Positions 1-64,000 of a stretch of 64,000 nt of DNA are shown here, in pieces. The stretch spans positions 2,769,365 to 2,833,364 of the forward strand of contig NZ_MWQN01000001.1 in assembly GCF_002024165.1 (NCBI RefSeq). Direction: 5' to 3'. The first letter of the stretch is position 1. Each line of letters begins with the position of its first letter. The notes below the pieces were generated by a model, which was not told where the DNA came from, did not search any database, and saw only the letters and a list, made by a program, of their open reading frames with translations. This DNA is from Embleya scabrispora (GTDB lineage: Bacteria > Actinomycetota > Actinomycetes > Streptomycetales > Streptomycetaceae). The translations under genes were made by a program, and so were the position numbers.

Positions 1-734
1 TGGGTCGGGTCGTCCTGCTTGGTGGTCTTGAACGGGATCTTCTCGTCCTTGGTCACGGTGGTGCCGGTGACCCGCAGGATCGAGATGGTCTGCCCCTGCT
101 GCGGGTACGCGTCGGTCGGCACGTCCATCCGGTCCTGCGGCCCTATCGCGATGCCCGCCTGGTCCAGGGCGGCCTGCACGGTGGCCGCGTTGGTCCGCAG
201 CGGGATGGTTTTTCCGTCCACCAGGAAGGTGATCGCGCGTTCGGTGCGCACGTCCAGGTCGAGCCCCTGCCGGCCGATCGGCAGATCGCGCGAGACGGAC
301 AGGTAGGCGCCGTCGGCCCGCACCCCGACCTGCTCCAGCGCCTCGGACACCGACTTCGCGGTCACCCAGACCTGCTGCGGCCGGCCGTCGACGGTCAGGG
401 TCAGCAGGCGGCCGTAGCGCACCGCGATCCGGTCGCCGTCCTCGATGCCCGCCTTGCGGCCGGGCGCGACGATGTCGTGCTCGCCGACCTTGACGTCCTG
501 GCGGTCGAGCAGCCCGGAGACGTCGGAGGCGAATGTGTGCACGGTGCGCTCCTCACCGTCCACGACGAGCTTGACCGTCTTGTCGTAGGCGACGAAGGCG
601 GTGGTGCCGCCGACCAGGACGGCGACCACCAGGGCCTGCGGGACGAGCGAGCGCAGGGACGGGCCGGGGCGGCTGCCGCCCCTCCCCGCCCGGGCGGAGG
701 TACGCCTGCGGGCGGAGCCGGCGGAACGACTCAA
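1..734 (-). CDS. rpfB: RpfB-like cell-wall protein, N-terminal part (3' end outside window)
   Basis: The visible 244 residues hold a basic N-terminus, one membrane/signal segment (about residues 28-48, rich in V, L, A, G), then about three consecutive DUF348 (YabE-like) repeats, and the beginning of a G5 domain at the left edge. That order is typical of RpfB resuscitation-promoting factors, which end in a lysozyme-like transglycosylase domain; that end is not visible, so the enzymatic part is inferred. The TTG start at 734 is chosen because AGGAG lies seven bases upstream on the minus strand and the protein then opens MSRSAGSARRR. The neighbours tatD and metG match the metG-tatD-rpfB order of actinobacteria such as Mycobacterium. 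It could alternatively be a G5/3D-type protein without the Rpf domain. Confidence 0.8.
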   Translation of the reverse strand, partial: MSRSAGSARRRTSARAGRGGSRPGPSLRSLVPQALVVAVLVGGTTAFVAYDKTVKLVVDGEERTVHTFASDVSGLLDRQDVKVGEHDIVAPGRKAGIEDGDRIAVRYGRLLTLTVDGRPQQVWVTAKSVSEALEQVGVRADGAYLSVSRDLPIGRQGLDLDVRTERAITFLVDGKTIPLRTNAATVQAALDQAGIAIGPQDRMDVPTDAYPQQGQTISILRVTGTTVTKDEKIPFKTTKQDDPT

Positions 735-885
735 GGGTGCTCCTGAAGGGGTTTCCGGGGTCGGGTCCGGGGGGTGTGGTTCCGGTGCGGGCCGAGGTTC
801 CGCCCGACGAGCACCGGACTGTACACCGGCCCGGCACGCGCGCCGGCCGCCGCCCGGTCGTCCGGGTGACGAACGGCCTACCGGC

Positions 886-906
886 GCCGGCCCGCGGCGG
901 GCCGGC
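886..906 (-). terminator. hairpin just downstream of tatD
   Basis: A 10-bp perfect inverted repeat (GCCGGCCCGC, one central base, GCGGGCCGGC) lies seven bases past the tatD stop codon. There is no U-tract, as is common for GC-rich actinomycete terminators. The remainder of the 178-bp gap to rpfB shows nothing else I recognise. Confidence 0.6.
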
Positions 907-912
907 GGGCAA

Positions 913-1809
913 CTACGCGGGCGCGAACGCGCGTTCGGCGTTGGCCGCGAGCGCGGCGGCCAGTTCGTCCTCGGCCAGGCCCTTGACCTCGGCCATCGCC
1001 CGTACGGTGATCGGTACGAGGTAGGGCGCGTTGGGGCGACCCCGGTAGGGCACCGGGGTCAGAAACGGCGCGTCGGTCTCGACCAGGATCAGCTCGATCG
1101 GGGCCACCGTCAGCGCGTCGCGCAGCGGCTGCGCGCTGGGGTAGGTCACATTGCCCGCGAAGGACATCACGTAGCCGTGCTCGGCGCAGGTCTTCGCCAG
1201 TTCGGCGTTCCCCGAGAAGCAGTGGAAGACCACCCGTTCCGGGGCGCCCTCCTCGGCCAGGATCCGCAATACGTCGGCGTGCGCCTCGCGGTCGTGGATC
1301 ACCAGCGGCTTGCGGTGCCGCTTGGCGATCTCGATGTGCCGGCGGAACGACTCCTGCTGGGTGGCCACGCCCTCGTCGCCGGTGCGGAAGTAGTCGAGGC
1401 CGGTCTCGCCGACCCCGCGCACGTGCGGCAGCGCGGCGAGCCGGTCGATCTCGGCGATCGCCGCGTCCAGGGCGGCCGCCCCGCCGGGCGGGCGCCGCTG
1501 TCCGGACCACCCGTCGGGATCGCCGAGCACGATCCGCGGCGCCTCGTTCGGGTGCAGCGCCACGGTGGCGTGCACCCGCTCGTGCGCGGCGGCGGTCTGC
1601 GCCGCCCAGACCGAGGACGGCACGTCGATGCCGACCTGGACGAGGGTGTCCACCCCGACCGCGGCGGCGGCCGACAACGCGTCGGCCGGCGTCGTGTCCT
1701 GGAGGTCCAGATGTGTGTGCGCGTCCCAGACCGGCACCCGCAGCGGATCCGGCGCGGGCGGCGGGGTGGTGTCCCGAGGCCCGCCGTCCCGCCGCTTGCG
1801 CTTGCTCAC
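913..1809 (-). CDS. tatD: TatD family metal-dependent hydrolase/DNase
   Basis: 298 residues, the normal length for TatD-type metal-dependent hydrolases with a TIM-barrel fold. The N-terminal metal-binding HxH lies in DAHTHLD; further family marks are GETGLDYF, the histidine in LVIHDRE, VFHCFSG and the late ETDAPFL block. TatD enzymes are 3'-5' exonucleases acting on damaged DNA in the cytoplasm. The GTG start directly follows the metG stop codon (TAG then GTG without a gap), so the two are translationally coupled in one operon. A basic, unconserved extension (MSKRKRRDGG) precedes the catalytic fold. Confidence 0.93.
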   Translation of the reverse strand: MSKRKRRDGGPRDTTPPPAPDPLRVPVWDAHTHLDLQDTTPADALSAAAAVGVDTLVQVGIDVPSSVWAAQTAAAHERVHATVALHPNEAPRIVLGDPDGWSGQRRPPGGAAALDAAIAEIDRLAALPHVRGVGETGLDYFRTGDEGVATQQESFRRHIEIAKRHRKPLVIHDREAHADVLRILAEEGAPERVVFHCFSGNAELAKTCAEHGYVMSFAGNVTYPSAQPLRDALTVAPIELILVETDAPFLTPVPYRGRPNAPYLVPITVRAMAEVKGLAEDELAAALAANAERAFAPA

Positions 1810-3429
1810 CTACGCGTCCGCCTTCTTCTCTTCCAGCCTCGGGAACAACACCGCGCCCTTGGTGACCACGGCCCCTTCGGGCAACTGCCCCCAGCGGCCC
1901 GCGTCCTGCACGTGCTGCGCGTCGAGCGCGCCCAGGTGGGCCTCGGCGCCGAGCGAGTCCCACAACTTGTGCGCGGTCTCCGGCATCACCGGGTTGAGCA
2001 GCACGGCGAGCGCGCGCAGCGACTCGGCCGAGGTGTACAGGATCGTGGCCAGCCGGGCCCGGCCCTCGGGGCTCTCGTCCTTGGCCACCTTCCACGGCTC
2101 CTGCTCCGTGATGTAGCCGTTGACCAGCTTCACGTAGCCGAACACCGCGTCCAGGCCGGCCTGGAAGTCGAGGGCGCGGACCCGGTCGTCGGCGAGCGAG
2201 ACGGTCTCGATCAGCGCGCTGTGCAGCACGCCCTCGGCGTCCCCGTCGGCGGTGGAGGCGGGCAGCGCGCCGTCGAAGTACTTGCCGACCATGGCCGCCA
2301 CGCGCGAGGCCAGGTTGCCGAAGTCGTTGGCCAACTCGGAGGTGTACCGCGCGGAGAAGTCCTCCCACGAGAACGACCCGTCCTGGCCGAACTGGATCGC
2401 GCGCAGGAAGTAGTAGCGGTAGGCGTCGACCCCGAAGTGGTCGGTGAGCTGCCGCGGCGAGATGCCGGTCAGGTTCGACTTGCTCATCTTCTCGCCGCCG
2501 ACCATCAGCCAGCCGTTCGCGAACACCCGCCCGGGCACCGGCAGACCGTTGGCCATCAGCATCGCGGGCCAGATCACCGCGTGGAAGCGCAGGATGTCCT
2601 TGCCGACCAGGTGTACGTCGGCCGGGAAGGTCTGCTCGAACTTCGCCTGGTCCGCGCCGTAGCCGACGGCGGTGGCGTAGTTGAGCAGCGCGTCGATCCA
2701 CACGTAGATGACGTGCTTGGGGTCCCACGGCACCGGGATGCCCCAGTCGAACGTGGACCGCGAGATGGACAGGTCCTGCAGGCCCTGCCGGACGAACTGC
2801 AGCACCTCGTTGCGGGCCGAGGCCGGCTGGATGAAGTCCGGGTTGGCCTCGTAGAACTCGAGCAGCCGGGGACCGTACTCGGAGAGCTTGAAGAAGTAGT
2901 TCTCCTCCTTGAGCATCTCCACCGGGCGCTTGTGGATCGGGCACAACTTCTGCCCGTCCTCGCCGTCGAGCAGATCACCCGGCGCCTTGTACTCCTCGCA
3001 CGCGACGCAGTACGGGCCCTCGTAGCCGCCCTTGTAGATCTCGTCCTTGTCGAACAGGTCCTGGACGAACTCCTGGACCCGGGCGGTGTGTCGCAGCTCG
3101 GTGGTGCGGATGAAGTCGTCGTTGGCGATCTCCAGGTGCTCCCACAGCGGCTTCCACGCCTCCGTGACCAGCTTGTCGCACCACTCCTGCGGAGTGACCC
3201 CGTTCGCCTCGGCCGTGCGCATGATCTTTTGACCGTGCTCGTCCGTGCCGGTGAGGAACCACACCTTCTCGCCGCGCTGACGGTGCCAGCGGGTGAGCAC
3301 GTCGCCTGCGACGGTCGTATAGGCGTGGCCCAGGTGCGGGGCGTCATTCACGTAGTAAATGGGCGTTGTGACATAGAACGCCTTCGTGCGCTCGCCCGCA
3401 GTGTGTTCAGTGGTTCCAGTGGCCGCCAT
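1810..3429 (-). CDS. metG: methionyl-tRNA synthetase
   Basis: 539 residues. Class I synthetase signatures are both present: HLGH near residue 33 and KMSKS near residue 315. A CVAC...CPIH zinc knuckle lies in the connecting peptide, and the C-terminal anticodon-binding helical domain is complete, without the extra tRNA-binding (EMAP-II-like) domain seen in longer MetRS. It charges tRNA-Met for initiation and elongation. It is the first gene of an operon with tatD. I saw no T-box or SAM-type leader in the short 5' region. Confidence 0.97.
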   Translation of the reverse strand: MAATGTTEHTAGERTKAFYVTTPIYYVNDAPHLGHAYTTVAGDVLTRWHRQRGEKVWFLTGTDEHGQKIMRTAEANGVTPQEWCDKLVTEAWKPLWEHLEIANDDFIRTTELRHTARVQEFVQDLFDKDEIYKGGYEGPYCVACEEYKAPGDLLDGEDGQKLCPIHKRPVEMLKEENYFFKLSEYGPRLLEFYEANPDFIQPASARNEVLQFVRQGLQDLSISRSTFDWGIPVPWDPKHVIYVWIDALLNYATAVGYGADQAKFEQTFPADVHLVGKDILRFHAVIWPAMLMANGLPVPGRVFANGWLMVGGEKMSKSNLTGISPRQLTDHFGVDAYRYYFLRAIQFGQDGSFSWEDFSARYTSELANDFGNLASRVAAMVGKYFDGALPASTADGDAEGVLHSALIETVSLADDRVRALDFQAGLDAVFGYVKLVNGYITEQEPWKVAKDESPEGRARLATILYTSAESLRALAVLLNPVMPETAHKLWDSLGAEAHLGALDAQHVQDAGRWGQLPEGAVVTKGAVLFPRLEEKKADA

Positions 3430-3452
3430 ACCCGGAATCCTACGGCCGGCGG

Positions 3453-3497
3453 GACGCCGCCCGCCCCCGAGTATCCCCGGGGGCGGGCGGCGGCGTC
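3453..3497 (-). terminator. strong hairpin between the zinc-ribbon gene and metG
   Basis: GACGCCGCCCGCCCC at 3453-3467 pairs with the GGGGCGGGCGGC...GTC arm at 3480-3497 with one 3-base bulge. It lies downstream of the 3517-3903 gene and upstream of metG, so it separates the two transcription units. Confidence 0.6.
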
Positions 3498-3516
3498 CGG
3501 GCGGCCCGGACGGGGG

Positions 3517-3903
3517 TCAGGCGGAGCGGTGCAGCGAGGGCAGGTGCCACCGCGAGGCGCCGCGCGGGGCGGGCACCTTGGCCGGCTTCGGGGCCTTGGG
3601 GGCCTTCGGAGGCTTCGGGGCCTTGATCGGCTTCACGGCCTTGACCGCCGCGACGGGCCTGGGGGTGCCGGCCGCCGAGGCGACCCGGCCGGCGGGCAGG
3701 ATCCGCAGCCGGGTCCCGTCGCAGTGCTCGCACGCGGGCTTGGTGAACGGGGACGGCACGAGAGTCCCCTCCGAGTAGTACCGGCACAGTCGCAGTCCGT
3801 GCAGATCGGTCGCGTGGTGTATCTCGTAGTCGCGCTCCCAGCCGCGCCCGCACGACATACAGACGAAGGAGTAGGACTCGTGCACCACCGTCGGATTCTC
3901 CAT
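3517..3903 (-). CDS. small zinc-ribbon protein with Lys/Pro/Ala-rich tail, function unknown
   Basis: 128 residues. The first 75 residues hold two cysteine pairs (CMSCG near residue 15 and CEHC near residue 59) spaced as in a zinc ribbon, around aromatic and basic residues. The last 50 residues are a low-complexity tail built on repeats of KAPKPPKAPKAP, resembling the basic tails of nucleic-acid-binding proteins. The start is ATG with GAGGAGG six bases upstream. It is transcribed toward metG but separated by a strong hairpin. I do not recognise a characterised homologue; a role in binding RNA or DNA is only a guess from the tail. Confidence 0.75.
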   Translation of the reverse strand: MENPTVVHESYSFVCMSCGRGWERDYEIHHATDLHGLRLCRYYSEGTLVPSPFTKPACEHCDGTRLRILPAGRVASAAGTPRPVAAVKAVKPIKAPKPPKAPKAPKPAKVPAPRGASRWHLPSLHRSA

Positions 3904-4197
3904 GACGACCTCCTCACACGGGTGGGCCCGCCGACTCGTTCGGGGGCTTCCCGTGACCGGTATCCATGGAATGCCCGAGCGGGCGGCAACGTATCGACCC
4001 CAACGGTTCCTTGACGGGGGGCACTACGGAATATGGAGATTCCGAAAGACTCATCACTCGATCGAGTGCAGTGCCCTACCTGCCCGTTGCATACGCTTGA
4101 CCGTCGCGCCGAGTGCGGGCACGGAGGGGCGAATACACCCTGTTGCGGGTGATCCACACAGCGTTCGCGACGGGTTCGCCGGGGTGCGCGGAGCCGC
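3904..4197. other. intergenic region with two palindromes
   Basis: 294 bp between two minus-strand genes. It is richer in A+T than its surroundings near 4020-4070. Two inverted repeats stand out: CGGAAT-N6-ATTCCG (4027-4044) and a perfect 14-bp palindrome CACTCGATCGAGTG (4055-4068). They are likely the operator/promoter region of the zinc-ribbon gene or the end of the rsmI transcript; no coding potential is seen. Confidence 0.4.
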
Positions 4198-5091
4198 CTA
4201 CTTGCCGGACTGGGCCGCCTTGGCCGATTCCGCCTTGGCCGCCACCACCGCGTCGAAGACGGTGCGCTTGGGCACACCGACCTCCGCGGCCACCGCCGCG
4301 ATCGCCTCCTTGCGGGGTTGTCCGGCGGCCTCGCGTCCGGCGACCAGCGCGACGAGGTCGGCCGGGCCGAGCTGCGACGGGTCGGCCGGCGGCGCGCCCG
4401 CGACCACCACGGTGATCTCGCCGCGCACGCCCGGCTCGGCCCACACGGCGAGTTCGGCCAGGGTGTCCCGGCGGACCTCCTCGTACGTCTTGGTCAACTC
4501 GCGACACACCGCGCCGCGCCGCTCGGCGCCCAGCGCCTCGGCCATCGCCGCCAACGACTCGGCGAGCCGGTGCGGCGCCTCGAAGAACACCATCGTGCGC
4601 GGCTCGGCGGCCAACTCGGCGAGGCGCCGGGACCGCTCCCCGGCCTTTCGGGGCAGGAAGCCCTCGAAGCAGAACCGGTCCACCGGCAGACCGGACAGCG
4701 CCAGCGCGGTCAGCACCGCCGACGGTCCCGGTACGGCCGTCACCCGGATGTCCTCCGCCACCGCGGCCTCGACCAGGCGATAGCCCGGGTCGGACACCGA
4801 CGGCATCCCGGCGTCGGTAACCAGGAGCACCCGCTTGCCCTCGCGCAACGCCCGGACCAGGTCCGGGGTGCGCGCCGCCTCGTTGCCCTCGAAGTACGAC
4901 ACCACGCGCCCCGGCACCTCCACGCCGAGCGCGCCGGCCAGTCTGCGCAGCCGGCGGGTGTCCTCGGCGGCCACCACGTCGGCCGTGCCCAGCTCCGCGG
5001 CCAGTCGCGCGGGCGCGTCGCCCACGTCGCCGATGGGGGTGCCGGCCAGTACGAGTACGCCGCTCTGAGAGGTGTGCTGTTCGTGTTCCAC
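4198..5091 (-). CDS. rsmI: 16S rRNA (cytidine(1402)-2'-O)-methyltransferase
   Basis: 297 residues. The tetrapyrrole-methylase (SAM-binding) fold is clear: GTPIGDVGD at the N-terminus, AEDTR, SYFEGNE, LVTDAGMPSVSDPG, VPGPSA, and FEGFLPRK. RsmI 2'-O-methylates C1402 in the ribosomal P site together with RsmH. The GTG start gives MEHEQHTSQSG before the first strand; AGGAG lies about 12 bases upstream. The gene is divergent from pmt with only 58 bp between the starts, the rsmI/pmt pairing common in streptomycetes. Confidence 0.95.
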   Translation of the reverse strand: MEHEQHTSQSGVLVLAGTPIGDVGDAPARLAAELGTADVVAAEDTRRLRRLAGALGVEVPGRVVSYFEGNEAARTPDLVRALREGKRVLLVTDAGMPSVSDPGYRLVEAAVAEDIRVTAVPGPSAVLTALALSGLPVDRFCFEGFLPRKAGERSRRLAELAAEPRTMVFFEAPHRLAESLAAMAEALGAERRGAVCRELTKTYEEVRRDTLAELAVWAEPGVRGEITVVVAGAPPADPSQLGPADLVALVAGREAAGQPRKEAIAAVAAEVGVPKRTVFDAVVAAKAESAKAAQSGK

Positions 5092-5149
5092 GCGGCCATC
5101 CTCTCCTTTCGCGCGCCCGGTCTCGTCCGCGCGTCAATACGATGCTCCG

Positions 5150-6874
5150 GTGACGAGTGACGTGGCGACGGATCAGCCGACCCGAAAGCGTGCCCCCCAG
5201 GGGGATGCGGAGTCCTCCGGCGACGCGGGCACCGCACGCCCGGAGCCGCGCGGTTGGGCCTGGTCACTGGCCCGGTTCGGGTATCGGGATCGGCCGCCGA
5301 CGTCGTTGCGTGAGCGGTTGGTGCCGGCGTACACCGACAACAGCGCCTACACCGGTGGCGGCTGGCTGCCCTGCATCCTGGTGACACTCCTGGCCGGATT
5401 CATCCGATTCTGGAACCTCGGCAAGCCCAAAGCGGTGATATTCGACGAGACGTACTACGCCAAGGACGCCTGGTCGCTCCTCAAACTCGGCTACGAGGGC
5501 ACCTGGCCCAAGGAGGCCAACGACCGGATCCTCGCCGGCGACACCGACACCCTCCAGACCCAGGGCTCCTACATCGTCCACCCCCCGATCGGGAAATGGA
5601 CCATCGCCCTCGGCGAACAACTCTTCGGACTCACCCCCTTCGGATGGCGCTTCGCCCTCGCCGTCCTGGGCACCCTGTCCGTCCTCATGCTCTGCCGCAT
5701 CGGCCGCCGCCTCTTCCGCTCCACCCTCCTGGGCTGCGTCGCCGGACTCCTCATGGCCCTCGACGGCCTGCACTTCGTCATGAGCCGCACCTCCCTGCTC
5801 GACCTCGTCCTGATGTTCTGGATCCTCGCCGCCTTCGGCGCCCTGCTCATCGACCGCGACGACACCCGAGCCCTCGCCGCCCACATGTTCAAGGACGGAC
5901 CCGACGCCGCCCGCGCCGCCACCATGAAACTCGGCCTGCGCCCCTGGCGCATCGTCGCCGGCATCTGCCTCGGACTGGCCTGCGGCACCAAATGGAGCGG
6001 CGTCTACGTCCTCGCCGCCCTCGGCATCCTCACCGTCCTGTGGGACGCCGGCACCCGCCGCGCCTGCGGCGCACGCCGCCCCTACCGCGCCACCCTGCGC
6101 CACGACGTCCTCTTCGCGTTCGCGTCCACCGTCGCCGTCGCCCTCGGCATCTACATCTGGTCCTGGACCGGCTGGTTCCTCACCGACAACGGCTACTTCC
6201 GCCACTGGGCCGACGACCGCGCAGGACTGTCCCCCGACCACATCCTCGGCATCCCACTCCCCCAATTCGGCATGTCATGGGTACCCGCACCACTACGCAG
6301 CCTCTGGCACTACCACGCCGAAATGTGGTCCTTCCACACCGGCCTTGACAGCCCCCACCCCTACCAATCGAACCCGTGGAGCTGGCTGGTCCTGGGCAGA
6401 CCGGTGGCCTACTACTTCGAAACGGTCCACCAGGGCACCGCGGGCTGCACCGAACAGGACTGCTACCAAACGGTGCTCGGCATCGGCACCCCGCTCCTGT
6501 GGTGGACCGGCGTGGTCGCGGTCGGCTATCTGCTCTTCCGCTGGGCGGGTCGGCGCGACTGGCGCGCGGGCGCGATCCTGTGCGGCCTGGCCGCCGCCTA
6601 CCTCCCGTGGATGGCGTACCAGCAGCGCACGATCTTCCTCTTCTACGCCGTCGCGTTCGTCCCGTTCCTGTGCCTGGCCGTGACCATGATGCTCGGCGCA
6701 CTCCTCGGCCCACCCGGAGCCACCGAACGCCGACGCGCATGGGGCACCGCCGGAGTCGTCGCCATCATCGCCCTGATCGCCTGGAACTTCCTGTACTTCT
6801 ACCCGATCTTCACCGGTGAGACGATCACCCGCAGCGGATGGCTGGACCGTATGTGGTTCAGCACCTGGATCTAG
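5150..6874 (+). CDS. pmt: polyprenyl-phosphate-mannose:protein O-mannosyltransferase
   Basis: 574 residues from GTG 5150. An upstream in-frame start at 5072 would lie inside the rsmI coding region and adds a basic, unconserved stretch, so I reject it. GT39 family integral membrane protein: a hydrophobic helix then the FDETYYAKD loop with the catalytic acidic pair, HPPIGKW, many membrane segments, and a C-terminal PMT_4TMC domain (YPIFTGETI near the end). It transfers mannose from polyprenyl-phosphate-mannose to secreted proteins and lipoproteins during Sec export. In Streptomyces the Pmt system is known to be needed for phiC31 infection and affects cell-wall antibiotic sensitivity. No clear SD is visible. 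Confidence 0.94.
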   Translation: MTSDVATDQPTRKRAPQGDAESSGDAGTARPEPRGWAWSLARFGYRDRPPTSLRERLVPAYTDNSAYTGGGWLPCILVTLLAGFIRFWNLGKPKAVIFDETYYAKDAWSLLKLGYEGTWPKEANDRILAGDTDTLQTQGSYIVHPPIGKWTIALGEQLFGLTPFGWRFALAVLGTLSVLMLCRIGRRLFRSTLLGCVAGLLMALDGLHFVMSRTSLLDLVLMFWILAAFGALLIDRDDTRALAAHMFKDGPDAARAATMKLGLRPWRIVAGICLGLACGTKWSGVYVLAALGILTVLWDAGTRRACGARRPYRATLRHDVLFAFASTVAVALGIYIWSWTGWFLTDNGYFRHWADDRAGLSPDHILGIPLPQFGMSWVPAPLRSLWHYHAEMWSFHTGLDSPHPYQSNPWSWLVLGRPVAYYFETVHQGTAGCTEQDCYQTVLGIGTPLLWWTGVVAVGYLLFRWAGRRDWRAGAILCGLAAAYLPWMAYQQRTIFLFYAVAFVPFLCLAVTMMLGALLGPPGATERRRAWGTAGVVAIIALIAWNFLYFYPIFTGETITRSGWLDRMWFSTWI

Positions 6875-6914
6875 GGCGCGATGTCGCCGTCGACGCCCGA
6901 GGGAGGCTGCACCG

Positions 6915-7529
6915 GTGCCCGTCACGCGGGAGCAGGACATACGCAGGCGAGCCATCGACGCGACCCGCGACCTGGCCGCGGAGGGCGGCTACGACAGCGT
7001 GCAGATGCGCGACGTGGTCCGCCTGTCCCGGCTCTCCTCGGCGACCATCTACCGGCACTTCTCCTCGAAGGACCACCTGCTCGCGGCCACCCACCTGGAG
7101 TGGATCGCGGCCCTGGAACGCAGCGGCGCGGCCCGTCCGGACGGCGCGAACGCGGCCGAGCGGGTCTGCGCGATCCTGCGCGACACCTGCCGCACGATGG
7201 CCCGCCACCCCCGCCTGACCGCCGCCCTGATCCACGCCCTCGGCTCCTCCGACCCGGGCGTGGGCGACTGCCACCGCGAGATCAACCGCATCATGAACAC
7301 GATGTTCCGCACGGCCCTGGCCGACGAGGTGACCAACGCCGACGAGTTCGTCCACTTGCTCGGCATCGCCTGGGAAGGCGCCCTGTTCAGCTGGGCCTTC
7401 GGCCGAATGACCATGACAGAGGTGGAACACACAGTCTGCCGAGCCACCCACCTACTCCTACTCGGCACCACCACAGAGGCCGACACAACCCCTGACGGGC
7501 CACCCGAACCCAATCCACCCAACGCTTGA
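6915..7529 (+). CDS. TetR family transcriptional regulator
   Basis: 204 residues from GTG 6915, chosen because GGAGG lies eight bases upstream; the open frame continues farther 5' but without a ribosome site. The N-terminal helix-turn-helix is typical (RRRAIDATRDLAAEGGYDSVQMRDVVR, SSATIYRHFSSKDHLL). The C-terminal ligand domain resembles KstR-type regulators (KstR2/TetR_C_33-like), suggesting a lipid or sterol-like ligand, but this is inference. It begins 40 bp after pmt and may be cotranscribed. A long repeat array and a hairpin follow it. Confidence 0.85.
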   Translation: MPVTREQDIRRRAIDATRDLAAEGGYDSVQMRDVVRLSRLSSATIYRHFSSKDHLLAATHLEWIAALERSGAARPDGANAAERVCAILRDTCRTMARHPRLTAALIHALGSSDPGVGDCHREINRIMNTMFRTALADEVTNADEFVHLLGIAWEGALFSWAFGRMTMTEVEHTVCRATHLLLLGTTTEADTTPDGPPEPNPPNA

Positions 7530-7585
7530 TGACACCCACCACAGACACCACGCCCCGCAGCCCCACCCTCGGGCCCAACCAAACC

Positions 7586-7975
7586 CAGCCCGTCCGGCGC
7601 TAGAAGACGCCCACCGCAGCCCGAACCGGCGAACACAACCCACCCCAGCCCGTCCGGCGCTTGAGCACGCCCACCGCAGACACCACGCCCCGCAGCCTCG
7701 TCCCCCGGACCCAACCAAATTCAGCCCGTCCGGCGTTTGAGGACGCCCACCGCAGGCACCCGGGAACCGCAGCCCGAACCGGCGAACGCCACACCTTCCA
7801 GCCCGTCCGGCGTTTGAGCACGCCCACCGCAGGCACCCGAGAACCGCAGCCCGAACCGGCGAACACAACCCACCCCAGCCCGTCCGGCGTTTGAGGACGC
7901 CCACCGCAGGCACCCGGGAACCGCAGCCCGAACCGGCGAACGCCACACCTTCCAGCCCGTCCGGCGTTTGAGGAC
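7586..7975. repeat. tandem array with 77-bp period built on an interspersed actinomycete motif
   Basis: Six copies of CAGCCCGTCCGGCG(T/C)TTGAG(G/C)AC start at 7586 (degenerate: CTAGAAGAC), 7646, 7722, 7799, 7876 and 7953, with spacings of 60, 76, 77, 77 and 77 bp. Between copies the unit repeats ACGCCCACCGCAGGCACC and GCAGCCCGAACCGGCGAA. A seventh, degenerate core (7998-8019) forms one arm of the terminator that follows. The core motif occurs widely in Streptomyces intergenic DNA as I recall it. There are no convincing reading frames here; this 500-bp region lies between convergent genes. Confidence 0.85.
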
Positions 7976-7998
7976 AACCGGGTCGGGCCGAGCAACTA

Positions 7999-8032
7999 GC
8001 CCGTCCGGCGCATCAGGACCGGCCGGACGGGC
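7999..8032. terminator. bidirectional hairpin between convergent genes
   Basis: GCCCGTCCGGC (7999-8009) and GCCGGACGGGC (8022-8032) form an 11-bp perfect stem with a 12-base loop. It lies 13 bp from the 3' end of the SGNH hydrolase gene (minus strand) and downstream of the TetR gene (plus strand), so it can end both transcripts. Its left arm is a copy of the repeat core found in the array beside it. Confidence 0.75.
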
Positions 8033-8045
8033 CCACCCGCCCGCA

Positions 8046-8873
8046 CTACGAAGCCCGACTCGCGCGCTCCGCGACAGTCAGGTCCAACGGCGCCAACTCC
8101 GGCCGCTTCGCCGTCACGTGATCCCCCGACGACTGCCCCCGAAGCCGCCGCCCGATCCACGGCACCAGGTGCTCCCGCGCCCAATGCACGTTCTCCAACC
8201 GCGCCGCCCCCGCCGTCACCGCGACCTCCTCCGCCGGCCACGGTGCGTCCGGGTCACCGTCCACGGCCAGCCCCAGCGCCCGCCCGACCTTGAGCGCGAC
8301 CCGATCGTGCCCCTCGGGCGACAGGTGCAGCCGATCCTCGCTCCAGGCTCGCCGATCGTGCAGCGAGGTAAGCCCCCACATGTCGGCCACCGCACAGTCG
8401 TACCGATCCGCGACCGCCCGCAACAACTCGTTGTAGGTGGCCACCTTGCCCCGGATCAACTTGAGCACCGGCACCCACCGCGTATCGAACCCGGTGAACA
8501 CCACCACCCGCGCGCCCGTCGCCGTCAGCGCGGCGACCGCCTCCTCGTACTCCGCGGCAAGCTTGTCCGGATCGCTCCCGGGCCGCAGCACATCGTTGCC
8601 CCCCGCGCACAACGTCACCAGATCGGGCCGCGCCGCGATGGCCAGCGGCACCTGCTCCTCGACGATCTGATGCAACAACTTCCCACGCACCGCGAGATTC
8701 GCGTACCGCAACCCCGGCCGCTCCACCGCCAGCCGAGCCGCGAACCGATCGGCCCACCCGAGATAGTTCCCGTCGGGCCCGGGATCGCCGACGCCCTCCG
8801 TAAAGCTGTCGCCGATGGCCACATAAGAGTTGATTTCGGACAGGTTCCCGTGTGGTTTCAATGACTCGGCCAT
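8046..8873 (-). CDS. SGNH/GDSL-family hydrolase (esterase/lipase fold)
   Basis: 275 residues from ATG 8873; a GTG six codons upstream (8891) is an alternative. Block I is VAIGDSFTEGVGD with the nucleophile serine, block III is CAGGNDVLR, and the catalytic Asp/His pair is in DRLHLSPEGH. There is no signal peptide, so it is probably cytoplasmic. Intracellular SGNH hydrolases of this size in streptomycetes are usually annotated as lipases or esterases, substrate unknown. It converges with the TetR gene across the repeat array. Confidence 0.88.
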   Translation of the reverse strand: MAESLKPHGNLSEINSYVAIGDSFTEGVGDPGPDGNYLGWADRFAARLAVERPGLRYANLAVRGKLLHQIVEEQVPLAIAARPDLVTLCAGGNDVLRPGSDPDKLAAEYEEAVAALTATGARVVVFTGFDTRWVPVLKLIRGKVATYNELLRAVADRYDCAVADMWGLTSLHDRRAWSEDRLHLSPEGHDRVALKVGRALGLAVDGDPDAPWPAEEVAVTAGAARLENVHWAREHLVPWIGRRLRGQSSGDHVTAKRPELAPLDLTVAERASRAS

Positions 8874-9251
8874 GTCACCCGATGTTGGCACCGCTCACCT
8901 CGCCTACGCGACCGTAATAACCACCCGAACACACTCCGCTACGCGGCAGCACACACCCGTGCACCACCACCGAGAGCACTCCTTCGAGCAAGGCGCCTGG
9001 ATCGTCGCGCATTCCCCCTCCGGCCGAAAAAGGTCACCGTTCACGAGTCGGGGCGAGCGTGTGCGGGACGGCCGATGGGAGACGGTCACCGACTGCGAGT
9101 TCCGGCACGAGAGCCAGGACACACGGCTCACGCCCGGGGGACGCACGACGTCGTCACTCACGTCTGCCCCCTGTACGTCGCCCCGCCCCTCTTCCATTGC
9201 TGCGGACAGGGGGTGGGCTGATCAGGCGCCGCCCCCCGTCACAACTCGGCT
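8874..9251. other. intergenic region without recognised genes
   Basis: About 380 bp upstream of the SGNH hydrolase. Composition is less GC-biased and open frames here lack codon bias or ribosome sites. It presumably holds the hydrolase promoter; I recognise no structured RNA. Confidence 0.4.
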
Positions 9252-9506
9252 TCACCAGCGCCCTGTCGAGGTGTCGGCCGGTGTCGGTATCCGGCCGATG
9301 AGGTCGACGTGCTTCCGGCCGCTCCGGACGGTGATCTTGCGGTTGGGGTAGCGAATCGCCAGGTCCCGCCGAGCGGCACCGATATCTCCGACGACCGAAA
9401 CCGTCAACTCCCCCGATTTATCGCTCACATCTGCGATCTGGTACTCGCTGCTGCGCATCTCGGCGATGTCGCGTTGAACGACGTCCACGCCGGCTATTCG
9501 TACCAC
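9252..9506 (-). pseudogene. short orphan frame, possible remnant of a larger gene
   Basis: 84 codons from a GTG, without a good ribosome site. The predicted protein has balanced composition and alternating polar/hydrophobic segments (VSDKSGELTVSVVGDIG, RYPNRKITVRSG) that look like a genuine beta-rich protein rather than a shadow frame. No antisense gene competes. GC content is lower than in neighbouring genes. It may be the 3' remnant of a gene whose 5' part has decayed; the 244 bp between it and the tRNA-Ala terminator contain no recognisable continuation. It could also be a real small gene of unknown function. Confidence 0.3.
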
Positions 9507-9750
9507 GTCCGGAGAAATTCGATAGGAGCGACAGACGAACGATGCGGACCGACGCAGAGCACCACTTCCATCGCGACCTGACCGAGGGTTTCACCGCGCT
9601 GTGGGAACTCCGGCGACTGGCCATAAGCGTGAAGTCTCCTCCCCTGGTACCGAAGCCTCTTCGACGAGGAGCGCCCGGACGCGGCCAGGCAGCGCCTTGC
9701 GAACGGACCGTAGCGGACCGGGCCGGCCACCGGATACGGAGCACGCATGG

Positions 9751-9784
9751 CGAAAGCCCCGCCGGAGTTCCGGCGGGGCTTTCG
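9751..9784 (-). terminator. terminator of tRNA-Ala
   Basis: CGAAAGCCCCGCCGGA and its exact reverse complement flank two bases (9767-9768): a 16-bp inverted repeat ending in CTTTCG on the minus strand, eight bases downstream of the tRNA 3' end. Confidence 0.8.
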
Positions 9785-9791
9785 TGAGGTG

Positions 9792-9865
9792 TGGACCTGT
9801 GGGGATTTGAACCCCAGACCCCCTCGATGCGAACGAGGTGCGCTACCAGACTGCGCCACAGGCCC
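9792..9865 (-). tRNA. tRNA-Ala (anticodon CGC)
   Basis: 74 nt cloverleaf: acceptor GGGCCTG/CAGGTCC with discriminator A, D stem GCGC/GCGC, anticodon stem CCTCG/CGAGG around loop TTCGCAT (anticodon CGC, reads GCG), and T arm TGGGG-TTCAAAT-CCCCA. The G3-U70 wobble that defines alanine tRNAs is present. CCA is not encoded. GCG is a heavily used codon in this GC-rich genome. Confidence 0.96.
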
Positions 9866-9914
9866 AACGAGGAGAAACATTACCACCTCTCCGAGGCGGC
9901 TCGTGCACGGGTAT

Positions 9915-11165
9915 TCACTCGTTGCCGGCCCGGCGCCACTCGTGTTCGTAGAGCGGAAGGGAGTCGACCGAGGCGCCGTAGCCGGTGCGGGTGTCCTCGG
10001 CGTATTGGTCGAACAACGGGGTGGGCGGGTGTGGTGCCTCGGCCGGCTGCGGGTCCGGGACGGCGTGGATCTGGGGGCGCTCCGGCTCCTGTTCGGTGTC
10101 GCCGCGCGGGACGACCGGGGCCGTCACGTAGGTGGGCAGCGGGACGGGGACCGGGTCCCACGCGTCCCGATCCGGGCCGTCGCCGGTGGCCAGTTCGGCG
10201 ATCCACTCGGCCAGCGCGGGCTCCTCCGCCGCGCGCTCGCGGCGACCCCGGGCCGAGCCTGCCGGGCCGGCTGCGCCACCGGCTCTCGCAGGGCCGGACG
10301 CACCCGGCGCACCGGAGCCCGAACGCGGGGTACGGGCCTGCCGCCCGTCGGCACCCGTCGGCGGCGTCGCGGGTCGGGGATCCGCCGTGGCGCCGTCGGC
10401 GGCCTCACGCGTCCGGGCCCGCGCCTCGTTCGCGGCGCCGGCGTCGGCCGGCGCGCCCGACCTGCCCGCCGGTCGGCCCAACCGGCGCAGACCCGCCTCA
10501 TAGCGGCGGCGCTCCTGGACCCGCAGATGCACGATGTACGCCGACAACAACACGCCGGGCACGGCCGGCACCCACACCCAGGCGAGGCCGGCCACACCGG
10601 CCAGGATCGCACCGGCGGTGAAGCCGGCGAACAGGCTCGCGATCACCCGGCGGCGACGGGTGAGCAGCGCGGCCCGCCCCTCGTCCCGACGCACCGGCAC
10701 CGCGGGGCGCCTGCCCGTACCGCCACCCTTGCCCTTGGCCGCGGCAGCGGACCCGGCGCCCGACCCGCTCGCCTGCTGCGGCACCGACGCCTGGCCGCCG
10801 GAGGGCTGCCCGGCGGAGGCCTGCCCCTCCGAAGACTGACTCGAAGACGGCGAATTCGAAGCCTGCGCACTCGAAGCCTGCGCATTCGAAGCCTGCGCTT
10901 CGGCACCCGACGGCCGGCGCCCGCGCCCGGACTCACCGGCGGCGCGACGCTCGGCGCCCTCCGCACCGGTACCGCTCTTGTCGGCCAGCGCCCGCGCCGA
11001 GCGGCGCTCGAAGGCGCTGCGACGGGACAGGATCCGGATCGCGGTGGTGAAACGCTCGGTCGGCCGGGCCTCGTTCAGCTCGTCCTGTCGGCGAAGCCAC
11101 ATGGGCACCAGATAGGCAGCCCAGGCCCCCACGATCGCTGCGTAGATCAGGCCGCTGCCGTTCAC
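9915..11165 (-). CDS. sepX: divisome membrane protein SepX/GlpR
   Basis: 416 residues from GTG. The N-terminus MNGSGLIYAAIVGAWAAYL... is one membrane helix followed by PMWLRRQDELNEARPTERFTTAIRIL, the hallmark of the SepX/GlpR family. About residues 170-215 form a second hydrophobic hairpin, followed by a charged region and a long disordered C-terminal half. A Ser/Gln/Ala-rich linker (about residues 85-140, repeated QASNAQASSAQASN) is unusual for its glutamine content. In Streptomyces SepX stabilises FtsZ rings at hyphal septa; in Corynebacterium GlpR is the membrane receptor of the gephyrin-like protein Glp. The glp gene lies 2.3 kb upstream on the same strand, supporting the assignment. Confidence 0.9.
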   Translation of the reverse strand: MNGSGLIYAAIVGAWAAYLVPMWLRRQDELNEARPTERFTTAIRILSRRSAFERRSARALADKSGTGAEGAERRAAGESGRGRRPSGAEAQASNAQASSAQASNSPSSSQSSEGQASAGQPSGGQASVPQQASGSGAGSAAAAKGKGGGTGRRPAVPVRRDEGRAALLTRRRRVIASLFAGFTAGAILAGVAGLAWVWVPAVPGVLLSAYIVHLRVQERRRYEAGLRRLGRPAGRSGAPADAGAANEARARTREAADGATADPRPATPPTGADGRQARTPRSGSGAPGASGPARAGGAAGPAGSARGRRERAAEEPALAEWIAELATGDGPDRDAWDPVPVPLPTYVTAPVVPRGDTEQEPERPQIHAVPDPQPAEAPHPPTPLFDQYAEDTRTGYGASVDSLPLYEHEWRRAGNE

Positions 11166-11452
11166 GCTTCACACGCTAAGCCGGATGGGCACCGCATCGT
11201 CGGATTAGGCACGGTGTGTCGTGCGATCCGTTCTGATGCCCATGTGACGGATGTGACTACCGGGGCCATCGAGGCGACCGGATCGCTCGGGGTCGCCGAG
11301 ACGCCCGAGGCCGACCGGGCAGCCGTGCCCCCGGAGGCTCCGGGGTCTGCCGAGGTGACACCGCTCATATCTCCGGGAGAGTAGCGAAGTCGCGAGATCG
11401 ATGTGTCGATATGGCGGGATCGACATCGAAGAGTTTCCGAAGACGCCGGCAC

Positions 11453-12082
11453 CTACCAGGTGAACCCCCGGTTCTCCCGATAGGCGCGCCACCGCATCAA
11501 CAGCCCCTCCGGGACCTCCTCCGCGTTCAGCGCGTACGCCAGGTGGTCCCGCCAGTCGCCGTCGATGTGCAGGTAGCGCGGGCGCAGACCCTCCTCGCGG
11601 AATCCCAGCTTGTCCACCACTCGCCGACTGGCCCGGTTCTCCGGCCGGATGCACACCTCCAGGCGATGCACGCCGAGCCGGAAGAAGCAGTGGTCGGCGA
11701 CCAGCGCGACGGCGGTCGGCATCACGCCGAGCCCGGCGACACGCTCGTCGACCCAATAGCCGACGTGCGCCGAGCACATCGACCCCCAGGTGATCCCGGC
11801 GACGGTGACCTGGCCGACCAACTGCCCGTCGTACAGCACCACGAACGGCAACATCCGCCCCGCGCCGGCCTCGGCCCGCAGGAAGCGGACCATCTGCCGG
11901 AAGGTCGGCCGCCGCCCGGCCGCCGACCCCGGCGGCACGGTCGCCTCCCAGCGGCGCAGCCACTCGCGATTGCGGGTGTGCACCTCCTGCCAGGCGGCCG
12001 CGTCCCGGGCCCGGATCGGCCGCAGCGTCACCCGGCCCTCGGCGAGTTCCACGGACCGGCCGCGGGTCAGCGCGTGCCCCAT
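11453..12082 (-). CDS. GNAT N-acetyltransferase, RimJ/RimL type
   Basis: 209 residues from ATG 12082, which overlaps the end of moaB by 16 bp; GGAGG lies about 12 bases upstream. Motif A of GNAT enzymes for acetyl-CoA binding is present (GYWVDERVAGLGVMPTAVALV) and the C-terminal part (HRLEVCIRPENRASRRVVDKLGFREEG) is the RimJ-like signature. These enzymes acetylate N-terminal amino groups of proteins such as ribosomal S5 or small molecules; the substrate cannot be read from sequence. The gene's place between moaB and sepX is conserved in streptomycetes. The following 287-bp gap contains an inverted repeat (TCGATGTGTCGAT at 11398 / ATCGACATCGA at 11419). Confidence 0.88.
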   Translation of the reverse strand: MGHALTRGRSVELAEGRVTLRPIRARDAAAWQEVHTRNREWLRRWEATVPPGSAAGRRPTFRQMVRFLRAEAGAGRMLPFVVLYDGQLVGQVTVAGITWGSMCSAHVGYWVDERVAGLGVMPTAVALVADHCFFRLGVHRLEVCIRPENRASRRVVDKLGFREEGLRPRYLHIDGDWRDHLAYALNAEEVPEGLLMRWRAYRENRGFTW

Positions 12083-12756
12083 GGCGGCTGCTGCGCCCCT
12101 CCGTAGCCCCCGCCGCCCTGGTAGCCGCCCCCGCCGCCGCCACCCTGGTAGCCGCCGCCCGCGCCGTAGCCGCCCTGGTACCCGCCGCCGCCGGGCGGAG
12201 CCTGCTGCGGCCCGCCGCCCCCGAAGCCGCCGCCCCCGGCCCCGCCGCCGAAACCGCCACCGCGCGCGTGGTCGCCGCCCTGGAGCTGGGACACCACGTG
12301 CGGCAACACCTTCGCCAGCACCGTGATCCCGTCCTGCGCGCCGCCCGGCGAGCCGGGCAGGTTGACGATCAGGCTGCGGTAGGTCCAGTGCGAGTCCTGG
12401 GTGATCGCGACGCCGGCGATGCCGCGCGACAGGATCGAGGTCGGCACCTTGTCGAAGTTCTCCATCCGGATCGCCTCGGCGATGCCGGGCACCTCGAAGC
12501 TGATCACCCGACTGGTCATCTGCGGGGTCTGGTCGAACGGGTTGAGCCCGGTCCCCCCGGTGGTGATGATCACGTCGTAATGGCCCGCACACGCGTCGCG
12601 CAGCGCCTGGGCGACCGGCTCGCCGTCCGGCACGATCTGCGGCCCGCGCGTCTCGAAGCCCATCTGTTGCAGCCCGCGCACGATCACCGGGCCGCTCTCG
12701 TCCTGGTAGGTCCCGGCCGCCGCGCGCGTGGACACGGTGATCACCATGGCTCGCAT
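12067..12756 (-). CDS. moaB: molybdopterin adenylyltransferase-like MoaB/MogA protein with Gly-rich tail
   Basis: 229 residues. Residues 1-160 are a MoaB/MogA domain: TTGGTGLNPFDQTP, SRGIAGV and VNLPGSPGGAQDG are the molybdopterin-binding loops. The enzyme adenylates molybdopterin before molybdenum insertion. From about residue 163 to the end the protein is a low-complexity tail of Gly, Tyr, Gln and Phe (units like GGGYQGG and GGFGGG), absent in the standard 160-180-residue enzyme. The ATG overlaps the moaC stop by one base (TGATG), giving translational coupling; MRAMVITVS allows a start three codons later. Confidence 0.88.
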   Translation of the reverse strand: MRAMVITVSTRAAAGTYQDESGPVIVRGLQQMGFETRGPQIVPDGEPVAQALRDACAGHYDVIITTGGTGLNPFDQTPQMTSRVISFEVPGIAEAIRMENFDKVPTSILSRGIAGVAITQDSHWTYRSLIVNLPGSPGGAQDGITVLAKVLPHVVSQLQGGDHARGGGFGGGAGGGGFGGGGPQQAPPGGGGYQGGYGAGGGYQGGGGGGGYQGGGGYGGAQQPPWGTR

Positions 12757-13277
12757 CAGACTTGCCCTCCGTCCCGTTGTGTGGCCCCTGCCCCCGGGTC
12801 CCGCTGCCAGTCCCCGGAGACTCCGCCCGTCTTCGCCTCGACCCGTACATCGGTGATCACCGCGCCCGGGTCCACCGCCTTGACCATGTCCACCACCGTC
12901 AGCGCCGCCACGGAGACCGCCGTCAGCGCCTCCATCTCGACGCCGGTGCGGTCGGCGGTGCGCACGGTCGCGGTGATCGCCACCGCGTCGTCGTGCACCG
13001 ACAGATCCACCGCGACGCCGTGCAGCGCGATCGGGTGGCACAGCGGCACCAGGTCGGGGGTGCGCTTGGCCGCCATGATGCCCGCGATCCGGGCGGTGGC
13101 CAGCGCGTCACCCTTGGGTACGCCCTCGCCGCGCAGGAGTTCGACCACCCGCGGCGATACCAGCACCCGGCCCGACGCGGTGCCCGTGCGGACCGAGACG
13201 TCCTTGGCCGTGACGTCCACCATGCGGGCCGCGCCGGCCTCGTCGAGGTGCGTGAGGTTCTTGGCGCCGCGCGTCAA
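12756..13277 (-). CDS. moaC: cyclic pyranopterin monophosphate synthase
   Basis: 173 residues. LTHLDEAGAARMVDV, VPKGDALATARIAGI, the PLCHPI active-site loop and DRTGVEMEALTAVSVAALTVVDMVKA are diagnostic of MoaC, which converts 3',8-cH2GTP to cPMP in molybdenum cofactor synthesis. The only in-frame start near the conserved N-terminus is TTG 13277, with GGGTGG about five bases upstream; no ATG or GTG is available in frame. It is cotranscribed with moaB. The 185 bp between it and glp shows no recognised element. Confidence 0.93.
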   Translation of the reverse strand: MTRGAKNLTHLDEAGAARMVDVTAKDVSVRTGTASGRVLVSPRVVELLRGEGVPKGDALATARIAGIMAAKRTPDLVPLCHPIALHGVAVDLSVHDDAVAITATVRTADRTGVEMEALTAVSVAALTVVDMVKAVDPGAVITDVRVEAKTGGVSGDWQRDPGAGATQRDGGQV

Positions 13278-13462
13278 CTGTCCACCCCATAGGTGAGCCC
13301 CCCGTTGTGGTGGGGCGTCGAAGTGCCGTCCGTGTCCGACTTCCGTGTGCGTCGAACCGGCGTTTCGTGCTGGGGCAACGTTAGAGGCACAACCGGGCGC
13401 CCCGCATGCACGGCCCGCCCGGACCGCGATCGCGGCGCCCGAACCCGAGTGCCGCCGACCGC

Positions 13463-14683
13463 TCAGCCGAGCAGCATCACGGACACCTCGGCGCCCTCGG
13501 CCACCGCGGTGACCTCGGCGGGAAGGCTGATCAGCGCGTTCGCCCGGGCGAGGCTGCCGAGCAGGTGGGAGCCGATGCCGCCGACCGGATCGACGGTGCC
13601 CTCGCCCACGCCGTCGGCCGGCGGGGTGTACCGGGCGCGCAGGAACTGACGCTTGCCGTCGGGCGAGGTCAGCGCCGTCGAACAGGTCGCCCGCACGGTC
13701 GGGCGCTCGGTGACCTCGGCACCCTGCATCCGCAGCAGCGCCGGCCGGACGAACACCTCGAAGGACACGAACGCGCTGACCGGATTGCCCGGGAGGGTGA
13801 AGATCGGCGTCTCGTCGGGGCCGATCACGCCGAAGCCCTGCGGCATCCCCGGCTGCATCGCGACCTTGCCGAACTCGACCGTGCCCAGCTCGGACAACAC
13901 TTCCTTGACCACGTCGTAGGCGCCCGCGCTGACCCCGCCGGTGGTGACCACCAGGTCCGCCCGGATCAGCTGGTCCTCGATCGTGTCGATGAGCACCTTG
14001 GGGTCGTCGGGTACGTTGCCGACCCGGTACGCGATGGCGCCCGCCTCGCGCGCGGCGGCGGTGAGCATGTAGCTGTTCGAGTCGCGGATCTGCCCGGGGC
14101 CGATCGGCCGGCCGGGCTGGATCAGCTCGCTGCCGGTGGACAGGATCACCACGCGCGGCCTGGGTCGGACCCGGATCCGCTCCCGGCCGATCGCGGCGAG
14201 CAGGCCGACCTGGGCGGAGCCGATCGTGGTCCCGGCGTCCAGCACGGTCTGCCCCGCCGACACGTCGTCGCCCCGCCGCCGGATGAACTGCCCGCTCGAC
14301 GGCGCCTTCGTGATCCGCACGGTCGGCAGCCCCGCGTCGGTCCACTCCACCGGCACGATCGCCTCGGTACCCTCCGGCACCGGCGCGCCGGTCATGATCC
14401 GCGCGCACGTGCCCGATCCGAGCGCGACCTTCGGGGTGTCGCCGGCGGCGATGTCGTCCACCACCTCGAGCACCACCGGGTACTGCTCGCCGGCGTCGGC
14501 GACATCGGCCAGCCGCACCGCGTAGCCGTCCATGGACGAGTTGTCGAACGGCGGCAGGTCGCCGGTGGCGGCCACCTCGTCGACCAGGAGACTGCCGTGC
14601 GCGTCGAGCAGTTGCAGTTCGAGGGGGGCGAGCGGAGCGATCCGTTCGAGGATCCCGCTCAGATGGTCCTCGACGCTTTTCAT
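13463..14683 (-). CDS. glp: gephyrin-like molybdotransferase Glp (MoeA family)
   Basis: 406 residues with the full MoeA architecture: N-terminal PPFDNSSMDGYAVR, the swivel domain (ARIMTGAPVPEGTEAIVP), the MPT-binding domain (STGSELIQPG, DSNSYML, VTTGGVSAGAYD, PQGFG, LPGNPVSA) and the C-terminal beta domain. MoeA enzymes insert molybdate into adenylated molybdopterin. In actinobacteria the paralogue encoded beside sepX/glpR has been recruited to cell division as an FtsZ-binding partner (Glp). Its location in the galU-glp-moaC-moaB-GNAT-sepX block favours Glp over a purely biosynthetic MoeA, though sequence alone does not separate the two. Its start overlaps galU by four bases (ATGA). Confidence 0.87.
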   Translation of the reverse strand: MKSVEDHLSGILERIAPLAPLELQLLDAHGSLLVDEVAATGDLPPFDNSSMDGYAVRLADVADAGEQYPVVLEVVDDIAAGDTPKVALGSGTCARIMTGAPVPEGTEAIVPVEWTDAGLPTVRITKAPSSGQFIRRRGDDVSAGQTVLDAGTTIGSAQVGLLAAIGRERIRVRPRPRVVILSTGSELIQPGRPIGPGQIRDSNSYMLTAAAREAGAIAYRVGNVPDDPKVLIDTIEDQLIRADLVVTTGGVSAGAYDVVKEVLSELGTVEFGKVAMQPGMPQGFGVIGPDETPIFTLPGNPVSAFVSFEVFVRPALLRMQGAEVTERPTVRATCSTALTSPDGKRQFLRARYTPPADGVGEGTVDPVGGIGSHLLGSLARANALISLPAEVTAVAEGAEVSVMLLG

Positions 14684-15606
14684 CCGTGCATCTCCTCGTT
14701 CACGTACTGCCTCAACCAGGCCCGGAATTCGGGCCCCAGATCTTCACGCTCGCATGCCAGCTTGACGATGGCACGCAGATAGTCGGCCCGGTCGCCCGTG
14801 TCGTAGCGGCGCCCTTCGAACAGCACGCCGTGCACGGTGCCGCCCTCGTTCGGCCCACGCTTGGCGAGCACCCGCAGGGCGTCGGTCAACTGGATCTCGC
14901 CGCCGCGACCGGGCGGGGTGTCCTCCAGCACGTCGAACACCGCCGGGTCCAGCAGATAGCGGCCGATCACCGCGTAGTTGCTCGGCGCGGTGCCGGTCTC
15001 CGGCTTCTCCACCAGGTCGGTCACCCGCACCACGCCGGGCTCGGAGACGCCCTCGGCGAGGGGTTCCACCGCCGCACAGCCGTACAGGTGCACCTGCGCC
15101 GGGTCGACCTCGATCAACGCCACGACGCTGCCGCCGAGTTCGCCGCGCACCCGGAGCATCGTGGCGAGCAGCGGATCGCGCGGGTCGATCAGGTCGTCGC
15201 CCAGCAGCACCGCGAACGGCTCGTCGCCCACGTGCGGCCGGGCGCAGGACACCGCGTGCCCGAGGCCGCGCGGGTCGCCCTGGCGCACGTAGTGGATCGC
15301 GGCCAACTCGCTCGACTCGCGGACCAGCTTGAGCCGGTCCACGTCGCCCTTGGCGGCCAGCGCGTGTTCGAGTTCGTAGGCCCGGTCGAAGTGGTCCTCC
15401 AGGGCGCGCTTGTTGCGCCCGGTGACCATCAGTACGTCGGTGAGCCCGGCCGCGACGGCCTCCTCGACCACGTACTGGATGGCCGGCGTGTCCACGACCG
15501 GCAACATCTCCTTGGGCGTGGCCTTGGTCGCCGGCAGGAATCGGGTACCGAGGCCGGCGGCGGGCACGACCGCCTTGGTGAGCCGGAACGCATGACGCGC
15601 AGACAT
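14680..15606 (-). CDS. galU: UTP-glucose-1-phosphate uridylyltransferase
   Basis: 308 residues. The nucleotidyltransferase signature AAGLGTRFLPATKATPKEML and VDTPAIQYVVEEA at the N-terminus and VEKPETGTAPSNYAVIGRY in the middle identify bacterial GalU, which makes UDP-glucose for cell-wall and storage glycans. It heads the operon with glp (4-bp overlap). No SD precedes ATG 15606, and the upstream GGDEF frame runs through its first 178 bp, so translation may depend on ribosomes arriving from upstream or on a leaderless transcript. Confidence 0.96.
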   Translation of the reverse strand: MSARHAFRLTKAVVPAAGLGTRFLPATKATPKEMLPVVDTPAIQYVVEEAVAAGLTDVLMVTGRNKRALEDHFDRAYELEHALAAKGDVDRLKLVRESSELAAIHYVRQGDPRGLGHAVSCARPHVGDEPFAVLLGDDLIDPRDPLLATMLRVRGELGGSVVALIEVDPAQVHLYGCAAVEPLAEGVSEPGVVRVTDLVEKPETGTAPSNYAVIGRYLLDPAVFDVLEDTPPGRGGEIQLTDALRVLAKRGPNEGGTVHGVLFEGRRYDTGDRADYLRAIVKLACEREDLGPEFRAWLRQYVNEEMHG

Positions 15607-16358
15607 GACCGCACACTAACGGGTGAGGTCGCCGGGGCCTCATGAAGGCCGGCGATTGGCCGGTTGTCGGCCGGTGGCCCGGTCTCGGCCGGTTCCGGGC
15701 CGCAGAACCGGTCGCCGCCGGCCCGTTTGGCCCGGGCCAGCGCCCGGTCGGCGGCGCGCAGCAGGGTCGTGGCGTGGGTGCCGTCCTCGGGCAGCACGGC
15801 GGTGCCGATCGCCATGGTCAGCGGGACCGGGTCGGTCGCCGCGCCGAACGTGCCCCGGCGTACGGCGTAGCACAGTCGCTCCGCCACCTTGGCCGCCCCG
15901 GCCGCGTCGGTCTCGGGCAGCAGGATCACGAACTCCTCGCCGCCGTACCGGGCGATGGTGTCCACCTGGCGGATCTCCAGGGCCAGCCGCTGGGCCACCT
16001 CGCGCAGCACCGCGCCCGCCCCCTGGTGGCCGTGCCGCTCGTTGACCGCGCGGAAGTGGTCGAGGTCGAGCATGAGCAGCCCCAGCGGCCTGCCGAACCG
16101 GGTCGCCCGCATCACCTCGCGGTCCAGCACGAGTTGCAGATAGCGGTAGTTCCACACGCCGGTCAGCGGATCGGTGACCGAAAGCCGCTCCAATTCGGCC
16201 CGGTTCAGCTCCAAACGGGTGACCTCGTGCCGCAGTTCGGGCAGTTCGTTGCCGGCGATCGCGCGCAACCGGCGTACGGCGACCGTCAGCGAGCCGACCG
16301 CGACCGCGAGCGCGCCGACGAGCAGGATGATCAGGAGGCGTTCGAAAGTCAGGCTCAT
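15429..16358 (-). CDS. membrane-anchored GGDEF-domain protein (diguanylate cyclase)
   Basis: 309 codons. The N-terminal membrane helix (residues 5-28, LLIILLVGALAVAVGSLTV) is followed by a short linker (ELRHEVTRLELNRAELERLSVTDPLTGVWN) and a GGDEF domain with GGEEF in the active site (RYGGEEFVILLPE); the domain ends near residue 225 at GGDRFCGPEP. A Gly-Gly-Glu-Glu-Phe site is compatible with cyclic-di-GMP synthesis. The frame then has no stop for another 80 codons and overlaps galU on the same strand by 178 bp; that tail (RRPRPRPRRCC) has no domain character. The GGDEF assignment is firm; the 3' end is questionable. Confidence 0.82.
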   Translation of the reverse strand: MSLTFERLLIILLVGALAVAVGSLTVAVRRLRAIAGNELPELRHEVTRLELNRAELERLSVTDPLTGVWNYRYLQLVLDREVMRATRFGRPLGLLMLDLDHFRAVNERHGHQGAGAVLREVAQRLALEIRQVDTIARYGGEEFVILLPETDAAGAAKVAERLCYAVRRGTFGAATDPVPLTMAIGTAVLPEDGTHATTLLRAADRALARAKRAGGDRFCGPEPAETGPPADNRPIAGLHEAPATSPVSVRSCLRVMRSGSPRRSCPPPASVPDSCRRPRPRPRRCCRSWTRRPSSTWSRRPSRPGSPTY

Positions 16359-16449
16359 GCGGCATCCGGGTCCGGTGCGATGGCGCGAACTGTGTCGATT
16401 GCGCGGACTCCTTCGGTAACCCGTCCAAACACGTCATTCAGGGAACAGC

Positions 16450-17037
16450 ATGAAGGACATCCTCAACGACAAGGCCACGCTGAGGTCACAGTTGATGAAC
16501 TCACGGTCACGCGTCGGGTCGGACCGGCGTGTCGCGGCGAGTCGCGCGCTCCGCGACGCGCTCCTCGCGCTCCCCGAGATCGCCGCCGCGGGCACCGTCG
16601 CGGCGTATGTGCCGGTGGGCTCCGAACCGGGCGGTCGGGATCTGGCCGAGGACCTGGCCGCCGGGTCCACCCGGCGCGTGCTGCTGCCGGTGCTGCTGGC
16701 GGACGACGACCTGGACTGGGCGCTGTACGAGGGGCCGGCGTCGCTGGTGCCGGCCGGCCGCGGGCTGCGCGAGCCGATCGGGCCGCGGCTCGGCCCGGAG
16801 GGGGTGCGCACCGCCGACGTGCTGGTGGTGCCCGGGCTCGCGGTGGACCGCCGGGGGATGCGGCTGGGGCGCGGCGGCGGCTCCTACGACCGGGCGCTGG
16901 CCCGGGCGCCGAAGGCGGCGGTCACCGTGGTGCTGCTGTACGACGGCGAGGTGCTCGACGAGGTGCCCGCCGAGCCGCACGACGTGCCCGTGGACATCGC
17001 GGTGACGCCCGCGGCGGTGTACCGGTTCACCCGGTAG
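16450..17037 (+). CDS. 5-formyltetrahydrofolate cyclo-ligase
   Basis: 195 residues, the usual size. YVPVGSEP, the substrate loop LVVPGLAVDRRGMRLGRGGGSYDRAL and the C-terminal HDVPVDIAVTP are characteristic of the ATP-dependent enzyme that turns 5-formyl-THF into 5,10-methenyl-THF, recycling a storage or inhibitory folate. It is divergent from the GGDEF gene (91 bp between starts) and converges with the penicillin-acylase gene at an 18-bp gap. Confidence 0.93.
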   Translation: MKDILNDKATLRSQLMNSRSRVGSDRRVAASRALRDALLALPEIAAAGTVAAYVPVGSEPGGRDLAEDLAAGSTRRVLLPVLLADDDLDWALYEGPASLVPAGRGLREPIGPRLGPEGVRTADVLVVPGLAVDRRGMRLGRGGGSYDRALARAPKAAVTVVLLYDGEVLDEVPAEPHDVPVDIAVTPAAVYRFTR

Positions 17038-17055
17038 CACCGCCGCGGGCGCCCG

Positions 17056-20000
17056 TCACGGCTTGCCCGGCGCCGCCGGACCGGCCGGGAGCAGGGTCAG
17101 CCGGTGTTTGGCCGCCTTGTCCACCGCCGCCGGCGTGAACGCCCACGGCAGCGTCCTGCCCCGGCGCCACAGATCGGTCTGATCGGTGTAGTTGTCGTGC
17201 CACACGTGCCCGGAGGCGCCGGTCAGATTGATCCACCGCGACGCGTCCAGGTCGGACATGTCCACCACCATCCGCATCGACGGCACGGTGGTCACCTCGT
17301 AGCCCTGCGCGGCGTTCCAACCGGTCGCGTTGACCAGCCCCTCGCCGCCGGACATCGCGTACGGCCCCCGGTTGAGCATCCACTTGACCACGCCCGGACC
17401 CTCGGTGCCCAGGGTCTGGTTGCGCAGCGTCAGCGTGTGCAGCCGACCCCACGACCAGGTGTCGATGTCCTTGCCGAGCCGGGCGGTGAGGTCCTTCTTC
17501 GCCTCGGTCATCGCCTTGTGCAGCAGTCCGTCGCGGGTGGTGATCGCGCCCGGGTTCTTGGAGATGTTCCACCACGGGCTCTCCGGGGTGGCCAGCAGTG
17601 TGCGTACGACCTCGTTCCACCGGTCGCCGCCGTCGGGCTGCGCGGTCGAGTCGTCGCGGTCACCGCACTGCACGTGCGTGTTGTCCGCGTTGCTCGCGCA
17701 GTCGTTGTCGGCCCGGACCGAGAACGGCATCTTGTCGCCGAACGCCAGCATCAGCACCTGACGCCACACCGCGTTGAAGTACGCCGCGGCCGTGGAGTCG
17801 GCGTCGTTGCGCTTGTCCCAGTCCTTGAGCAGGTCCTGCGCCTCGCGCACCCACGGATCGTCGATCCGCACCGCGAGCAGGGCCGGGACCAGGAACTGCG
17901 CGACCGGGTTGACGTCGTCGACCTGCATCTTCTGCATCATCGCCGGATCGATCTTGCCCGGTGCCTTGGTGATCATCTCCTCGATCCGCGCGCTGCGGGC
18001 GCCGTACCCCCAGTCGGAGGTCAGCAGATACGGGTACGCCGGCGAGGTCACCGCGTTGTTCGCGGTGACGATGTAGCCGTCCGGCGGGTCGTACACGTTC
18101 GGCAACGACTCGAACGGGATGGTGCCCAGCCAGTCGTACTTCGCGTCCCACCCGTACACCGGCCACCGGCCGTCACCGCTGCGCCGCAGCGGGATCCTGC
18201 CGGGCGCCTGGTAGCCGATGTGGCCCTCGACGTCGGCGTAGATCGCGTTCTGCGACGGCGAGTCGAAGTTCTTCAGCGCGGCGCGGAAGTCGTTCCAGTT
18301 CTGCGCCCGGTCCAGTTGGAAGAGCGCGTCCATCGAGGTGCCCGGGTCGAGCGCGGTCCAGCGCAGGGCGACCGCGTAGCCGTCCTCGCGCTGGGGGCTC
18401 AGGTCGGGGATCGGCGCGTCCTTGCCGACCTCCTTCAGGTCGCCGGACTCGTCGGACGCGTCGGTCAGGATCGGACCGTGCCGGGTGGTGCGCACGGTGA
18501 TCCGGCGATCGGCGCCGCCGGCGACCTTGATGGTCTCCTGGCGAACCTCCTTGAACGGCTCCCACTTGGAGTCGTAGAGCACGCCGTCGCCCTGGACCTT
18601 CTCCAGGTACAGGTCGGTCACGTCGGCGCCGAGGTTGGTGAAGCCCCAGGAGATCTTCTGGTTGTGGCCGATGATCACGCCGGGCATGCCGGAGAACGTG
18701 TAGCCGGAGACGTCGTACTGGCACTGCGGTCCGACCGCGCGGCAGTGCAGCCCCATCTGGTACCAGACCGACGGCAGCGACGGCGACAGGTGCGGGTCGT
18801 TGGCGAGCAGCGGCTTGCCGGTGGTGGTGCGGCTGCCGGACACCACCCACGAGTTGGAGCCGACGCCCGACGACTTCTCGCTGAACAGCGAGGGCAGCTT
18901 GGAGAGCGACTCGGAGAGATTGGCCAGCGCGGACTGCGCGTTCTTGGACGGCGCCGGCGGCGGCGCGTCCTGGGCGAAGCGCTCGGTCTTGCCGTCCTTG
19001 ACGATGTCGCCGTTGCGCACGATCGGCTTGTTCGTGTCGTACGGGTACGGCGGGTACAGCTCGTCGATCTGGTTGACCGTCAGCTTGTCGGACAGCAGCG
19101 CGCGGTCGATCTCGTCCTGCATGTTGGTCCGCAGGTCCCACGCCATCGCCTTGAGCCAGGCGACCGAGTCGACGGGAGTCCACGGCTCGGCCTTGTAGCC
19201 GTCGTGTACCAGACCGAGCAGCGCGTATTCGAACGACGCGTCGGCGCCCTTGTGGTCCTTCAGATACGCGTTGACTCCGTCGGCGTAGGCCTGGAGGAAC
19301 TTCTGCGACTCCGGGGCGAGCGCCGCGTACTCCTGCTCGGCCACCTTGCGCCAGCCGAGCGTGCGCAGGAACTTGTCGTTGTCCACCTGCCCGGAACCGA
19401 ACATCTCGGACAACCGGCCGGCGGTCATGTGCCGGCGTACGTCCATCTCCCAGAACCGGTCCTGGGCGTGTACGTAGCCCTGCCCCCGGAACAGGTCCTC
19501 GGAGGTGTCCGCGTACACCTGCGGGATGCCCTCGGCGTCGCGGACCACGTCCACCTTGCCGGTCAGCCCCGCGATCCGCACGGTGCCGGTGGTCTGCGGG
19601 AACGAGTCGCGGGACAACTGCCAGCCCCACCAGCCGAGTCCGCCGGCCGCGATGGCGAGCACCACGACGAAGACGATGGCGGTCAGCCGGAACCGGCGCC
19701 AGGCCTTGGACGGCCCCTTGGGCGTGTTCGATCGTTCCTTGACCTTGCCGGTGCCACCGGCGGCGGGCTCGGCGGCCTCGGGCGCGGACTCGGCGCTGGA
19801 GCCGGTGGCGGCGGAGGGCGCGGGCGCGGGTGCGGGTGCCGGGATCGGTGCCGGTACGGGCACCGGGGCGGGAGCGGGAGTGGCCGGCTGCGGCTCGGCG
19901 GCGCGCGGCGCGGGCGGTACGGGCGCCGCGGCGGGCGGCGGGACCGACCCTCCGGCCGGCTCCGCGTAGGGCTCCAGGGGCGGGTAGGGCTCCCCGGGGG

Positions 20001-20343
20001 CGGGCGACCGCGGTGGGGCGTACGGCTCTTGCCCGGCGTGGGGCTCCCGCGCCGGATACGGGTCCTGCCGCGGCGCGTACGGCTCCTGCGGGGCGTAGGG
20101 CTGGACGTGGGGCTCCTGCTCCGGCTCTTGCGGGGCGTACGGCTCGGGTTCGTCGTACGGCTCGGGCGCGGCCCGGCGCTCACGCTCCGCGCGTTCTTCC
20201 GCGCGCCGCTGGGCCGCGACCGGATCCGCCGCGGCCCACTGCGATGTGGGCCACTCGCCCGTGGGCCAGTCGTCCCACCCGGAGGATGAGGCGTCCTGGC
20301 CACCGGGGGGCTGCTCCGGGTCGGGCGTCTTCGAGGGAGGCAT
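17056..20343 (-). CDS. membrane-anchored penicillin acylase family Ntn-hydrolase
   Basis: 1095 residues from ATG 20341-20343 (AAGGA five bases upstream; a TTG immediately before is in frame). About residues 1-215 are a cytoplasmic Pro/Glu/Tyr/Ala-rich region with repeats such as EPYAPQEP. One membrane helix follows (about 218-240), then the S45 peptidase fold: alpha part from TVRIAGLTGKVDVVRDAEGIPQVYA to about residue 490, and the beta part beginning at Ser-496 in VGSNSWVVSGSRT, the expected autocleavage nucleophile. S45 enzymes hydrolyse amide bonds of penicillins, cephalosporins or acyl-homoserine lactones; as it lies outside the membrane, it may modify peptides, antibiotics or signals. The substrate is not predictable. 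Confidence 0.88.
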   Translation of the reverse strand: MPPSKTPDPEQPPGGQDASSSGWDDWPTGEWPTSQWAAADPVAAQRRAEERAERERRAAPEPYDEPEPYAPQEPEQEPHVQPYAPQEPYAPRQDPYPAREPHAGQEPYAPPRSPAPGEPYPPLEPYAEPAGGSVPPPAAAPVPPAPRAAEPQPATPAPAPVPVPAPIPAPAPAPAPSAATGSSAESAPEAAEPAAGGTGKVKERSNTPKGPSKAWRRFRLTAIVFVVVLAIAAGGLGWWGWQLSRDSFPQTTGTVRIAGLTGKVDVVRDAEGIPQVYADTSEDLFRGQGYVHAQDRFWEMDVRRHMTAGRLSEMFGSGQVDNDKFLRTLGWRKVAEQEYAALAPESQKFLQAYADGVNAYLKDHKGADASFEYALLGLVHDGYKAEPWTPVDSVAWLKAMAWDLRTNMQDEIDRALLSDKLTVNQIDELYPPYPYDTNKPIVRNGDIVKDGKTERFAQDAPPPAPSKNAQSALANLSESLSKLPSLFSEKSSGVGSNSWVVSGSRTTTGKPLLANDPHLSPSLPSVWYQMGLHCRAVGPQCQYDVSGYTFSGMPGVIIGHNQKISWGFTNLGADVTDLYLEKVQGDGVLYDSKWEPFKEVRQETIKVAGGADRRITVRTTRHGPILTDASDESGDLKEVGKDAPIPDLSPQREDGYAVALRWTALDPGTSMDALFQLDRAQNWNDFRAALKNFDSPSQNAIYADVEGHIGYQAPGRIPLRRSGDGRWPVYGWDAKYDWLGTIPFESLPNVYDPPDGYIVTANNAVTSPAYPYLLTSDWGYGARSARIEEMITKAPGKIDPAMMQKMQVDDVNPVAQFLVPALLAVRIDDPWVREAQDLLKDWDKRNDADSTAAAYFNAVWRQVLMLAFGDKMPFSVRADNDCASNADNTHVQCGDRDDSTAQPDGGDRWNEVVRTLLATPESPWWNISKNPGAITTRDGLLHKAMTEAKKDLTARLGKDIDTWSWGRLHTLTLRNQTLGTEGPGVVKWMLNRGPYAMSGGEGLVNATGWNAAQGYEVTTVPSMRMVVDMSDLDASRWINLTGASGHVWHDNYTDQTDLWRRGRTLPWAFTPAAVDKAAKHRLTLLPAGPAAPGKP

Positions 20344-20648
20344 CAAGGTCCTTATGCGGTCGGTGCGGCAAGGGACACCTTAAAAGCCGAGTGTCGTCGA
20401 CAGCACAGCCACGGGTACGAGACGGGACCCCTGTGGGGTATGGATCCTTCGCTTTGGTAAAATATTCGTCAGGCGTAGGTAATTGATCGCCGGTTCGCCG
20501 GCGCGGCAGGGCCCCCCGTCCCAAGGCCCGCTGATTCTCTGCGCATTCGCGACGCCGGCTTCGCCCGTCGTCGTCTGCCTTCATGTTCAAGCACTCCGTG
20601 CGGCCGCCTGGGGGGTGGCCGGACCGACGACCGCCGGAGGTGACGCAC
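20344..20648. other. divergent promoter region
   Basis: 305 bp between the acylase (minus) and the antiporter (plus). An A+T-rich stretch near 20454-20490 (TTGGTAAAATATTCG) contrasts with the surroundings and is the likely promoter core. A UUCG-loop hairpin (CGCCGG-TTCG-CCGGCG, 20488-20503) lies in the antiporter leader. I searched for a ydaO-type (c-di-AMP) leader by eye and found no convincing match. Confidence 0.4.
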
Positions 20649-22142
20649 GTGTCCGTGCCCGAGCTCAACCAGGTCCTGCTCCTGGGTGCCATCGTCATGC
20701 TGTCCGCCGTCATAGCGGTCCGCCTGGCGACCCGCACCGGGCTGCCGAGCCTGCTGCTGTACCTCGGACTCGGGATGGTGATCGGGGCCGACGGCCTCGG
20801 CATAGGTTTCGACAACGCCGAACTGACCCAGACGCTCGGCTACGCCGCGCTGATAGTGATCCTCGCGGAGGGCGGGATCGCCACCAGTTGGAAGGAGATC
20901 AAGCCGTCGGTGCCGGCGGCGGCGGTGTTGTCCACCGTCGGGGTCGGGGTGAGCGTCGCGGTCACCGCGTTGGCCACGAAGATCGTGCTGGACGTGGACT
21001 GGTCGACCGCGATCCTGATGGGCGCGATCGTGTCCTCCACGGACGCCGCCGCGGTCTTCTCGGTGTTGCGCAAGTTGCCGCTGCCGCACCGGCTGACCGG
21101 GTTGCTGGAGGCCGAATCCGGGTTCAACGACGCGCCGGTGGTGATCCTGGTGGTCACGTTCGCCCACACGGGCCACATCGAACCGTGGTACATGATCCTC
21201 GCCGAGATCGCCCTGGAGCTGACGATAGGCGCGGCGGTGGGCCTCGCGGTCGGCCGGCTCGGCGCGTTCGGCCTGCGCCACGTCGCGCTGCCGGCCTCCG
21301 GCCTGTATCCGATCGCGGTGATGGCGCTGTGCGTGCTGGCCTACTCCGGCGGCGCGTTGGCGCACGGCAGCGGCTTCCTGGCCGTCTACCTGACCGCGCT
21401 GGTCCTGGGCAACTCGCAACTCCCGCACGGCCCGGCCACGCGGGGTTTCGCCGAGGGGCTCGGCTGGATCGCCCAGATCGGACTGTTCGTCCTGCTCGGA
21501 CTGCTGGTCACCCCGCACGAGTTGGGCAGCGCGGTGGTCCCGGCGCTGGTGATCGGCACCATCCTGCTGCTGGTCGCCCGGCCGCTGTCGGTGATCGTGA
21601 CCACGTCGCCGTTCCGCATACCGTGGCGCGAGCAGTTGATCCTGTCCTGGGCGGGACTGCGCGGTGCGGTGCCCATCGTGCTCGCGACCATCCCGATCGT
21701 GAAGGACATCCCCGACGCCCAGCGGCTGTTCAACATCACCTTCGTGCTGGTCGTCGTGTTCACCCTGGTCCAGGGGCCCACGCTGCCGTGGATAGCGCGC
21801 AAGGCCGGTTTCGCGGGTGCCGACGAGCCGACCGACCTCGGCGTGGAGTCCGCGCCGCTGGAGAAGCTGCACGGCCACCTGCTGTCGGTGAACGTGCCGA
21901 CGGGTTCGCGGATGCACGGCGTGGAGGTCGGCGAGCTGCGCCTGCCGCGTGGGGCCGCGGTCACCCTGATCGTGCGCGAGGACGGGAGCTTCGTACCCGA
22001 GCCGACCACCGTGCTGCGGCGCGGCGACGACCTGCTCGTGGTGACCACCGACACGGTGCGCGACGAGACGGAGGACCGACTGCGCGCGGTCAGCCGGGGC
22101 GGCAAGCTCGCGAGTTGGTTCGGGGTCAAGGGCAACACCTGA
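20649..22142 (+). CDS. potassium/proton (cation/proton) antiporter, CPA1 NhaP2/CvrA type
   Basis: 497 residues from GTG 20649, preceded by GGAGG at eight bases; an ATG at 20583 lacks a ribosome site. About twelve membrane helices make up a Na+/H+-exchanger domain (LLLYLGLGMVIGADGLG, SSTDAAAVFSVLR, the AESGFNDAPVVI ion site, LSWAGLRGAVPIVLA). The last 90 residues form a TrkA-C/RCK_C domain (GSRMHGVEVGELRLPRGAAVTLIVREDG), which binds nucleotide or c-di-AMP ligands and gates potassium export. A role in K+ homeostasis under pH or osmotic stress is the family expectation. Confidence 0.92.
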   Translation: MSVPELNQVLLLGAIVMLSAVIAVRLATRTGLPSLLLYLGLGMVIGADGLGIGFDNAELTQTLGYAALIVILAEGGIATSWKEIKPSVPAAAVLSTVGVGVSVAVTALATKIVLDVDWSTAILMGAIVSSTDAAAVFSVLRKLPLPHRLTGLLEAESGFNDAPVVILVVTFAHTGHIEPWYMILAEIALELTIGAAVGLAVGRLGAFGLRHVALPASGLYPIAVMALCVLAYSGGALAHGSGFLAVYLTALVLGNSQLPHGPATRGFAEGLGWIAQIGLFVLLGLLVTPHELGSAVVPALVIGTILLLVARPLSVIVTTSPFRIPWREQLILSWAGLRGAVPIVLATIPIVKDIPDAQRLFNITFVLVVVFTLVQGPTLPWIARKAGFAGADEPTDLGVESAPLEKLHGHLLSVNVPTGSRMHGVEVGELRLPRGAAVTLIVREDGSFVPEPTTVLRRGDDLLVVTTDTVRDETEDRLRAVSRGGKLASWFGVKGNT

Positions 22143-22469
22143 TGAGGCACGCGCCTCGCCGTCGGTCCGGGCCGGATACGCCTGGGATACAATCGTATGG
22201 TTGATCGCCGGCGGGGCGCCCCAGGGTGTTCCGATCGCCGATCCCACTGCACACACAACACCGACTCTGCCTGACGCAGGGCTGGCGTCGTGACCGCACG
22301 GCGGCCGAGGCACACGCTTCGGTATCTACCCCGGTGGACGCTTTCGAGGACAGCTCTCGGCACACCGGGGTTCCCCCTGTGCGTCACCAGGTGGCAGGAA
22401 GCGACAACCCGCGATGCCCACGATGCCCACGCATCGGACCGCCGCACGCGCCCGCCGGGGGCGGTGCGC
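22143..22469 (+). promoter_or_regulatory. promoter-like -10 and long leader upstream of the MFS gene
   Basis: 327 bp without a confirmed gene. TACAAT at 22188-22193 is a good vegetative -10 but I see no good -35. If used, the transcript has a leader of about 270 bases before ATG 22470. ATG 22197 opens a 25-codon frame (MVDRRRGAPGC...) that begins at the expected transcription start and is therefore doubtful. A G/C-rich hairpin region (GCCGGCGGGGCGCCCC) follows the -10. Confidence 0.4.
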
Positions 22470-23741
22470 ATGATCTCCACGTACTCCACGCTGCTGCGGA
22501 CCCCGTCCGCCTGGCGATTCCTGGCTCCCGCGCTGATCGCGCGGCTGCCCTACGCGATGCTCGGCCTGGGCATCGTGCTGCTGGTCAAACACACCACCGG
22601 CTCGTACGGCACGGCCGGCGCGGTCTCCGCCGCGGCCGCCGTGGCGCTGGCCTTCGTCGGCCCGCAGACGGGTCGGCTCGCCGACCGCTTCGGCCAGGCC
22701 GCGGTGGTCGTGCCCGGCGCGCTGCTGCACGGCGCGGCGGTGTCCGGGCTGATCGTGGCCGCGCTCGCCGAGGCGCCGCTGTGGCTGCTGTTCACGACCG
22801 CGGTGCTCTCCGGCGCGACGGTGCCGCAGATCGGCTCGATGGTGCGGGCCCGCTGGGCGGCGCACCTGGAGCGGTCGCCGCTGCTGCCGACCGCGTTCGC
22901 GTTCGAGTCGGTGACCGACGAGTTCACCTTCGTGGTCGGCCCGGTGGTGGCCACGTTCCTGGCCACCGGTGTACACCCGGCGGCCGGCTTGGTGGTCGAG
23001 GCCGCGCTGACCGTGGTCGGGTCGTTGTTGTTCGCGACACAACGCGGCACCGCGCCCCGGCGGGTGGTGCGCGCGGCCGGTGACACGCCGCATACGTCCG
23101 CGCTGCGGATCGGCGGGGTACGCCTGCTCGTGGTCGCGTTCATCTGCATCGGCGGGGTCTTCGGCACCGTGCAGGTCTCGGTCACCGCGTTCGCCGAGGA
23201 GGCCGGCCGGCCCGGGCTGGCGGGCGCGCTGTACGCGGTCTTCGCGGGCGGCAGCCTGATTGCCGGGGCCGTCTACGGCGCGATCGCCTGGCGGCGGGCC
23301 GCGCACCGCCGGATGGTGGCGATGTTCGCGCTGCTCGCGCTCGGCACCGCGCCGCTGTGGGCCATCCCGTCGGTGGGAATCATGGTGCCCGTCGCGTTGC
23401 TGTGCGGACTGGCGATCGCACCCACCCTGATCACCGGCTTCACCCTCGTCGACACGCTGGTCCCGGCCGCGGCCAAGACCGAGGCGTTCACCTGGTTGAC
23501 CGGAGCGATCGGGCTCGGCCTCGCGCTCGGCTCGACGTTCTCCGGGATGCTCACCGACGCGCGCGGCTCCGGCGCCGGGTTCGCACTCACTCTGGCATCG
23601 GCCGGCATCGGCTTTCTGGTGGTGCTGGCCGGGCAACGGCTGCTGAAGCCGAACACGGATGTGACACCCATTGCACCGACGACCACCACCGTGGTGGACG
23701 GAACTCCGGTGGATGCTGCACCATTGGCACTCGACAGGTGA
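22470..23741 (+). CDS. MFS transporter
   Basis: 423 residues from ATG 22470 (GTG 22464 is two codons earlier). Twelve predicted membrane helices in two halves; LVKHTTGSYGTAGAVSAAAAVALAFVGPQTGRLADRFGQ contains the cytoplasmic loop 2-3 signature (GRLADRFGQ). It belongs to small drug/metabolite MFS pumps of actinobacteria; the substrate is unknown. The open frame extends 60 codons upstream but is basic, without hydrophobic or conserved features. The FmdB-like gene starts 46 bp later. Confidence 0.88.
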   Translation: MISTYSTLLRTPSAWRFLAPALIARLPYAMLGLGIVLLVKHTTGSYGTAGAVSAAAAVALAFVGPQTGRLADRFGQAAVVVPGALLHGAAVSGLIVAALAEAPLWLLFTTAVLSGATVPQIGSMVRARWAAHLERSPLLPTAFAFESVTDEFTFVVGPVVATFLATGVHPAAGLVVEAALTVVGSLLFATQRGTAPRRVVRAAGDTPHTSALRIGGVRLLVVAFICIGGVFGTVQVSVTAFAEEAGRPGLAGALYAVFAGGSLIAGAVYGAIAWRRAAHRRMVAMFALLALGTAPLWAIPSVGIMVPVALLCGLAIAPTLITGFTLVDTLVPAAAKTEAFTWLTGAIGLGLALGSTFSGMLTDARGSGAGFALTLASAGIGFLVVLAGQRLLKPNTDVTPIAPTTTTVVDGTPVDAAPLALDR

Positions 23742-23787
23742 GAGTGCCAGTACCCAGCTGACCTGTCTGTCGAAGGAGGACCAGACC

Positions 23788-24138
23788 GTGCCGACGTACC
23801 AGTACCAGTGCACCGCCTGTGGCGAGGGCCTCGAGGCCGTCCAGAAGTTCACGGACGACGCGCTGACCGTGTGCCCCGCCTGCCAGGGCAGGCTGCGCAA
23901 GGTCTTCTCGGCGGTGGGCGTGGTGTTCAAGGGCTCCGGCTTCTACCGGACCGACAGCCGCGGCTCGAGCACGTCGTCGACGCCGGCGACGGCCGGGGCG
24001 TCCTCGACGGGTTCGACGGGTTCGTCCTCCTCCTCGTCCTCGGAGGGCTCGTCGTCGTCTTCGTCGTCGACGTCCTCGGCGTCGTCGTCCTCGTCGTCCT
24101 CGTCCGGCTCGTCCGGTACGACGTCGACGGCGGCCTGA
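23788..24138 (+). CDS. FmdB-family zinc-ribbon protein with poly-Ser tail
   Basis: 116 residues from GTG 23788 with GGAGGA seven bases upstream. Residues 1-60 are the FmdB/CxxC-CxxC zinc ribbon (MPTYQYQCTACG, CPACQGRLRKVFS, GVVFKGSGFYRTD), a family found beside genes for formamidase, porins and cell-wall functions and thought to be regulatory. From residue 62 the protein is almost entirely Ser/Thr/Gly, with runs of up to eight serines encoded by TCG/TCC repeats. mtnP begins four bases after the stop, so the two are coupled. Confidence 0.9.
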   Translation: MPTYQYQCTACGEGLEAVQKFTDDALTVCPACQGRLRKVFSAVGVVFKGSGFYRTDSRGSSTSSTPATAGASSTGSTGSSSSSSSEGSSSSSSSTSSASSSSSSSSGSSGTTSTAA

Positions 24139-24141
24139 GCG

Positions 24142-24981
24142 ATGACGACCGGCGTGTTGCCGGCGGGGGTGGCCCCGGCCGAGATCGGTGTGATCGGCGG
24201 TTCCGGGTTCTACGCGTTCCTCGACGACGTGGTCGAGGTGCGGGTGGACACGCCGTACGGCGCGCCCAGCGACGCGCTGTTCCTGGGCGAGGTGGCCGGC
24301 CGTCGGGTGGCGTTCCTGCCCCGGCACGGCCGCGACCACTCGATCCCGCCGCACCGGATCAACTACCGCGCCAACCTGTGGGCGCTGCGGGCCGTCGGGG
24401 TCACGCAGGTGCTCGCGCCGTGCGCGACGGGCGGTCTGCGGGCCGAACTGGGCCCGGGCACGCTGGTGGTCCCGGATCAGCTGATCGACCGCACCTCCGG
24501 CCGCACCCAGACGTTCTTCGACGGGCTGCCGCTCGCCGACGGCAGCGTGCCGCCGGTGGTGCACACCACGTTCGCCGACCCGTACTGCGCCGACGGGCGC
24601 GCGGTGGCCATCGCGGGCGCCCGCGCCTCGGGGTGGGAGCCGGTGGACGGCGGCACCCTCGTGGTGATCGAGGGTCCGCGCTTCTCCACCCGGGCCGAAT
24701 CCAAGTGGTACTCGGCCCAGGGCTGGTCGATCGTCGGGATGACCGGGCACCCCGAGGCGGTGCTCGCGCGCGAACTGGGGCTCTGCTGCACGGCCATCGC
24801 GCTGGTCACCGACCTCGACGCGGGCGTCGAGGCGGGCGAGGGGGTCACCCACGCCGAGGTGATGGAGGTCTTCGCGGCCAACGTCGGCCGGCTGCGCACG
24901 CTGCTGTTCGACGTGGTGGCGGCGTTGCCGAAGACGCGTACGTGCTCGTGTGGCACGGCGGAGGTCGAGCGGCCGGCATAG
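24142..24981 (+). CDS. mtnP: S-methyl-5'-thioadenosine phosphorylase
   Basis: 279 residues. IGVIGGSGFYAF, the phosphate site RHGRDHSIPPHRINYRAN, EGPRFSTRAE and VGMTGHPEAVLARELGLCC are MTA phosphorylase motifs of the PNP family. It cleaves 5'-methylthioadenosine (a by-product of polyamine synthesis and other SAM-dependent reactions) into adenine and 5-methylthioribose-1-phosphate for methionine salvage. No other salvage gene is in the window. Confidence 0.93.
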   Translation: MTTGVLPAGVAPAEIGVIGGSGFYAFLDDVVEVRVDTPYGAPSDALFLGEVAGRRVAFLPRHGRDHSIPPHRINYRANLWALRAVGVTQVLAPCATGGLRAELGPGTLVVPDQLIDRTSGRTQTFFDGLPLADGSVPPVVHTTFADPYCADGRAVAIAGARASGWEPVDGGTLVVIEGPRFSTRAESKWYSAQGWSIVGMTGHPEAVLARELGLCCTAIALVTDLDAGVEAGEGVTHAEVMEVFAANVGRLRTLLFDVVAALPKTRTCSCGTAEVERPA

Positions 24982-25040
24982 GCGGGTCGCCTGCCGGTGA
25001 GTGGTGTGTGGTCGGCGGGTCCGGCCGTGTGTGATGTGTG

Positions 25041-25074
25041 CGAAGGCCGTCTCCCGGTTGGGGGGCGGCCTTCG
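25041..25074 (+). terminator. terminator downstream of mtnP
   Basis: CGAAGGCCG (25041-25049) pairs with CGGCCTTCG (25066-25074), with an inner CTCCC/GGGGG extension. It lies 60 bp after the mtnP stop. The rest of the 336-bp gap up to 25317 is GC-rich and without recognised elements beyond the SD of the next gene. Confidence 0.75.
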
Positions 25075-25317
25075 TGGTGTCCGGCTCTCGTGGTGCTCGG
25101 GGGCGGGTCGCCCGGTGGGGGGAGCCGTGTCGCTCACGTGGGTGAATTCGTCGTCCACAGGGCGGCGGTCGTCCACAGGCGTCCGGGCGGTTCGGCGTGG
25201 GCGGTTCGGCGGGCGGCACGGTGGGGGTGCGGCTCGGCCCTCGTTTTCCCGCCCCGGTTCCGACGGGGGTCGGGCCGCATCGTCCCTGCCGTGTGCGCCG
25301 CCCGCGTTGGAGGTGTG

Positions 25318-26025
25318 ATGTCCGCTTCGGGATCGCTCGGATCTCCGTCCGGTCCGTCGTTCGGCCGGGCCGGCGGGCCGGCCCTTCGCGGGTCGCCGGG
25401 GGTGTCCGCCCGGCCGCCGTGGCGCCGCGTGGTGGCCCGGCATCGGCGCGGGTTGGCCGCGTTGTCCGCAGCCGTCGCCGCGCTCGCGGTGATCGTGGCG
25501 GTCCGGCCCGCGTCCGTGCCCACCACGCCGATCCTGGTGGCCGCGCGGGACCTGCCCGCGGGCAGCACGCCCGGGCCCGCCGACCTTGCCCTGGTGCGGA
25601 TGCCGACGGCGTTGCGCCCCGAGGGGGTCCTGCGCGCGGTCCGGCAGGCCGAGGGGGGTGCGTTGACCGGTCCGCTGCGGCGCGGCGAGCCGGTGACCGA
25701 CGTGCGGTTGACCCGCCCCGGCGGCCCGACCGATACGGGCACGGTCGCGCTGCCCGCGCGCTTCGCCGACGCCGACGCGGTGGCCGTACTGCGTCCCGGC
25801 GACCGGATCGACGTCCTGGCCGCGCCGCCGCCCGAACACCCGGGCCCCGCGCGGCCGATCGCCGCCGGCGCCGTGGTGGTGGCCAAGCCGCCCCCGAGCG
25901 ATTCCGGATTCGGGGCCTCCGGGTCCGGAGCGCTCGTTATCCTCGAGGTTTCCCGCGCCGTGGCGAGCGAACTCGCGGGCGCGGCAACCGGCCCGGGGCT
26001 CACTTACACCATCCGCAGGTCCTGA
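25318..26025 (+). CDS. SAF-domain protein, CpaB/RcpC-like
   Basis: 235 residues from ATG 25318 (GGAGG five bases upstream; longer frames are rejected). A disordered basic N-terminus precedes one membrane helix (about residues 45-65, LAALSAAVAALAVIVAV), then a SAF domain starting ILVAARDLPAGSTPGPADLALVRMP. SAF domains occur in CpaB, which organises the outer part of Flp/tad pili, and in FlgA; no tad genes are visible here, so a pilus role is only suggested. The last third (PPSDSGFGASGSGALVILEV) is the usual CpaB C-terminal strand region. Confidence 0.85.
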   Translation: MSASGSLGSPSGPSFGRAGGPALRGSPGVSARPPWRRVVARHRRGLAALSAAVAALAVIVAVRPASVPTTPILVAARDLPAGSTPGPADLALVRMPTALRPEGVLRAVRQAEGGALTGPLRRGEPVTDVRLTRPGGPTDTGTVALPARFADADAVAVLRPGDRIDVLAAPPPEHPGPARPIAAGAVVVAKPPPSDSGFGASGSGALVILEVSRAVASELAGAATGPGLTYTIRRS

Positions 26026-26189
26026 GCGGCGTTGTTGCGACGGATCGCGAATGACACCAGACTCGTGCGAGTTGTCCGGCTTCATGGGCTATTCCGCAAT
26101 TACTACGATTATTACCGCTGTTGGTGGTGATCGTTGATCGGATCGCCCGGTCGAGGCCTCGACCGATCAAGATCGATGGGAATCAACCA

Positions 26190-26723
26190 GTGGGCGGCTT
26201 CAAGAAGTTCCTCATGCGCGGAAACGTCGTCGACCTGGCCGTGGCCGTGGTCATCGGCGCCGCGTTCACGGCGGTCGTGAACGCGTTCGTGAAGGGGATG
26301 ATCAATCCCGTCGTGGGTGCGCTGGGCACCAAGAACCTGGACAGCTACACGACCTGCATCAAGGGCCCGTGCGGCATCGACGCGAAGGGCGAGACGACCG
26401 GCGTCCAGCTGTTGTGGGGTTCGGTGCTGGGCGCGGCGCTGACGTTCGTGATCACCGCGGCGGTGGTCTACTTCCTGCTCGTGCTGCCGATGAACCACAT
26501 GCTGGAGCGGCGCAAGCGGGCCCTCGGACACGCGGGCGAGAAGGAGTTGAGCGACGTCGAGATCCTGCGCGAGATCCGCGACCTGCTCGCCGAACGGCTC
26601 GAGCCGCAGCAGGACTCCGGCCGCGGCGGCGACACCGGATCGTCGGGAGGCTCCGGGGGCTCTGGGACCTCCGGTGGCTCGGGGACCCCGGGAGGCTCGG
26701 GGGCCTCGCGTTCGGACGCCTGA
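26190..26723 (+). CDS. mscL: large-conductance mechanosensitive channel
   Basis: 177 residues from GTG 26190 (MGGFKKFLMRGNVVDLAVAVVIGAAFTAVVNAFV). The first helix with the gate-forming small residues and the second helix (LGAALTFVITAAVVYFLLVLPMN) flank a periplasmic loop containing two cysteines (TTCIKGPCGID), a variation from enteric MscL. The C-terminal helix EILREIRDLLAERL is followed by a Ser/Gly-rich tail (about 30 residues) not found in most MscL. The channel releases solutes during hypo-osmotic shock. The 164-bp upstream region is A+T-rich (GCAATTACTACGATTATTACC), consistent with a promoter. Confidence 0.94.
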   Translation: MGGFKKFLMRGNVVDLAVAVVIGAAFTAVVNAFVKGMINPVVGALGTKNLDSYTTCIKGPCGIDAKGETTGVQLLWGSVLGAALTFVITAAVVYFLLVLPMNHMLERRKRALGHAGEKELSDVEILREIRDLLAERLEPQQDSGRGGDTGSSGGSGGSGTSGGSGTPGGSGASRSDA

Positions 26724-26740
26724 CCGATCGGTACAACGGC

Positions 26741-26772
26741 GGGCCCGCACCCTCGTGGGAGGGTACGGGCCC
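26741..26772. terminator. bidirectional terminator between convergent genes
   Basis: GGGCCCGCACCCTC (26741-26754) and GAGGGTACGGGCCC (26759-26772) pair over 14 positions with a single mismatch and a 4-base loop; T-rich CTCGTTTT follows on the plus strand. Confidence 0.8.
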
Positions 26773-26821
26773 GCTCTTCGCTCGTTTTCGTGCGCGCGTC
26801 CGGCGCCTGTACCGCCCCGGC

Positions 26822-27052
26822 TCAGAAGTGGTGCGGCGGCTTGTCGTCGAGGAATCGGCGGATGTCGGCCGGGTCGGCGCCGGTGCGGTGCTCGCCCCAG
26901 CCGCTGTCGGTCTCGTCCGAACTCGTCTCGGGCAGCAGGTCGTCCCAACCGAAGCGGTCGTGCCGCTTCGGCTCGTCCGGTCCGCTCGCCTCGCGTACTT
27001 CCGCCTCCGCCATCGCACCAGTGTGCCGGCGCTCCGGCGCGGACCGCGTCAC
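26822..27052 (-). CDS. small acidic conserved protein coupled to hrdD
   Basis: 76 residues starting at a GTG that overlaps the hrdD stop (GTGA), with GAGG four bases upstream; an internal ATG (27013) would give 63 residues. The mature part (PKRHDRFGWDDLLPE, DSGWGE, DPADIRRFLDDKPPHHF) is acidic, ending in the PPHH motif seen in small streptomycete proteins. Function is unknown. Its tight coupling to a sigma factor suggests a joint function or regulation, but there is no direct evidence. Confidence 0.72.
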   Translation of the reverse strand: MTRSAPERRHTGAMAEAEVREASGPDEPKRHDRFGWDDLLPETSSDETDSGWGEHRTGADPADIRRFLDDKPPHHF

Positions 27053-28026
27053 GCGGCCTCGAGCCCCTGGGCGGTGGCCAACTCGCGCAGCTCGACCAGC
27101 GCCTGCTTCTCGATCTGCCGAATCCGCTCGCGAGTGAGCCCGAGTTGCTTGCCGACCTCGGTGAGCGTGTGCTCCTTGCCGTCGGCCATGCCGTAGCGCG
27201 CCCGCAGGATGGTGGCCGTACGGCCGTCGAGCCGACCCACGAGGTCCGCTATCTGCTCACGGCGCAGCGTCGCGAGGGTGATGTCCTCCGGGGTCAACGG
27301 GTCGGTCTCCTGGACCAGTTCGCCCAGTTCGGTCTCGCCGTCGTCACCCACGGGGGTGTCCAGGCTGATCGGGTCGCGCGCCCAGCCGATCACGTCGACC
27401 ACCCGCTCGGGGGTGCTGCCCACGATCTCGGCGATCTCCGGGATCTCGGGGTCGCGACCGTGGTCACGGGCGAACTCGCGCTGCACGCGGCGGATCTTGC
27501 TGAGCTCCTCGACCAGGTGCACGGGCAGCCGCACGGTGCGGGCCTGATCGGCCATCGCCCGGGTGATCGCCTGTCGGATCCACCACGTGGCGTAGGTGGA
27601 GAACTTGAAGCCCTTCGCGTAGTCGAACTTCTCGACCGCGCGGACCAGGCCCACGTTGCCCTCCTGGACCAGGTCCAGGAACGGCATCCCGCTGCGCGGG
27701 TAGCGCCGCGCGACGGAGACCACCAGACGCAGGTTGGCCTGGATGAACAGCTCCTTGGCCGCCGCCCCGCGCGCGATCAGCGCGTCGAGTTCGGCCCGGT
27801 CGACCCCCTCGGGTACGGCGTCCTCGTCGATCAGTTTCTGCGCGTAGAGTCCGGCCTCGATGTCCTTCGACATCTCCACCTCGCGCTCCGCGTCCAAGAG
27901 CTTCGTGCGGCTGATCTCGTCCAGGTACACACCGACCGTGTCGCGCTCGACGTCGGCAGCCTTCCGCGTGCGGGAAGCCGCCACTCGCTCGGCGCCCTGT
28001 CGGGCCACACCACGTGTAGTCGGCAT
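27049..28026 (-). CDS. hrdD: RNA polymerase principal-like sigma factor HrdD
   Basis: 325 residues, a short sigma-70 group 1/2 protein. Region 1.2 (DTVGVYLDEISR), region 2 (ANLRLVVSVARRYPRSGMPFLDLVQEGNVGLVRAVEKFDYAKGFKFSTYATWWIRQAITRA), region 3 and region 4.2 (LTEVGKQLGLTRERIRQIEKQAL) are complete. Length, lack of the long HrdB N-terminus, and position near mscL and before an NRPS region match hrdD of S. coelicolor. HrdD is dispensable there and is transcribed under SigR and SigE control. A SigR-type promoter lies just upstream. ATG 28026 has GAGGG eight bases upstream. Confidence 0.88.
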   Translation of the reverse strand: MPTTRGVARQGAERVAASRTRKAADVERDTVGVYLDEISRTKLLDAEREVEMSKDIEAGLYAQKLIDEDAVPEGVDRAELDALIARGAAAKELFIQANLRLVVSVARRYPRSGMPFLDLVQEGNVGLVRAVEKFDYAKGFKFSTYATWWIRQAITRAMADQARTVRLPVHLVEELSKIRRVQREFARDHGRDPEIPEIAEIVGSTPERVVDVIGWARDPISLDTPVGDDGETELGELVQETDPLTPEDITLATLRREQIADLVGRLDGRTATILRARYGMADGKEHTLTEVGKQLGLTRERIRQIEKQALVELRELATAQGLEAA

Positions 28027-28066
28027 GTTCTAGCCCTCGCTTTCATTCGCGTTCGTCTATATTTCG

Positions 28067-28092
28067 AACGAACGAGAAGCCTGTGGTATTCC
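28067..28092 (-). promoter_or_regulatory. SigR-type promoter of hrdD
   Basis: On the minus strand, GGAAT (28092-28088), exactly 18 bases, then GTT (28069-28067): an exact match to the SigR consensus GGAAT-N18-GTT, about 40 bp upstream of the hrdD start codon. An inverted repeat CGTTCGT / ACGAACG (28050-28056 and 28068-28074) spans the initiation region. Confidence 0.75.
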
Positions 28093-28413
28093 ATCCGGAG
28101 ATGTACTGTTGAAAGGTTGGCCGATAGCGGCCTTTGTCAGCGCCTGCCCGGCCTCGGGCTCCGCATGCACGCTCCGGAGTGCCTACGATCCGCTCAACGG
28201 CCGAGGGGCCCCGGATGTTCCGAAGGCCCGGGTGGGAGCGGGTGTGCGAGCTCCGGGAGCACGGCCTCGACCCGGCGGCGGGCGTCGCTTCATCCACCGT
28301 CGGGCGGTCCGGTGCGACGCGGCGTGCGGCTCCCCCACCGTCCTGTTTCGGCCGGCCGATCTCGGCTCGCCGTGCGCGAGCGGCACCCGTCACGGCCCGC
28401 CGGTCGGCGCGGG
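28093..28413. other. intergenic region between MFS exporter and hrdD
   Basis: 321 bp with the 3' end of the MFS gene at one side and the hrdD promoter at the other. Long open frames exist in several frames because of GC content, but none has a ribosome site or conserved features. Confidence 0.35.
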
Positions 28414-29943
28414 TCAGTGCGTGTCGGAAGCGGGTTCCAGATCGCGGGGGATCAGCCGCCAGGCCAGTGCCGCGGCGACCAGCGCGACCATGCCGCCGGC
28501 CAGGAAGGTGGGCGTCATACCGGCCGTGAACGCATCGCCCGCCCGGCTGAGCAGGCCGCCGGTGCCGAGCCGATCCGCCACCACCGACGCGTCCCCGATC
28601 GACTCGCGCACCGCCGACCGGTCGGCCGCGCCGAGGTCGAGGCCGGGCAGGTTGGCGCGGTAGAGCGCGGAGGCCATGCTGCCGAGGATGGCCACGCCGA
28701 GGGCGGCGCCGAGTTCGTACGCGGTCTCGTCGATGGCGGCCGCGCCCCCGGCGTCCGCGGCCGGCGCCGAGGACATCAGCACCACCGAGGCGACGGTGGC
28801 CAACGTGCCCACGCCGAGCCCGATCACCACGAGCGAGACGCCGATCAGCGGGTAGTCCACGTCCCGGAAGTGCTGCCCGATCCAGGGCAGCGCCAGACCG
28901 ACACCCATCAGCGCGAGGCCGATCCCGAGCACGTTGCGCGGCGGGAAGCGGTGCATCAGCGGGGGCACCACCATCGAGGCCACGATCAGCGCGATCGGCG
29001 CGGGCAGCAGATGCAGACCGGCGGACACGGGGCTGTACCCGCGGACGTACTGGAACCACTGGCTGAGCAGGAACAGCGCCGCGCCGAGGCCGAGCATGCC
29101 CAGGAAGATCGCGGTCGCGGCCATCGTGAACGCGCGGTTCGTGAACAGCCGAACCTGGAGCAGCGGGTGGGCCAGGCGCAGTTGGCGCCGGACGAACACG
29201 GTCAGCGCGACCACCGCGATCGCGAGCAGGATCCACGCTCCGGGGTCGGCCGCGCCGCCCTTGCCGAGTTGTTTGACGCCGCCCGCGAGCGTGCCCATGC
29301 CCACGACGGACAGCCCCACCCCGGGCCAGTCCCACGCGCCGGAGCGCGGCGAGCGGGACTCGGGCAGCAGCCACAGGCCGAAACCGATCACCGCGACGGC
29401 GATCGGCACGTTCAGCAGGAACGCCGACTGCCACCCGTGCGACTGTACGAGCAGTCCGCCGACCACCGGCCCGAGCGCCATGCCGCCGCCGAAGACGGCC
29501 GACCACACGGCATAGGCGAAGGCCCGCTCCCGGGCGTCGGTGAACACCTGGCGCAGGATGGTCAGCGTGGAGGGCATGATCGCCGCGCCGCCGACGCCGA
29601 GCAGCACCCGGGCGGCGATCACGTGCCAGGCCGCGGTGGCCGCCACCGCGAGCAGCGAGGCGATCGCGAAGATCGCGAAGCCCACCAGAAGCAGCCGCTT
29701 GCGCCCCCAGCGGTCGCCGAGCGCGCCGGCGGTGACCAGCAGGCCGGACAGGGCGAGGGCGTAGGAGTCGATGATCCACAACTGCTCGACCGAGCCAGGC
29801 CGCAGATCGGCGACCAGGGAGGGGAACGCGACGTTCAGGATCGTCGCGTCCATCGAGATGATCAGCAGGCTCCCCGACAGGATCGCGAGCACGGCCCAGC
29901 GCAGCGGGTCGCGTGCGGGACGAAGGGGGGTGGAGCCGGCCAT
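28414..29943 (-). CDS. MFS multidrug exporter, DHA2 (EmrB/QacA) family
   Basis: 509 residues with 14 predicted membrane helices, the DHA2 number. Motif A is GALGDRWGRKRLLL after helix 2, motif C is ARVLLGVGGAAIMPSTLTI, and MDATILNVAFPSL is motif D1. Such pumps export antibiotics, dyes or secondary metabolites with proton antiport. ATG 29943 has GAGGA seven bases upstream. A repeated TGAGACAT operator covers the start codon and the upstream stop, implying control by a dedicated repressor not encoded next to it. Confidence 0.92.
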   Translation of the reverse strand: MAGSTPLRPARDPLRWAVLAILSGSLLIISMDATILNVAFPSLVADLRPGSVEQLWIIDSYALALSGLLVTAGALGDRWGRKRLLLVGFAIFAIASLLAVAATAAWHVIAARVLLGVGGAAIMPSTLTILRQVFTDARERAFAYAVWSAVFGGGMALGPVVGGLLVQSHGWQSAFLLNVPIAVAVIGFGLWLLPESRSPRSGAWDWPGVGLSVVGMGTLAGGVKQLGKGGAADPGAWILLAIAVVALTVFVRRQLRLAHPLLQVRLFTNRAFTMAATAIFLGMLGLGAALFLLSQWFQYVRGYSPVSAGLHLLPAPIALIVASMVVPPLMHRFPPRNVLGIGLALMGVGLALPWIGQHFRDVDYPLIGVSLVVIGLGVGTLATVASVVLMSSAPAADAGGAAAIDETAYELGAALGVAILGSMASALYRANLPGLDLGAADRSAVRESIGDASVVADRLGTGGLLSRAGDAFTAGMTPTFLAGGMVALVAAALAWRLIPRDLEPASDTH

Positions 29944-29986
29944 GAGACATCCTCAATTCTTGTGAGACATCAATGTCTCATGTCTC
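29943..29986. promoter_or_regulatory. TGAGACAT operator
   Basis: Four half-sites: TGAGACAT at 29943-29950 and 29963-29970, inverted ATGTCTCA at 29973-29980 (perfect palindrome TGAGACAT-CA-ATGTCTCA), and overlapping ATGTCTC at 29980-29986. They span the junction between the GNAT stop codon and the MFS start codon. The symmetric geometry is what a TetR/MarR-type dimer would bind. Confidence 0.65.
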
Positions 29987-30781
29987 GATCGACGTGTCCA
30001 CCGCTCCCCCGCCGGGCGTCTCCCGCTCGCCTCCCGGGAGTACGACGTGCATCAACGACTCGCCGGGCCGGAATCCGAGGCGCTCGTACACCGTCCGGGC
30101 CGGATTGCCCTCGGTGACCGCGAGGCCGATCGAGGGCACCCCGGCGCGCGCCGCGAGGCCGAGCGTGTGCCGCAACAGCCGCGCGCCCAGACCGGCGTAC
30201 GCGGGGTCGGGGTCGCGGAAGACCTCGCTGATCCACGGCCCGAGCAGTTCGGCGTCGTTCACCAGCACCGCCGCGACCGCGCGGCCCCGATCCAGCGCCA
30301 CCACGCTCGCGTCGAGCAGGGGCCCGAGCGCGCTTCCGTGGTACAGGACGTCCAGATCCTCGGGATTGGGATGCGCCGTGCCGTCGGGGTGTTCGGGCGG
30401 ATAGGCGGCGATCCAGGAGTCGTACAGCGCCGAGGGCGGCACGGACGTCACCGGTCGCACCTCGATGCGCGGATCGGCCCAGCCGTCGCCGTCGGCCTGT
30501 GGATCCAACTCGCGGGCGTACCGGTGCAGATGCCGCAGCAGTCGGCCGCCCGACGCGAGCAGCACCGCACCGGTGTCCGCGCGCGCCGAGACCACCCATC
30601 CGGGGAGCGCGGTCAGGATGGCGGGGGCCGCCGCCTCGGCCGGCAGCCGATGCAGTCGCAGGTCGAGGGCGGCCGGTCGGCCCGAGCGGTTGCCGAGCCG
30701 GTAGTCGGCGACGAGCGTCCCGTCCCGGTCGAAGACGGTTCCGCGCGTGCGCACGCTTTCATCGGTGGTCATGAGGTTCAT
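29978..30781 (-). CDS. GNAT family N-acetyltransferase
   Basis: 267 residues from ATG 30781; a second in-frame ATG at 30772 (MTTDES) is equally plausible, and longer frames would nearly abut the divergent cupin start. The C-terminal half has a GNAT motif A (DPAYAGLGARLLRHTLGLAARAGV) and motif B (VTEGNPARTVYERLGFRPGESLMHVVL). The N-terminal half (residues 1-110) does not show an obvious second GNAT fold. The stop codon lies inside the operator of the downstream MFS gene; the two are probably cotranscribed, which would suit a resistance pair (modify and export), an inference. Confidence 0.78.
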   Translation of the reverse strand: MNLMTTDESVRTRGTVFDRDGTLVADYRLGNRSGRPAALDLRLHRLPAEAAAPAILTALPGWVVSARADTGAVLLASGGRLLRHLHRYARELDPQADGDGWADPRIEVRPVTSVPPSALYDSWIAAYPPEHPDGTAHPNPEDLDVLYHGSALGPLLDASVVALDRGRAVAAVLVNDAELLGPWISEVFRDPDPAYAGLGARLLRHTLGLAARAGVPSIGLAVTEGNPARTVYERLGFRPGESLMHVVLPGGERETPGGGAVDTSIET

Positions 30782-30921
30782 TCTTCGGTGCCCGAGCAAG
30801 TCGTTTACCTCCTCGGCCGCGGCCTCTGCCCCCTCGCCAGGATCACCCGCCGCCCCGGTCACCGCATTCCCGCGGACACCAGAACATGCGCGGAGAGTGA
30901 TCGCCCCCGAAACTGGCATAC

Positions 30922-31269
30922 ATGGACAAACTCTCGCTTCGGACGGCCACCAAGGAGCAGCTCGCCTCGGCCCGCAGCACCTCGTCGGGCCGCAGCTCGG
31001 TCGCCATGCCCGGCGGCTCCCGCCGGCAGTTGCGGCAGACCCTGATCGCCCTCACGGCGGGCAATGCGCTGGATCGACACGAGAACCCGGGCGAGGCCTC
31101 CCTGATCGTGCTGACCGGTCACATCCGGCTGAGCGCGGGCGACGACTCCGTCGAGGGCACCTCCGGTGACCTGCTCGTCGTCCCCGAGGAGCCCCACACG
31201 GTGGAGGCCGTCGAGGACTCGGCCGTCATCCTGACCGTGGGCACATCGGGAACTACAGCTGGCGCTTGA
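30922..31269 (+). CDS. small cupin-domain protein
   Basis: 115 residues with a single cupin fold: LDRHENPGEASLIVLTGHIRLSAGDDSVEGTSGDLLVVPEEPHTVEAVEDSAVILTVGT. Metal-binding His residues are at RHENPGE and PHTVEA. No SD is seen before ATG. Such proteins act as metal-dependent dioxygenase/isomerase fragments or sensors; the function here is unknown. Its last 17 bp overlap the 3' end of the convergent gene. Confidence 0.8.
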   Translation: MDKLSLRTATKEQLASARSTSSGRSSVAMPGGSRRQLRQTLIALTAGNALDRHENPGEASLIVLTGHIRLSAGDDSVEGTSGDLLVVPEEPHTVEAVEDSAVILTVGTSGTTAGA

Positions 31270-33607
31270 TCCACTCGCCGCCGCCGAGCGGGTAGTCGTA
31301 GCCGGGGCGGGCCGAGCCGGCGCTGGTGCGGAACGGCTTGCCCTTGTTGTCGACCTTGACCGTGCCGCGGCGGCCGTCGGCGGCGGACCAGTCCAGGGTG
31401 AGATCCCAGCGCACGTCGTGGGCCCTGGTACGCACCGTGACGTAGAAGACCTCGGGATCGGTCGCGCTGACCTTGTACGGGAAGTCGCGTTGGCCGTTCT
31501 TCGTGGTGACGGTGGGGCTGCCCCGGTCGAGGTCGATGTCGAAGGACTTGGTGTCGACGTCGCCGCCGCAGCCGACGCCCATCGAGTAGTCGTTCCAGGC
31601 GAGGGGTGCGCCCTTGGCGACGACGCGGACGTGCAGCGCCTCCAGGACGATCGTCTCCCGGTCGCGGCCCTGGACGGTGAGGGCGATCTGCTGCTCGTCC
31701 GAGGAGACCGCGCCGTACGCGCCGGCCCAGCGCACCGCGTTTTCCTCGTTGGCGGGCGGGCCGACCTGTTCGGGGGCGCTGTCGACGAGGAAGTGTTGGC
31801 TGCACGGGTTGCTGTAGACGTAGGGGCGTACGGCGACGCCGAGCGGGTCGTCGCCCGCGGCGGCTCCCGTGCTCGGCGTGCCGCCCTTCGAGGCGCCGGG
31901 CGCGACCTTGGCGGGCGGGGTGGTGTCGGCGGCCGGGGCCGAGGCCGATCCGGTGCCGGCGGTGGGCGGGAGCGCGGGGGCGGGCCCGCCGGGCCGGTCG
32001 CCGGCGGCCGGCGGGGCGGAGGGGGTGGGGCCGGCCGCCTTGTGGGCCCCGGAATCGCCGTCGCCGTCACTGGACAGCGGGTACGCGACGACCAGCCCGG
32101 CGCCGAGCACAGCCGCGGCCACGGCGAGGCCGACCGCCGCACGGCGACGGCGCACGGGGGCGGGACCCGGGCCGTGCGACGGCCCGACAACCGCCACCCC
32201 GTCGCCGCGCCCCGGACCTCGGTCGGAGGCGGCGACCGACGGGCGCGCGGGGGTAGGCGCAGGGCCGTGCGGCGGCCCGACGACCGTCACCGCATCGTCG
32301 TGCCCCGGGCCTTGCTCGGAGGCGGCGATCGAGCCGGCCGGGGGCGCTCCGCACGAGGCCGAGGGGCCGACCGGAGCCGCTTCGTGCGAGGCCGCCGAGC
32401 GGGCCGGGGACGTTCCGGAGGCGGGACCCGCAGCGGCACCGACTACCGGGCCCGAGCCCAACCCCGGCACGGCAACCCCGCCCGGCCGACCGACCGAGTC
32501 CTCCACCGGCCCGGCCTCGCCCCCGTCCGCCGACGCCGCACCCGACCGACCCGACCCGACACCCCGACCCGAGCCCACCGCCGACGCCGCGTCCGAAGAC
32601 AAAGCCTCGTCTGCGACCGCCCCGGGAACCTCGGCCGCACCCGAACCCTCGATCGGGGCCCGGTTCGGGCTCGCGCCCGCACTCGGAACCTCAGCCGGAG
32701 CCGGACCCGGAGACGCGACCGCAGCCGGGTCCGAGATCGGAGCCGAACCCTCAGCCGGTACCAGCGCCGGACCCGACGCCTCGGTCGGGGCCGGAGCCGG
32801 AGCCTCAGTCGGAGCCCGGCCCTCGGCCGGAACCCAGGCCGAACCCTCAGCGGCAGTCGGACGTGGGACCTCGGCACCAGCCGACGCCTCAGCGTCAGCC
32901 GGAGCCGAGACCCCGGCGGGGCTCGGAGGCGGAGTCGCGCCCGAGGACGAAGCCCCCGCCAGAGGCAGGGTCGGACCCAAGGACGAAGCCCCAGCCCGAG
33001 GCGAAGCCGGCCCCGAAGCCCCCACCGGAGGCGAAGCCGGATCCGAAGGCGAAGCCGGGCCCGAAGTCCCTACCGGAGGCGAAGCCGGATCCGAAGGCGA
33101 AGCCTCCGCCCGGGGCGAAGCCGGATCCGGGGGCGAAGCCGGGCCCGAAGTCCCCACCGGAGGCGAAGCCGGACCCGAAGGCAAAGCCTCGGCCGGAGGC
33201 GAAGCCGGGTCCGGGGCCGAGGTCCCGGTCGGAACCGGAGCCGGAGTCGGAGCCGCCAACGCCGGCGGCGGTGGGCCGGCCGTGTCCGTTCGGCGTCCGC
33301 GCATCGCGTCGGCCAGGATCCAGTGTCGGTGCAGCTCCACCAGTTCCTGGGGCGTCGCTCGGCACACCCTCGCGAAGCGCTCCACCGGTGCGTACTCGTT
33401 CGGCACCGCGGTGCCGTTGCAGTAGCGGTGCAGTGTCGAGGTGCCCATGTGCAGCCGCTTGGCCAGCGCCCCGTAGCTCAGCCCCGAGCGGTCCTTCAGC
33501 CCCCGCAACAAACGCGCGAACGCCTCCGTTTCCGCTGCTCCCGCTGCCTCCGCCACCCGTTCCTCCATCGCCCCGTGTCCCAAGCCGGCATTCCAGGAGC
33601 CCGGCAT
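31253..33607 (-). CDS. membrane-anchored HTH protein with long Pro/Ala/Ser linker and extracytoplasmic domain
   Basis: 784 residues. Residues about 28-90 form an XRE-like helix-turn-helix (GLSYGALAKRLHMGTSTLHRYCNGTAVP). About 400 residues of low complexity follow, rich in P, A, S, G and E with repeats like SGPASPPDPASP. One membrane helix lies near residue 490 (AAVGLAVAAAVLGAGLVVAY). The last 200 residues (NPCSQHFLVDSAPEQVGPP, MGVGCGGDVDTKSFDIDL) are an extracytoplasmic beta-rich domain with a Cys pair. This architecture, common in Streptomyces, suggests a one-component transmembrane regulator or scaffold. ATG 33607 has AGGGG close upstream; ATG 33568 is an alternative. Confidence 0.83.
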   Translation of the reverse strand: MPGSWNAGLGHGAMEERVAEAAGAAETEAFARLLRGLKDRSGLSYGALAKRLHMGTSTLHRYCNGTAVPNEYAPVERFARVCRATPQELVELHRHWILADAMRGRRTDTAGPPPPALAAPTPAPVPTGTSAPDPASPPAEALPSGPASPPVGTSGPASPPDPASPRAEASPSDPASPPVGTSGPASPSDPASPPVGASGPASPRAGASSLGPTLPLAGASSSGATPPPSPAGVSAPADAEASAGAEVPRPTAAEGSAWVPAEGRAPTEAPAPAPTEASGPALVPAEGSAPISDPAAVASPGPAPAEVPSAGASPNRAPIEGSGAAEVPGAVADEALSSDAASAVGSGRGVGSGRSGAASADGGEAGPVEDSVGRPGGVAVPGLGSGPVVGAAAGPASGTSPARSAASHEAAPVGPSASCGAPPAGSIAASEQGPGHDDAVTVVGPPHGPAPTPARPSVAASDRGPGRGDGVAVVGPSHGPGPAPVRRRRAAVGLAVAAAVLGAGLVVAYPLSSDGDGDSGAHKAAGPTPSAPPAAGDRPGGPAPALPPTAGTGSASAPAADTTPPAKVAPGASKGGTPSTGAAAGDDPLGVAVRPYVYSNPCSQHFLVDSAPEQVGPPANEENAVRWAGAYGAVSSDEQQIALTVQGRDRETIVLEALHVRVVAKGAPLAWNDYSMGVGCGGDVDTKSFDIDLDRGSPTVTTKNGQRDFPYKVSATDPEVFYVTVRTRAHDVRWDLTLDWSAADGRRGTVKVDNKGKPFRTSAGSARPGYDYPLGGGEWIKRQL
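32940..33235. repeat. degenerate direct repeats inside the HTH protein linker
   Basis: Units containing GGCGAAGCCGGATCC and GAAGTCCCTACCGGAGGCG recur several times with 30-50-bp spacing. They encode the SGPASPPDPASP-like repeats and could change length by recombination or slippage. Confidence 0.7.
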
Positions 33608-33743
33608 TTCCCCTGGTCAGACCCGGTTTCGCCGTTCCGGCGTCCCCAATCGGCCGCTGTCCGTAGCGGCTGGGACGAACCCTGCCACAGGCTCGGGATC
33701 GTTCAAGCAGCGCATCACCCGAACTCCCGAGGAGCCCGATCAC

Positions 33744-34454
33744 ATGTCCCGCGTCCGCACTTCCCGCACCCGTCTCGCCGGTGTCACGACGCTCGCACTC
33801 GCCGCGCTCCTGCTGACCGCGTGCAACAACGACTCGGACAAGGACGGCAAGCCCGCCGCCGCCCCCGCCGCGACCACCTCACCGAGCGCCCCCGCGGCCA
33901 CCGCACCGGCCACGACGCCGGCCACGTCGGCCCCCACCGGTCCCCCCTCCTCCCGACCCGCCTCCTCGAACACCAAGCCGAGCTCGGCCGCCGGCAAGGA
34001 CTCGAGCGGCGGCACCGACCCCGGCAGCGGGGTCACCTGCGAGGGCTCCAACACCAAGACCGTCGCCGCCCCGCTGAACCGCCCGATCAACCACGTGCTC
34101 CTGACCGTGACCAACACCGGCAGCAAGACCTGCTTCCTGTACCACTACCCGGCCCTTCGCTTCGGCGGGGCCCAGTCCGTACCCCCGGTCATCGAGGAGT
34201 CGAAGCCCCAGGCGGTCGTCACGCTCAAGCCCGGCGAGTCCGGCTACGCCTCCGTCAACCTGTCCACCGCGGACGGCAGCGGCGGCACCGGCAACACCGA
34301 GAAGTCCCTCACCGTTTACTTCCACGGCCCCTCGGGCACCGAAAGCGTCGGCAGCGGTGCCACCCCGTCGCTGCCCGCCCAGGGCCTGTTCGTCGACGAC
34401 TCCCTCAAGACCACCTACTGGCAGCAGTCCATGGACGACGCCACCAGCTGGTAG
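33744..34454 (+). CDS. DUF4232 lipoprotein
   Basis: 236 residues. The signal peptide (RTRLAGVTTLALAALLL) ends in lipobox LTAC with the lipidated Cys-27. A Thr/Ala/Pro/Ser-rich linker (residues 38-90) leads to a DUF4232 domain (CEGSNTKTVAAPLNRPINHVLLTVTNTGSKTCFLYHYPALRF) with a likely disulfide pair. DUF4232 proteins are extracellular lipoproteins of actinomycetes of unknown role. ATG has GAGGAG about ten bases upstream. The preceding membrane-anchored HTH gene is divergent (136 bp apart). Confidence 0.88.
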   Translation: MSRVRTSRTRLAGVTTLALAALLLTACNNDSDKDGKPAAAPAATTSPSAPAATAPATTPATSAPTGPPSSRPASSNTKPSSAAGKDSSGGTDPGSGVTCEGSNTKTVAAPLNRPINHVLLTVTNTGSKTCFLYHYPALRFGGAQSVPPVIEESKPQAVVTLKPGESGYASVNLSTADGSGGTGNTEKSLTVYFHGPSGTESVGSGATPSLPAQGLFVDDSLKTTYWQQSMDDATSW

Positions 34455-34518
34455 CCCGCCCGGGGCGCCGCGCCGCAACGGCCCGAAAACGCCCCGACGC
34501 CCACCCGACGCCGTCCGC

Positions 34519-34524
34519 TATCCT
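34519..34524 (+). promoter_or_regulatory. putative -10 box of tRNA-Arg
   Basis: TATCCT in CCGCTATCCTGTGCG, 62 bp before the tRNA 5' end; the -35 region is not obvious. Confidence 0.4.
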
Positions 34525-34586
34525 GTGCGCGGGATCCGATCCCGGGGACCGAAAGCCCATCGCCCCCGGACCCGGTTCCCCGCCCC

Positions 34587-34659
34587 GCCTCCATAGCTCA
34601 GGGGATAGAGCACCGCTCTCCTAAAGCGGGTGTCGCAGGTTCAAATCCTGCTGGGGGCA
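34587..34659 (+). tRNA. tRNA-Arg (anticodon CCU)
   Basis: 73 nt cloverleaf: acceptor GCCTCCA/TGGGGGC (one G-U pair), D arm with GGGGATAGAGC, anticodon stem CCGCT/AGCGG around CTCCTAA (anticodon CCT, reading AGG), variable loop GTGTC and T arm GCAGG-TTCAAAT-CCTGC. CCA is not encoded. The codon AGG is rare in this genome. The region to its right is the start of accessory DNA. Confidence 0.95.
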
Positions 34660-34664
34660 CCGTC

Positions 34665-34692
34665 GGTCAGGTCGGGGAAACCCGGCCTGACC
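34665..34692. terminator. terminator of tRNA-Arg
   Basis: GGTCAGGTCGGG, loop GAAA, CCCGGCCTGACC: 12-bp stem with one G-U pair, five bases downstream of the tRNA; it also lies past the stop codon of the convergent response regulator. Confidence 0.8.
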
Positions 34693-34706
34693 GGTTGTGT
34701 GTGGGG

Positions 34707-35351
34707 TCACTGGTCCAGGTATGCGAGGACCGCGAGCACTCGGCGGTTGTCGCCGTCGGCCGGTAGTAGGCCCAGCTTGGTGAAGATGCTGCTTATGTGC
34801 TTGGCGACGGCCTTCTCCGAGATGAACAGGGACTGGGCGATGCCGGCGTTGGAGCGGCCCTGGGCCACCCACACCAAGACCTCGCGCTCCCGACTCGACA
34901 GGGTGCTCATGCTCTCGTCGCGCTCCTTGCGCACCAGGAGCTGGGAGATCACGTCGGGGTCCATCACGGTGCCGCCCTCGGCCACCCGCCGGATGGAGTC
35001 CAGGAATTGCGCTCCGTTGGTCACCCGGCCCTTGAGGATGTAGCCGATCCCGCAGCCGCCGCTGCTCAGCAACTCGCGTGCGTACAGCGGCTCGACGTAC
35101 TGGGAGAGGAGCAGCACGGGCAGGTCGGGCATCTCGCGCCGGGCGGCGAGGACCGCACGCAGGCCCTCGTCGGTGAAGTTCGGCGGCAGTCGGACGTCGA
35201 CGATCGCGACGTCCGGTCGTGCCTCGGTGAGCGACTCCAGCAGGTCCGCTCCGTTTTCCACCGCGGCCACGATCTCGTGGCCGTGTGCTTCCAGGAGGCG
35301 GATCAGTCCGTCCCTAAGGAGGAAGTGGTCTTCGGCGAGGACAATTCGCAC
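34707..35351 (-). CDS. LuxR/NarL-type response regulator
   Basis: 214 residues from GTG 35351 with GGAG six bases upstream, overlapping the kinase gene by 49 bp. The receiver domain begins VRIVLAEDHFLLRDGL with the phosphorylated Asp in VAIVDVRLPP and the conserved Lys in YILKGRV. The C-terminal LuxR HTH is LSSREREVLVWVAQGRSNAGIAQSLFISEKAVAKHISSIFTKLGL. It forms a two-component pair with the overlapping kinase. Targets are unknown; a palindrome upstream of the kinase may be an autoregulatory site. Confidence 0.93.
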   Translation of the reverse strand: MRIVLAEDHFLLRDGLIRLLEAHGHEIVAAVENGADLLESLTEARPDVAIVDVRLPPNFTDEGLRAVLAARREMPDLPVLLLSQYVEPLYARELLSSGGCGIGYILKGRVTNGAQFLDSIRRVAEGGTVMDPDVISQLLVRKERDESMSTLSSREREVLVWVAQGRSNAGIAQSLFISEKAVAKHISSIFTKLGLLPADGDNRRVLAVLAYLDQ

Positions 35352-36634
35352 GGAAGCTCCATCGTCACCATCGTCGGGCCGTTGACGGGGCTGTTCACGG
35401 CCAGTACACCGTCGAAAGTGGCAAGGCGTCGCTCGACGCCCCGCAGGCCGGTGCCACGGGCGGCGTCCGCGCCGCCGTGTCCGGTGTCGGTGATGGTGAC
35501 GCGCAGCATTCCGTGATCGTAACGGACGTCGATCCAGGCCCGATCCGCGTTCGAGTGCTTGGCGACATTGGTGAGGATCTCCGAGATCGCGAAGTACGCG
35601 GCCGACTCGATCGGCATCTCGGGGCGGCCCGGCAGGTCGACGGTGACCTCGGTGGGGACCGGGCAGACCATGGCCAACGAGCGGACCGCGTCGACGAGTC
35701 CGCGGTCGGCGAGCACCGGCGGGTGGATGCCGCGAACCAGATTGCGCAGTTCCTGCAACGCCTTGGCCGAGGACTGGCGTGCCTCGATCAACAGGGCGCG
35801 CACGGCCTCGGGGTTGGTCTCCAGGAGGCGTTCCGCGGCGTCCAGGTTCATGCCCATCGCCACCAGGCGCGCCTGGGCGCCGTCGTGCAGGTCGCGCTCG
35901 ATCCGGCGGATCTCGGCCATCTGCGTGTCCGCCGCGTCCGAGCGGGTCGTGGCGAGGTGCTCGATGCGGCCGGCCATCATCTCGTTCTCGCTCGGGGCGA
36001 GCATCGCGTGGGTGTACAGGGCGTGTTTGCGCACGGCGCGGGGCGCCACCCACAGGGCCAGCGGCAGGTGCAGTACGCCGAGGATGCCCGCGAGCACCGC
36101 GGTGGCCGAACCCCCGATCGGGATGAAGTAGTACCACAGGCCGTCCCACTCCTCGGAGAGCGAGACGCCGAAGAAGGCGAGGAAGATGCCCCACGCGCTG
36201 CCCAGGACCAGGGCGATCGGGAAGAAGGCCAGGAAGGCGCCGGCGACGGGGTCGGAGAGCACCCAGACGAACTCCCGCCGCAGTTGCGGGTCGTTCATGA
36301 TCCAGCGGTAGCGGGCGACGACTCCCGAGGCGCCCGCGGGCACCGGCGGCTGGGGGCGGGCCGGGATCGGGATCTGCACGCCGGACCAGCGCGCGGCCAG
36401 CGCGCGTTGACGGTTGCTCAGCCCGCGTACGCCCGCCATGGCGCGTGGCACCATGCCGAGGCCCGGACCCACCAGGGTGATCGCGCCGGAGACGGCAAGG
36501 GAGCGGCCGAGGGCCGCGAGCGACATCCAGCACAGGGCTAACGCCCGTCGCAGACCGACGAACCCGGCAGGGACGGAGAACCCCTTGACCTCGTCCGACG
36601 ACGGGCTTTCCCCGGGCTGCGTCGTGCCGTCCAT
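35303..36634 (-). CDS. sensor histidine kinase, NarL/DesK-type (HisKA_3)
   Basis: 443 residues. The N-terminal sensor module has about four to six membrane segments (ALALCWMSLAALGRSLAV, GAFLAFFPIALVLGSAWGIF, ATAVLAGILGVLHLPLALWV) and resembles the Sensor/PF13796 type. The HisKA_3 site is RRIERDLHDGAQARLVAMGM with the phosphorylated His, and the HATPase_c domain carries EILTNVAKHSNAD and TDTGHGG. The ligand is unknown. It lies between tRNA-Arg and the biosynthetic cluster, so it may or may not regulate the cluster. Confidence 0.93.
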   Translation of the reverse strand: MDGTTQPGESPSSDEVKGFSVPAGFVGLRRALALCWMSLAALGRSLAVSGAITLVGPGLGMVPRAMAGVRGLSNRQRALAARWSGVQIPIPARPQPPVPAGASGVVARYRWIMNDPQLRREFVWVLSDPVAGAFLAFFPIALVLGSAWGIFLAFFGVSLSEEWDGLWYYFIPIGGSATAVLAGILGVLHLPLALWVAPRAVRKHALYTHAMLAPSENEMMAGRIEHLATTRSDAADTQMAEIRRIERDLHDGAQARLVAMGMNLDAAERLLETNPEAVRALLIEARQSSAKALQELRNLVRGIHPPVLADRGLVDAVRSLAMVCPVPTEVTVDLPGRPEMPIESAAYFAISEILTNVAKHSNADRAWIDVRYDHGMLRVTITDTGHGGADAARGTGLRGVERRLATFDGVLAVNSPVNGPTMVTMELPCELSSPKTTSSLGTD

Positions 36635-36705
36635 GTATTCACTCCTCTTGCCATTCGCACTGTCCCGGCCACAGTGGCCGTGTCGCTATTGTGGCGGAGG
36701 TCGGG

Positions 36706-36719
36706 TACCGAAATCGGTA
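36706..36719. promoter_or_regulatory. TACCGA-AA-TCGGTA palindrome in the kinase promoter region
   Basis: Perfect 6-2-6 palindrome 72 bp upstream of the kinase start in the 134-bp gap before MaoC. Two near-copies of GTATTT-(A)-CTCCCC/CCCC (around 36719 and 36751) flank it. It is a plausible binding site of the adjacent response regulator. Confidence 0.45.
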
Positions 36720-36768
36720 GTATTTACTCCCCTCTTGGACGGCGAAGGGGGTATTTCCCCTACCGCCG

Positions 36769-37245
36769 TCAGGGCACGGCCAGGGGCGTCCCGGGGGCGA
36801 CGAAGAGCGACAGGGTGTCCGCCACGCAGGCCGCCTGCTGCCGGCCCTCCACCTCCACCGTCATGCGTACGGCGGTCAGGTGGCCCGAGGGCGTTTCGCG
36901 GACGCCGGTGAGTCTGGCGCCGCCGCGGACCCGGGCCCCGACCGGCACGGGGCGGGGGAAACGCACCTTGTCCAGGCCGAAGTTGACGCCGAGCTCGACC
37001 TTTTCGATCGCGAAGATCGCCCGCATCATCGCGGGCAGCAGCGCGAGTGTCATATAGCCGTGGACGATGGTCCCGCCGAACGGTCCGGTCGCCGCCCGCT
37101 CGGGATCCACGTGAATCCACTGGAGGTCGCCGGTCGCACCGGCGAATTGGTCGACACTTTCCTGGGTGACTTCGAGCCATTCGCTGTAGCCGAGGTGTTC
37201 GCCGGCCGCGCCGGCGAATTCCTCCAGGCTGTTGAAGGATCTCAT
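36769..37245 (-). CDS. MaoC-like (R)-specific enoyl-CoA/ACP hydratase
   Basis: 158 residues from ATG 37245. Single hotdog fold with the catalytic hydratase-2 Asp/His motif FAGATGDLQWIHVDPERAATGPFGGTIVHGYMTLALLP. Enzymes of this kind hydrate or dehydrate acyl-CoA or acyl-ACP substrates. It is the only dehydratase-type enzyme beside a polyketide ketosynthase set that has a ketoreductase but no FabZ, so it is the best candidate for the dehydration step; that link is inference. It is 142 bp downstream of sbnB on the same strand, with SARP-like repeats between them. Confidence 0.87.
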   Translation of the reverse strand: MRSFNSLEEFAGAAGEHLGYSEWLEVTQESVDQFAGATGDLQWIHVDPERAATGPFGGTIVHGYMTLALLPAMMRAIFAIEKVELGVNFGLDKVRFPRPVPVGARVRGGARLTGVRETPSGHLTAVRMTVEVEGRQQAACVADTLSLFVAPGTPLAVP

Positions 37246-37307
37246 GCGGCAGATTCTGTGTGGGCGTCGAGGACGCGGCAAGGTGCTCCAGGGTCGGTTG
37301 CGCGTTC

Positions 37308-37336
37308 GGTCAGCGCGCCGTCAGCCGGCTGTCAGC
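37308..37336 (+). promoter_or_regulatory. SARP-like heptamer repeats between sbnB and the MaoC gene
   Basis: GGTCAGC (37308-37314), CGTCAGC (37319-37325) and TGTCAGC (37330-37336): exact 11-bp periodicity with 4-base spacers. Orientation is opposite to both flanking genes and no TANNNT lies at the expected distance, so its role is less clear than at the other sites. Confidence 0.5.
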
Positions 37337-37387
37337 GGTCGCCGGGAATCGCCCCGTCGCGACGCGTGCAGCCGGCCCGGCGAAGCG

Positions 37388-38419
37388 TCAGCCGTAGCGC
37401 TTGAGTTCGTGGAAGAAGTCCGGGACGGTGTGCAGTCCGTCCGCTTCGCGGACGCGGTCGTACACGTACTTCGCGACGGCCATGTCGAGGACGCCCAGGC
37501 CGAACGGCGAGAAGACCACCGGCCGGTCGGTCGGCGGGGCGATCGCCCCGGTGAGCACGTCGTATAGGGTGCCGGCGACGAACTCGCGGTGACCGACCAC
37601 CTGTTCGGCCAAATGCGGCGAGGTGTTCGCCTTCATGCAGTGCTCGATGTCGTCGACGATGTTCCACGAGTCCAGGACGATCTCGGGGGACAGGTCCCGC
37701 AGCGAGACGTGCAGCACCAGCGGGTTGTGCGCGAACCACCGCGGATCGCTCACATGCGGCTCCCCCGCGACGGTGGCGAAGACCACCAGATCGCTGGAAC
37801 GGATCAGGTCCTCGGCCTTGTCGTGGATGGTGATCTCGCGATCCGCGCCCTCGGCCCGGCGCAGGTAGCCCGCGAAGCCCTCGGCGTACTCGGCGGACAC
37901 GTCGTGCACGCCGATCGACTCGAAGGCGAAGCCGCTGCCCGCGAGGTACCGGTGCACATAGCGGGCGATCAGGCCGACTCCGAAGAAGCCCACCCGTGTG
38001 GGGCGTTGCCCGCGCGCCTCGCCGAGCCGCGCCGCCGCGAGAGCCGCGGAGGCGGCGGTGCGCGCCGCGCTGATGATGGAACTCTCCAGGCAGGCGAACG
38101 GGTAGCCGGTCTCGGCGTCGTTGAGAATGAGCACGGCCGAGGCGCGCGGGATGCCGGCGGCCACGTTCTCCGGGAAGCTGGAGATCCACTTGATGCCGTG
38201 CACCTCCACATCGCCCTTGATCGACGCGGGCAGCGCGATGATCCGCGACGACGGACGATCGGGGAAGCGCAGGAAGTACGAGTCGGGGTTGACCGTCTGC
38301 CCCTCGCCGTGCAGCCGGTACGCGGCCTCGATCGTCGCGACGACCTCCTCCTCGCGGCCGCCGAGGACTTGGTGCACCTGAGCGCCGGAGACCACGGCGA
38401 AGGAAGGTACCTGATTCAT
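37388..38419 (-). CDS. sbnB: N-(2-amino-2-carboxyethyl)-L-glutamate dehydrogenase SbnB (L-Dap synthesis)
   Basis: 343 residues from ATG 38419 (AGGAG nine bases upstream). Ornithine cyclodeaminase/mu-crystallin fold: substrate region IKWISSFPENVAAGIPRASAVLILND, NAD-binding GFFGVGLIARYVHRYL, and DIEHCMKANTSPHLAEQ. In the siderophore staphyloferrin B pathway SbnB oxidatively cleaves the SbnA product into L-2,3-diaminopropionate and 2-oxoglutarate. With sbnA at the other end of the cluster, the cell can make Dap for the NRPS A domains of matching specificity. It ends the ACP-KS-KS-KR-oxidoreductase operon. Confidence 0.9.
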   Translation of the reverse strand: MNQVPSFAVVSGAQVHQVLGGREEEVVATIEAAYRLHGEGQTVNPDSYFLRFPDRPSSRIIALPASIKGDVEVHGIKWISSFPENVAAGIPRASAVLILNDAETGYPFACLESSIISAARTAASAALAAARLGEARGQRPTRVGFFGVGLIARYVHRYLAGSGFAFESIGVHDVSAEYAEGFAGYLRRAEGADREITIHDKAEDLIRSSDLVVFATVAGEPHVSDPRWFAHNPLVLHVSLRDLSPEIVLDSWNIVDDIEHCMKANTSPHLAEQVVGHREFVAGTLYDVLTGAIAPPTDRPVVFSPFGLGVLDMAVAKYVYDRVREADGLHTVPDFFHELKRYG

Positions 38420-38493
38420 GGGAACACTGCTCCTGGTCGGGCGGAAGGGCCTGGTCGGGATGGGAAGGTGATCGGTCGTGGGCCGGGCGGCCC

Positions 38494-40206
38494 TCAGCCG
38501 ATGCCGGCCAGGCCCTTCGCGCGCCGCCGCGCCTGTCCGCGCGAGACGGCCAGTGGGTCCCAGTCCGGTGCCCGTTCGGGCAGTCTGGAGGCGTCGCCGA
38601 GCACCACGCCGGTGTACGCCTCGGCGAACAGCCCGCGCCCGAGGATGCGCGAGGCGGCGGCGATTCCGCAGGTCGCCACGCCGCCGATGCCGCTGCCGTA
38701 GCGGACGTTCTGGCCGACCACGTACAGACCCTCGACCTCGGTCCGCACGTCGGGCCGCCGGGCCGTGCCGCCCCAGGTGGCCATGCCGTACGGGGTGCCG
38801 CCGCCGGCCCGGATGTAGCGCTCGTTGGTCAGCGGAGTCGCCGTTTCCACGTGGGTGATGCGGCTCCGGAACGGGCCGAGGATCTTTTCGGCGGTGTCCA
38901 GCATCGCCTCGGTCAACTGCCGCTTGCGGGCGAGGTAGGTGGGGTTGCGGCGGTAGGGCTCGCCGTGCACCGGTCCGCCCGGCACGCCCCAGAAGTCGTA
39001 ACCGAACGGGCAGTTCATCATGAGCTGGAAGTTGCTGTGGCCCGGCGGGCACACGGCGTGCGCCCCCGGGTCCCGGAGGGAGGCGAAGAACAGGGCGAGT
39101 TGCGACACCGTGTCCATCGATCCGTCGCGGGCGTACCGCTCCAGCATCGCCGCGTGCGCGCCCTCCATGTCGTCACTGCCGTGCCACCAGATGTTGGCGT
39201 TGGGCAGCGCCGGCAACTCGGTGTCGAGCGCGACGTACACCGAGACGATGGCATTGCGCATGGTCGCCTCGCGCGTGCGTGCCACGAGGCCGGCGGGGAA
39301 GGCCGCCTCGCCGCCGCACAGGTCGAGGACGGTGCTCCGGTAGTCCGCGTTGGAGATGACCAGCGGCGCCGAGATCCGCTGCCCGTCGGTGAGTTCGACG
39401 CCGGTGGCACGCCCGTTCTCGATCAGGATGCGGCGCACCTCACACCGGGTGCGCAGCTCGCCGCCGTACGCCTCCAGCGCCTCGACGAACGCGGCCACCA
39501 GGGCCTGACCGCCGCCCTCGGGGTAGTACGCGCCGCGCAGGTAGTGGTCGGTGATGTTGACGTGCTCGGCGAAGCCGACTCCGTCGGGCATCGAGCCGTA
39601 GTTGCCGGCCTGGGCCGCGATCAGTGTGCGCCCCTTGGCGGACAGGCCGCAGTGGTCCAGGGCCTGGCCCAGCGTACGGCGGGTCCAGCGCATCGCCTCC
39701 GGGAACCGGCGGCACAACTGCGCCATCGAATCGCCCGTAAGACTGGCCCGGTTCACGGCGGCCAGAGCCGTGGCGAGCTCGATGAACCGGTCGACGCGGT
39801 CGGCCTCCTCGGGCAGCGCCTGCCTGAGCCGGTCGGCGTAGGCATCCCATCCGGCCGGCACGTCCAGGGTCGCGGTGGGCGTCATGACCCGGTCGAAGCC
39901 GTGCTCGTTGTCCATGGGCAAAAAGCGCACCCGGTCGCGGACTCCGAGCCCGGACAAAATCGTGGGGATCAGCCCGTCGGGGCCACAGTCGCCGAGGTAG
40001 TGCATGCCGACGTCGAACTCGTACTTGCGCCGCCTGCGGAAGGCGTGCGCGTTGCCGCCCGCCACGTCGTGCTGTTCGAGCATGAGCACGCGGCGCCCGT
40101 CGGCGGCCAGATAGCCGCCGGTGACCAGGCCGCCGATGCCGCTGCCGACGACGATCGCGTCGTAGCTGTCCCGAAGGCCCCCGGCTCCCTGCGTTCCCGT
40201 GCCCAT
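38494..40206 (-). CDS. CrtI/phytoene desaturase-like FAD oxidoreductase
   Basis: 570 residues. The N-terminal FAD motif is YDAIVVGSGIGGLVTGGYLAADGRRVLMLEQHDVAGG, and the C-terminal block GLYVVGQNVRYGSGIGGVATCGIAAASRIL is the CrtI signature. Relatives desaturate or isomerise polyenes, and similar proteins accompany type II polyketide genes in cinnamoyl-containing peptide clusters, where they are proposed to aromatise a polyene. Here it could desaturate or aromatise the acyl chain; a role in carotenoids is unlikely because no phytoene synthase is present. Its ATG overlaps the ketoreductase stop (TGATG). Confidence 0.85.
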   Translation of the reverse strand: MGTGTQGAGGLRDSYDAIVVGSGIGGLVTGGYLAADGRRVLMLEQHDVAGGNAHAFRRRRKYEFDVGMHYLGDCGPDGLIPTILSGLGVRDRVRFLPMDNEHGFDRVMTPTATLDVPAGWDAYADRLRQALPEEADRVDRFIELATALAAVNRASLTGDSMAQLCRRFPEAMRWTRRTLGQALDHCGLSAKGRTLIAAQAGNYGSMPDGVGFAEHVNITDHYLRGAYYPEGGGQALVAAFVEALEAYGGELRTRCEVRRILIENGRATGVELTDGQRISAPLVISNADYRSTVLDLCGGEAAFPAGLVARTREATMRNAIVSVYVALDTELPALPNANIWWHGSDDMEGAHAAMLERYARDGSMDTVSQLALFFASLRDPGAHAVCPPGHSNFQLMMNCPFGYDFWGVPGGPVHGEPYRRNPTYLARKRQLTEAMLDTAEKILGPFRSRITHVETATPLTNERYIRAGGGTPYGMATWGGTARRPDVRTEVEGLYVVGQNVRYGSGIGGVATCGIAAASRILGRGLFAEAYTGVVLGDASRLPERAPDWDPLAVSRGQARRRAKGLAGIG

Positions 40207-40934
40207 CAGAAGGTGCCACCACCGTGGATCTCGAAGACCGACCCCGTGATGTACGCGGCTCGGTCCGACACCAGGAAGGACACCAGGTCCGCCACCTCCT
40301 CGGGGCGGCCGGCGCGCCCGAGCGCCACGTTCTTCAGCATCCGCTCCACCGCGGCCTCGGACATGTCGCCGACCATGTCGGTCGCGATCAGGCCCGGGGC
40401 GACCACGTTGGCGCGCACACCGCGTGGCCCGCACTCCTTGGCGAGGGACTTGGTGAAGCCGATGATCCCGGCCTTGGAGGCGGCGTAGTTGGCCTGCCCG
40501 ATGTTCCCGTGGATCCCGGACACCGAGGACAGATTGACGATCGCGCCGTTCCTGCGCTTGCTCATGGAGAACGCGGCGGCGCGGCACACGTGGTAGACGC
40601 CGTCCAGATTGGTCCGCAGGACCCGGCCCCAGTCCTCCTCGGGCATCAGGATCACCGGCCGGTCCCGGGTGATGCCCGCCGAGGTGACGGCGACGTCGAC
40701 GGGGCCGAGTTCGCGCTCGGTACGCGCGTACCAGTCGCGCACGTCCGCCGCGTCGGACACGTCGCAGCGGGCGGCCGTGACGCGGGTGCCGAACTCGCTC
40801 GCCTCCTTGACGAGTTCCTCGGCGGCTTCCTCGTTCGAGCGGTAGCAGAACGCGATGTCGTACCCGTCCCGGGCCAGGCGCAGCACGATGGCCTTGCCGA
40901 TGCCCCGGGACCCGCCGCTGACCAGCGCGATCAT
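40206..40934 (-). CDS. 3-oxoacyl-ACP reductase (FabG-type ketoreductase)
   Basis: 242 residues, a short-chain dehydrogenase with TGxxxGIG variant SGGSRGIGKAI, NNAG-type motif SAGI, catalytic Ser in NLSSVSG, and YAASK. It reduces the beta-keto group on the ACP-bound chain. Its ATG overlaps the KS-beta stop (ATGA), so the subunits are translationally coupled. Confidence 0.93.
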   Translation of the reverse strand: MIALVSGGSRGIGKAIVLRLARDGYDIAFCYRSNEEAAEELVKEASEFGTRVTAARCDVSDAADVRDWYARTERELGPVDVAVTSAGITRDRPVILMPEEDWGRVLRTNLDGVYHVCRAAAFSMSKRRNGAIVNLSSVSGIHGNIGQANYAASKAGIIGFTKSLAKECGPRGVRANVVAPGLIATDMVGDMSEAAVERMLKNVALGRAGRPEEVADLVSFLVSDRAAYITGSVFEIHGGGTF

Positions 40935-42058
40935 GCGTGCTCCCCCAGCAGTCGCAGCACGGCACAGGCCACCGCGCCGTCCCGGTCGACGGCGGACACC
41001 AGCGCGATCCGACCGGACGAGGTCGGGTCGGCCTCGGCCACTCCGAGCACCGCCTGGATCTGGAAGGAGGCGGAGGCCGCACTGGTGTCGCCGAGCAGTT
41101 CCATGGGTGGCACCCGCGACAGCGCGTCGGCGGGCAGCAGCGCCGCCAGGGCCTCCGACTCGGCCCGACCGGCGGCGTTGGGGGCGGCGCACGGGACGGC
41201 CGCCCACACCTCGTCGGGGGTGACGCCGGCGCGATTCAGGGCGCGGCGGGCGCAGGCGGTGACGGCGGCCCGCGGGTCGTCGTCGATGTCGACGCCGGTC
41301 TGGATACTCAACACCGCGGCCAGTGCGGGGCTTTCGGCGGCGCCGGCGTGCTCGACCAGGAACAGGCCGCAGCCCTCGCCGAGCAGCGGCGAGGGGTCGC
41401 CGGCCGCGAGGGCGGTGTACTCGAACCAGGCGTGTATGGCGGAGAACTCCTCGACGGAACCCACCAGGTACTTCGTCGCACGGCCCTGGCTCATCAGCCG
41501 CCGCGCGTAGTTGAGGGCGAGCAGCCCGCTGACCCGGCCGCCCGCGACCGTCGTGTTGGGGCCCTTGAGGTCGTGTCGGATCGCACAGGCCCCCGCGGCG
41601 TGGTTGAGGCTGCCGAAGGGGATGCGGCCGGCGTCGACGTGGAAGGGGAGCGCGTTCGTGTAGGACTGACGCAGGAGGTCCGTCATGTTCTCCAGGCTGC
41701 CCATGGAGATACCGAGAACCACACCGGTGGCCTCGTCGGTCCGCACCGCCCTGTTGCCTTCGGCGTCCAGGAGCAGCCCGTCGGAGGCGACCAGGGTCAG
41801 TGCGGTGAGCCGGTCCATCTTGGCCGTGCCCTGCGGGCCGAGCAGGCCCTGGATGTCGAAGCCCGGGACCGTGCAGACGTTGGGCGACGGCAGCGTGCCG
41901 AGCGCCGCGTCCGCCTTCACGGCCGTCCTCGCGCCGCCGCGCACGCCCGCGGCGAAGGCCTCGCGGGTCACGCCGTACGGGGATACGGCCGACCATCCGG
42001 TGATGACGAGCGTCTCCGGCGGCAGCGACGCCGCCGGGGTGACTGCTGCGGTACTCAT
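40931..42058 (-). CDS. ketosynthase beta subunit / chain length factor (no active-site Cys)
   Basis: 375 residues of thiolase fold. The position of the catalytic Cys (TTACAAG in the partner) reads TTVAGGRVSG, an Arg near residue 175; the HGTGT His loop is likewise replaced (PCAAPNAAGRAES). Only CLF-type subunits tolerate such losses; they set chain length by heterodimerising with KS-alpha. Classical CLFs usually carry Gln at the Cys position, so Arg is unusual. ATG 42058 lies eight bases from the KS-alpha stop. Confidence 0.85.
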   Translation of the reverse strand: MSTAAVTPAASLPPETLVITGWSAVSPYGVTREAFAAGVRGGARTAVKADAALGTLPSPNVCTVPGFDIQGLLGPQGTAKMDRLTALTLVASDGLLLDAEGNRAVRTDEATGVVLGISMGSLENMTDLLRQSYTNALPFHVDAGRIPFGSLNHAAGACAIRHDLKGPNTTVAGGRVSGLLALNYARRLMSQGRATKYLVGSVEEFSAIHAWFEYTALAAGDPSPLLGEGCGLFLVEHAGAAESPALAAVLSIQTGVDIDDDPRAAVTACARRALNRAGVTPDEVWAAVPCAAPNAAGRAESEALAALLPADALSRVPPMELLGDTSAASASFQIQAVLGVAEADPTSSGRIALVSAVDRDGAVACAVLRLLGEHA

Positions 42059-42066
42059 GGTGGGAC

Positions 42067-43329
42067 TCACTCTCCGTACGTCCCCAGAATCAGGATGGCG
42101 TTGTTGCCGGCGAAGGCGCTGGAGTTGTTCTGCACGAGTCGCACGTCCGCGTCGATGGCGTGGTTGGGCACGACGTCGAGCGGGCAGGCCGGGTCCGTCT
42201 CCCGATGGTGGATCGTCGGCGGAATGAACCCGTGCTCGATGGCGAGGCTGCAGGCGATGGCGCCGAGGGCGCTCGCCGCTCCCATCGCGTGGCCGAGCAT
42301 CGACTTCAGGGCCACGGTGCGCGGCGGCGCGTCGCCGTACACGTCGAGGATGGCGGCCGACTCCGTGCGGTCGTTGGCCTTGGTGCCGGTGCCGTGCGCG
42401 GAGATGAAGTCGATCTCCTCCTTCTTGACCCCGGCGTCGTCCAGGGCGAGGCGAATGCCGCGCGCGATGCCGACGCGGTCCGGTGCGGTGGCGTGGTTGG
42501 CGTCGCAGCTGAGGCCGTAGCCGAGCACCTCGGCGTAGATGTGCGCGTCGCGCGCGAGCGCCGATTCCAGGCTCTCCAGGACGAGGATTCCCGCGCCCTC
42601 GCTGGTGAGGATGCCCTGCCGGTTCTTGTCGAAGGGCCGTACCACGTCCGGGGTGAGCGCGCCGAACCGCTTGAAGGTGAGGTACGCCTTGCGGCACACC
42701 GCGTCGGCTCCGCCGCACAGCGCGATGTCGACCTCGCCGGAACGGATCGCGTCCAGGCCGTAGCCGATCGAGTAGTTGCCCGCCGCGCAGGCCGTCGTGA
42801 TGGTGGTGGCCTCCACGTTCGGCATGCGCAGTTCGCGGGCGATCACGGTGCTCAGCCGGCCCGCGTTGATGCGGCGGGACAGGACCGGGTCCATGGCCTC
42901 CGGGTCTCCGGCGGCCAGTTCCTGTTCGACGAGCAGCCCGATGTCGTGCGATTCGCCGTCGGTGGTGCCGACGCTGATGAGCGCCTGCCGCTCACGCAGG
43001 TCGGCCTCGCTCAGTCCGGCGTCCACCACGGCCATCCGGGCGGCGGCGACGGCGAACTGCCCGGCGCGGCCCATGTCGTCGAGGGGTACGTTGCGGATCC
43101 AGCGCTCCGGCTCGAACTCGCGGACCTCGCATGCGGTGTTGTGGCCGAACCCGGTGGTGTCGAAGCGGGTGATCGGCCCCGCGCCGGAGCGGCCGGCCCG
43201 CAACGCCGCGGTGAGTTCCTCGACACCCGTGCCGATGCTGGAGATCGCGCCGAGGCCGGTGAGGACGGCCCGGCGGCGATTCGCCGGTGCGCGGGCGGGG
43301 GGCGCCGGCGGTGACTGTGCGGTGGACAT
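42067..43329 (-). CDS. beta-ketoacyl-ACP synthase alpha subunit
   Basis: 420 residues. Catalytic Cys-181 in TTITTACAAGNYS, His in SAHGTGTKANDRTE and the Lys/His of LKSMLGHAMGA are intact. Length, pairing with a Cys-less partner and a free-standing ACP identify a type II polyketide KS-alpha rather than primary FabF. Together with the ketoreductase it fits the highly reducing type II class that makes polyene or alkyl acyl chains. A Pro/Ala-rich N-terminus of 20 residues precedes the fold. Confidence 0.92.
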   Translation of the reverse strand: MSTAQSPPAPPARAPANRRRAVLTGLGAISSIGTGVEELTAALRAGRSGAGPITRFDTTGFGHNTACEVREFEPERWIRNVPLDDMGRAGQFAVAAARMAVVDAGLSEADLRERQALISVGTTDGESHDIGLLVEQELAAGDPEAMDPVLSRRINAGRLSTVIARELRMPNVEATTITTACAAGNYSIGYGLDAIRSGEVDIALCGGADAVCRKAYLTFKRFGALTPDVVRPFDKNRQGILTSEGAGILVLESLESALARDAHIYAEVLGYGLSCDANHATAPDRVGIARGIRLALDDAGVKKEEIDFISAHGTGTKANDRTESAAILDVYGDAPPRTVALKSMLGHAMGAASALGAIACSLAIEHGFIPPTIHHRETDPACPLDVVPNHAIDADVRLVQNNSSAFAGNNAILILGTYGE

Positions 43330-43389
43330 CGGACTCCTTAAGCAGTGGGATGCCTGGGGGCGGGGGTCCGGGAGCGGAGCCCCCGCTGC

Positions 43390-43638
43390 TCACCAACCGG
43401 CAGCGGCGGCGGTCACCTGGTACGTGGTCTCCACGTTCACCATCTTCGGGAGTTCGTCCATGTCGATGACGATGGAGTACTCCATCTCGAGGGCGCTGAG
43501 CACGTCGATGAGTTTCAGGGAGTCGGCGCCCAGTTCGTCGATGAACAGCGTGCTGTCCGAGAACTCGATGTGTACATCGATGTTCTCGGCAATGATTTCC
43601 CTGATGCGGGTAAGGCGCTCGGGCACAACAGTGGTCAT
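43390..43638 (-). CDS. acyl carrier protein
   Basis: 82 residues, acidic helical bundle. The phosphopantetheine Ser-40 sits in LGADSLKLIDVLSALE. GGAG lies eight bases upstream of ATG 43638. It is the first gene of the polyketide operon, with SARP-type repeats and a -10 box just upstream. Chain transfer from this ACP to the first condensation domain of the NRPS is the expected hand-off. Confidence 0.95.
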   Translation of the reverse strand: MTTVVPERLTRIREIIAENIDVHIEFSDSTLFIDELGADSLKLIDVLSALEMEYSIVIDMDELPKMVNVETTYQVTAAAAGW

Positions 43639-43681
43639 GTTGTTTTCTCCGTTTCAGATTCTCGAATTTGCCTTACGGCAA

Positions 43682-43736
43682 AAATTAGTCAGCCTCGATG
43701 ACGGGCCGATGACATTCAACTGACCGCTGACTGACG
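43682..43736 (-). promoter_or_regulatory. SARP-type promoter of the ACP-KS operon
   Basis: On the minus strand CGTCAGT (43736-43730), GGTCAGT (43725-43719), TGTCATC (43714-43708) and CGTCATC (43703-43697): four heptamers at exact 11-bp spacing with 4-base spacers. Nine bases farther is TAATTT (43687-43682), a TANNNT -10 box. Transcription would start about 35 bases before the ACP start. No -35 element is needed in this promoter class. Confidence 0.75.
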
Positions 43737-43747
43737 TCGGTTGCCGT

Positions 43748-44659
43748 TCACCTTCCGACGGCCTTCTCGAAGCCCCGTACACTGCCGGCGACCGCGATGA
43801 CCAGGATCGCCGTCAGGGTGATGGCGGCGACCACACCGGGGTGGTCGGCGGCGAACCCGCTGCCCGCCGCGCCCGAGGGGTCGTTGCCCCACAGCCTGCG
43901 GCAGGTGGTGATGACGGCGGTGACCGGGTTCCATTGGGCTACCGGGCGCAGCCATTCCGGCAGGCCGTTCACCCCGACGTACGCATTGGAAAGAAAGCTG
44001 AAGACGACGAGCACGAGCGCGCCCGTACCGTCGATGGCCTCGACATTCTTCTGAGTGGTGCCGAGCAGAATTCCGAGCCACAGCATGGTGTAGATGAAGG
44101 CGAGCAGCACGGCGAATCCGGCGGCGGTGCGCAGCACGCCCTCGTGCGGTCGCCAGCCGACGGCCAGGCCGACCAGGGACACCGCCGTCAGGCTGACCGC
44201 GCCGACGAACAGGTCGGCCAGGGTGCGGCCGATGAGCACCGAACTCGGTGCGATCGGCAACGAACGGAACCGGTCCACCAGGCCGTGGCGCAGATCGAGC
44301 GCGACACCGATGGCCGTGGGGCCGACGCCGGACAGGCCGACCTGGACGGCGATGCCCGCCAGGATGAAGTCCTCGTACGGGACACCGCCGGGGACGTTCA
44401 TCGAGTTGCGAAAGAGGTAGCCGACGGCGACGAGCATCACCAGCGGGGTCATCGTCACGAGCACGAGCCGGCCGGGCGAGCGGCGCAGATGGGTCAGATG
44501 GCGTCCGGCCAGGGCGAGGGTGTCGCCGAGGTAGCCGAGCAGCGCGCCCCTGGACTCCGCGGACCGCGGCACCGGAGACGAGGCCGCGGGGGCGGTGGCC
44601 GTCGACGTGGCCGCCTCGTCGGTCGGCGGCGACACCGCGGCGTCGGTCGTCGATGTCAT
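43748..44659 (-). CDS. ABC-2 type transporter permease
   Basis: 303 residues. A disordered Ala/Thr-rich N-terminus (45 residues) precedes six membrane segments of the ABC-2 DrrB type: RSPGRLVLVTMTPLVMLVAVGYLF, DFILAGIAVQVGLSG, RFRSLPIAPSSVLIGRTLADL, and ending in RPVAQWNPVTAVITTCRRL. Overlaps the ATPase gene by four bases. Likely exports the product or gives self-resistance. Confidence 0.92.
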   Translation of the reverse strand: MTSTTDAAVSPPTDEAATSTATAPAASSPVPRSAESRGALLGYLGDTLALAGRHLTHLRRSPGRLVLVTMTPLVMLVAVGYLFRNSMNVPGGVPYEDFILAGIAVQVGLSGVGPTAIGVALDLRHGLVDRFRSLPIAPSSVLIGRTLADLFVGAVSLTAVSLVGLAVGWRPHEGVLRTAAGFAVLLAFIYTMLWLGILLGTTQKNVEAIDGTGALVLVVFSFLSNAYVGVNGLPEWLRPVAQWNPVTAVITTCRRLWGNDPSGAAGSGFAADHPGVVAAITLTAILVIAVAGSVRGFEKAVGR

Positions 44660-45633
44660 CGCCGGCTCTCCTTTTGCTGTCCCGTGCCCGTGAGCTGGAA
44701 GAACACGTCGTCGAGCGTGGGCTTGCACACCTCGAAGTCGACGGTGTCCACGCCCTTTTCGCGCAGGGCGACGGCGGCGCGCGCCACCTCGTCCAGGCCG
44801 CCTCGGTCGAGGTGCACCGATACCCGCAGGGTGGCCGGGTCGGCGGTCGGTTCCTGGGCGCCGCCGAGCGTGGCCAGCGCGGCGACCGCGTCGGCCAGGC
44901 TCTCCGGGCGGGCCACGGTCACCTCCAGGCGCTCGCTGCCGACCATGCGCTTGAGCGCCGCGGGGGTGTCCTCGGCGATGACGCGGCCCGCGTCGATGAC
45001 GGCGATGCGGTCGGCGAGTGCGTCCGCCTCCTCCAGGTACTGGGTGGTGAGCAGGATGGTCACGCCGTTGGCGACCAGGTCGCGCACCACGTCCCACAGG
45101 ACGCTCCGGCTGGTGGGGTCCAGGCCCGTGCTGGGCTCGTCGAGGAACAACACCTGCGGATCGCCGATCACACAGGTGGCCAGGTCGAGCCGGCGGCGCA
45201 TGCCGCCCGAATAGGTGCCCACGGTGCGGTCGGCGGCGTCGGTCAACTCGAACCGCTCGAGCAGTTCGGCCGCGCGCAGCGCCGCACCGCGTCGCCCGTA
45301 GCGCAGCAGTTTGGCCAGCAGGACCATGTTCTCGCGCCCGGTGAGGAGTTCGTCGACGGCCGCGTACTGCCCGGCGAGGCCGATGCGCCGCCGCACCTCC
45401 TTGCCCTCGCGCACCACGTCGTGCCCGGCGACGACGGCACGGCCGGCGGACGGCTCGACCAGGGTGGCCAGAATGCGGACGGTGGTCGTCTTGCCGGCGC
45501 CGTTGGGGCCGAGTACGCCCAGGACGGTGCCGGCCGGCACCGCCAGATCGACGCGGTGCAGCGCCGTGTGGCTGCGGTACTGCTTCTGCAACCCTTCGGC
45601 GAGGATGGCCAGGTCGGACGAGGCCACGGTCAT
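44656..45633 (-). CDS. DrrA-type ABC transporter ATP-binding protein
   Basis: 325 residues from ATG 45633 (overlaps the mbtH stop). Walker [11 protein letters not shown], signature [12 protein letters not shown], Walker [13 protein letters not shown] and the C-terminal DrrA extension ([17 protein letters not shown]) resemble the daunorubicin-resistance family. The operon arrangement with the NRPS genes indicates export of the lipopeptide. Confidence 0.94.
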
Positions 45634-45836
45634 CCCGCCCGACGCTGCAGGCTGAGCGGACGCATGTCCGTCCAGTCGCGCTCGATGTGGGCCACGGCCG
45701 TGGCGCGGTCGGTCTCCGCGAGCGTCACCCGCCAGCCGTCGGGCACGGCGGCGAAGGACGGCCACAGGGAGTACTGCCCCTCGTCGTTGACGAGGACGAG
45801 GAAGCGGCCGTCTTCGCGGTCAAAGGGGTTGGCCAT
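45630..45836 (-). CDS. MbtH-like NRPS accessory protein
   Basis: 68 residues: [37 protein letters not shown] and [13 protein letters not shown] are the MbtH signature with conserved tryptophans. MbtH proteins bind and activate A domains. GGAGA lies eight bases upstream of ATG. Confidence 0.96.
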
Positions 45837-45863
45837 GGATGTTCTCCAGATCTCGGATGGTGC

Positions 45864-45890
45864 TCGAATGCGTCGAATGCGTCGAATGCG
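45864..45890. repeat. TCGAATGCG x3 tandem repeat
   Basis: Three perfect 9-bp units followed by a partial one, in the 83-bp gap between the NRPS stop (45920) and mbtH (45836). No role is known; may be slippage. Confidence 0.7.
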
Positions 45891-45919
45891 TCGAGGGTCG
45901 GGTGTCGGGGGCCGGAGGG

Positions 45920-48900
45920 TCAGGCGGGCGCGGCCGCGGTTCGTGCCGCCGCCAGGGCGGAGAGCGCGTGCTCGACGGCTCGGCCGATGGCCGCCGCCGG
46001 GGCGGGTTGCATCATCTGCTGGTGGGTGCAGTCCACGTCGTGCGCGGAGATGGCCCGCCCGACGTGCGGCTCCCAGCTCTTGAGCTTGAGGGCGCGCTCG
46101 TCCTGCGTACCCTCGTCGCTGCCCTCGGTCGCCACGAAGAGCGTCATGGGACAACCGTCGAAGCGGCCGGGGGTGAAGCGCCGGAACAGCTCCAGGTTGT
46201 TGCGCATGACGCTCAACAGGCGCTCCAGGGTGTCCTGTTCGAACGCGGCGAGCGGGCCGCCGGAACGCGCCAGGCGGGCGGCGACGCCCTGCGGGGTGAG
46301 CCGGCCGAACCCCGCCGGGTCGACACCGGCCTCCGTCAGGAAATCGGCGAGGAACTCCTCGTCGCTCGGCGCGGCGCCGTGCGCGTCGTCGGGGTAGGCG
46401 TCCAGGTTCGCCAGGTACGCGACCTCCTCGCCGGCCGCCCGCAGTCGCACGGCCATCTCGTGGGCGACGACACCGCCGTAGGACCAGCCGAGCAGGTGAT
46501 ACGGGCCGGCCGGCTGGATGGCCCTGATCCGGGCCAGGTAGTCATCGGCGACCTCCCCGATGTGCTCGGGCAGCGGGCCCGGCTCGGCGATGCCGCGCGC
46601 CTGGAGGCCGTAGACGGGCTGCTCCGGGTCCAGGTGCTCGGCGAGCGCGGTGAACGGGATGGCGAAGCCCAGGCCGCCGTGTACGCAGAACAGCGGCGGC
46701 CGGGCGCCGGTCGGACGGATCGGCAGCACGGGCCCCAGCGGGTCGCCGGCCTCGCCCTCGGCGACCGCGCTCGCGGCGAGGGCCTCGACGGTGCGGTGCT
46801 CGAAGACCGCGCCGAGGCTGATCCGCAGCCCGAGGCGGGCGGCGCCGTTGACCAGCCTGATCACCTTCAGGCTGTCCCCGCCCAGTGCGAAGAACCCGTC
46901 GTCCGGGCCGACGTCGTCGACCCCGAGCACCTCCTCGATCGCCGCGCACAACAACCTTTCCCGCTCGGTGCGGGGCCGCTGCCGGGCACGGTCGGCACCG
47001 GCCCGGGAGTGGTCGGGGGCGGGCAGGGCCTTGACGTCGAGCTTCCCGTTGGCGTTCAGCGGCAGCGCGGACAGCGGGACGATGGCGTCCGGCACCATGT
47101 AGCCGGGCAGGAAGCGCGCCAAGTGCCGTCGCAGCTCCTCCGGTTCCGGGTCCGGGCAGCCGGGGGCGGGCACCACGTAGGCGACCAGGCGGCGCTGGCC
47201 CGCGCGCTCGGCGGGGGCCAGTACGACGGCCCGCGCAATCGCCTGATGTGCCGTCAAAATCCGTTCGATCTCGCCGAGTTCGACGCGGAAGCCGCGGATC
47301 TTCACCTGCTGGTCGACGCGGCCGACGTAGTCGATCCGGTCGTGCCGGTCCCAGCGCACCAGGTCGCCCGTCCGGTACATCCGCTCGCCCGGCTCCCCGA
47401 ACGGGCAGGCCACGAAGCGTTCGGCGGTCTGACCGGGCCGGTGGAGGTACCCGCGGGCGAGGCCCTCGCCCGCCAGGTAGAGCTCGCCGACCACGCCCCG
47501 CGGCACCAGTCCCAGGGCCTCGTCCAGGACGTAGGCGCAGGTGTCCCCGATCGGCAGCCCGATGGGGACGGTGGCCCCGCCGCCGACCAGGGCGGTGTTC
47601 TGGGAGGTGGCGAAGGTGGTGGCCTCGGTCGGGCCGTACGCGTTGAAGACGACGGTGTCCGGCAGTGCGGCCCGCAGTCGCTCGATGTGGTCCGCGGACA
47701 GCGCCTCGCCGCCGGTGAACAGCGCCCGCACCGCGGCCATGGCGCGGGGTCGGGTGTCGGCGAGGGTGTTGAGGAACTGGGTGCTGAGGAAGGCGACCGT
47801 CACCCCCGCCCGGCCGACGAACGCCTCCAACGTCTCGGGGTCGGCGGGCCCCGGCGGGCAGATCGCCAGCCGCGCGCCGTGGGTGAGCGGCGTCCACATC
47901 TCGAAGGTGGACGCGTCGAAGGCGACCGCCGCGAAGCACAGGAAGGTGTCGTCCGGGCTCGGCACCAACTCCGGTAGTCCCCGGACCAGACGCACCGCGG
48001 CCCGGTGCGAGACGGCGACGCCCTTGGGCTTTCCGGTGGAGCCGGAGGTGTAGATGACGTAGAGCAGGTCGTCGGGTTCGACGACCGCGGCGGGCCCCGG
48101 GGCGGCGGGCAGCGCGGCCGACGCGGCCAGGGTGTCGGGGGCGTCCAGGACCACGGTCTCGACCCCGGCGCGCTCGGCGGCGGGGGCGGCCGGGCCCACC
48201 AGGGACTCCTGGGTCAGCAGCAGGCGGGCACCACTGTCCGTCAGCATGTCGTGGACCCGCTCTGCGGGGTACGACGGGTCGAGGGGCAGATAGGCGGCGC
48301 CCGCCCTGGCGATCGCCAGCACCGTGATCACGGTGGCCGGTCCGCGCTCCAGGAGAAGCGCCACCACGTCGCCTCGGCGGGTGCCGCGGGCGGTCAGCAG
48401 GTGGGCCAGACGGTTCGCGGCCGCGTCCAGTTCGGCGTACGTGACCCGGACCAACCGCTCCGGAGAACCCGGCTCGGCGTGGATCAGGGCCACGGCGTCC
48501 GGCGCGGCCGCGACCCGGGCCGCCACCAGTTCGGTGATCGTGGTGTTCGGGGTACCGAGGCGATGGGTGCCGAGGGCGAGCAGATCGGCGTGCTCCTCGG
48601 GGTCGACGAGGTCCAGGCGGGACAACCGCCGACCGGGCTCGGCGAGCGCGGCGGCCAGCAGCCGCAGGTAGGCGTCGGTGATGCGGCGGGCCGTCGCGGG
48701 CTCGAAGAGGTCGGCGGCGTACTCGACGGCCAGCGACAACTCCGGCCCGGTCGGGATCCCCGCCTCCTCGGTCACCTGGAAGAGCAGGTCCCACTTGGCG
48801 GTCTCCCCCGGCACGGGCTCCCGCGTCACCGAGACCCCCGTGTCGGTGTCCGCGGGGGTCTTCGCGTCCGGGCCCGGTGCCGCCTGCTGGAAGCCGAGCA

Positions 48901-51900
48901 TCACCTGGACCAGCGGGTGCCGCGACATCGACCGCTCGGGGTTGAGTACCTCCACCAGCTTCTCGAAGGGCACGTCCTGATGCCGAAAGGCGGCCAGGTC
49001 GCACTCCTTGACCCGCTCGACCAACTCCCGCAGGCTCGGGTCGCCCGAGGTGTCGGTGCGCAGCACCAGCGTGTTCACGAACATGCCGACAATGTCGTCG
49101 AGGCGCTCGTCGGTGCGGCCCGCCACGGGGCTGCCGAGCGCGATGTCGGTGCCCGCGCCCAGCCGGGTGAGCAGCGCCGCGAGTCCGGCGTGCAGCACCA
49201 TGAACACGCTGACGCCCCACTCGGCCGCGAGCCGGTACAGGTCGCCGGCGAGCGCCTGCGGCACCGAGGTGCGGACGCGGCCGCCGCGGAAGCCGGCCCG
49301 GGCGCCGCGCGCGAAGTCGAAGGGCAGCGCCGGTCCCTCCGGCAGGCCGGCCAACGCCTCGGTCCAGTACGCGAGTTGGCGGGCCAGCTCGCTGCGCGGG
49401 TCGTCCGCGTCGCCGAGCACTTCCCGCTGCCACAGGGCGTAGTCCGCGTACTGCACCGGCAGCGGCGGGAGTTCGGGCGCCCGGCCGGTCCGCCGGGCCT
49501 GGTAGCACTCGGTCAGGTCGCGGGTGAGCGGGGCGAGGGACCACCAGTCGGCCGCGATGTGGTGCACGGCCAGCAGCAGTACGTGCTCTGCGGGACCGAG
49601 CGCGAACAGGTTCGCCCGCACCGGGATCCGGGTCTCCAGGTCGAAGCCGCGTGCCGCCTCGGCGGCGAGCGCGGCGGGCAGGCGATCCTCGGTCGTCTCG
49701 CTCACCGGCATCGGGAGGAGGGCGTCGGCCGGCGCGAGCACCCGCTGCTCGGCCGGACCCGCACCGTCGTCCGCCGCCACGGCGAGCGGCGGGAAGACGG
49801 TGCGCAGCGCCTCGTGGCGCGCGACGACGTCCCGCAGCGCCCCCTGGAGCGCCGGGACGTCCAGGGGTCCCGAGAGCCGGACCGCCAGCGGGATGTTGTA
49901 GAGCCCGTCGGGCGCGCCGAGGCGTTCGATGAACCACAGCCGCTGCTGCGCGTACGACAGGGGCAGGGACGCCGGGCGCGGGCCCGCGACGAGCGGGGCC
50001 CTGCCACGCTCCGCACCGGGCACCCGCTGCGCCAGGCGCGCCGGCGTCGAGGCCTCGAACAGGTCCCGTATCCGCAACTCGGCGCCGAGTTCGGCGCGGA
50101 CCCGGTTGACGATGCGGGTCGCCAGCAGCGAGTGGCCGCCGAGCGCGAAGAAGTCGTCGTCCACACCGACGCGTTCGAGCCCGAGCACCTCGGCGAAGAC
50201 GCCGCAGAGCAGTTCCTCCTCGCGGGTGCGCGGGGCGCTCGCCGACGTGGCGTACTCGGGTGCGGGCAGCGCACGGCGGTCCAGCTTGCCGTTGGCGGTC
50301 AGCGGCAGCGCGGGCAGCCGCACCACGGCCGCCGGGACCATGTAGTCGGGCAGCCGGTCACCGACGAACGCGCGCAGTTCCGCGCCCGGTTCGGCCGTTG
50401 TCTCCGGGGCGCTCGCGTCGTCGCGCAGCACCACGTACGCGACCAGGCGCTGGTCGCCCGGCCGGTCCTCGCGGGCGACCACGGCCGCCTCGGCGACGCG
50501 CGGGTGCCGGCAGAGCACGGTGGCGATCTCGCCCGGCTCGATCCGGAATCCGCGCAGTTGCACCTGCTCGTCGGCGCGCCCCAGGTATTCGAGGGTGCCG
50601 TCGGTTCGCCACCGGCCCAGGTCGCCGCTTCGGTACATGCGGGCGCCCGCGGGCTCGAACGGGCAGGCCACGAAGCGCGCCGCCGTCAGGTCGGGGCGCC
50701 CCAGATATCCGCGCGCGAGGCCGGGACCGGCGACGTACAGCTCGCCGGGCACGCCCGCCGGTACGGGCTGGAGGGCGCCGTCGAGCACGTACACCCGCAG
50801 GTCGGCGATGCCGCGCCCGATCACGCTGCCGCCGCCGCCGACCGCCGTCGCGGCATCCAACTCCTGGTAGCTGACGTGCACCGTCGTCTCGGTGATCCCG
50901 TACATGTTGACCAGGAGCGGCCGGTCGGACACGTGTCGGGTGTACCAGTCGGCAAGCTTGCCGACGTCGAGCGCCTCGCCGCCGAACACCACGCGACGCA
51001 GCGCGAGTTCGCGCGGGCGCTCGGAGTCGGCGCGGATCAGTTGATAGAACGCGGACGGCGTCTGGTTGAGGACGGTCACCCCCTCCCCGGCGAGCAGGTC
51101 CAAGAACGCGCCGGGGGAACGGGACACGTCGTACGGCACGACGACCAGGCGCCCGCCGCGCAACAGCGCGCCCCACAGCTCCCACACCGTGAAGTCGAAT
51201 GCGATGGAGTGGAAGAGCGTCCATACGTCGTCGGGCCCGAAACCGAACCGCTCGTCGGTGGCGTCCAGCAGCCGCACCACGTTGTGGTGCGGTACCACCA
51301 CGCCCTTGGGACGGCCGGTGGAACCGGAGGTGTAGATGACGTACGCGGGGTGGTCCGGATCCGTGCCGACGCCCGGGTCGGTGTCCGGGCAGGCGGCGAG
51401 CGCGGCCGAGGTCTCCGCGGCCCCGAGATCGACGCACTCCACGGCCGGTGCGTCGGGCAGCTCGGGCAGCCCCGCGTCGGCGCCGGTCAGCAGGAGCGCG
51501 GGGCGCGCGTCGCGCAGCACATAGCCGATCCGGTCCGCCGGGTGGCCCGGTTCGAGGGGCAGGTAGGCCGCGCCGGCCTTGAGGACGGCCAGGACCGCGA
51601 CGATCAGTTCCGCGCCGCGCGGGAGCGCGAGGGCCACGAACGTCTCGGGCCCCGCGCCCCGCGCGGCGATCAGGTGGGCGAGCCGATTCGCCCGGGCATC
51701 CAGCTCCCGGTAGGTGAGGGAGCCGTCGGACCCCTGGGTCCCGGGCACGGTGACCGCGACGGCGTCGGGGGTGCGTGCGGCCTGCGCGGCGAAGAGCGCG
51801 GGAATGGTGGTGCGGCGCGCGGGCTCGCGAGGAGCGGCCGACGCGCCGCTCCACTCGGTGAGAATGCGCGCCCGCTCGGCGGGGCCCGGCGCACCGAGGC

Positions 51901-53245
51901 GGGCGAGAAGCGTCTGCGGATCGTCCGCGACCTCCTCCAGGATGCGTACGAACCGGTCGAGGACACGTTGTGCGGCGGCCCGGGCAGCCGCCTCGCCGTC
52001 GCCCAGGGTCGAGGCCTTGTAGGCGAGTCGGAGGTCGAGGCGCTCACCGGGGAACACCGTCAGGCTCAGCGGGTAGTGCGTGGCCGAGTGCATCTCGGCC
52101 GTGCTCACCGCACCGCCGAACTCGCGGCGCAGGGTCTCCCCGTCCAGCGGATAGTTCTGGAAGGCGAGCACGGTGTCGAAGAGTTCGCCCTGGATGCCCG
52201 AGGCGGCCTGCGCCTCGGCGAGCGGCAGGTGCTCGTGCGGCATCATCTCGATCTGCTGCCGGGACAGCGCCCGGAACAGCTCGCTCGCCCGCAGATCCGG
52301 CCGCAGGTCGGCCCGCACCGGCAGGGTGTTGGCGAAGAGCCCGATCATCGACTCGACCTCCGGGACCTCGGCGGGCCGGCCGGAGGTCACCACACCGAAG
52401 ACGACGTCCTGGCGGCCGGTGAGCCGGCCGACCAGCAGCGCCCAGCAGCCCTGCACCACGCTGTTGAGGGTCAGGCCCTGCCCGCGTGCCCACCCGACGA
52501 GCGCCGCCGTGCACTCCGGTGACAGGACGTGGTCGACGAACGACGGCGGTTCGAGTGCCCGGCCCGCGTCCGGGAGCACCCGAACGGGTCCTTCCAGCCC
52601 GTCGAGCAGCCCTGTCCAGGCCGCCCGCGCCGCGTCCCGATCGCGGTCGTTCAGCCAGGTCAGAAAGGAACGGTACGGCGCGGGCTCGGACAGCGCCGCC
52701 CGGTCGCCCCGCGCGCCGAGGAGCAACAGCTCGTGGACGGCGAGCGGGAAGGACCAGCCGTCCATGAGGATGTGGTGCACCGACCACAACAGCCGGTGGC
52801 GCCGCTCGCCGAGCCGGATCAGGGTGAACCGCATCAGCGGCGGACGCGCCAGGTCGAACCGGCGCAGCCGGTCCTCGTGTGCGAGCCGCCGCGCCTCGGC
52901 CTCCCGCGCGGCCTCGGGCAGCTCCGTCAGGTCCCGGAAGTGCCAGTCCGGCTCGACCTCGCTCTCCTTGAGCACGACCTGGACGGGTTCACCGCTTTTG
53001 CGATTGCGGAAGCAGGCTCTGAGGTTCGAGTGTCGACTCAGCAGCGTCGCCGAGGCCGCGCGCAGCCGGGCGGCGAGCCGGGGCCCGTCGTCCGCGTCCG
53101 AGTCGTCGATGTCCGCGACGAACTGGAGCGTGTAGAGGTCGGGTGCCGCCGGGTCGTACGAGGACAGGAACAGCAGCCCCTGCTGCAGCGGTGAGAGCGG
53201 CAGTACTTCGCTGATCTTCGACCCGGCTCCGGGAGCGGTCGTCAC
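45920..53245 (-). CDS. NRPS, C-A(Thr)-T-C-A(Ile/Val)-T-TE
   Basis: 2441 residues. C1 (14-450; [11 protein letters not shown]), A1 (475-990), T1 (Ser in [15 protein letters not shown] near 1035), C2 (1095-1550), A2 (1565-2080), T2 ([12 protein letters not shown] near 2120) and thioesterase (2170-2428; active-site GWSYGG, His in CTHQQMM). The A1 specificity code reads D-F-W-N-V-G-M-V-H-K, matching the Thr code; A2 reads D-A-F-F-F-G-A-T-F-K, closest to the Ile code (DAFFYGITFK), so Ile or Val. In C2 the HHxxxDG motif reads HHIAADWW, with Gly replaced by Trp. C1 resembles DCL-type C domains although its presumed donor module has no E domain. Starts with GTG overlapping the previous gene (GTGA). 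The TE releases or cyclises the peptide. Confidence 0.92.
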
Positions 53246-56200
53246 GACAATTCCTCATTCAACTCGAATTCGAGATCGGCCAGTTCCTCGTCGGAGAGGG
53301 AGATCAGGCTGCCCTCGGGCTCCACGGCGGCGCGTTCGGGACCGTCCTGTTCCTGTTCGACGGCGATCCGTGCCAGGGCGGCGGCCGTCTTGTGGGTGAA
53401 GATGTCGCGGGTGGTGAGGGCGAGGCCGGCTTTGCGGGCGCGGCTGACGAGTTGGATCGAGCGGATGCTGTCGCCGCCCAGGGTGAAGAAGTCGTCGTCG
53501 ATGCCGACATCGGTCAGCCCCAGGACCTCGGCGAGGATGCCGCACAACAGCCGCTCGTTCTCGGTGCGCGGGCCGCGCACGGCGTCCCGATCCGCCACCG
53601 CGGGCGCGGGCAGCGCCTTGCGGTCGAGCTTGCCGTTCGAGGTCAGCGGCATCGCGTCCAGCACCACCCAGGACGCGGGAATCATGTACGCGGGCAACAC
53701 CTGCGCGAGTTCCCCGCGCACCCTCTCCACGTCCATCCCGGGCCCGGTGAGATAACCCACCAGTCGGGGATTGCCCGAGGCGTCGGGCAGCACCGCGACG
53801 GCGGCATCGGTCACCGTCTCCAGGGAGCGAATGGCGGCCTCGATCTCACCCGTCTCCACGCGCCGGCCGCGGATCTTGATCTGGTGATCGCGGCGCTCGA
53901 TGAACTCCAGTTGCCCGTCCGCGCGTTGCACGACCCGGTCGCCGGTGCGGTACATCCGGGCACCGCCGCCCACGAAGGGATCGACGACGAACGTGGCGGC
54001 GGTACGCGCGGGATCGTGCAGGTAACCACGCCCCACACCGGCGCCACCCACGTAAAGCTCGCCCGGCACACCGACCGGAACCGGCCGGAGCTCGTCACCC
54101 AGCACATACAGGCGGGTGTTGCGCACGGCCGTACCGATCGGCACCCGCGACCCGAGGGTGTCGGAGGCGGTGATCACGGCATGCGTCACGTCGTCCGAGC
54201 ACTCCGTGGGCCCGTACGCGTTCATCAGCGGGATCTTCGGATGCCGGGCGTGCCAGCGCCGGCACAGATCGACCGGCAACGCCTCACCCGTCGTCATCAG
54301 CCACCGCAGATCCGGTAGTTCCGGAGCTGCACCCTCGACATCCCACGCGTCCAGGGCCGCCCGCAGCAGGGAGGGAACGACCTCCAGCACGGCGACCCGT
54401 TCGTCTCGGGCCAGGGCGAACAGCGCGGTGGGGTCGGCCGCCATGTCGGTGCCGCACACCCGGACCCGACCGCCGACCACCAGCGGGGCCAGCATCTGCC
54501 ACACCGACACGTCGAACGTCAGCGGCGCGTTCTGCACGACCGTCTCACCGGCCGCGAGATCGAGATCGGCAACCTTGGCCCAGAGATGATTGAGCATGCC
54601 CGACCGCTGCACCATCGCCCCCTTGGGACGACCGGTGGAGCCCGACGTGAACATCACATACGCCAGATCCGACCCGGCACCGACACACGGCGGAAGCTCG
54701 TCCGGGATCGGCGCGTTCTCCAGGTCGACGACCGTGACGGTGGTTGTCGAGCCGGCCAACTCGGCCCCCGGCGTCTCGTATCCCGCGCCCACCAGCAGAT
54801 GGCCGGCGCCGCTGTCTCCGAGCAGGGAGGCGTTGCGGGCGGCGGGCGCATCCGGATCGAGCGGCAGATACGCGCCACCCGCCCCCAGCACACCCAACAC
54901 CCCCACCACGAACGGCACCCCGGGATCGGCGAACATCGCCACCACCGAACCCGCCGACACCCCGGCCTCCACAAGCCGGACGGACATCCCACCGGCCGCG
55001 GCGACCAGTTCCCCGTAGGTGAGCGATGTGGTGCCGTCCGACACGGCGGTCTCGTCGGGGATGCGGGCGGCCACCGCCCGTACCCGCTCGACGACGCCGA
55101 GACTCTCCTCGGTGATCGACGGGTCCCATTCGCCGAGCAGCCCACCCAGCTCACCGGGGGTTCCGGGCCCGGCCGCGGTCGCCGGGGCGGTCACATCGAC
55201 GTGGGCGAGCGGCAGTTCGGGCCGCTCCGCGACCGTGCGCAGCAGGTGCTGGAAGATCACCGCGGTCCGCTCGACGTCGGCCCGGGTGAATCGGTCGGGC
55301 GCGTAGTCCAGACGCAGGCTCAGGGCGTCGCCGGGGAAGACCACCATGCTCAGCGGATGGTGGCGGGCGTCCCTGGCCTCGGCGCGCACCACACGCAAAT
55401 CGTCGGCGCCGGTGTCGAGGCCGTTCTCGTCCAGTGGGAAGTTCTCGAAGAGCACCACGGTGTCGAAGACCTCGCCGGAGAGCCCGGCGGCCTTGTGGAT
55501 TTCGGCAAGGCCCAGGTGTTCGTGCGGGAGCAGCGCGGTCTGCTGATCCTGGAGAGCGTGCAGCAGTTCGGTGAGGGTGGCGCCGGGGTGCAGCCGGGCG
55601 CGCACCGGCACGGTGGTGAGGAACATGCCGATCATCGACTCGACGTCCGGGACCTCGGCGGGTCGGCCGGAGGTGACGGCGCCGAAGACGACGTCCCGGC
55701 GGCCGGTGAGCCGGCCGAGCAACAGCGCCCAGCAGCCCTGCACCACGATGTTGAGGGTCAGCCCCTGTGCGCGCGCCCACCCGGACAGGGCGGCCGTCAG
55801 CTCACGGGGCACCTCGGCCCGTACCGAGTCGGGCAGCATCGGGGCGTGGTCGCGATCACCCGGAACGAGCAGCGTGGGTTCGGCCACGTCGGCCAGCACC
55901 GCGTGCCAGGCCGCCTTGGCCGCCTCCCGGTCCTGCGCGGTCAACCAGGCGAGGTAGGAGCGGTACGGGGCCGGGTCGGTCGACAGCGCGACGTCCGCGC
56001 CGGTCGCGCACAGCGTGAACAGCTCCCGTACCAGCAGCGGCATCGACCAGCCGTCGACCAGGATGTGGTGGCTGGTCCAGATGAAGCGGTGCCGGTCCTC
56101 GCCGTGGGTGACCAGCGTGAAGCGCAGCAGCGGCGGGGCCGCGAGGTCGAAGCGACGGGCGCGCTCGGCGTCGGCGATCCGGTCCAGTTCGGCGGCCCTC

Positions 56201-59200
56201 GCGAACTCCGGAAGATCCGTCAGGTCGATGTCCCGCCAGGGCAGTTCGGCGTGCCGCGGGATGAGCTGTACGGGTGCGCCGCCGGCGCGGGCCCGGAACG
56301 AGGCGCGTAGGTTCGGATGCCGATCGAGCAGCGCCTGGCCGGCGGCACGCAGCACGGCGGGGTCGAGGTAGCCCTCGATGTCCGCGACGATCTGCAGGGT
56401 GTAGACGTCCACGGCGTCCGCGTCGCCCTCGGCCTCCGTCGCGCCGGCGGTGTCGTAGTCGGCGTGGAAGAGCATGCCCTGCTGCAGCGGGGTGAGCGGC
56501 AGGACGTCCACGAGGACGGTTCCGGTGCGCGCGAAATCGGCCTCGTACTCCTCGATCTCGTCCTGCGCCGGCCGCACCAGCGGCAGATCGGACGGGGTGA
56601 GGCCGCCCGCGCCCGGCGCGCCGGCGTGCCGGGCGAGCAGTTCCAGGGCGCGGAACCAGGTCTGCGCGATGTCCTGGGCGTCCTCCTCGGCCACGGTCCG
56701 GCCCGCCCAGGCCCAGTTGGCGATCAGGTGCGGTCCGTCGTGGCGGTCCTCGGTCGCCGGGGTGACGTCGAGCAGGTGCGGCAGCGGCATGCCCGGGTGC
56801 GCACCGGTGCCGACGACGCCGTTGCCGGCGATGGGCTCCCACAGCCGGGTGTCCCGGGTGTCGAAGCGGCCCATGTAGTTGAAGCCGATCTGCGGCCGGT
56901 TTCGGCCGGCGAGGGCGCGGGCGGCGTGCGGGTTGAGGTAGCGCAGCAGGCCGTAGCCGACGCCGCGGTCGGGCAACGCGCGCAGCTGTTCCTTGATCCG
57001 CTTCAGGGCCGTGGACAGGGCGGGGCCGCCCACCCACACCTCGTCCCAGTCGAGCGCGCCGGGGTCGAGGCGCACCGGGAAGGCGCTGGTGAACCAGCCG
57101 ACGGTGCGCGACAGGTCGAGGTCGTCGCCGAGTTGCTCGCGGCCGTGGCCCTCCAGCTCGATGAGGGTCTGCGCGTACTGGGCGTGGCCGTGCCGCCGGC
57201 GCCAGTCGGCGACGGCGAGCGCGAGGCCGGTGAGCAGGACGTCGTTGACCTCCGCGTGGAAGGCCGCGGGCACGTCCGTGAGCAGCGGCCCGGTGACCTC
57301 GGGCCCCAGTTCGAGGCGGAGGGTGCGCCGGGTGCCGTACACGTCCGTGGCGGGATCGAGCCGGTGGGTGCCGACCAGCGGGTCGGGTCCGGCCAGGATG
57401 TGCTGCCACAGGGCGAGTTCGGGGCCGCGCACCTGGGTGCGGGCCTGCTCGGCGAGCCGTTTCGACCAGCTGCGGTACGAGGTGCCGACGGGGTCGAGGG
57501 CCGGCGCGCGGCCGGCGGCGAGTGCCTCGTAGGCGGCGGCCAGGTCGGGTAGCAGGATGCGCCACGACACGCCGTCGATGACGAGGTGGTGGGCGCAGAG
57601 CACCAGCCAGGCGGTGTCGGCGTCGGATCCCGCGCCGACCAGCACCGCCTGAAGCATGACGGCGCCGGCGGGGTCGAGCCGGGCGCGGGCCGCGGCCGCC
57701 TGCCGCTCGGTGTACCCGAGGACGTCCTCGGCGTCCGCGCCGCTGCCGAGGCCCGCAACGGCGCGGACCAGGCGCTCGTCGGAGAGCGCGCCCGGCTCCA
57801 GGACCTCCGTCTGCCACAGCCCCGGGGCCGGTTCGGTGGCCCGGGTGCGCAGCGCGTCGTGGTGGTCGACCAAGGCGTGCAGGGCCGCGTCGAGCCGGTC
57901 GACGTCGAGCGCGGCGGGTACGCGCACCACGACGTGCTGGCTGTACTTGACGACCGGCCCGGTGAGACTGCCGCTGTCGTCGTGCAACTGGGCCATGATC
58001 GGCGTGAGTTCGTACGGCCCGCTGCCCTCGTCGTCCGCACCCGCGCCGGCGCCGCTCGCGGCCTCGGTGTCGATCCTGCCCGCCGCCTGGGCGAGGGCGG
58101 CGGCCGTCTTGTGGGTGAAGATGTCGCGGGTGGTGAGGGCGAGGCCGGCTTTGCGGGCGCGGCTGACGAGTTGGATCGAGCGGATGCTGTCGCCGCCCAG
58201 GGTGAAGAAGTCGTCGTCGATGCCGACGTCGGTCAGGCCCAGGACCTCGGCGAGGATGCCGCACAACAGCCGCTCGTTCTCGGTGCGCGGGCCGCGCACG
58301 GCGTCCCGATCCGCCACCGCGGGCGCGGGCAGCGCCTTGCGGTCGAGCTTGCCGTTCGAGGTCAGCGGCATCGCGTCCAGCACCACCCAGGACGCGGGAA
58401 TCATGTACGCGGGCAGGAGCTGGGCCAGTTCGGCGCGGATCCGGCCGGCGTCCACGCCGGGCCCGGTGAGGTAGCCGACCAGGCGGGGGTTCCCGGACGC
58501 GTCGGGCAGCACCGCGACGGCGGCATCGGCGACCGTGTCCAGGGAGCGAATGGCGGCCTCGATCTCACCCGTCTCCACACGCCGGCCGCGGATCTTGATC
58601 TGGTGATCGCGGCGCTCGATGAACTCCAGCTGCCCGTCCGCGCGTTGCACGACCCGGTCGCCGGTGCGGTACATCCGGGCACCGCCGCCCACGAAGGGAT
58701 CGACGACGAACGTGGCGGCGGTACGGGCGGGATCGTGCAGGTAACCGCGCCCCACACCGGCGCCACCCACATACAACTCGCCCGGCACACCGACCGGAAC
58801 CGGCCGGAGCTCGTCACCCAGCACATACAGGCGGGTGTTGCGCACGGCCGTACCGATCGGCACCCGGAGGTCCAGCGTGTCGGAGGCGGTGATCACGGCA
58901 TGCGTCACGTCGTCCGAGCACTCCGTGGGCCCGTACGCGTTCATCAGCGGGATCTTCGGATGCCGGGCGTGCCAGCGCCGGCACAGATCGACCGGCAACG
59001 CCTCACCCGTCGTCATCAGCCACCGCAGATCGGGAAGTTCGGGGGCGAGGCCCTCGATGTCCCAGGCATCCAGGGCCGCGCGCAACAGCGAGGGAACGAC
59101 CTCCAGGACCGCGACGCGTTCGTCGCGAACCATGGCGAACAGCGCGGTCGGGTCGGCCGCCATGTCGGTGCCGCACACCCGGACGCGACCGCCGACCACC

Positions 59201-61242
59201 AGCGGGGCGAACATCTGCCACACCGACACGTCGAACGTCAGCGGCGCGTTCTGCACGACCGTCTCACCGGCCGCGAGATCGAGATCGGCGACCTTGGCCC
59301 ACAGGTGGTTGAGCATCCCGGAACGCTGCACCATGGCGCCCTTGGGACGACCGGTGGAGCCCGACGTGAACATCACGTACGCCAGATCCGACCCGCCGCC
59401 GACGCAGGCCGGCAGTTCGCCGGAGGTCGGCACGTCCGCCAAACCCACGACCGTGACCGGGGCGGTGGTCACCGAGCCGGCCAGTTCGGCCGCGGATGCC
59501 TCGTATCCCGCGCCCACGAGCAGATGGCCGGTGCCGCTGTCCCGCAGCAGCGCGCCGTTGCGGGCGGTCGGCGCGGCCGGATCGAGCGGCAGATACGCGC
59601 CACCCGCCCCCAGCACACCCAACACCCCCACCACGAACGGCACCCCGGGATCGGCGAACATCGCCACCACCGAACCCGCCGACACCCCGGCCTCGGCAAG
59701 CCGGACGGAGACGCCTGCGACGCGCGTAACCAGCTCGCGATAGGTGACGCTCTCGGCGCCGTCGGACACGGCCACGGCATCCGGCGTGTCCGACGCCACG
59801 GCACGTATGCGTTCGACGAGCCCTTCGTCCGCCTCCCCCTCGGCGGTGGGGTCCCACTCGCCGAGCAGACCGAGCGGCTCACCGGTCGCGCCCAGGCCGA
59901 CCCGGCCGAGCGGTTGGTCGGCGGGCATGGCGGCGAGCGCGGCCAGGAAGGCCTCGAAACGGGCGAGGTGGGTGGCGAGTTCCGCGGAGTCGTACAGCTC
60001 GGGGTTGCCGTCGAGGTGGAGCTCCATCGTGCCGTCGGCCGTGTTCAGGACCGTCATGATGAGGTCCTTGACGATGCCGGTGGACAGGTTGACCACCAAG
60101 CCGCGGCAGTCGTCGGAGAAGGCGAGCTCCGGGTCCTGGTTGAGCACGTTGATGAACGGCCCGAAGGCGCGCTGGTCGTCGGTGCGCAGGCCGATGTCGC
60201 GGCGGATGCGGTCGCCGCGGTAGCGCTGGTGTTTGAGCGCGCTCGCCACCTCCACCCAGGCCCGGCGCAGCAGTTGGGTGCGGGTCATCTCCGGGCTCAC
60301 CCGCACGGCCAGCGGCAGGTAGTTGGCGAGCATGCCGGGGATCTGCCGGCTGATGGCACCGACACGACCGGTCACCGGCAGGGTGAGCAGCGGCCCGGCG
60401 ACACCGGTGACCCGCTGGGTGTAGGCGGCCATCGCGGCGACCATCAGGACGGGCATGGTGACCTTGCCGTCCTGGGCGAGGGCGCGCAGCGCGTCGGTGG
60501 CCTCGCGGGAGAGCCGGGAGGTGTGGCGCAGCGCACCGCGTCCGGGGGCGGGCTCCTGTTCGGACAGGGAGACGAGTTCGGGCGCCGGCCCGTGCGCGCC
60601 GGAGGTCAGGCGCTGCGTCCAGTAGGTACGGTCGCGCTCGACCAGCGTCGAGTCGCGGTACTCGCGCTCGGCGTCCAGGAGGCGGTGGAACGCCGGGATG
60701 GCGCCGGGGTCCGCCGTCGAATCGGCCGTGCCGGCGGCGAGCCGGGTGTAGAGCTCGGCGAGCCTCGGGTAGAGGAGCACGCGGCTGTAGCCGTCGATGA
60801 GGATGTGGTGCATGCACAGGTAGAGCAGGTGGTGTTCGGGCCCCAGCTTGATCAGCGCGCCGCGGTACAGCGGGAAGTCGGTGACCTTCAGTGGTTCGGC
60901 GTGGTCGGCGCGCATCCACCGCTCGGCGGCGGCGAGCGGTTCGGCCTTTTCGCTGAAATCGAGGATCTTGAGCGGGAGTTGAGCGAGTGGACGAATGATC
61001 TGCCCTGGCACGCCGTCCTCTTCGAGGAACTGCGCGCGCACTCCCTCGGCCTCGTCGGCGAGGCGATGCATCGCCTGTACGAGCAACTCGACGTCGAGTG
61101 GCCCACGCAGTTCGATGTAGTCCGCCATGTTGTAGGCCAGTGGCCCGGTGGCGAACCGCTCGTCGAACCAGATCTCGGCCTGCGCCGCGGTGAGCGGAAG
61201 GACAGTGCCCCGGTTTTTTGCCATCGCTTTGCTCTCCGTCAT
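53242..61242 (-). CDS. NRPS, C-A(Dap)-T-E-C-A(Dap)-T
   Basis: 2666 residues. C1 (15-450; begins [11 protein letters not shown], like EntF-type domains that accept acyl or aryl starters; [10 protein letters not shown]), A1 (472-985), T1 ([12 protein letters not shown] near 1016), E (1075-1560; [11 protein letters not shown]), C2 (1578-2030; [11 protein letters not shown]), A2 (2049-2560), T2 ([12 protein letters not shown] near 2589). The two A-T units are nearly identical. Both have code D-V-W-E-M-T-A-D-D-K, resembling the diaminobutyrate/diaminopropionate type (DIWELTADDK as I recall it); with sbnA/sbnB nearby, Dap is the likely substrate. Product: acyl-D-Dap-Dap. GAGG lies six bases upstream of ATG 61242; ATG 61224 also has a good SD (GGAGA). 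Confidence 0.92.
53380..54982 (-). repeat. 1.6-kb direct repeat, copy 2 (A2-T2)
   Basis: DNA of the second A-T unit, nearly identical to 58099-59707 with an offset of 4719-4725 bp; long stretches (for example 54171-54308 against the corresponding region near 58895-59030) are the same. Divergence is concentrated in short patches. A recent duplication or gene conversion. Confidence 0.88.
58099..59707 (-). repeat. 1.6-kb direct repeat, copy 1 (A1-T1)
   Basis: Partner of the repeat at 53380-54982. The repeat includes the whole A domain and T domain but not the E or C domains, so its borders fall in inter-domain linkers. Confidence 0.88.
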
Positions 61243-61297
61243 CCTCAGCCTCAGCCCCGAATCGACTCTCGATCCTTCGGTCCCGCCCGGTCCGCGG

Positions 61298-62335
61298 TCA
61301 GCCGGAAATCGTTTCGAGTCCGGCGGGGAATCCGGACCCGATGTCCGCGTATTCGACGCCGGCCGTGAGACCCACCGGGCCGATCGAATCGCGCACCCAG
61401 TCGTCGCGGTAAACGGTCTCCATATAGCGCTCGCCCAGGTCCGGCGAAATGGTCACGGCGGTCACCTGGTCGGGCACGCCGGCGGTGCCGTTGCCGTAGT
61501 GCTCGTCGAGCCAGTGGAGCGCTCCGCTCACGGCGGTTCCGGTGGAGCCGCCGAACAGGAACCCGTGGCGCGTCAACTCGCGGCAGGTGCGGACGGTGTC
61601 CGCCTCCTCGACGTGGATCGCGGCGTCCACCAGGGACTCGTCCAGGAGCGGCGGGCGCACGCTGGTGCCCAGGCCCGGGATGTGCCGGGTGGCCGCGGGG
61701 CGCCCGAAGGTGACGGAGCCGACGCTGTCGACGGCGACCACGCGCACCGACGGGCGCCGCTCCCGGAAGTAGCGGGCGCAGCCCATCAGGGTGCCGGTGG
61801 TGCCGGCGCCGATGAACAGCACGTTCAGGTCGGGGAACTGGCGGGCGATGGCCGGCGCGGTGGTCCGGTAGTGGGCCATCCAGTTGCCCGGGCTCAGGTA
61901 CTGGTTGAGCCAGACCTTCTTGTCGTCGGCGGCGAGCAGCGCCTGGACGTACCGGATCCGCGCGCCGAGGAAGCCCTCGGTCTCGTGCGGCTCGGTGACG
62001 ACGTGGACCTCGGCGCCGTAGGACTCCATGGTGCGCCGGGTCACTTCGTTGCACCGCGAGTCGGTCACGCACAGGAACCGGAAGCCCCTGTTCGCGGCGA
62101 GCACGCTCAGGGCGACGCCCATGTTCCCGGACGAGGACTCCACCAGGGTCGAGCCGGGGCCGAGGACACCCGCGGCCTCCGCCTGCGCGACCATCTCACG
62201 GGCCGCCTTCAGCTTGATCGATCCGGCGAAGTTGAATCCCTCGACCTTCAGAAAGAGACGGCGCCCGAAGAGCGGCTGTAAATTCACGAAGAGGTCGCTG
62301 ACCTCGAATTCATGTGACGCGGAAATAACCGGCAC
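61298..62335 (-). CDS. sbnA: N-(2-amino-2-carboxyethyl)-L-glutamate synthase SbnA (L-Dap synthesis)
   Basis: 345 residues, PLP-dependent cysteine-synthase fold. Lys-41 in FAGSIKLKAA is the expected Schiff base; SSSGNMGVALS and GAGTTGTLMGCARYF bind substrate and cofactor phosphate. The SIKLKAA variant and the C-terminal region are characteristic of SbnA rather than CysK. It condenses O-phospho-L-serine with L-glutamate; SbnB then releases L-Dap. GTG start with AGGAG eight bases upstream. It heads the minus-strand NRPS operon. Confidence 0.92.
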   Translation of the reverse strand: MPVISASHEFEVSDLFVNLQPLFGRRLFLKVEGFNFAGSIKLKAAREMVAQAEAAGVLGPGSTLVESSSGNMGVALSVLAANRGFRFLCVTDSRCNEVTRRTMESYGAEVHVVTEPHETEGFLGARIRYVQALLAADDKKVWLNQYLSPGNWMAHYRTTAPAIARQFPDLNVLFIGAGTTGTLMGCARYFRERRPSVRVVAVDSVGSVTFGRPAATRHIPGLGTSVRPPLLDESLVDAAIHVEEADTVRTCRELTRHGFLFGGSTGTAVSGALHWLDEHYGNGTAGVPDQVTAVTISPDLGERYMETVYRDDWVRDSIGPVGLTAGVEYADIGSGFPAGLETISG

Positions 62336-62392
62336 TGGCGACTCCTGGCCCTCGGCAACCCATTAGCCTGGACGGCCAGCCTCTCGCCGCGC

Positions 62393-62421
62393 GCTGACGA
62401 GGTGCTGACGGACTGCTGACG
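62393..62421 (-). promoter_or_regulatory. SARP-type site facing sbnA-NRPS operon
   Basis: Three identical GCTGACG units (62393-62399, 62404-62410, 62415-62421), which is CGTCAGC on the minus strand, with exactly 11-bp spacing. It lies 58 bp upstream of the sbnA start. No good TANNNT lies at the usual 8-10 bases beyond; TAATGG (near 62369-62364) is a weak, distant candidate. Confidence 0.7.
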
Positions 62422-62460
62422 AGGGCGGCGTCACGAGCGCCCCGCCCACCTCGGAAGATG

Positions 62461-62516
62461 CGTCAGCGGCCCGTCAGTTATCGGTCACTTGAGTGTCAGT
62501 GCGATCGGCCTATGTT
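62461..62516 (+). promoter_or_regulatory. SARP-type promoter of the divergent NRPS gene
   Basis: CGTCAGC (62461), CGTCAGT (62472), GGTCACT (62483) and TGTCAGT (62494): four heptamers with 11-bp spacing. Ten bases after the last is TATGTT (62511-62516), fitting a TANNNT -10 box. This puts transcription start near 62523 and favours TTG 62557 over ATG 62512 as the start codon. Confidence 0.75.
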
Positions 62517-62556
62517 TGTCATTCCGCCCGTCCAGCCCTTCCGCGAGGAGTCCGGT

Positions 62557-64000
62557 TTGAATCGGCCGTCCGCGATCAGCGAAGTCCTCTCGCTCTCGCC
62601 GCTGCAACAGGGACTGCTCTTTCTTTCGGAGTACGACCGCGAGGGAACGGATGTCTACACCATCCAGCTGGTGCTCGATTTCCGGGAGACGACCGACGCC
62701 ACGGCGCTGCGCGCCGCGGCGACCGCGCTGCTGGAGCGCCACTCGAATTTGAGGGCATGCTTCCGCCACCGCAAGAACGGCGAGGCGATCCAGATGATCC
62801 CCAAGTCGGTGGTGCTGCCGTGGCACGAGGTGGAGGTGGTCGGCGCCGGGAGCGGACGGGACGCGTCGGTGGAGGCCGAGTTCGACCGGGTGGCCGAACA
62901 GGACCGGCTGCGCCGCTTCGATCTGGCCCGGCCGCCGCTGCACCGGTTCACCCTGATCCGGGCGGACGACGGGCGCTGCCGCCTGGTGTGGACGGTGCAC
63001 CACATCCTGGTGGACGGCTGGTCCATGGTCTCGCTGATCGGCGAACTGAGCGCGCTGGTCGAGGAGTCGAAGTCGGGATCCGCTCACTCCTCGCCGGCCT
63101 CGGCCTCCTACCACGCCTACCTGGCCTGGCTCGGCGCGCAGGACAAGGCCGCCGCCCGGCAGGCCTGGGCGCGGGCGCTGGCCGGTGTCACCGAGCCGAC
63201 GCGGCTGGTCCCGGTGGGCCACGCCCACACCGAGGGCCGGGGCGCGCTGCCCGAGTCGGTTCCGCTCGACCTCTCCCCCGAAGTCTCCGCCGACCTCGTC
63301 CGGTTCGCCCGCTCGCGCGGCCTGACCGTCAACGCGGTGGTGCAGGGCTGCTGGGCGCTGCTCCTGTCCAGGTCGACCGGCCAGGACACGGTGCTGTTCG
63401 GCGCCGTGACGTCGGGCAGGCCGGCCCAGATCCCCGATGTCGAGCACATGGTGGGCCTGTTCGCCAATACGCTGCCGGTCCGCGTCGACGTCGACCCGGC
63501 CCGTACTCCGGCCGAGCTCTTCGCCGCGGTGCAGCGGGCCCAGGCCGAGCTGCTGCCGCACGAGCACCTGACGTTGGCCGAGGTGCAGCAGCTCACCTCC
63601 GTACGCGGTGAACTCTTCGACACGGCGCTGATGTTCCAGAACTATCCGATGGGGCCGATGCCGCACACCGCGGCCGCCGGCTCCCTGGTGAGCGGTGTCG
63701 ACATCCGCTCCGCCACCCACTACCCGATCACCCTCACGGTCTTTCCCGGCACCCCGCTCGGCCTCGCGGTCAATCATCGGCCCGGGGCGGTCACGCGCGC
63801 CGAGGCCCACCGGGTCGGTCGGCGCTTCGCGCGGCTCCTGGAGTCCGCCGTCGCCCGGCCCGACGTGCCGTGCGGCCGACTCGACATCCTGGACCGGGCG
63901 GAGCGGGCGCACATCGTCGACGGGCGCAACGACACCGGGGTACCGCTCCCCGGCCACTGGCTGGCGCCGCTCCTGGACGCCCGGGCCGAGCACACCCCGC
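62557..64000 (+). CDS. NRPS, condensation domain (3' part outside window)
   Basis: At least 481 codons running off the right edge. TTG 62557 has GAGGAG six bases upstream and gives MNRPSAISEVLSLSPLQQG, parallel to the start of the other NRPS; ATG 62512 lies in the presumed -10 region. A full C domain is visible: [30 protein letters not shown], the active-site [47 protein letters not shown], and LPHEHLTLAEVQ. The terminal segment (ERAHIVDGRNDTG) is the linker into an A domain. It resembles DCL-type C domains, so its upstream donor may be D-configured. Divergent from sbnA and likely coregulated by the shared intergenic SARP sites. Confidence 0.88.
   Translation, partial: MNRPSAISEVLSLSPLQQGLLFLSEYDREGTDVYTIQLVLDFRETTDATALRAAATALLERHSNLRACFRHRKNGEAIQMIPKSVVLPWHEVEVVGAGSGRDASVEAEFDRVAEQDRLRRFDLARPPLHRFTLIRADDGRCRLVWTVHHILVDGWSMVSLIGELSALVEESKSGSAHSSPASASYHAYLAWLGAQDKAAARQAWARALAGVTEPTRLVPVGHAHTEGRGALPESVPLDLSPEVSADLVRFARSRGLTVNAVVQGCWALLLSRSTGQDTVLFGAVTSGRPAQIPDVEHMVGLFANTLPVRVDVDPARTPAELFAAVQRAQAELLPHEHLTLAEVQQLTSVRGELFDTALMFQNYPMGPMPHTAAAGSLVSGVDIRSATHYPITLTVFPGTPLGLAVNHRPGAVTRAEAHRVGRRFARLLESAVARPDVPCGRLDILDRAERAHIVDGRNDTGVPLPGHWLAPLLDARAEHTP

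Follow-up and report, generated by a model that had tools for sequence, protein, structure and literature searches.

The intergenic region between sbnA and a divergent NRPS gene of Embleya scabrispora carries two back-to-back sets of in-phase heptamers, the arrays S3 and S4, which are very probably the operators of two divergent SARP-dependent promoters. They belong to a group of five arrays (S1 to S5; Table 1) in a cluster that joins genes for diaminopropionate synthesis (SbnA, SbnB) to three NRPSs and a ketosynthase-ACP set, and that encodes a small SARP just beyond the right edge of the window, the whole stretch of 64,000 nucleotides that was analysed. The new element among the five is S1, an array inverted relative to its likely target gene, MaoC, which raises the testable possibility of an upstream mode of SARP action.

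Table 1. Arrays, candidate promoter elements and genes of the cluster, in positions of the window or of its continuation beyond the right edge (L022).
Feature	Position	Strand	Description
LuxR/NarL-type response regulator	ends at 34707		after the kinase; Response_reg and GerE
Histidine kinase	35303–36634		after MaoC
MaoC-like dehydratase	36769–37245	-	PF01575
Putative -10 CAGAAT, MaoC promoter	37253–37258	-	-35 TTGCCG at 37276–37281, 17 bp upstream
Array S1	37308–37336	+	3 heptamers, in inverted orientation to MaoC; 62 nt to the MaoC ATG
Presumed operon behind S2	37388–43638	-	ACP, ketosynthase, second KS-like, KR, CrtI-like oxidoreductase, SbnB
Array S2	43697–43736	-	4 heptamers; upstream of ACP-KS-KS2-KR-FAD-SbnB
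SbnA family (2,3-diaminopropionate biosynthesis)	61298–62335	-	TIGR03945, 377.8 bits, cut-off 349.95; first gene after S3
Putative -10 GAGGCT, sbnA promoter	62378–62383	-	9 nt downstream of the last S3 heptamer
Array S3	62393–62421	-	3 identical CGTCAGC, 11-bp pitch; upstream of SbnA-NRPS-NRPS-MbtH-ABC transporter
Array S4	62461–62500	+	4 CGTCAGC-like heptamers, 11-bp pitch; upstream of the divergent NRPS
Putative -10 TATGTT, NRPS promoter	62511–62516	+	10 nt beyond the last S4 heptamer
NRPS downstream of S4	62557–64000, on to 69774	+	ORF, condensation domain
Small SARP, 253 aa	69840–70601 (L022:5840–6601)	-	5.8 kb past the right window edge; adjoins the NRPS
Array S5	74627–74655 (L022:10627–10655)	-	triple site beyond the window edge

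Two predicted promoters between sbnA and the divergent NRPS

The minus strand carries the heptamer CGTCAGC at 62415–62421, 62404–62410 and 62393–62399, with the spacers AGTC and ACCT, and the plus strand carries CGTCAGC (62461–62467), CGTCAGT (62472–62478), GGTCACT (62483–62489) and TGTCAGT (62494–62500), with the spacers GGCC, TATC and TGAG. The preliminary description had reported three and four such heptamers in an exact 11-bp phase, a -10 box ten bases downstream of the plus set, and an orientation of the two sets towards the two divergent operons. Direct reading bears out all of this, and adds a candidate -10 for the minus set. On the sbnA side, a hexamer of the form xAxxxT stands at offset 9 in all 11 compiled arrays, and also in a twelfth (locus L228); GCTAAT, some 25 nt downstream of S3, had been our first choice as the sbnA -10 and was dropped because the hexamer at offset 9 is uniform across species. 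An ATG at 62458 falls at array S4, and the likely start of the NRPS is the TTG at 62557, with GAGGAG upstream, since the similarity with its relatives begins there and GAGGAG is kept. A plasmid DNA search with the sbnA–NRPS intergenic region gave no match.

The triple array is confined to a cluster with its own SARP gene

The triple pattern NGTCANYNNNNNGTCANYNNNNNGTCANY (NGTCANY three times at an 11-bp pitch) has seven matches in the genome of 10,958,352 bases, corresponding to five sites, and all five lie inside C1:2806673–2844018, which is this 38-kb cluster. Read backward, the same pattern has no match across the genome. The number of triple matches expected per genome is 0.05 from base composition and 0.12 from the 7-mer frequency observed in 280 kb of background DNA, and this background contains no triple. 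With a scoring matrix trained on the arrays of other species only, whose GTCA columns are fixed by construction as the training arrays were chosen by that pattern, the five sites score 27.5–34.8; no other place in 184 kb exceeds 7.0, and nothing in the 280-kb background exceeds 6.0. The exact two-repeat pattern places eight of its 11 genome matches in the cluster, and its backward control has five.

On the grounds of this rarity, of the matrix scores and of the expected counts, we reject the idea that the repeats arose by chance or as a by-product of GC-rich composition, which we regard as next to inconceivable: about 0.1 match would be expected and seven were found, the arrays are kept in 11 genomes while their spacers drift, and the distance to the -10 is fixed. 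It is true that a looser two-repeat version, allowing up to three mismatches, is at chance level in the window (27 found, 26.4 expected from shuffles), and the signal therefore depends on the exactness of phase and core and on the presence of a third copy. The earlier judgement that so many matches in phase are improbable by chance is upheld, and the genome scan confines the triple array to this cluster.

The cognate SARP had been said to lie outside the window, and this proved correct, as a search beyond the right edge found a gene for a protein with a Trans_reg_C (PF00486, 42.7 bits) and a BTAD domain (PF03704, 144.5 bits), placed in the same cluster and convergent with the NRPS gene. The protein has the build of the small-SARP family, with an N-terminal OmpR-type DNA-binding domain followed by BTAD in a length of about 250–300 aa and no further domain; a weak TPR_14 match stays below the cut-off. 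Its best solved relative is AfsR (8hvr, E 3e-29), of which W74, R92 and R94 align with W51, R69 and R71 of the SARP, and the base-contacting T88 with an Ala. No sign of autoregulation through an array was seen, none of the 24 best heptamer pairs in 184 kb lying near 69840–71100. Beside the SARP gene, at L022:6734–7024 (window 70734–71024), a 96-aa LuxR-type (GerE) protein is encoded, with a relative of 67–99% identity in 15 of the 34 loci tested; it may control the SARP, whose gene has no array of its own.

Could the arrays be read mainly by another SARP or OmpR-type regulator, for example a pleiotropic AfsR-like SARP or PhoP, with the neighbouring SARP in a secondary role? The 21 BTAD matches of the genome leave room for another SARP at the same sites, and a TCA core is common to Pho boxes and AfsR sites in the available text of PMC7040171. 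However, the triple array occurs only in the cluster where this SARP is encoded, and across genera it mostly tracks the orthologues of this SARP, so that we hold a leading role for another regulator to be very unlikely. Binding, activation and the choice of this SARP over another BTAD protein as partner are what we infer from the sequence. The original reading of the repeats as SARP-type gains support from the SARP at the cluster, from the confinement of the arrays to it, and from the agreement with the published heptamer and geometry.

Conservation of the arrays across genomes

Relatives of the SARP were collected as 55 loci from one pattern-based scan of named genomes. Where the SARP is at least 61% identical, 12 of 19 loci (344 kb in all 19) contain triple matches, 29 in total; at 48–56% identity 4 of 15 loci (311 kb in all 15) contain six, and at 41% or less the 21 loci (395 kb) contain none, the backward control giving 0 in all three classes. 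The loci L096, L097, L107, L109 and L110 (SARPs of 61–88% identity) lie outside the follow-up comparisons. These comparisons took in 15 genomes: 13 scanned whole, the genome of the window, and that of E. hyalina, whose SARP is 98% identical to the one described here. Each of the 13 has at least one triple match, with three backward-control matches in total, and E. hyalina has seven, with one in the backward control. Genomes G002 and G003 have one triple match each; that of G002, which is of the same genus, is an array (C58:66480–66507) situated some 30 bp downstream of another SARP gene (37% identical) and followed by CATAGT at offset 9.

Both sets stand back to back between sbnA and the NRPS gene in 11 of the 15 genomes; the arrays in these comparisons are for the most part orthologues and not independent of one another. 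In Streptomyces sp. AC512_CC834 the sets are some 19 kb apart, each before its own gene and with its own -10-like hexamer, and the pattern did not recover the pair in the remaining three (Streptomyces sp. NRRL WC-3742, S. rubellomurinus and Streptacidiphilus melanogenes). Most SARP orthologues at 80–98% identity, in Embleya, Streptomyces and Kitasatospora, are accompanied by the same arrays. The 83% identical SARP of S. rubellomurinus lacks them, and no cluster gene among those tested lies within 10 kb of it; the genome does have triple matches, which lie outside this cluster type.

Between S3 and S4 there are 30–76 bp in ten loci and 99 bp in L213. Because this gap is so variable and the two sets are widely separated in AC512_CC834, a single cooperative operator made of both is ruled out, and S3 and S4, as far as their sequences speak, behave as two independent, separable promoters. 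Of the shared control region proposed in the preliminary description, the link between the SARP, the arrays and the cluster is thus retained, whereas the notion of one cooperative region is not. When aligned with E. hyalina, the 119 heptamer positions show a single substitution, the 48 spacer positions three and the 560 remaining intergenic positions 51; heptamers differ from other intergenic positions with p = 0.0005, and from spacers with p = 0.07, which is suggestive only.

A constant distance to a putative -10

In the arrays of this cluster and its relatives, leaving aside the 11 inverted MaoC arrays and including the forward MaoC array of L209, xAxxxT follows the last heptamer by 9 or 10 nt in 41 of 41 cases, exactly 9 in 35 of them, and no other offset from 2 to 36 gives xAxxxT in more than seven; the sbnA and ACP classes within this set are defined by the hexamer, and the total of 41 is independent of such labels. 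Outside the set are 14 further arrays, mostly from distant loci, ten of which have a -10-like hexamer at offset 9, the four without one being those of L114, L219, L221 and L086. At array S2 the hexamer is TAATTT, 9 nt downstream. An offset of 9 becomes the published SARP spacing of 8 bp (PMC10936776, PMC4393881) if the heptamer is written GTCAGYN. Both hallmarks of SARP operators, direct repeats at an 11- or 22-bp pitch and a 3' repeat about 8 bp from the -10, are found in S2 to S5, where the offset is 9 or 10, the second being absent from S1. Of the 17 heptamers in the five arrays, 14 have the core GTCAG; one has GTCAC instead and two have GTCAT.

An inverted array upstream of MaoC

S1 is flanked by the minus-strand genes SbnB and MaoC and points away from the latter, its likely target. 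Of the 12 genomes in which MaoC was found, 11 have the array inverted: that of the window, that of E. hyalina, and those of nine Streptomyces or Kitasatospora. In all 11 the inverted array is 62–64 nt from the MaoC ATG, as measured in ten genomes and read from the alignment in E. hyalina, and 26 bp from the MaoC -35 (27 bp in L216). The promoter in these cases consists of the -35 TTGTCC (TTGCCG in Embleya) and a CAGAAT-type -10 at a spacing of 17–18 bp. Since the ATG comes only 7 nt after the -10, the MaoC mRNA is probably leaderless. On the sbnB side the spacing of the array is not fixed, and ranges from an overlap with the stop to about 120 bp. In the array's own direction a -10-like hexamer is missing in ten of the 11 inverted arrays, the sole exception being S. 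alfalfae, and a promoter towards sbnB is an unlikely role for S1. In the twelfth genome, that of Kitasatospora sp. SUK 42, the inverted array is absent, and in its place is a forward array, which has GAGAAT at offset 10 and lies 22 nt from the ATG of MaoC.

In S. alfalfae a single array (L217:6496–6588) separates divergent KASIII and MaoC genes, and is classical towards the one and inverted towards the other. The order of MaoC and then a histidine kinase is the same in relatives, and here a response regulator gene follows the kinase; because they come after MaoC, these two-component genes (34707–36634) may, by way of S1, also be controlled by the SARP.

We see an even chance that SARPs are able to activate a complete promoter from an array that is inverted and lies well upstream of it. 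If the MaoC transcript starts at the ATG, the centre of S1 would lie at about -76, in an inverted placement that is kept across genera. Activation would then be of a class I-like kind, with the alpha C-terminal domain as the presumed contact, in addition to the known mode in which the SARP replaces the -35. The S. alfalfae arrangement suggests that one array could serve two divergent genes in two modes, and Kitasatospora SUK 42 that promoters could switch between them. An ancestral array between divergent KASIII and MaoC genes would have remained as an upstream MaoC site once KASIII moved.

It is nevertheless a serious possibility, somewhat short of even, that S1 does not activate MaoC at all, and is instead what remains of an ancestral divergent KASIII promoter, or serves as a block to read-through from the sbnB operon or as a site of repression. 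The array between divergent KASIII and MaoC genes in S. alfalfae makes an origin as a KASIII promoter plausible, and none of the SARP papers listed in our open-access searches dealt with inverted arrays, subscription papers lying outside this scope. By contrast, the distance to the MaoC ATG is held almost constant in 11 of 11 cases although that to the sbnB stop varies widely, the forward -10 is missing from nearly all of the inverted arrays, and the one genome without an inverted array has a forward one at MaoC in its place. Should S1 function as an upstream activator site, SARPs would not be confined to the -35-replacing position of the model derived from AfsR structures.

Discussion

In the mechanism that we propose, the small SARP would bind each 11-bp repeat as one protomer, in a side-by-side row that occupies the -35 position and whose last repeat ends 8–10 bp before a weak -10. 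As in the AfsR model, this row would engage sigma region 4 together with the alpha C-terminal domain. It would recruit RNA polymerase in both directions, to sbnA with the NRPS genes behind it and to the divergent NRPS gene. Through the further arrays S1, S2 and S5, the same SARP probably turns on the whole cluster: S3 would drive the SbnA-NRPS-NRPS-MbtH-ABC transporter genes, S4 the divergent NRPS, S2 the ACP-KS-KS2-KR-oxidoreductase-SbnB genes and S5 the PPTase-MmpL side, the extents of these operons being drawn from gene order and strand.

In relatives, S5 precedes a probably leaderless gene whose product, of about 310 aa, is KASIII-like in having an ACP_syn_III_C domain (the domain was tested in L222, and the genes behind S5 were translated in L111 and L222–L226). 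Both Embleya genomes have only a 58-codon remnant of this gene (L022:10356–10610, window 74356–74610), the S5 array and its -10 are identical in the two, and the next intact gene after the remnant is the PPTase.

The cluster carries a complete, predicted one-regulator switch, which makes raising the small SARP a rational way to wake it in many strains. As to the product, enamidonin, autucedine, coprisamide and cinnapeptin are what we take to be the leads, and the literature consulted settled none of them.

Comparison with known SARP systems

The predicted operator pair S3/S4 is of a kind already known, SARP-type with a RedD/PapR2-like heptamer, and the five arrays share features with several systems from which they also differ, as these are described in the available parts of the sources. 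(i) In oxytetracycline biosynthesis, OtcR is likewise a cluster SARP, with direct repeats in divergent intergenic regions and the 3' repeat 8 bp before the -10 (PMC4393881), but the repeat sequence is another one, of the 9-nt CGGTCGAAG type. (ii) The PimR operator at the pimM promoter, with three heptamers, 4-nt spacers and no overlap with the -35 (PMC5930380), is a loose precedent for S1; its heptamer, however, is CGGCAAG, PimR is a SARP-LAL regulator, and inverted orientation goes unmentioned in the available part of that paper. (iii) At afsS, the cryo-EM structures of AfsR on the afs box place 11-bp direct repeats over the -35, 8 bp from a weak -10 (PMC10936776), a geometry of array and -10 like the one seen here, and AfsR is the closest solved relative of our SARP; in contrast, afsS has two repeats of different sequence, and AfsR is a large SARP with a different residue at the base-contacting position. 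(iv) The operators of PapR2 and RedD, the SARPs of pristinamycin and undecylprodigiosin, have the heptamer core GTCAG in common with ours, the PapR2 consensus being GTCAGSS, with motifs in the redP–redQ intergenic region (PMC7040171). The final SS is kept loosely here (C or T, then any base), and unlike those operators the heptamers come as three or four copies at a strict 11-bp pitch, in five arrays placed before the main transcription units of a single cluster.
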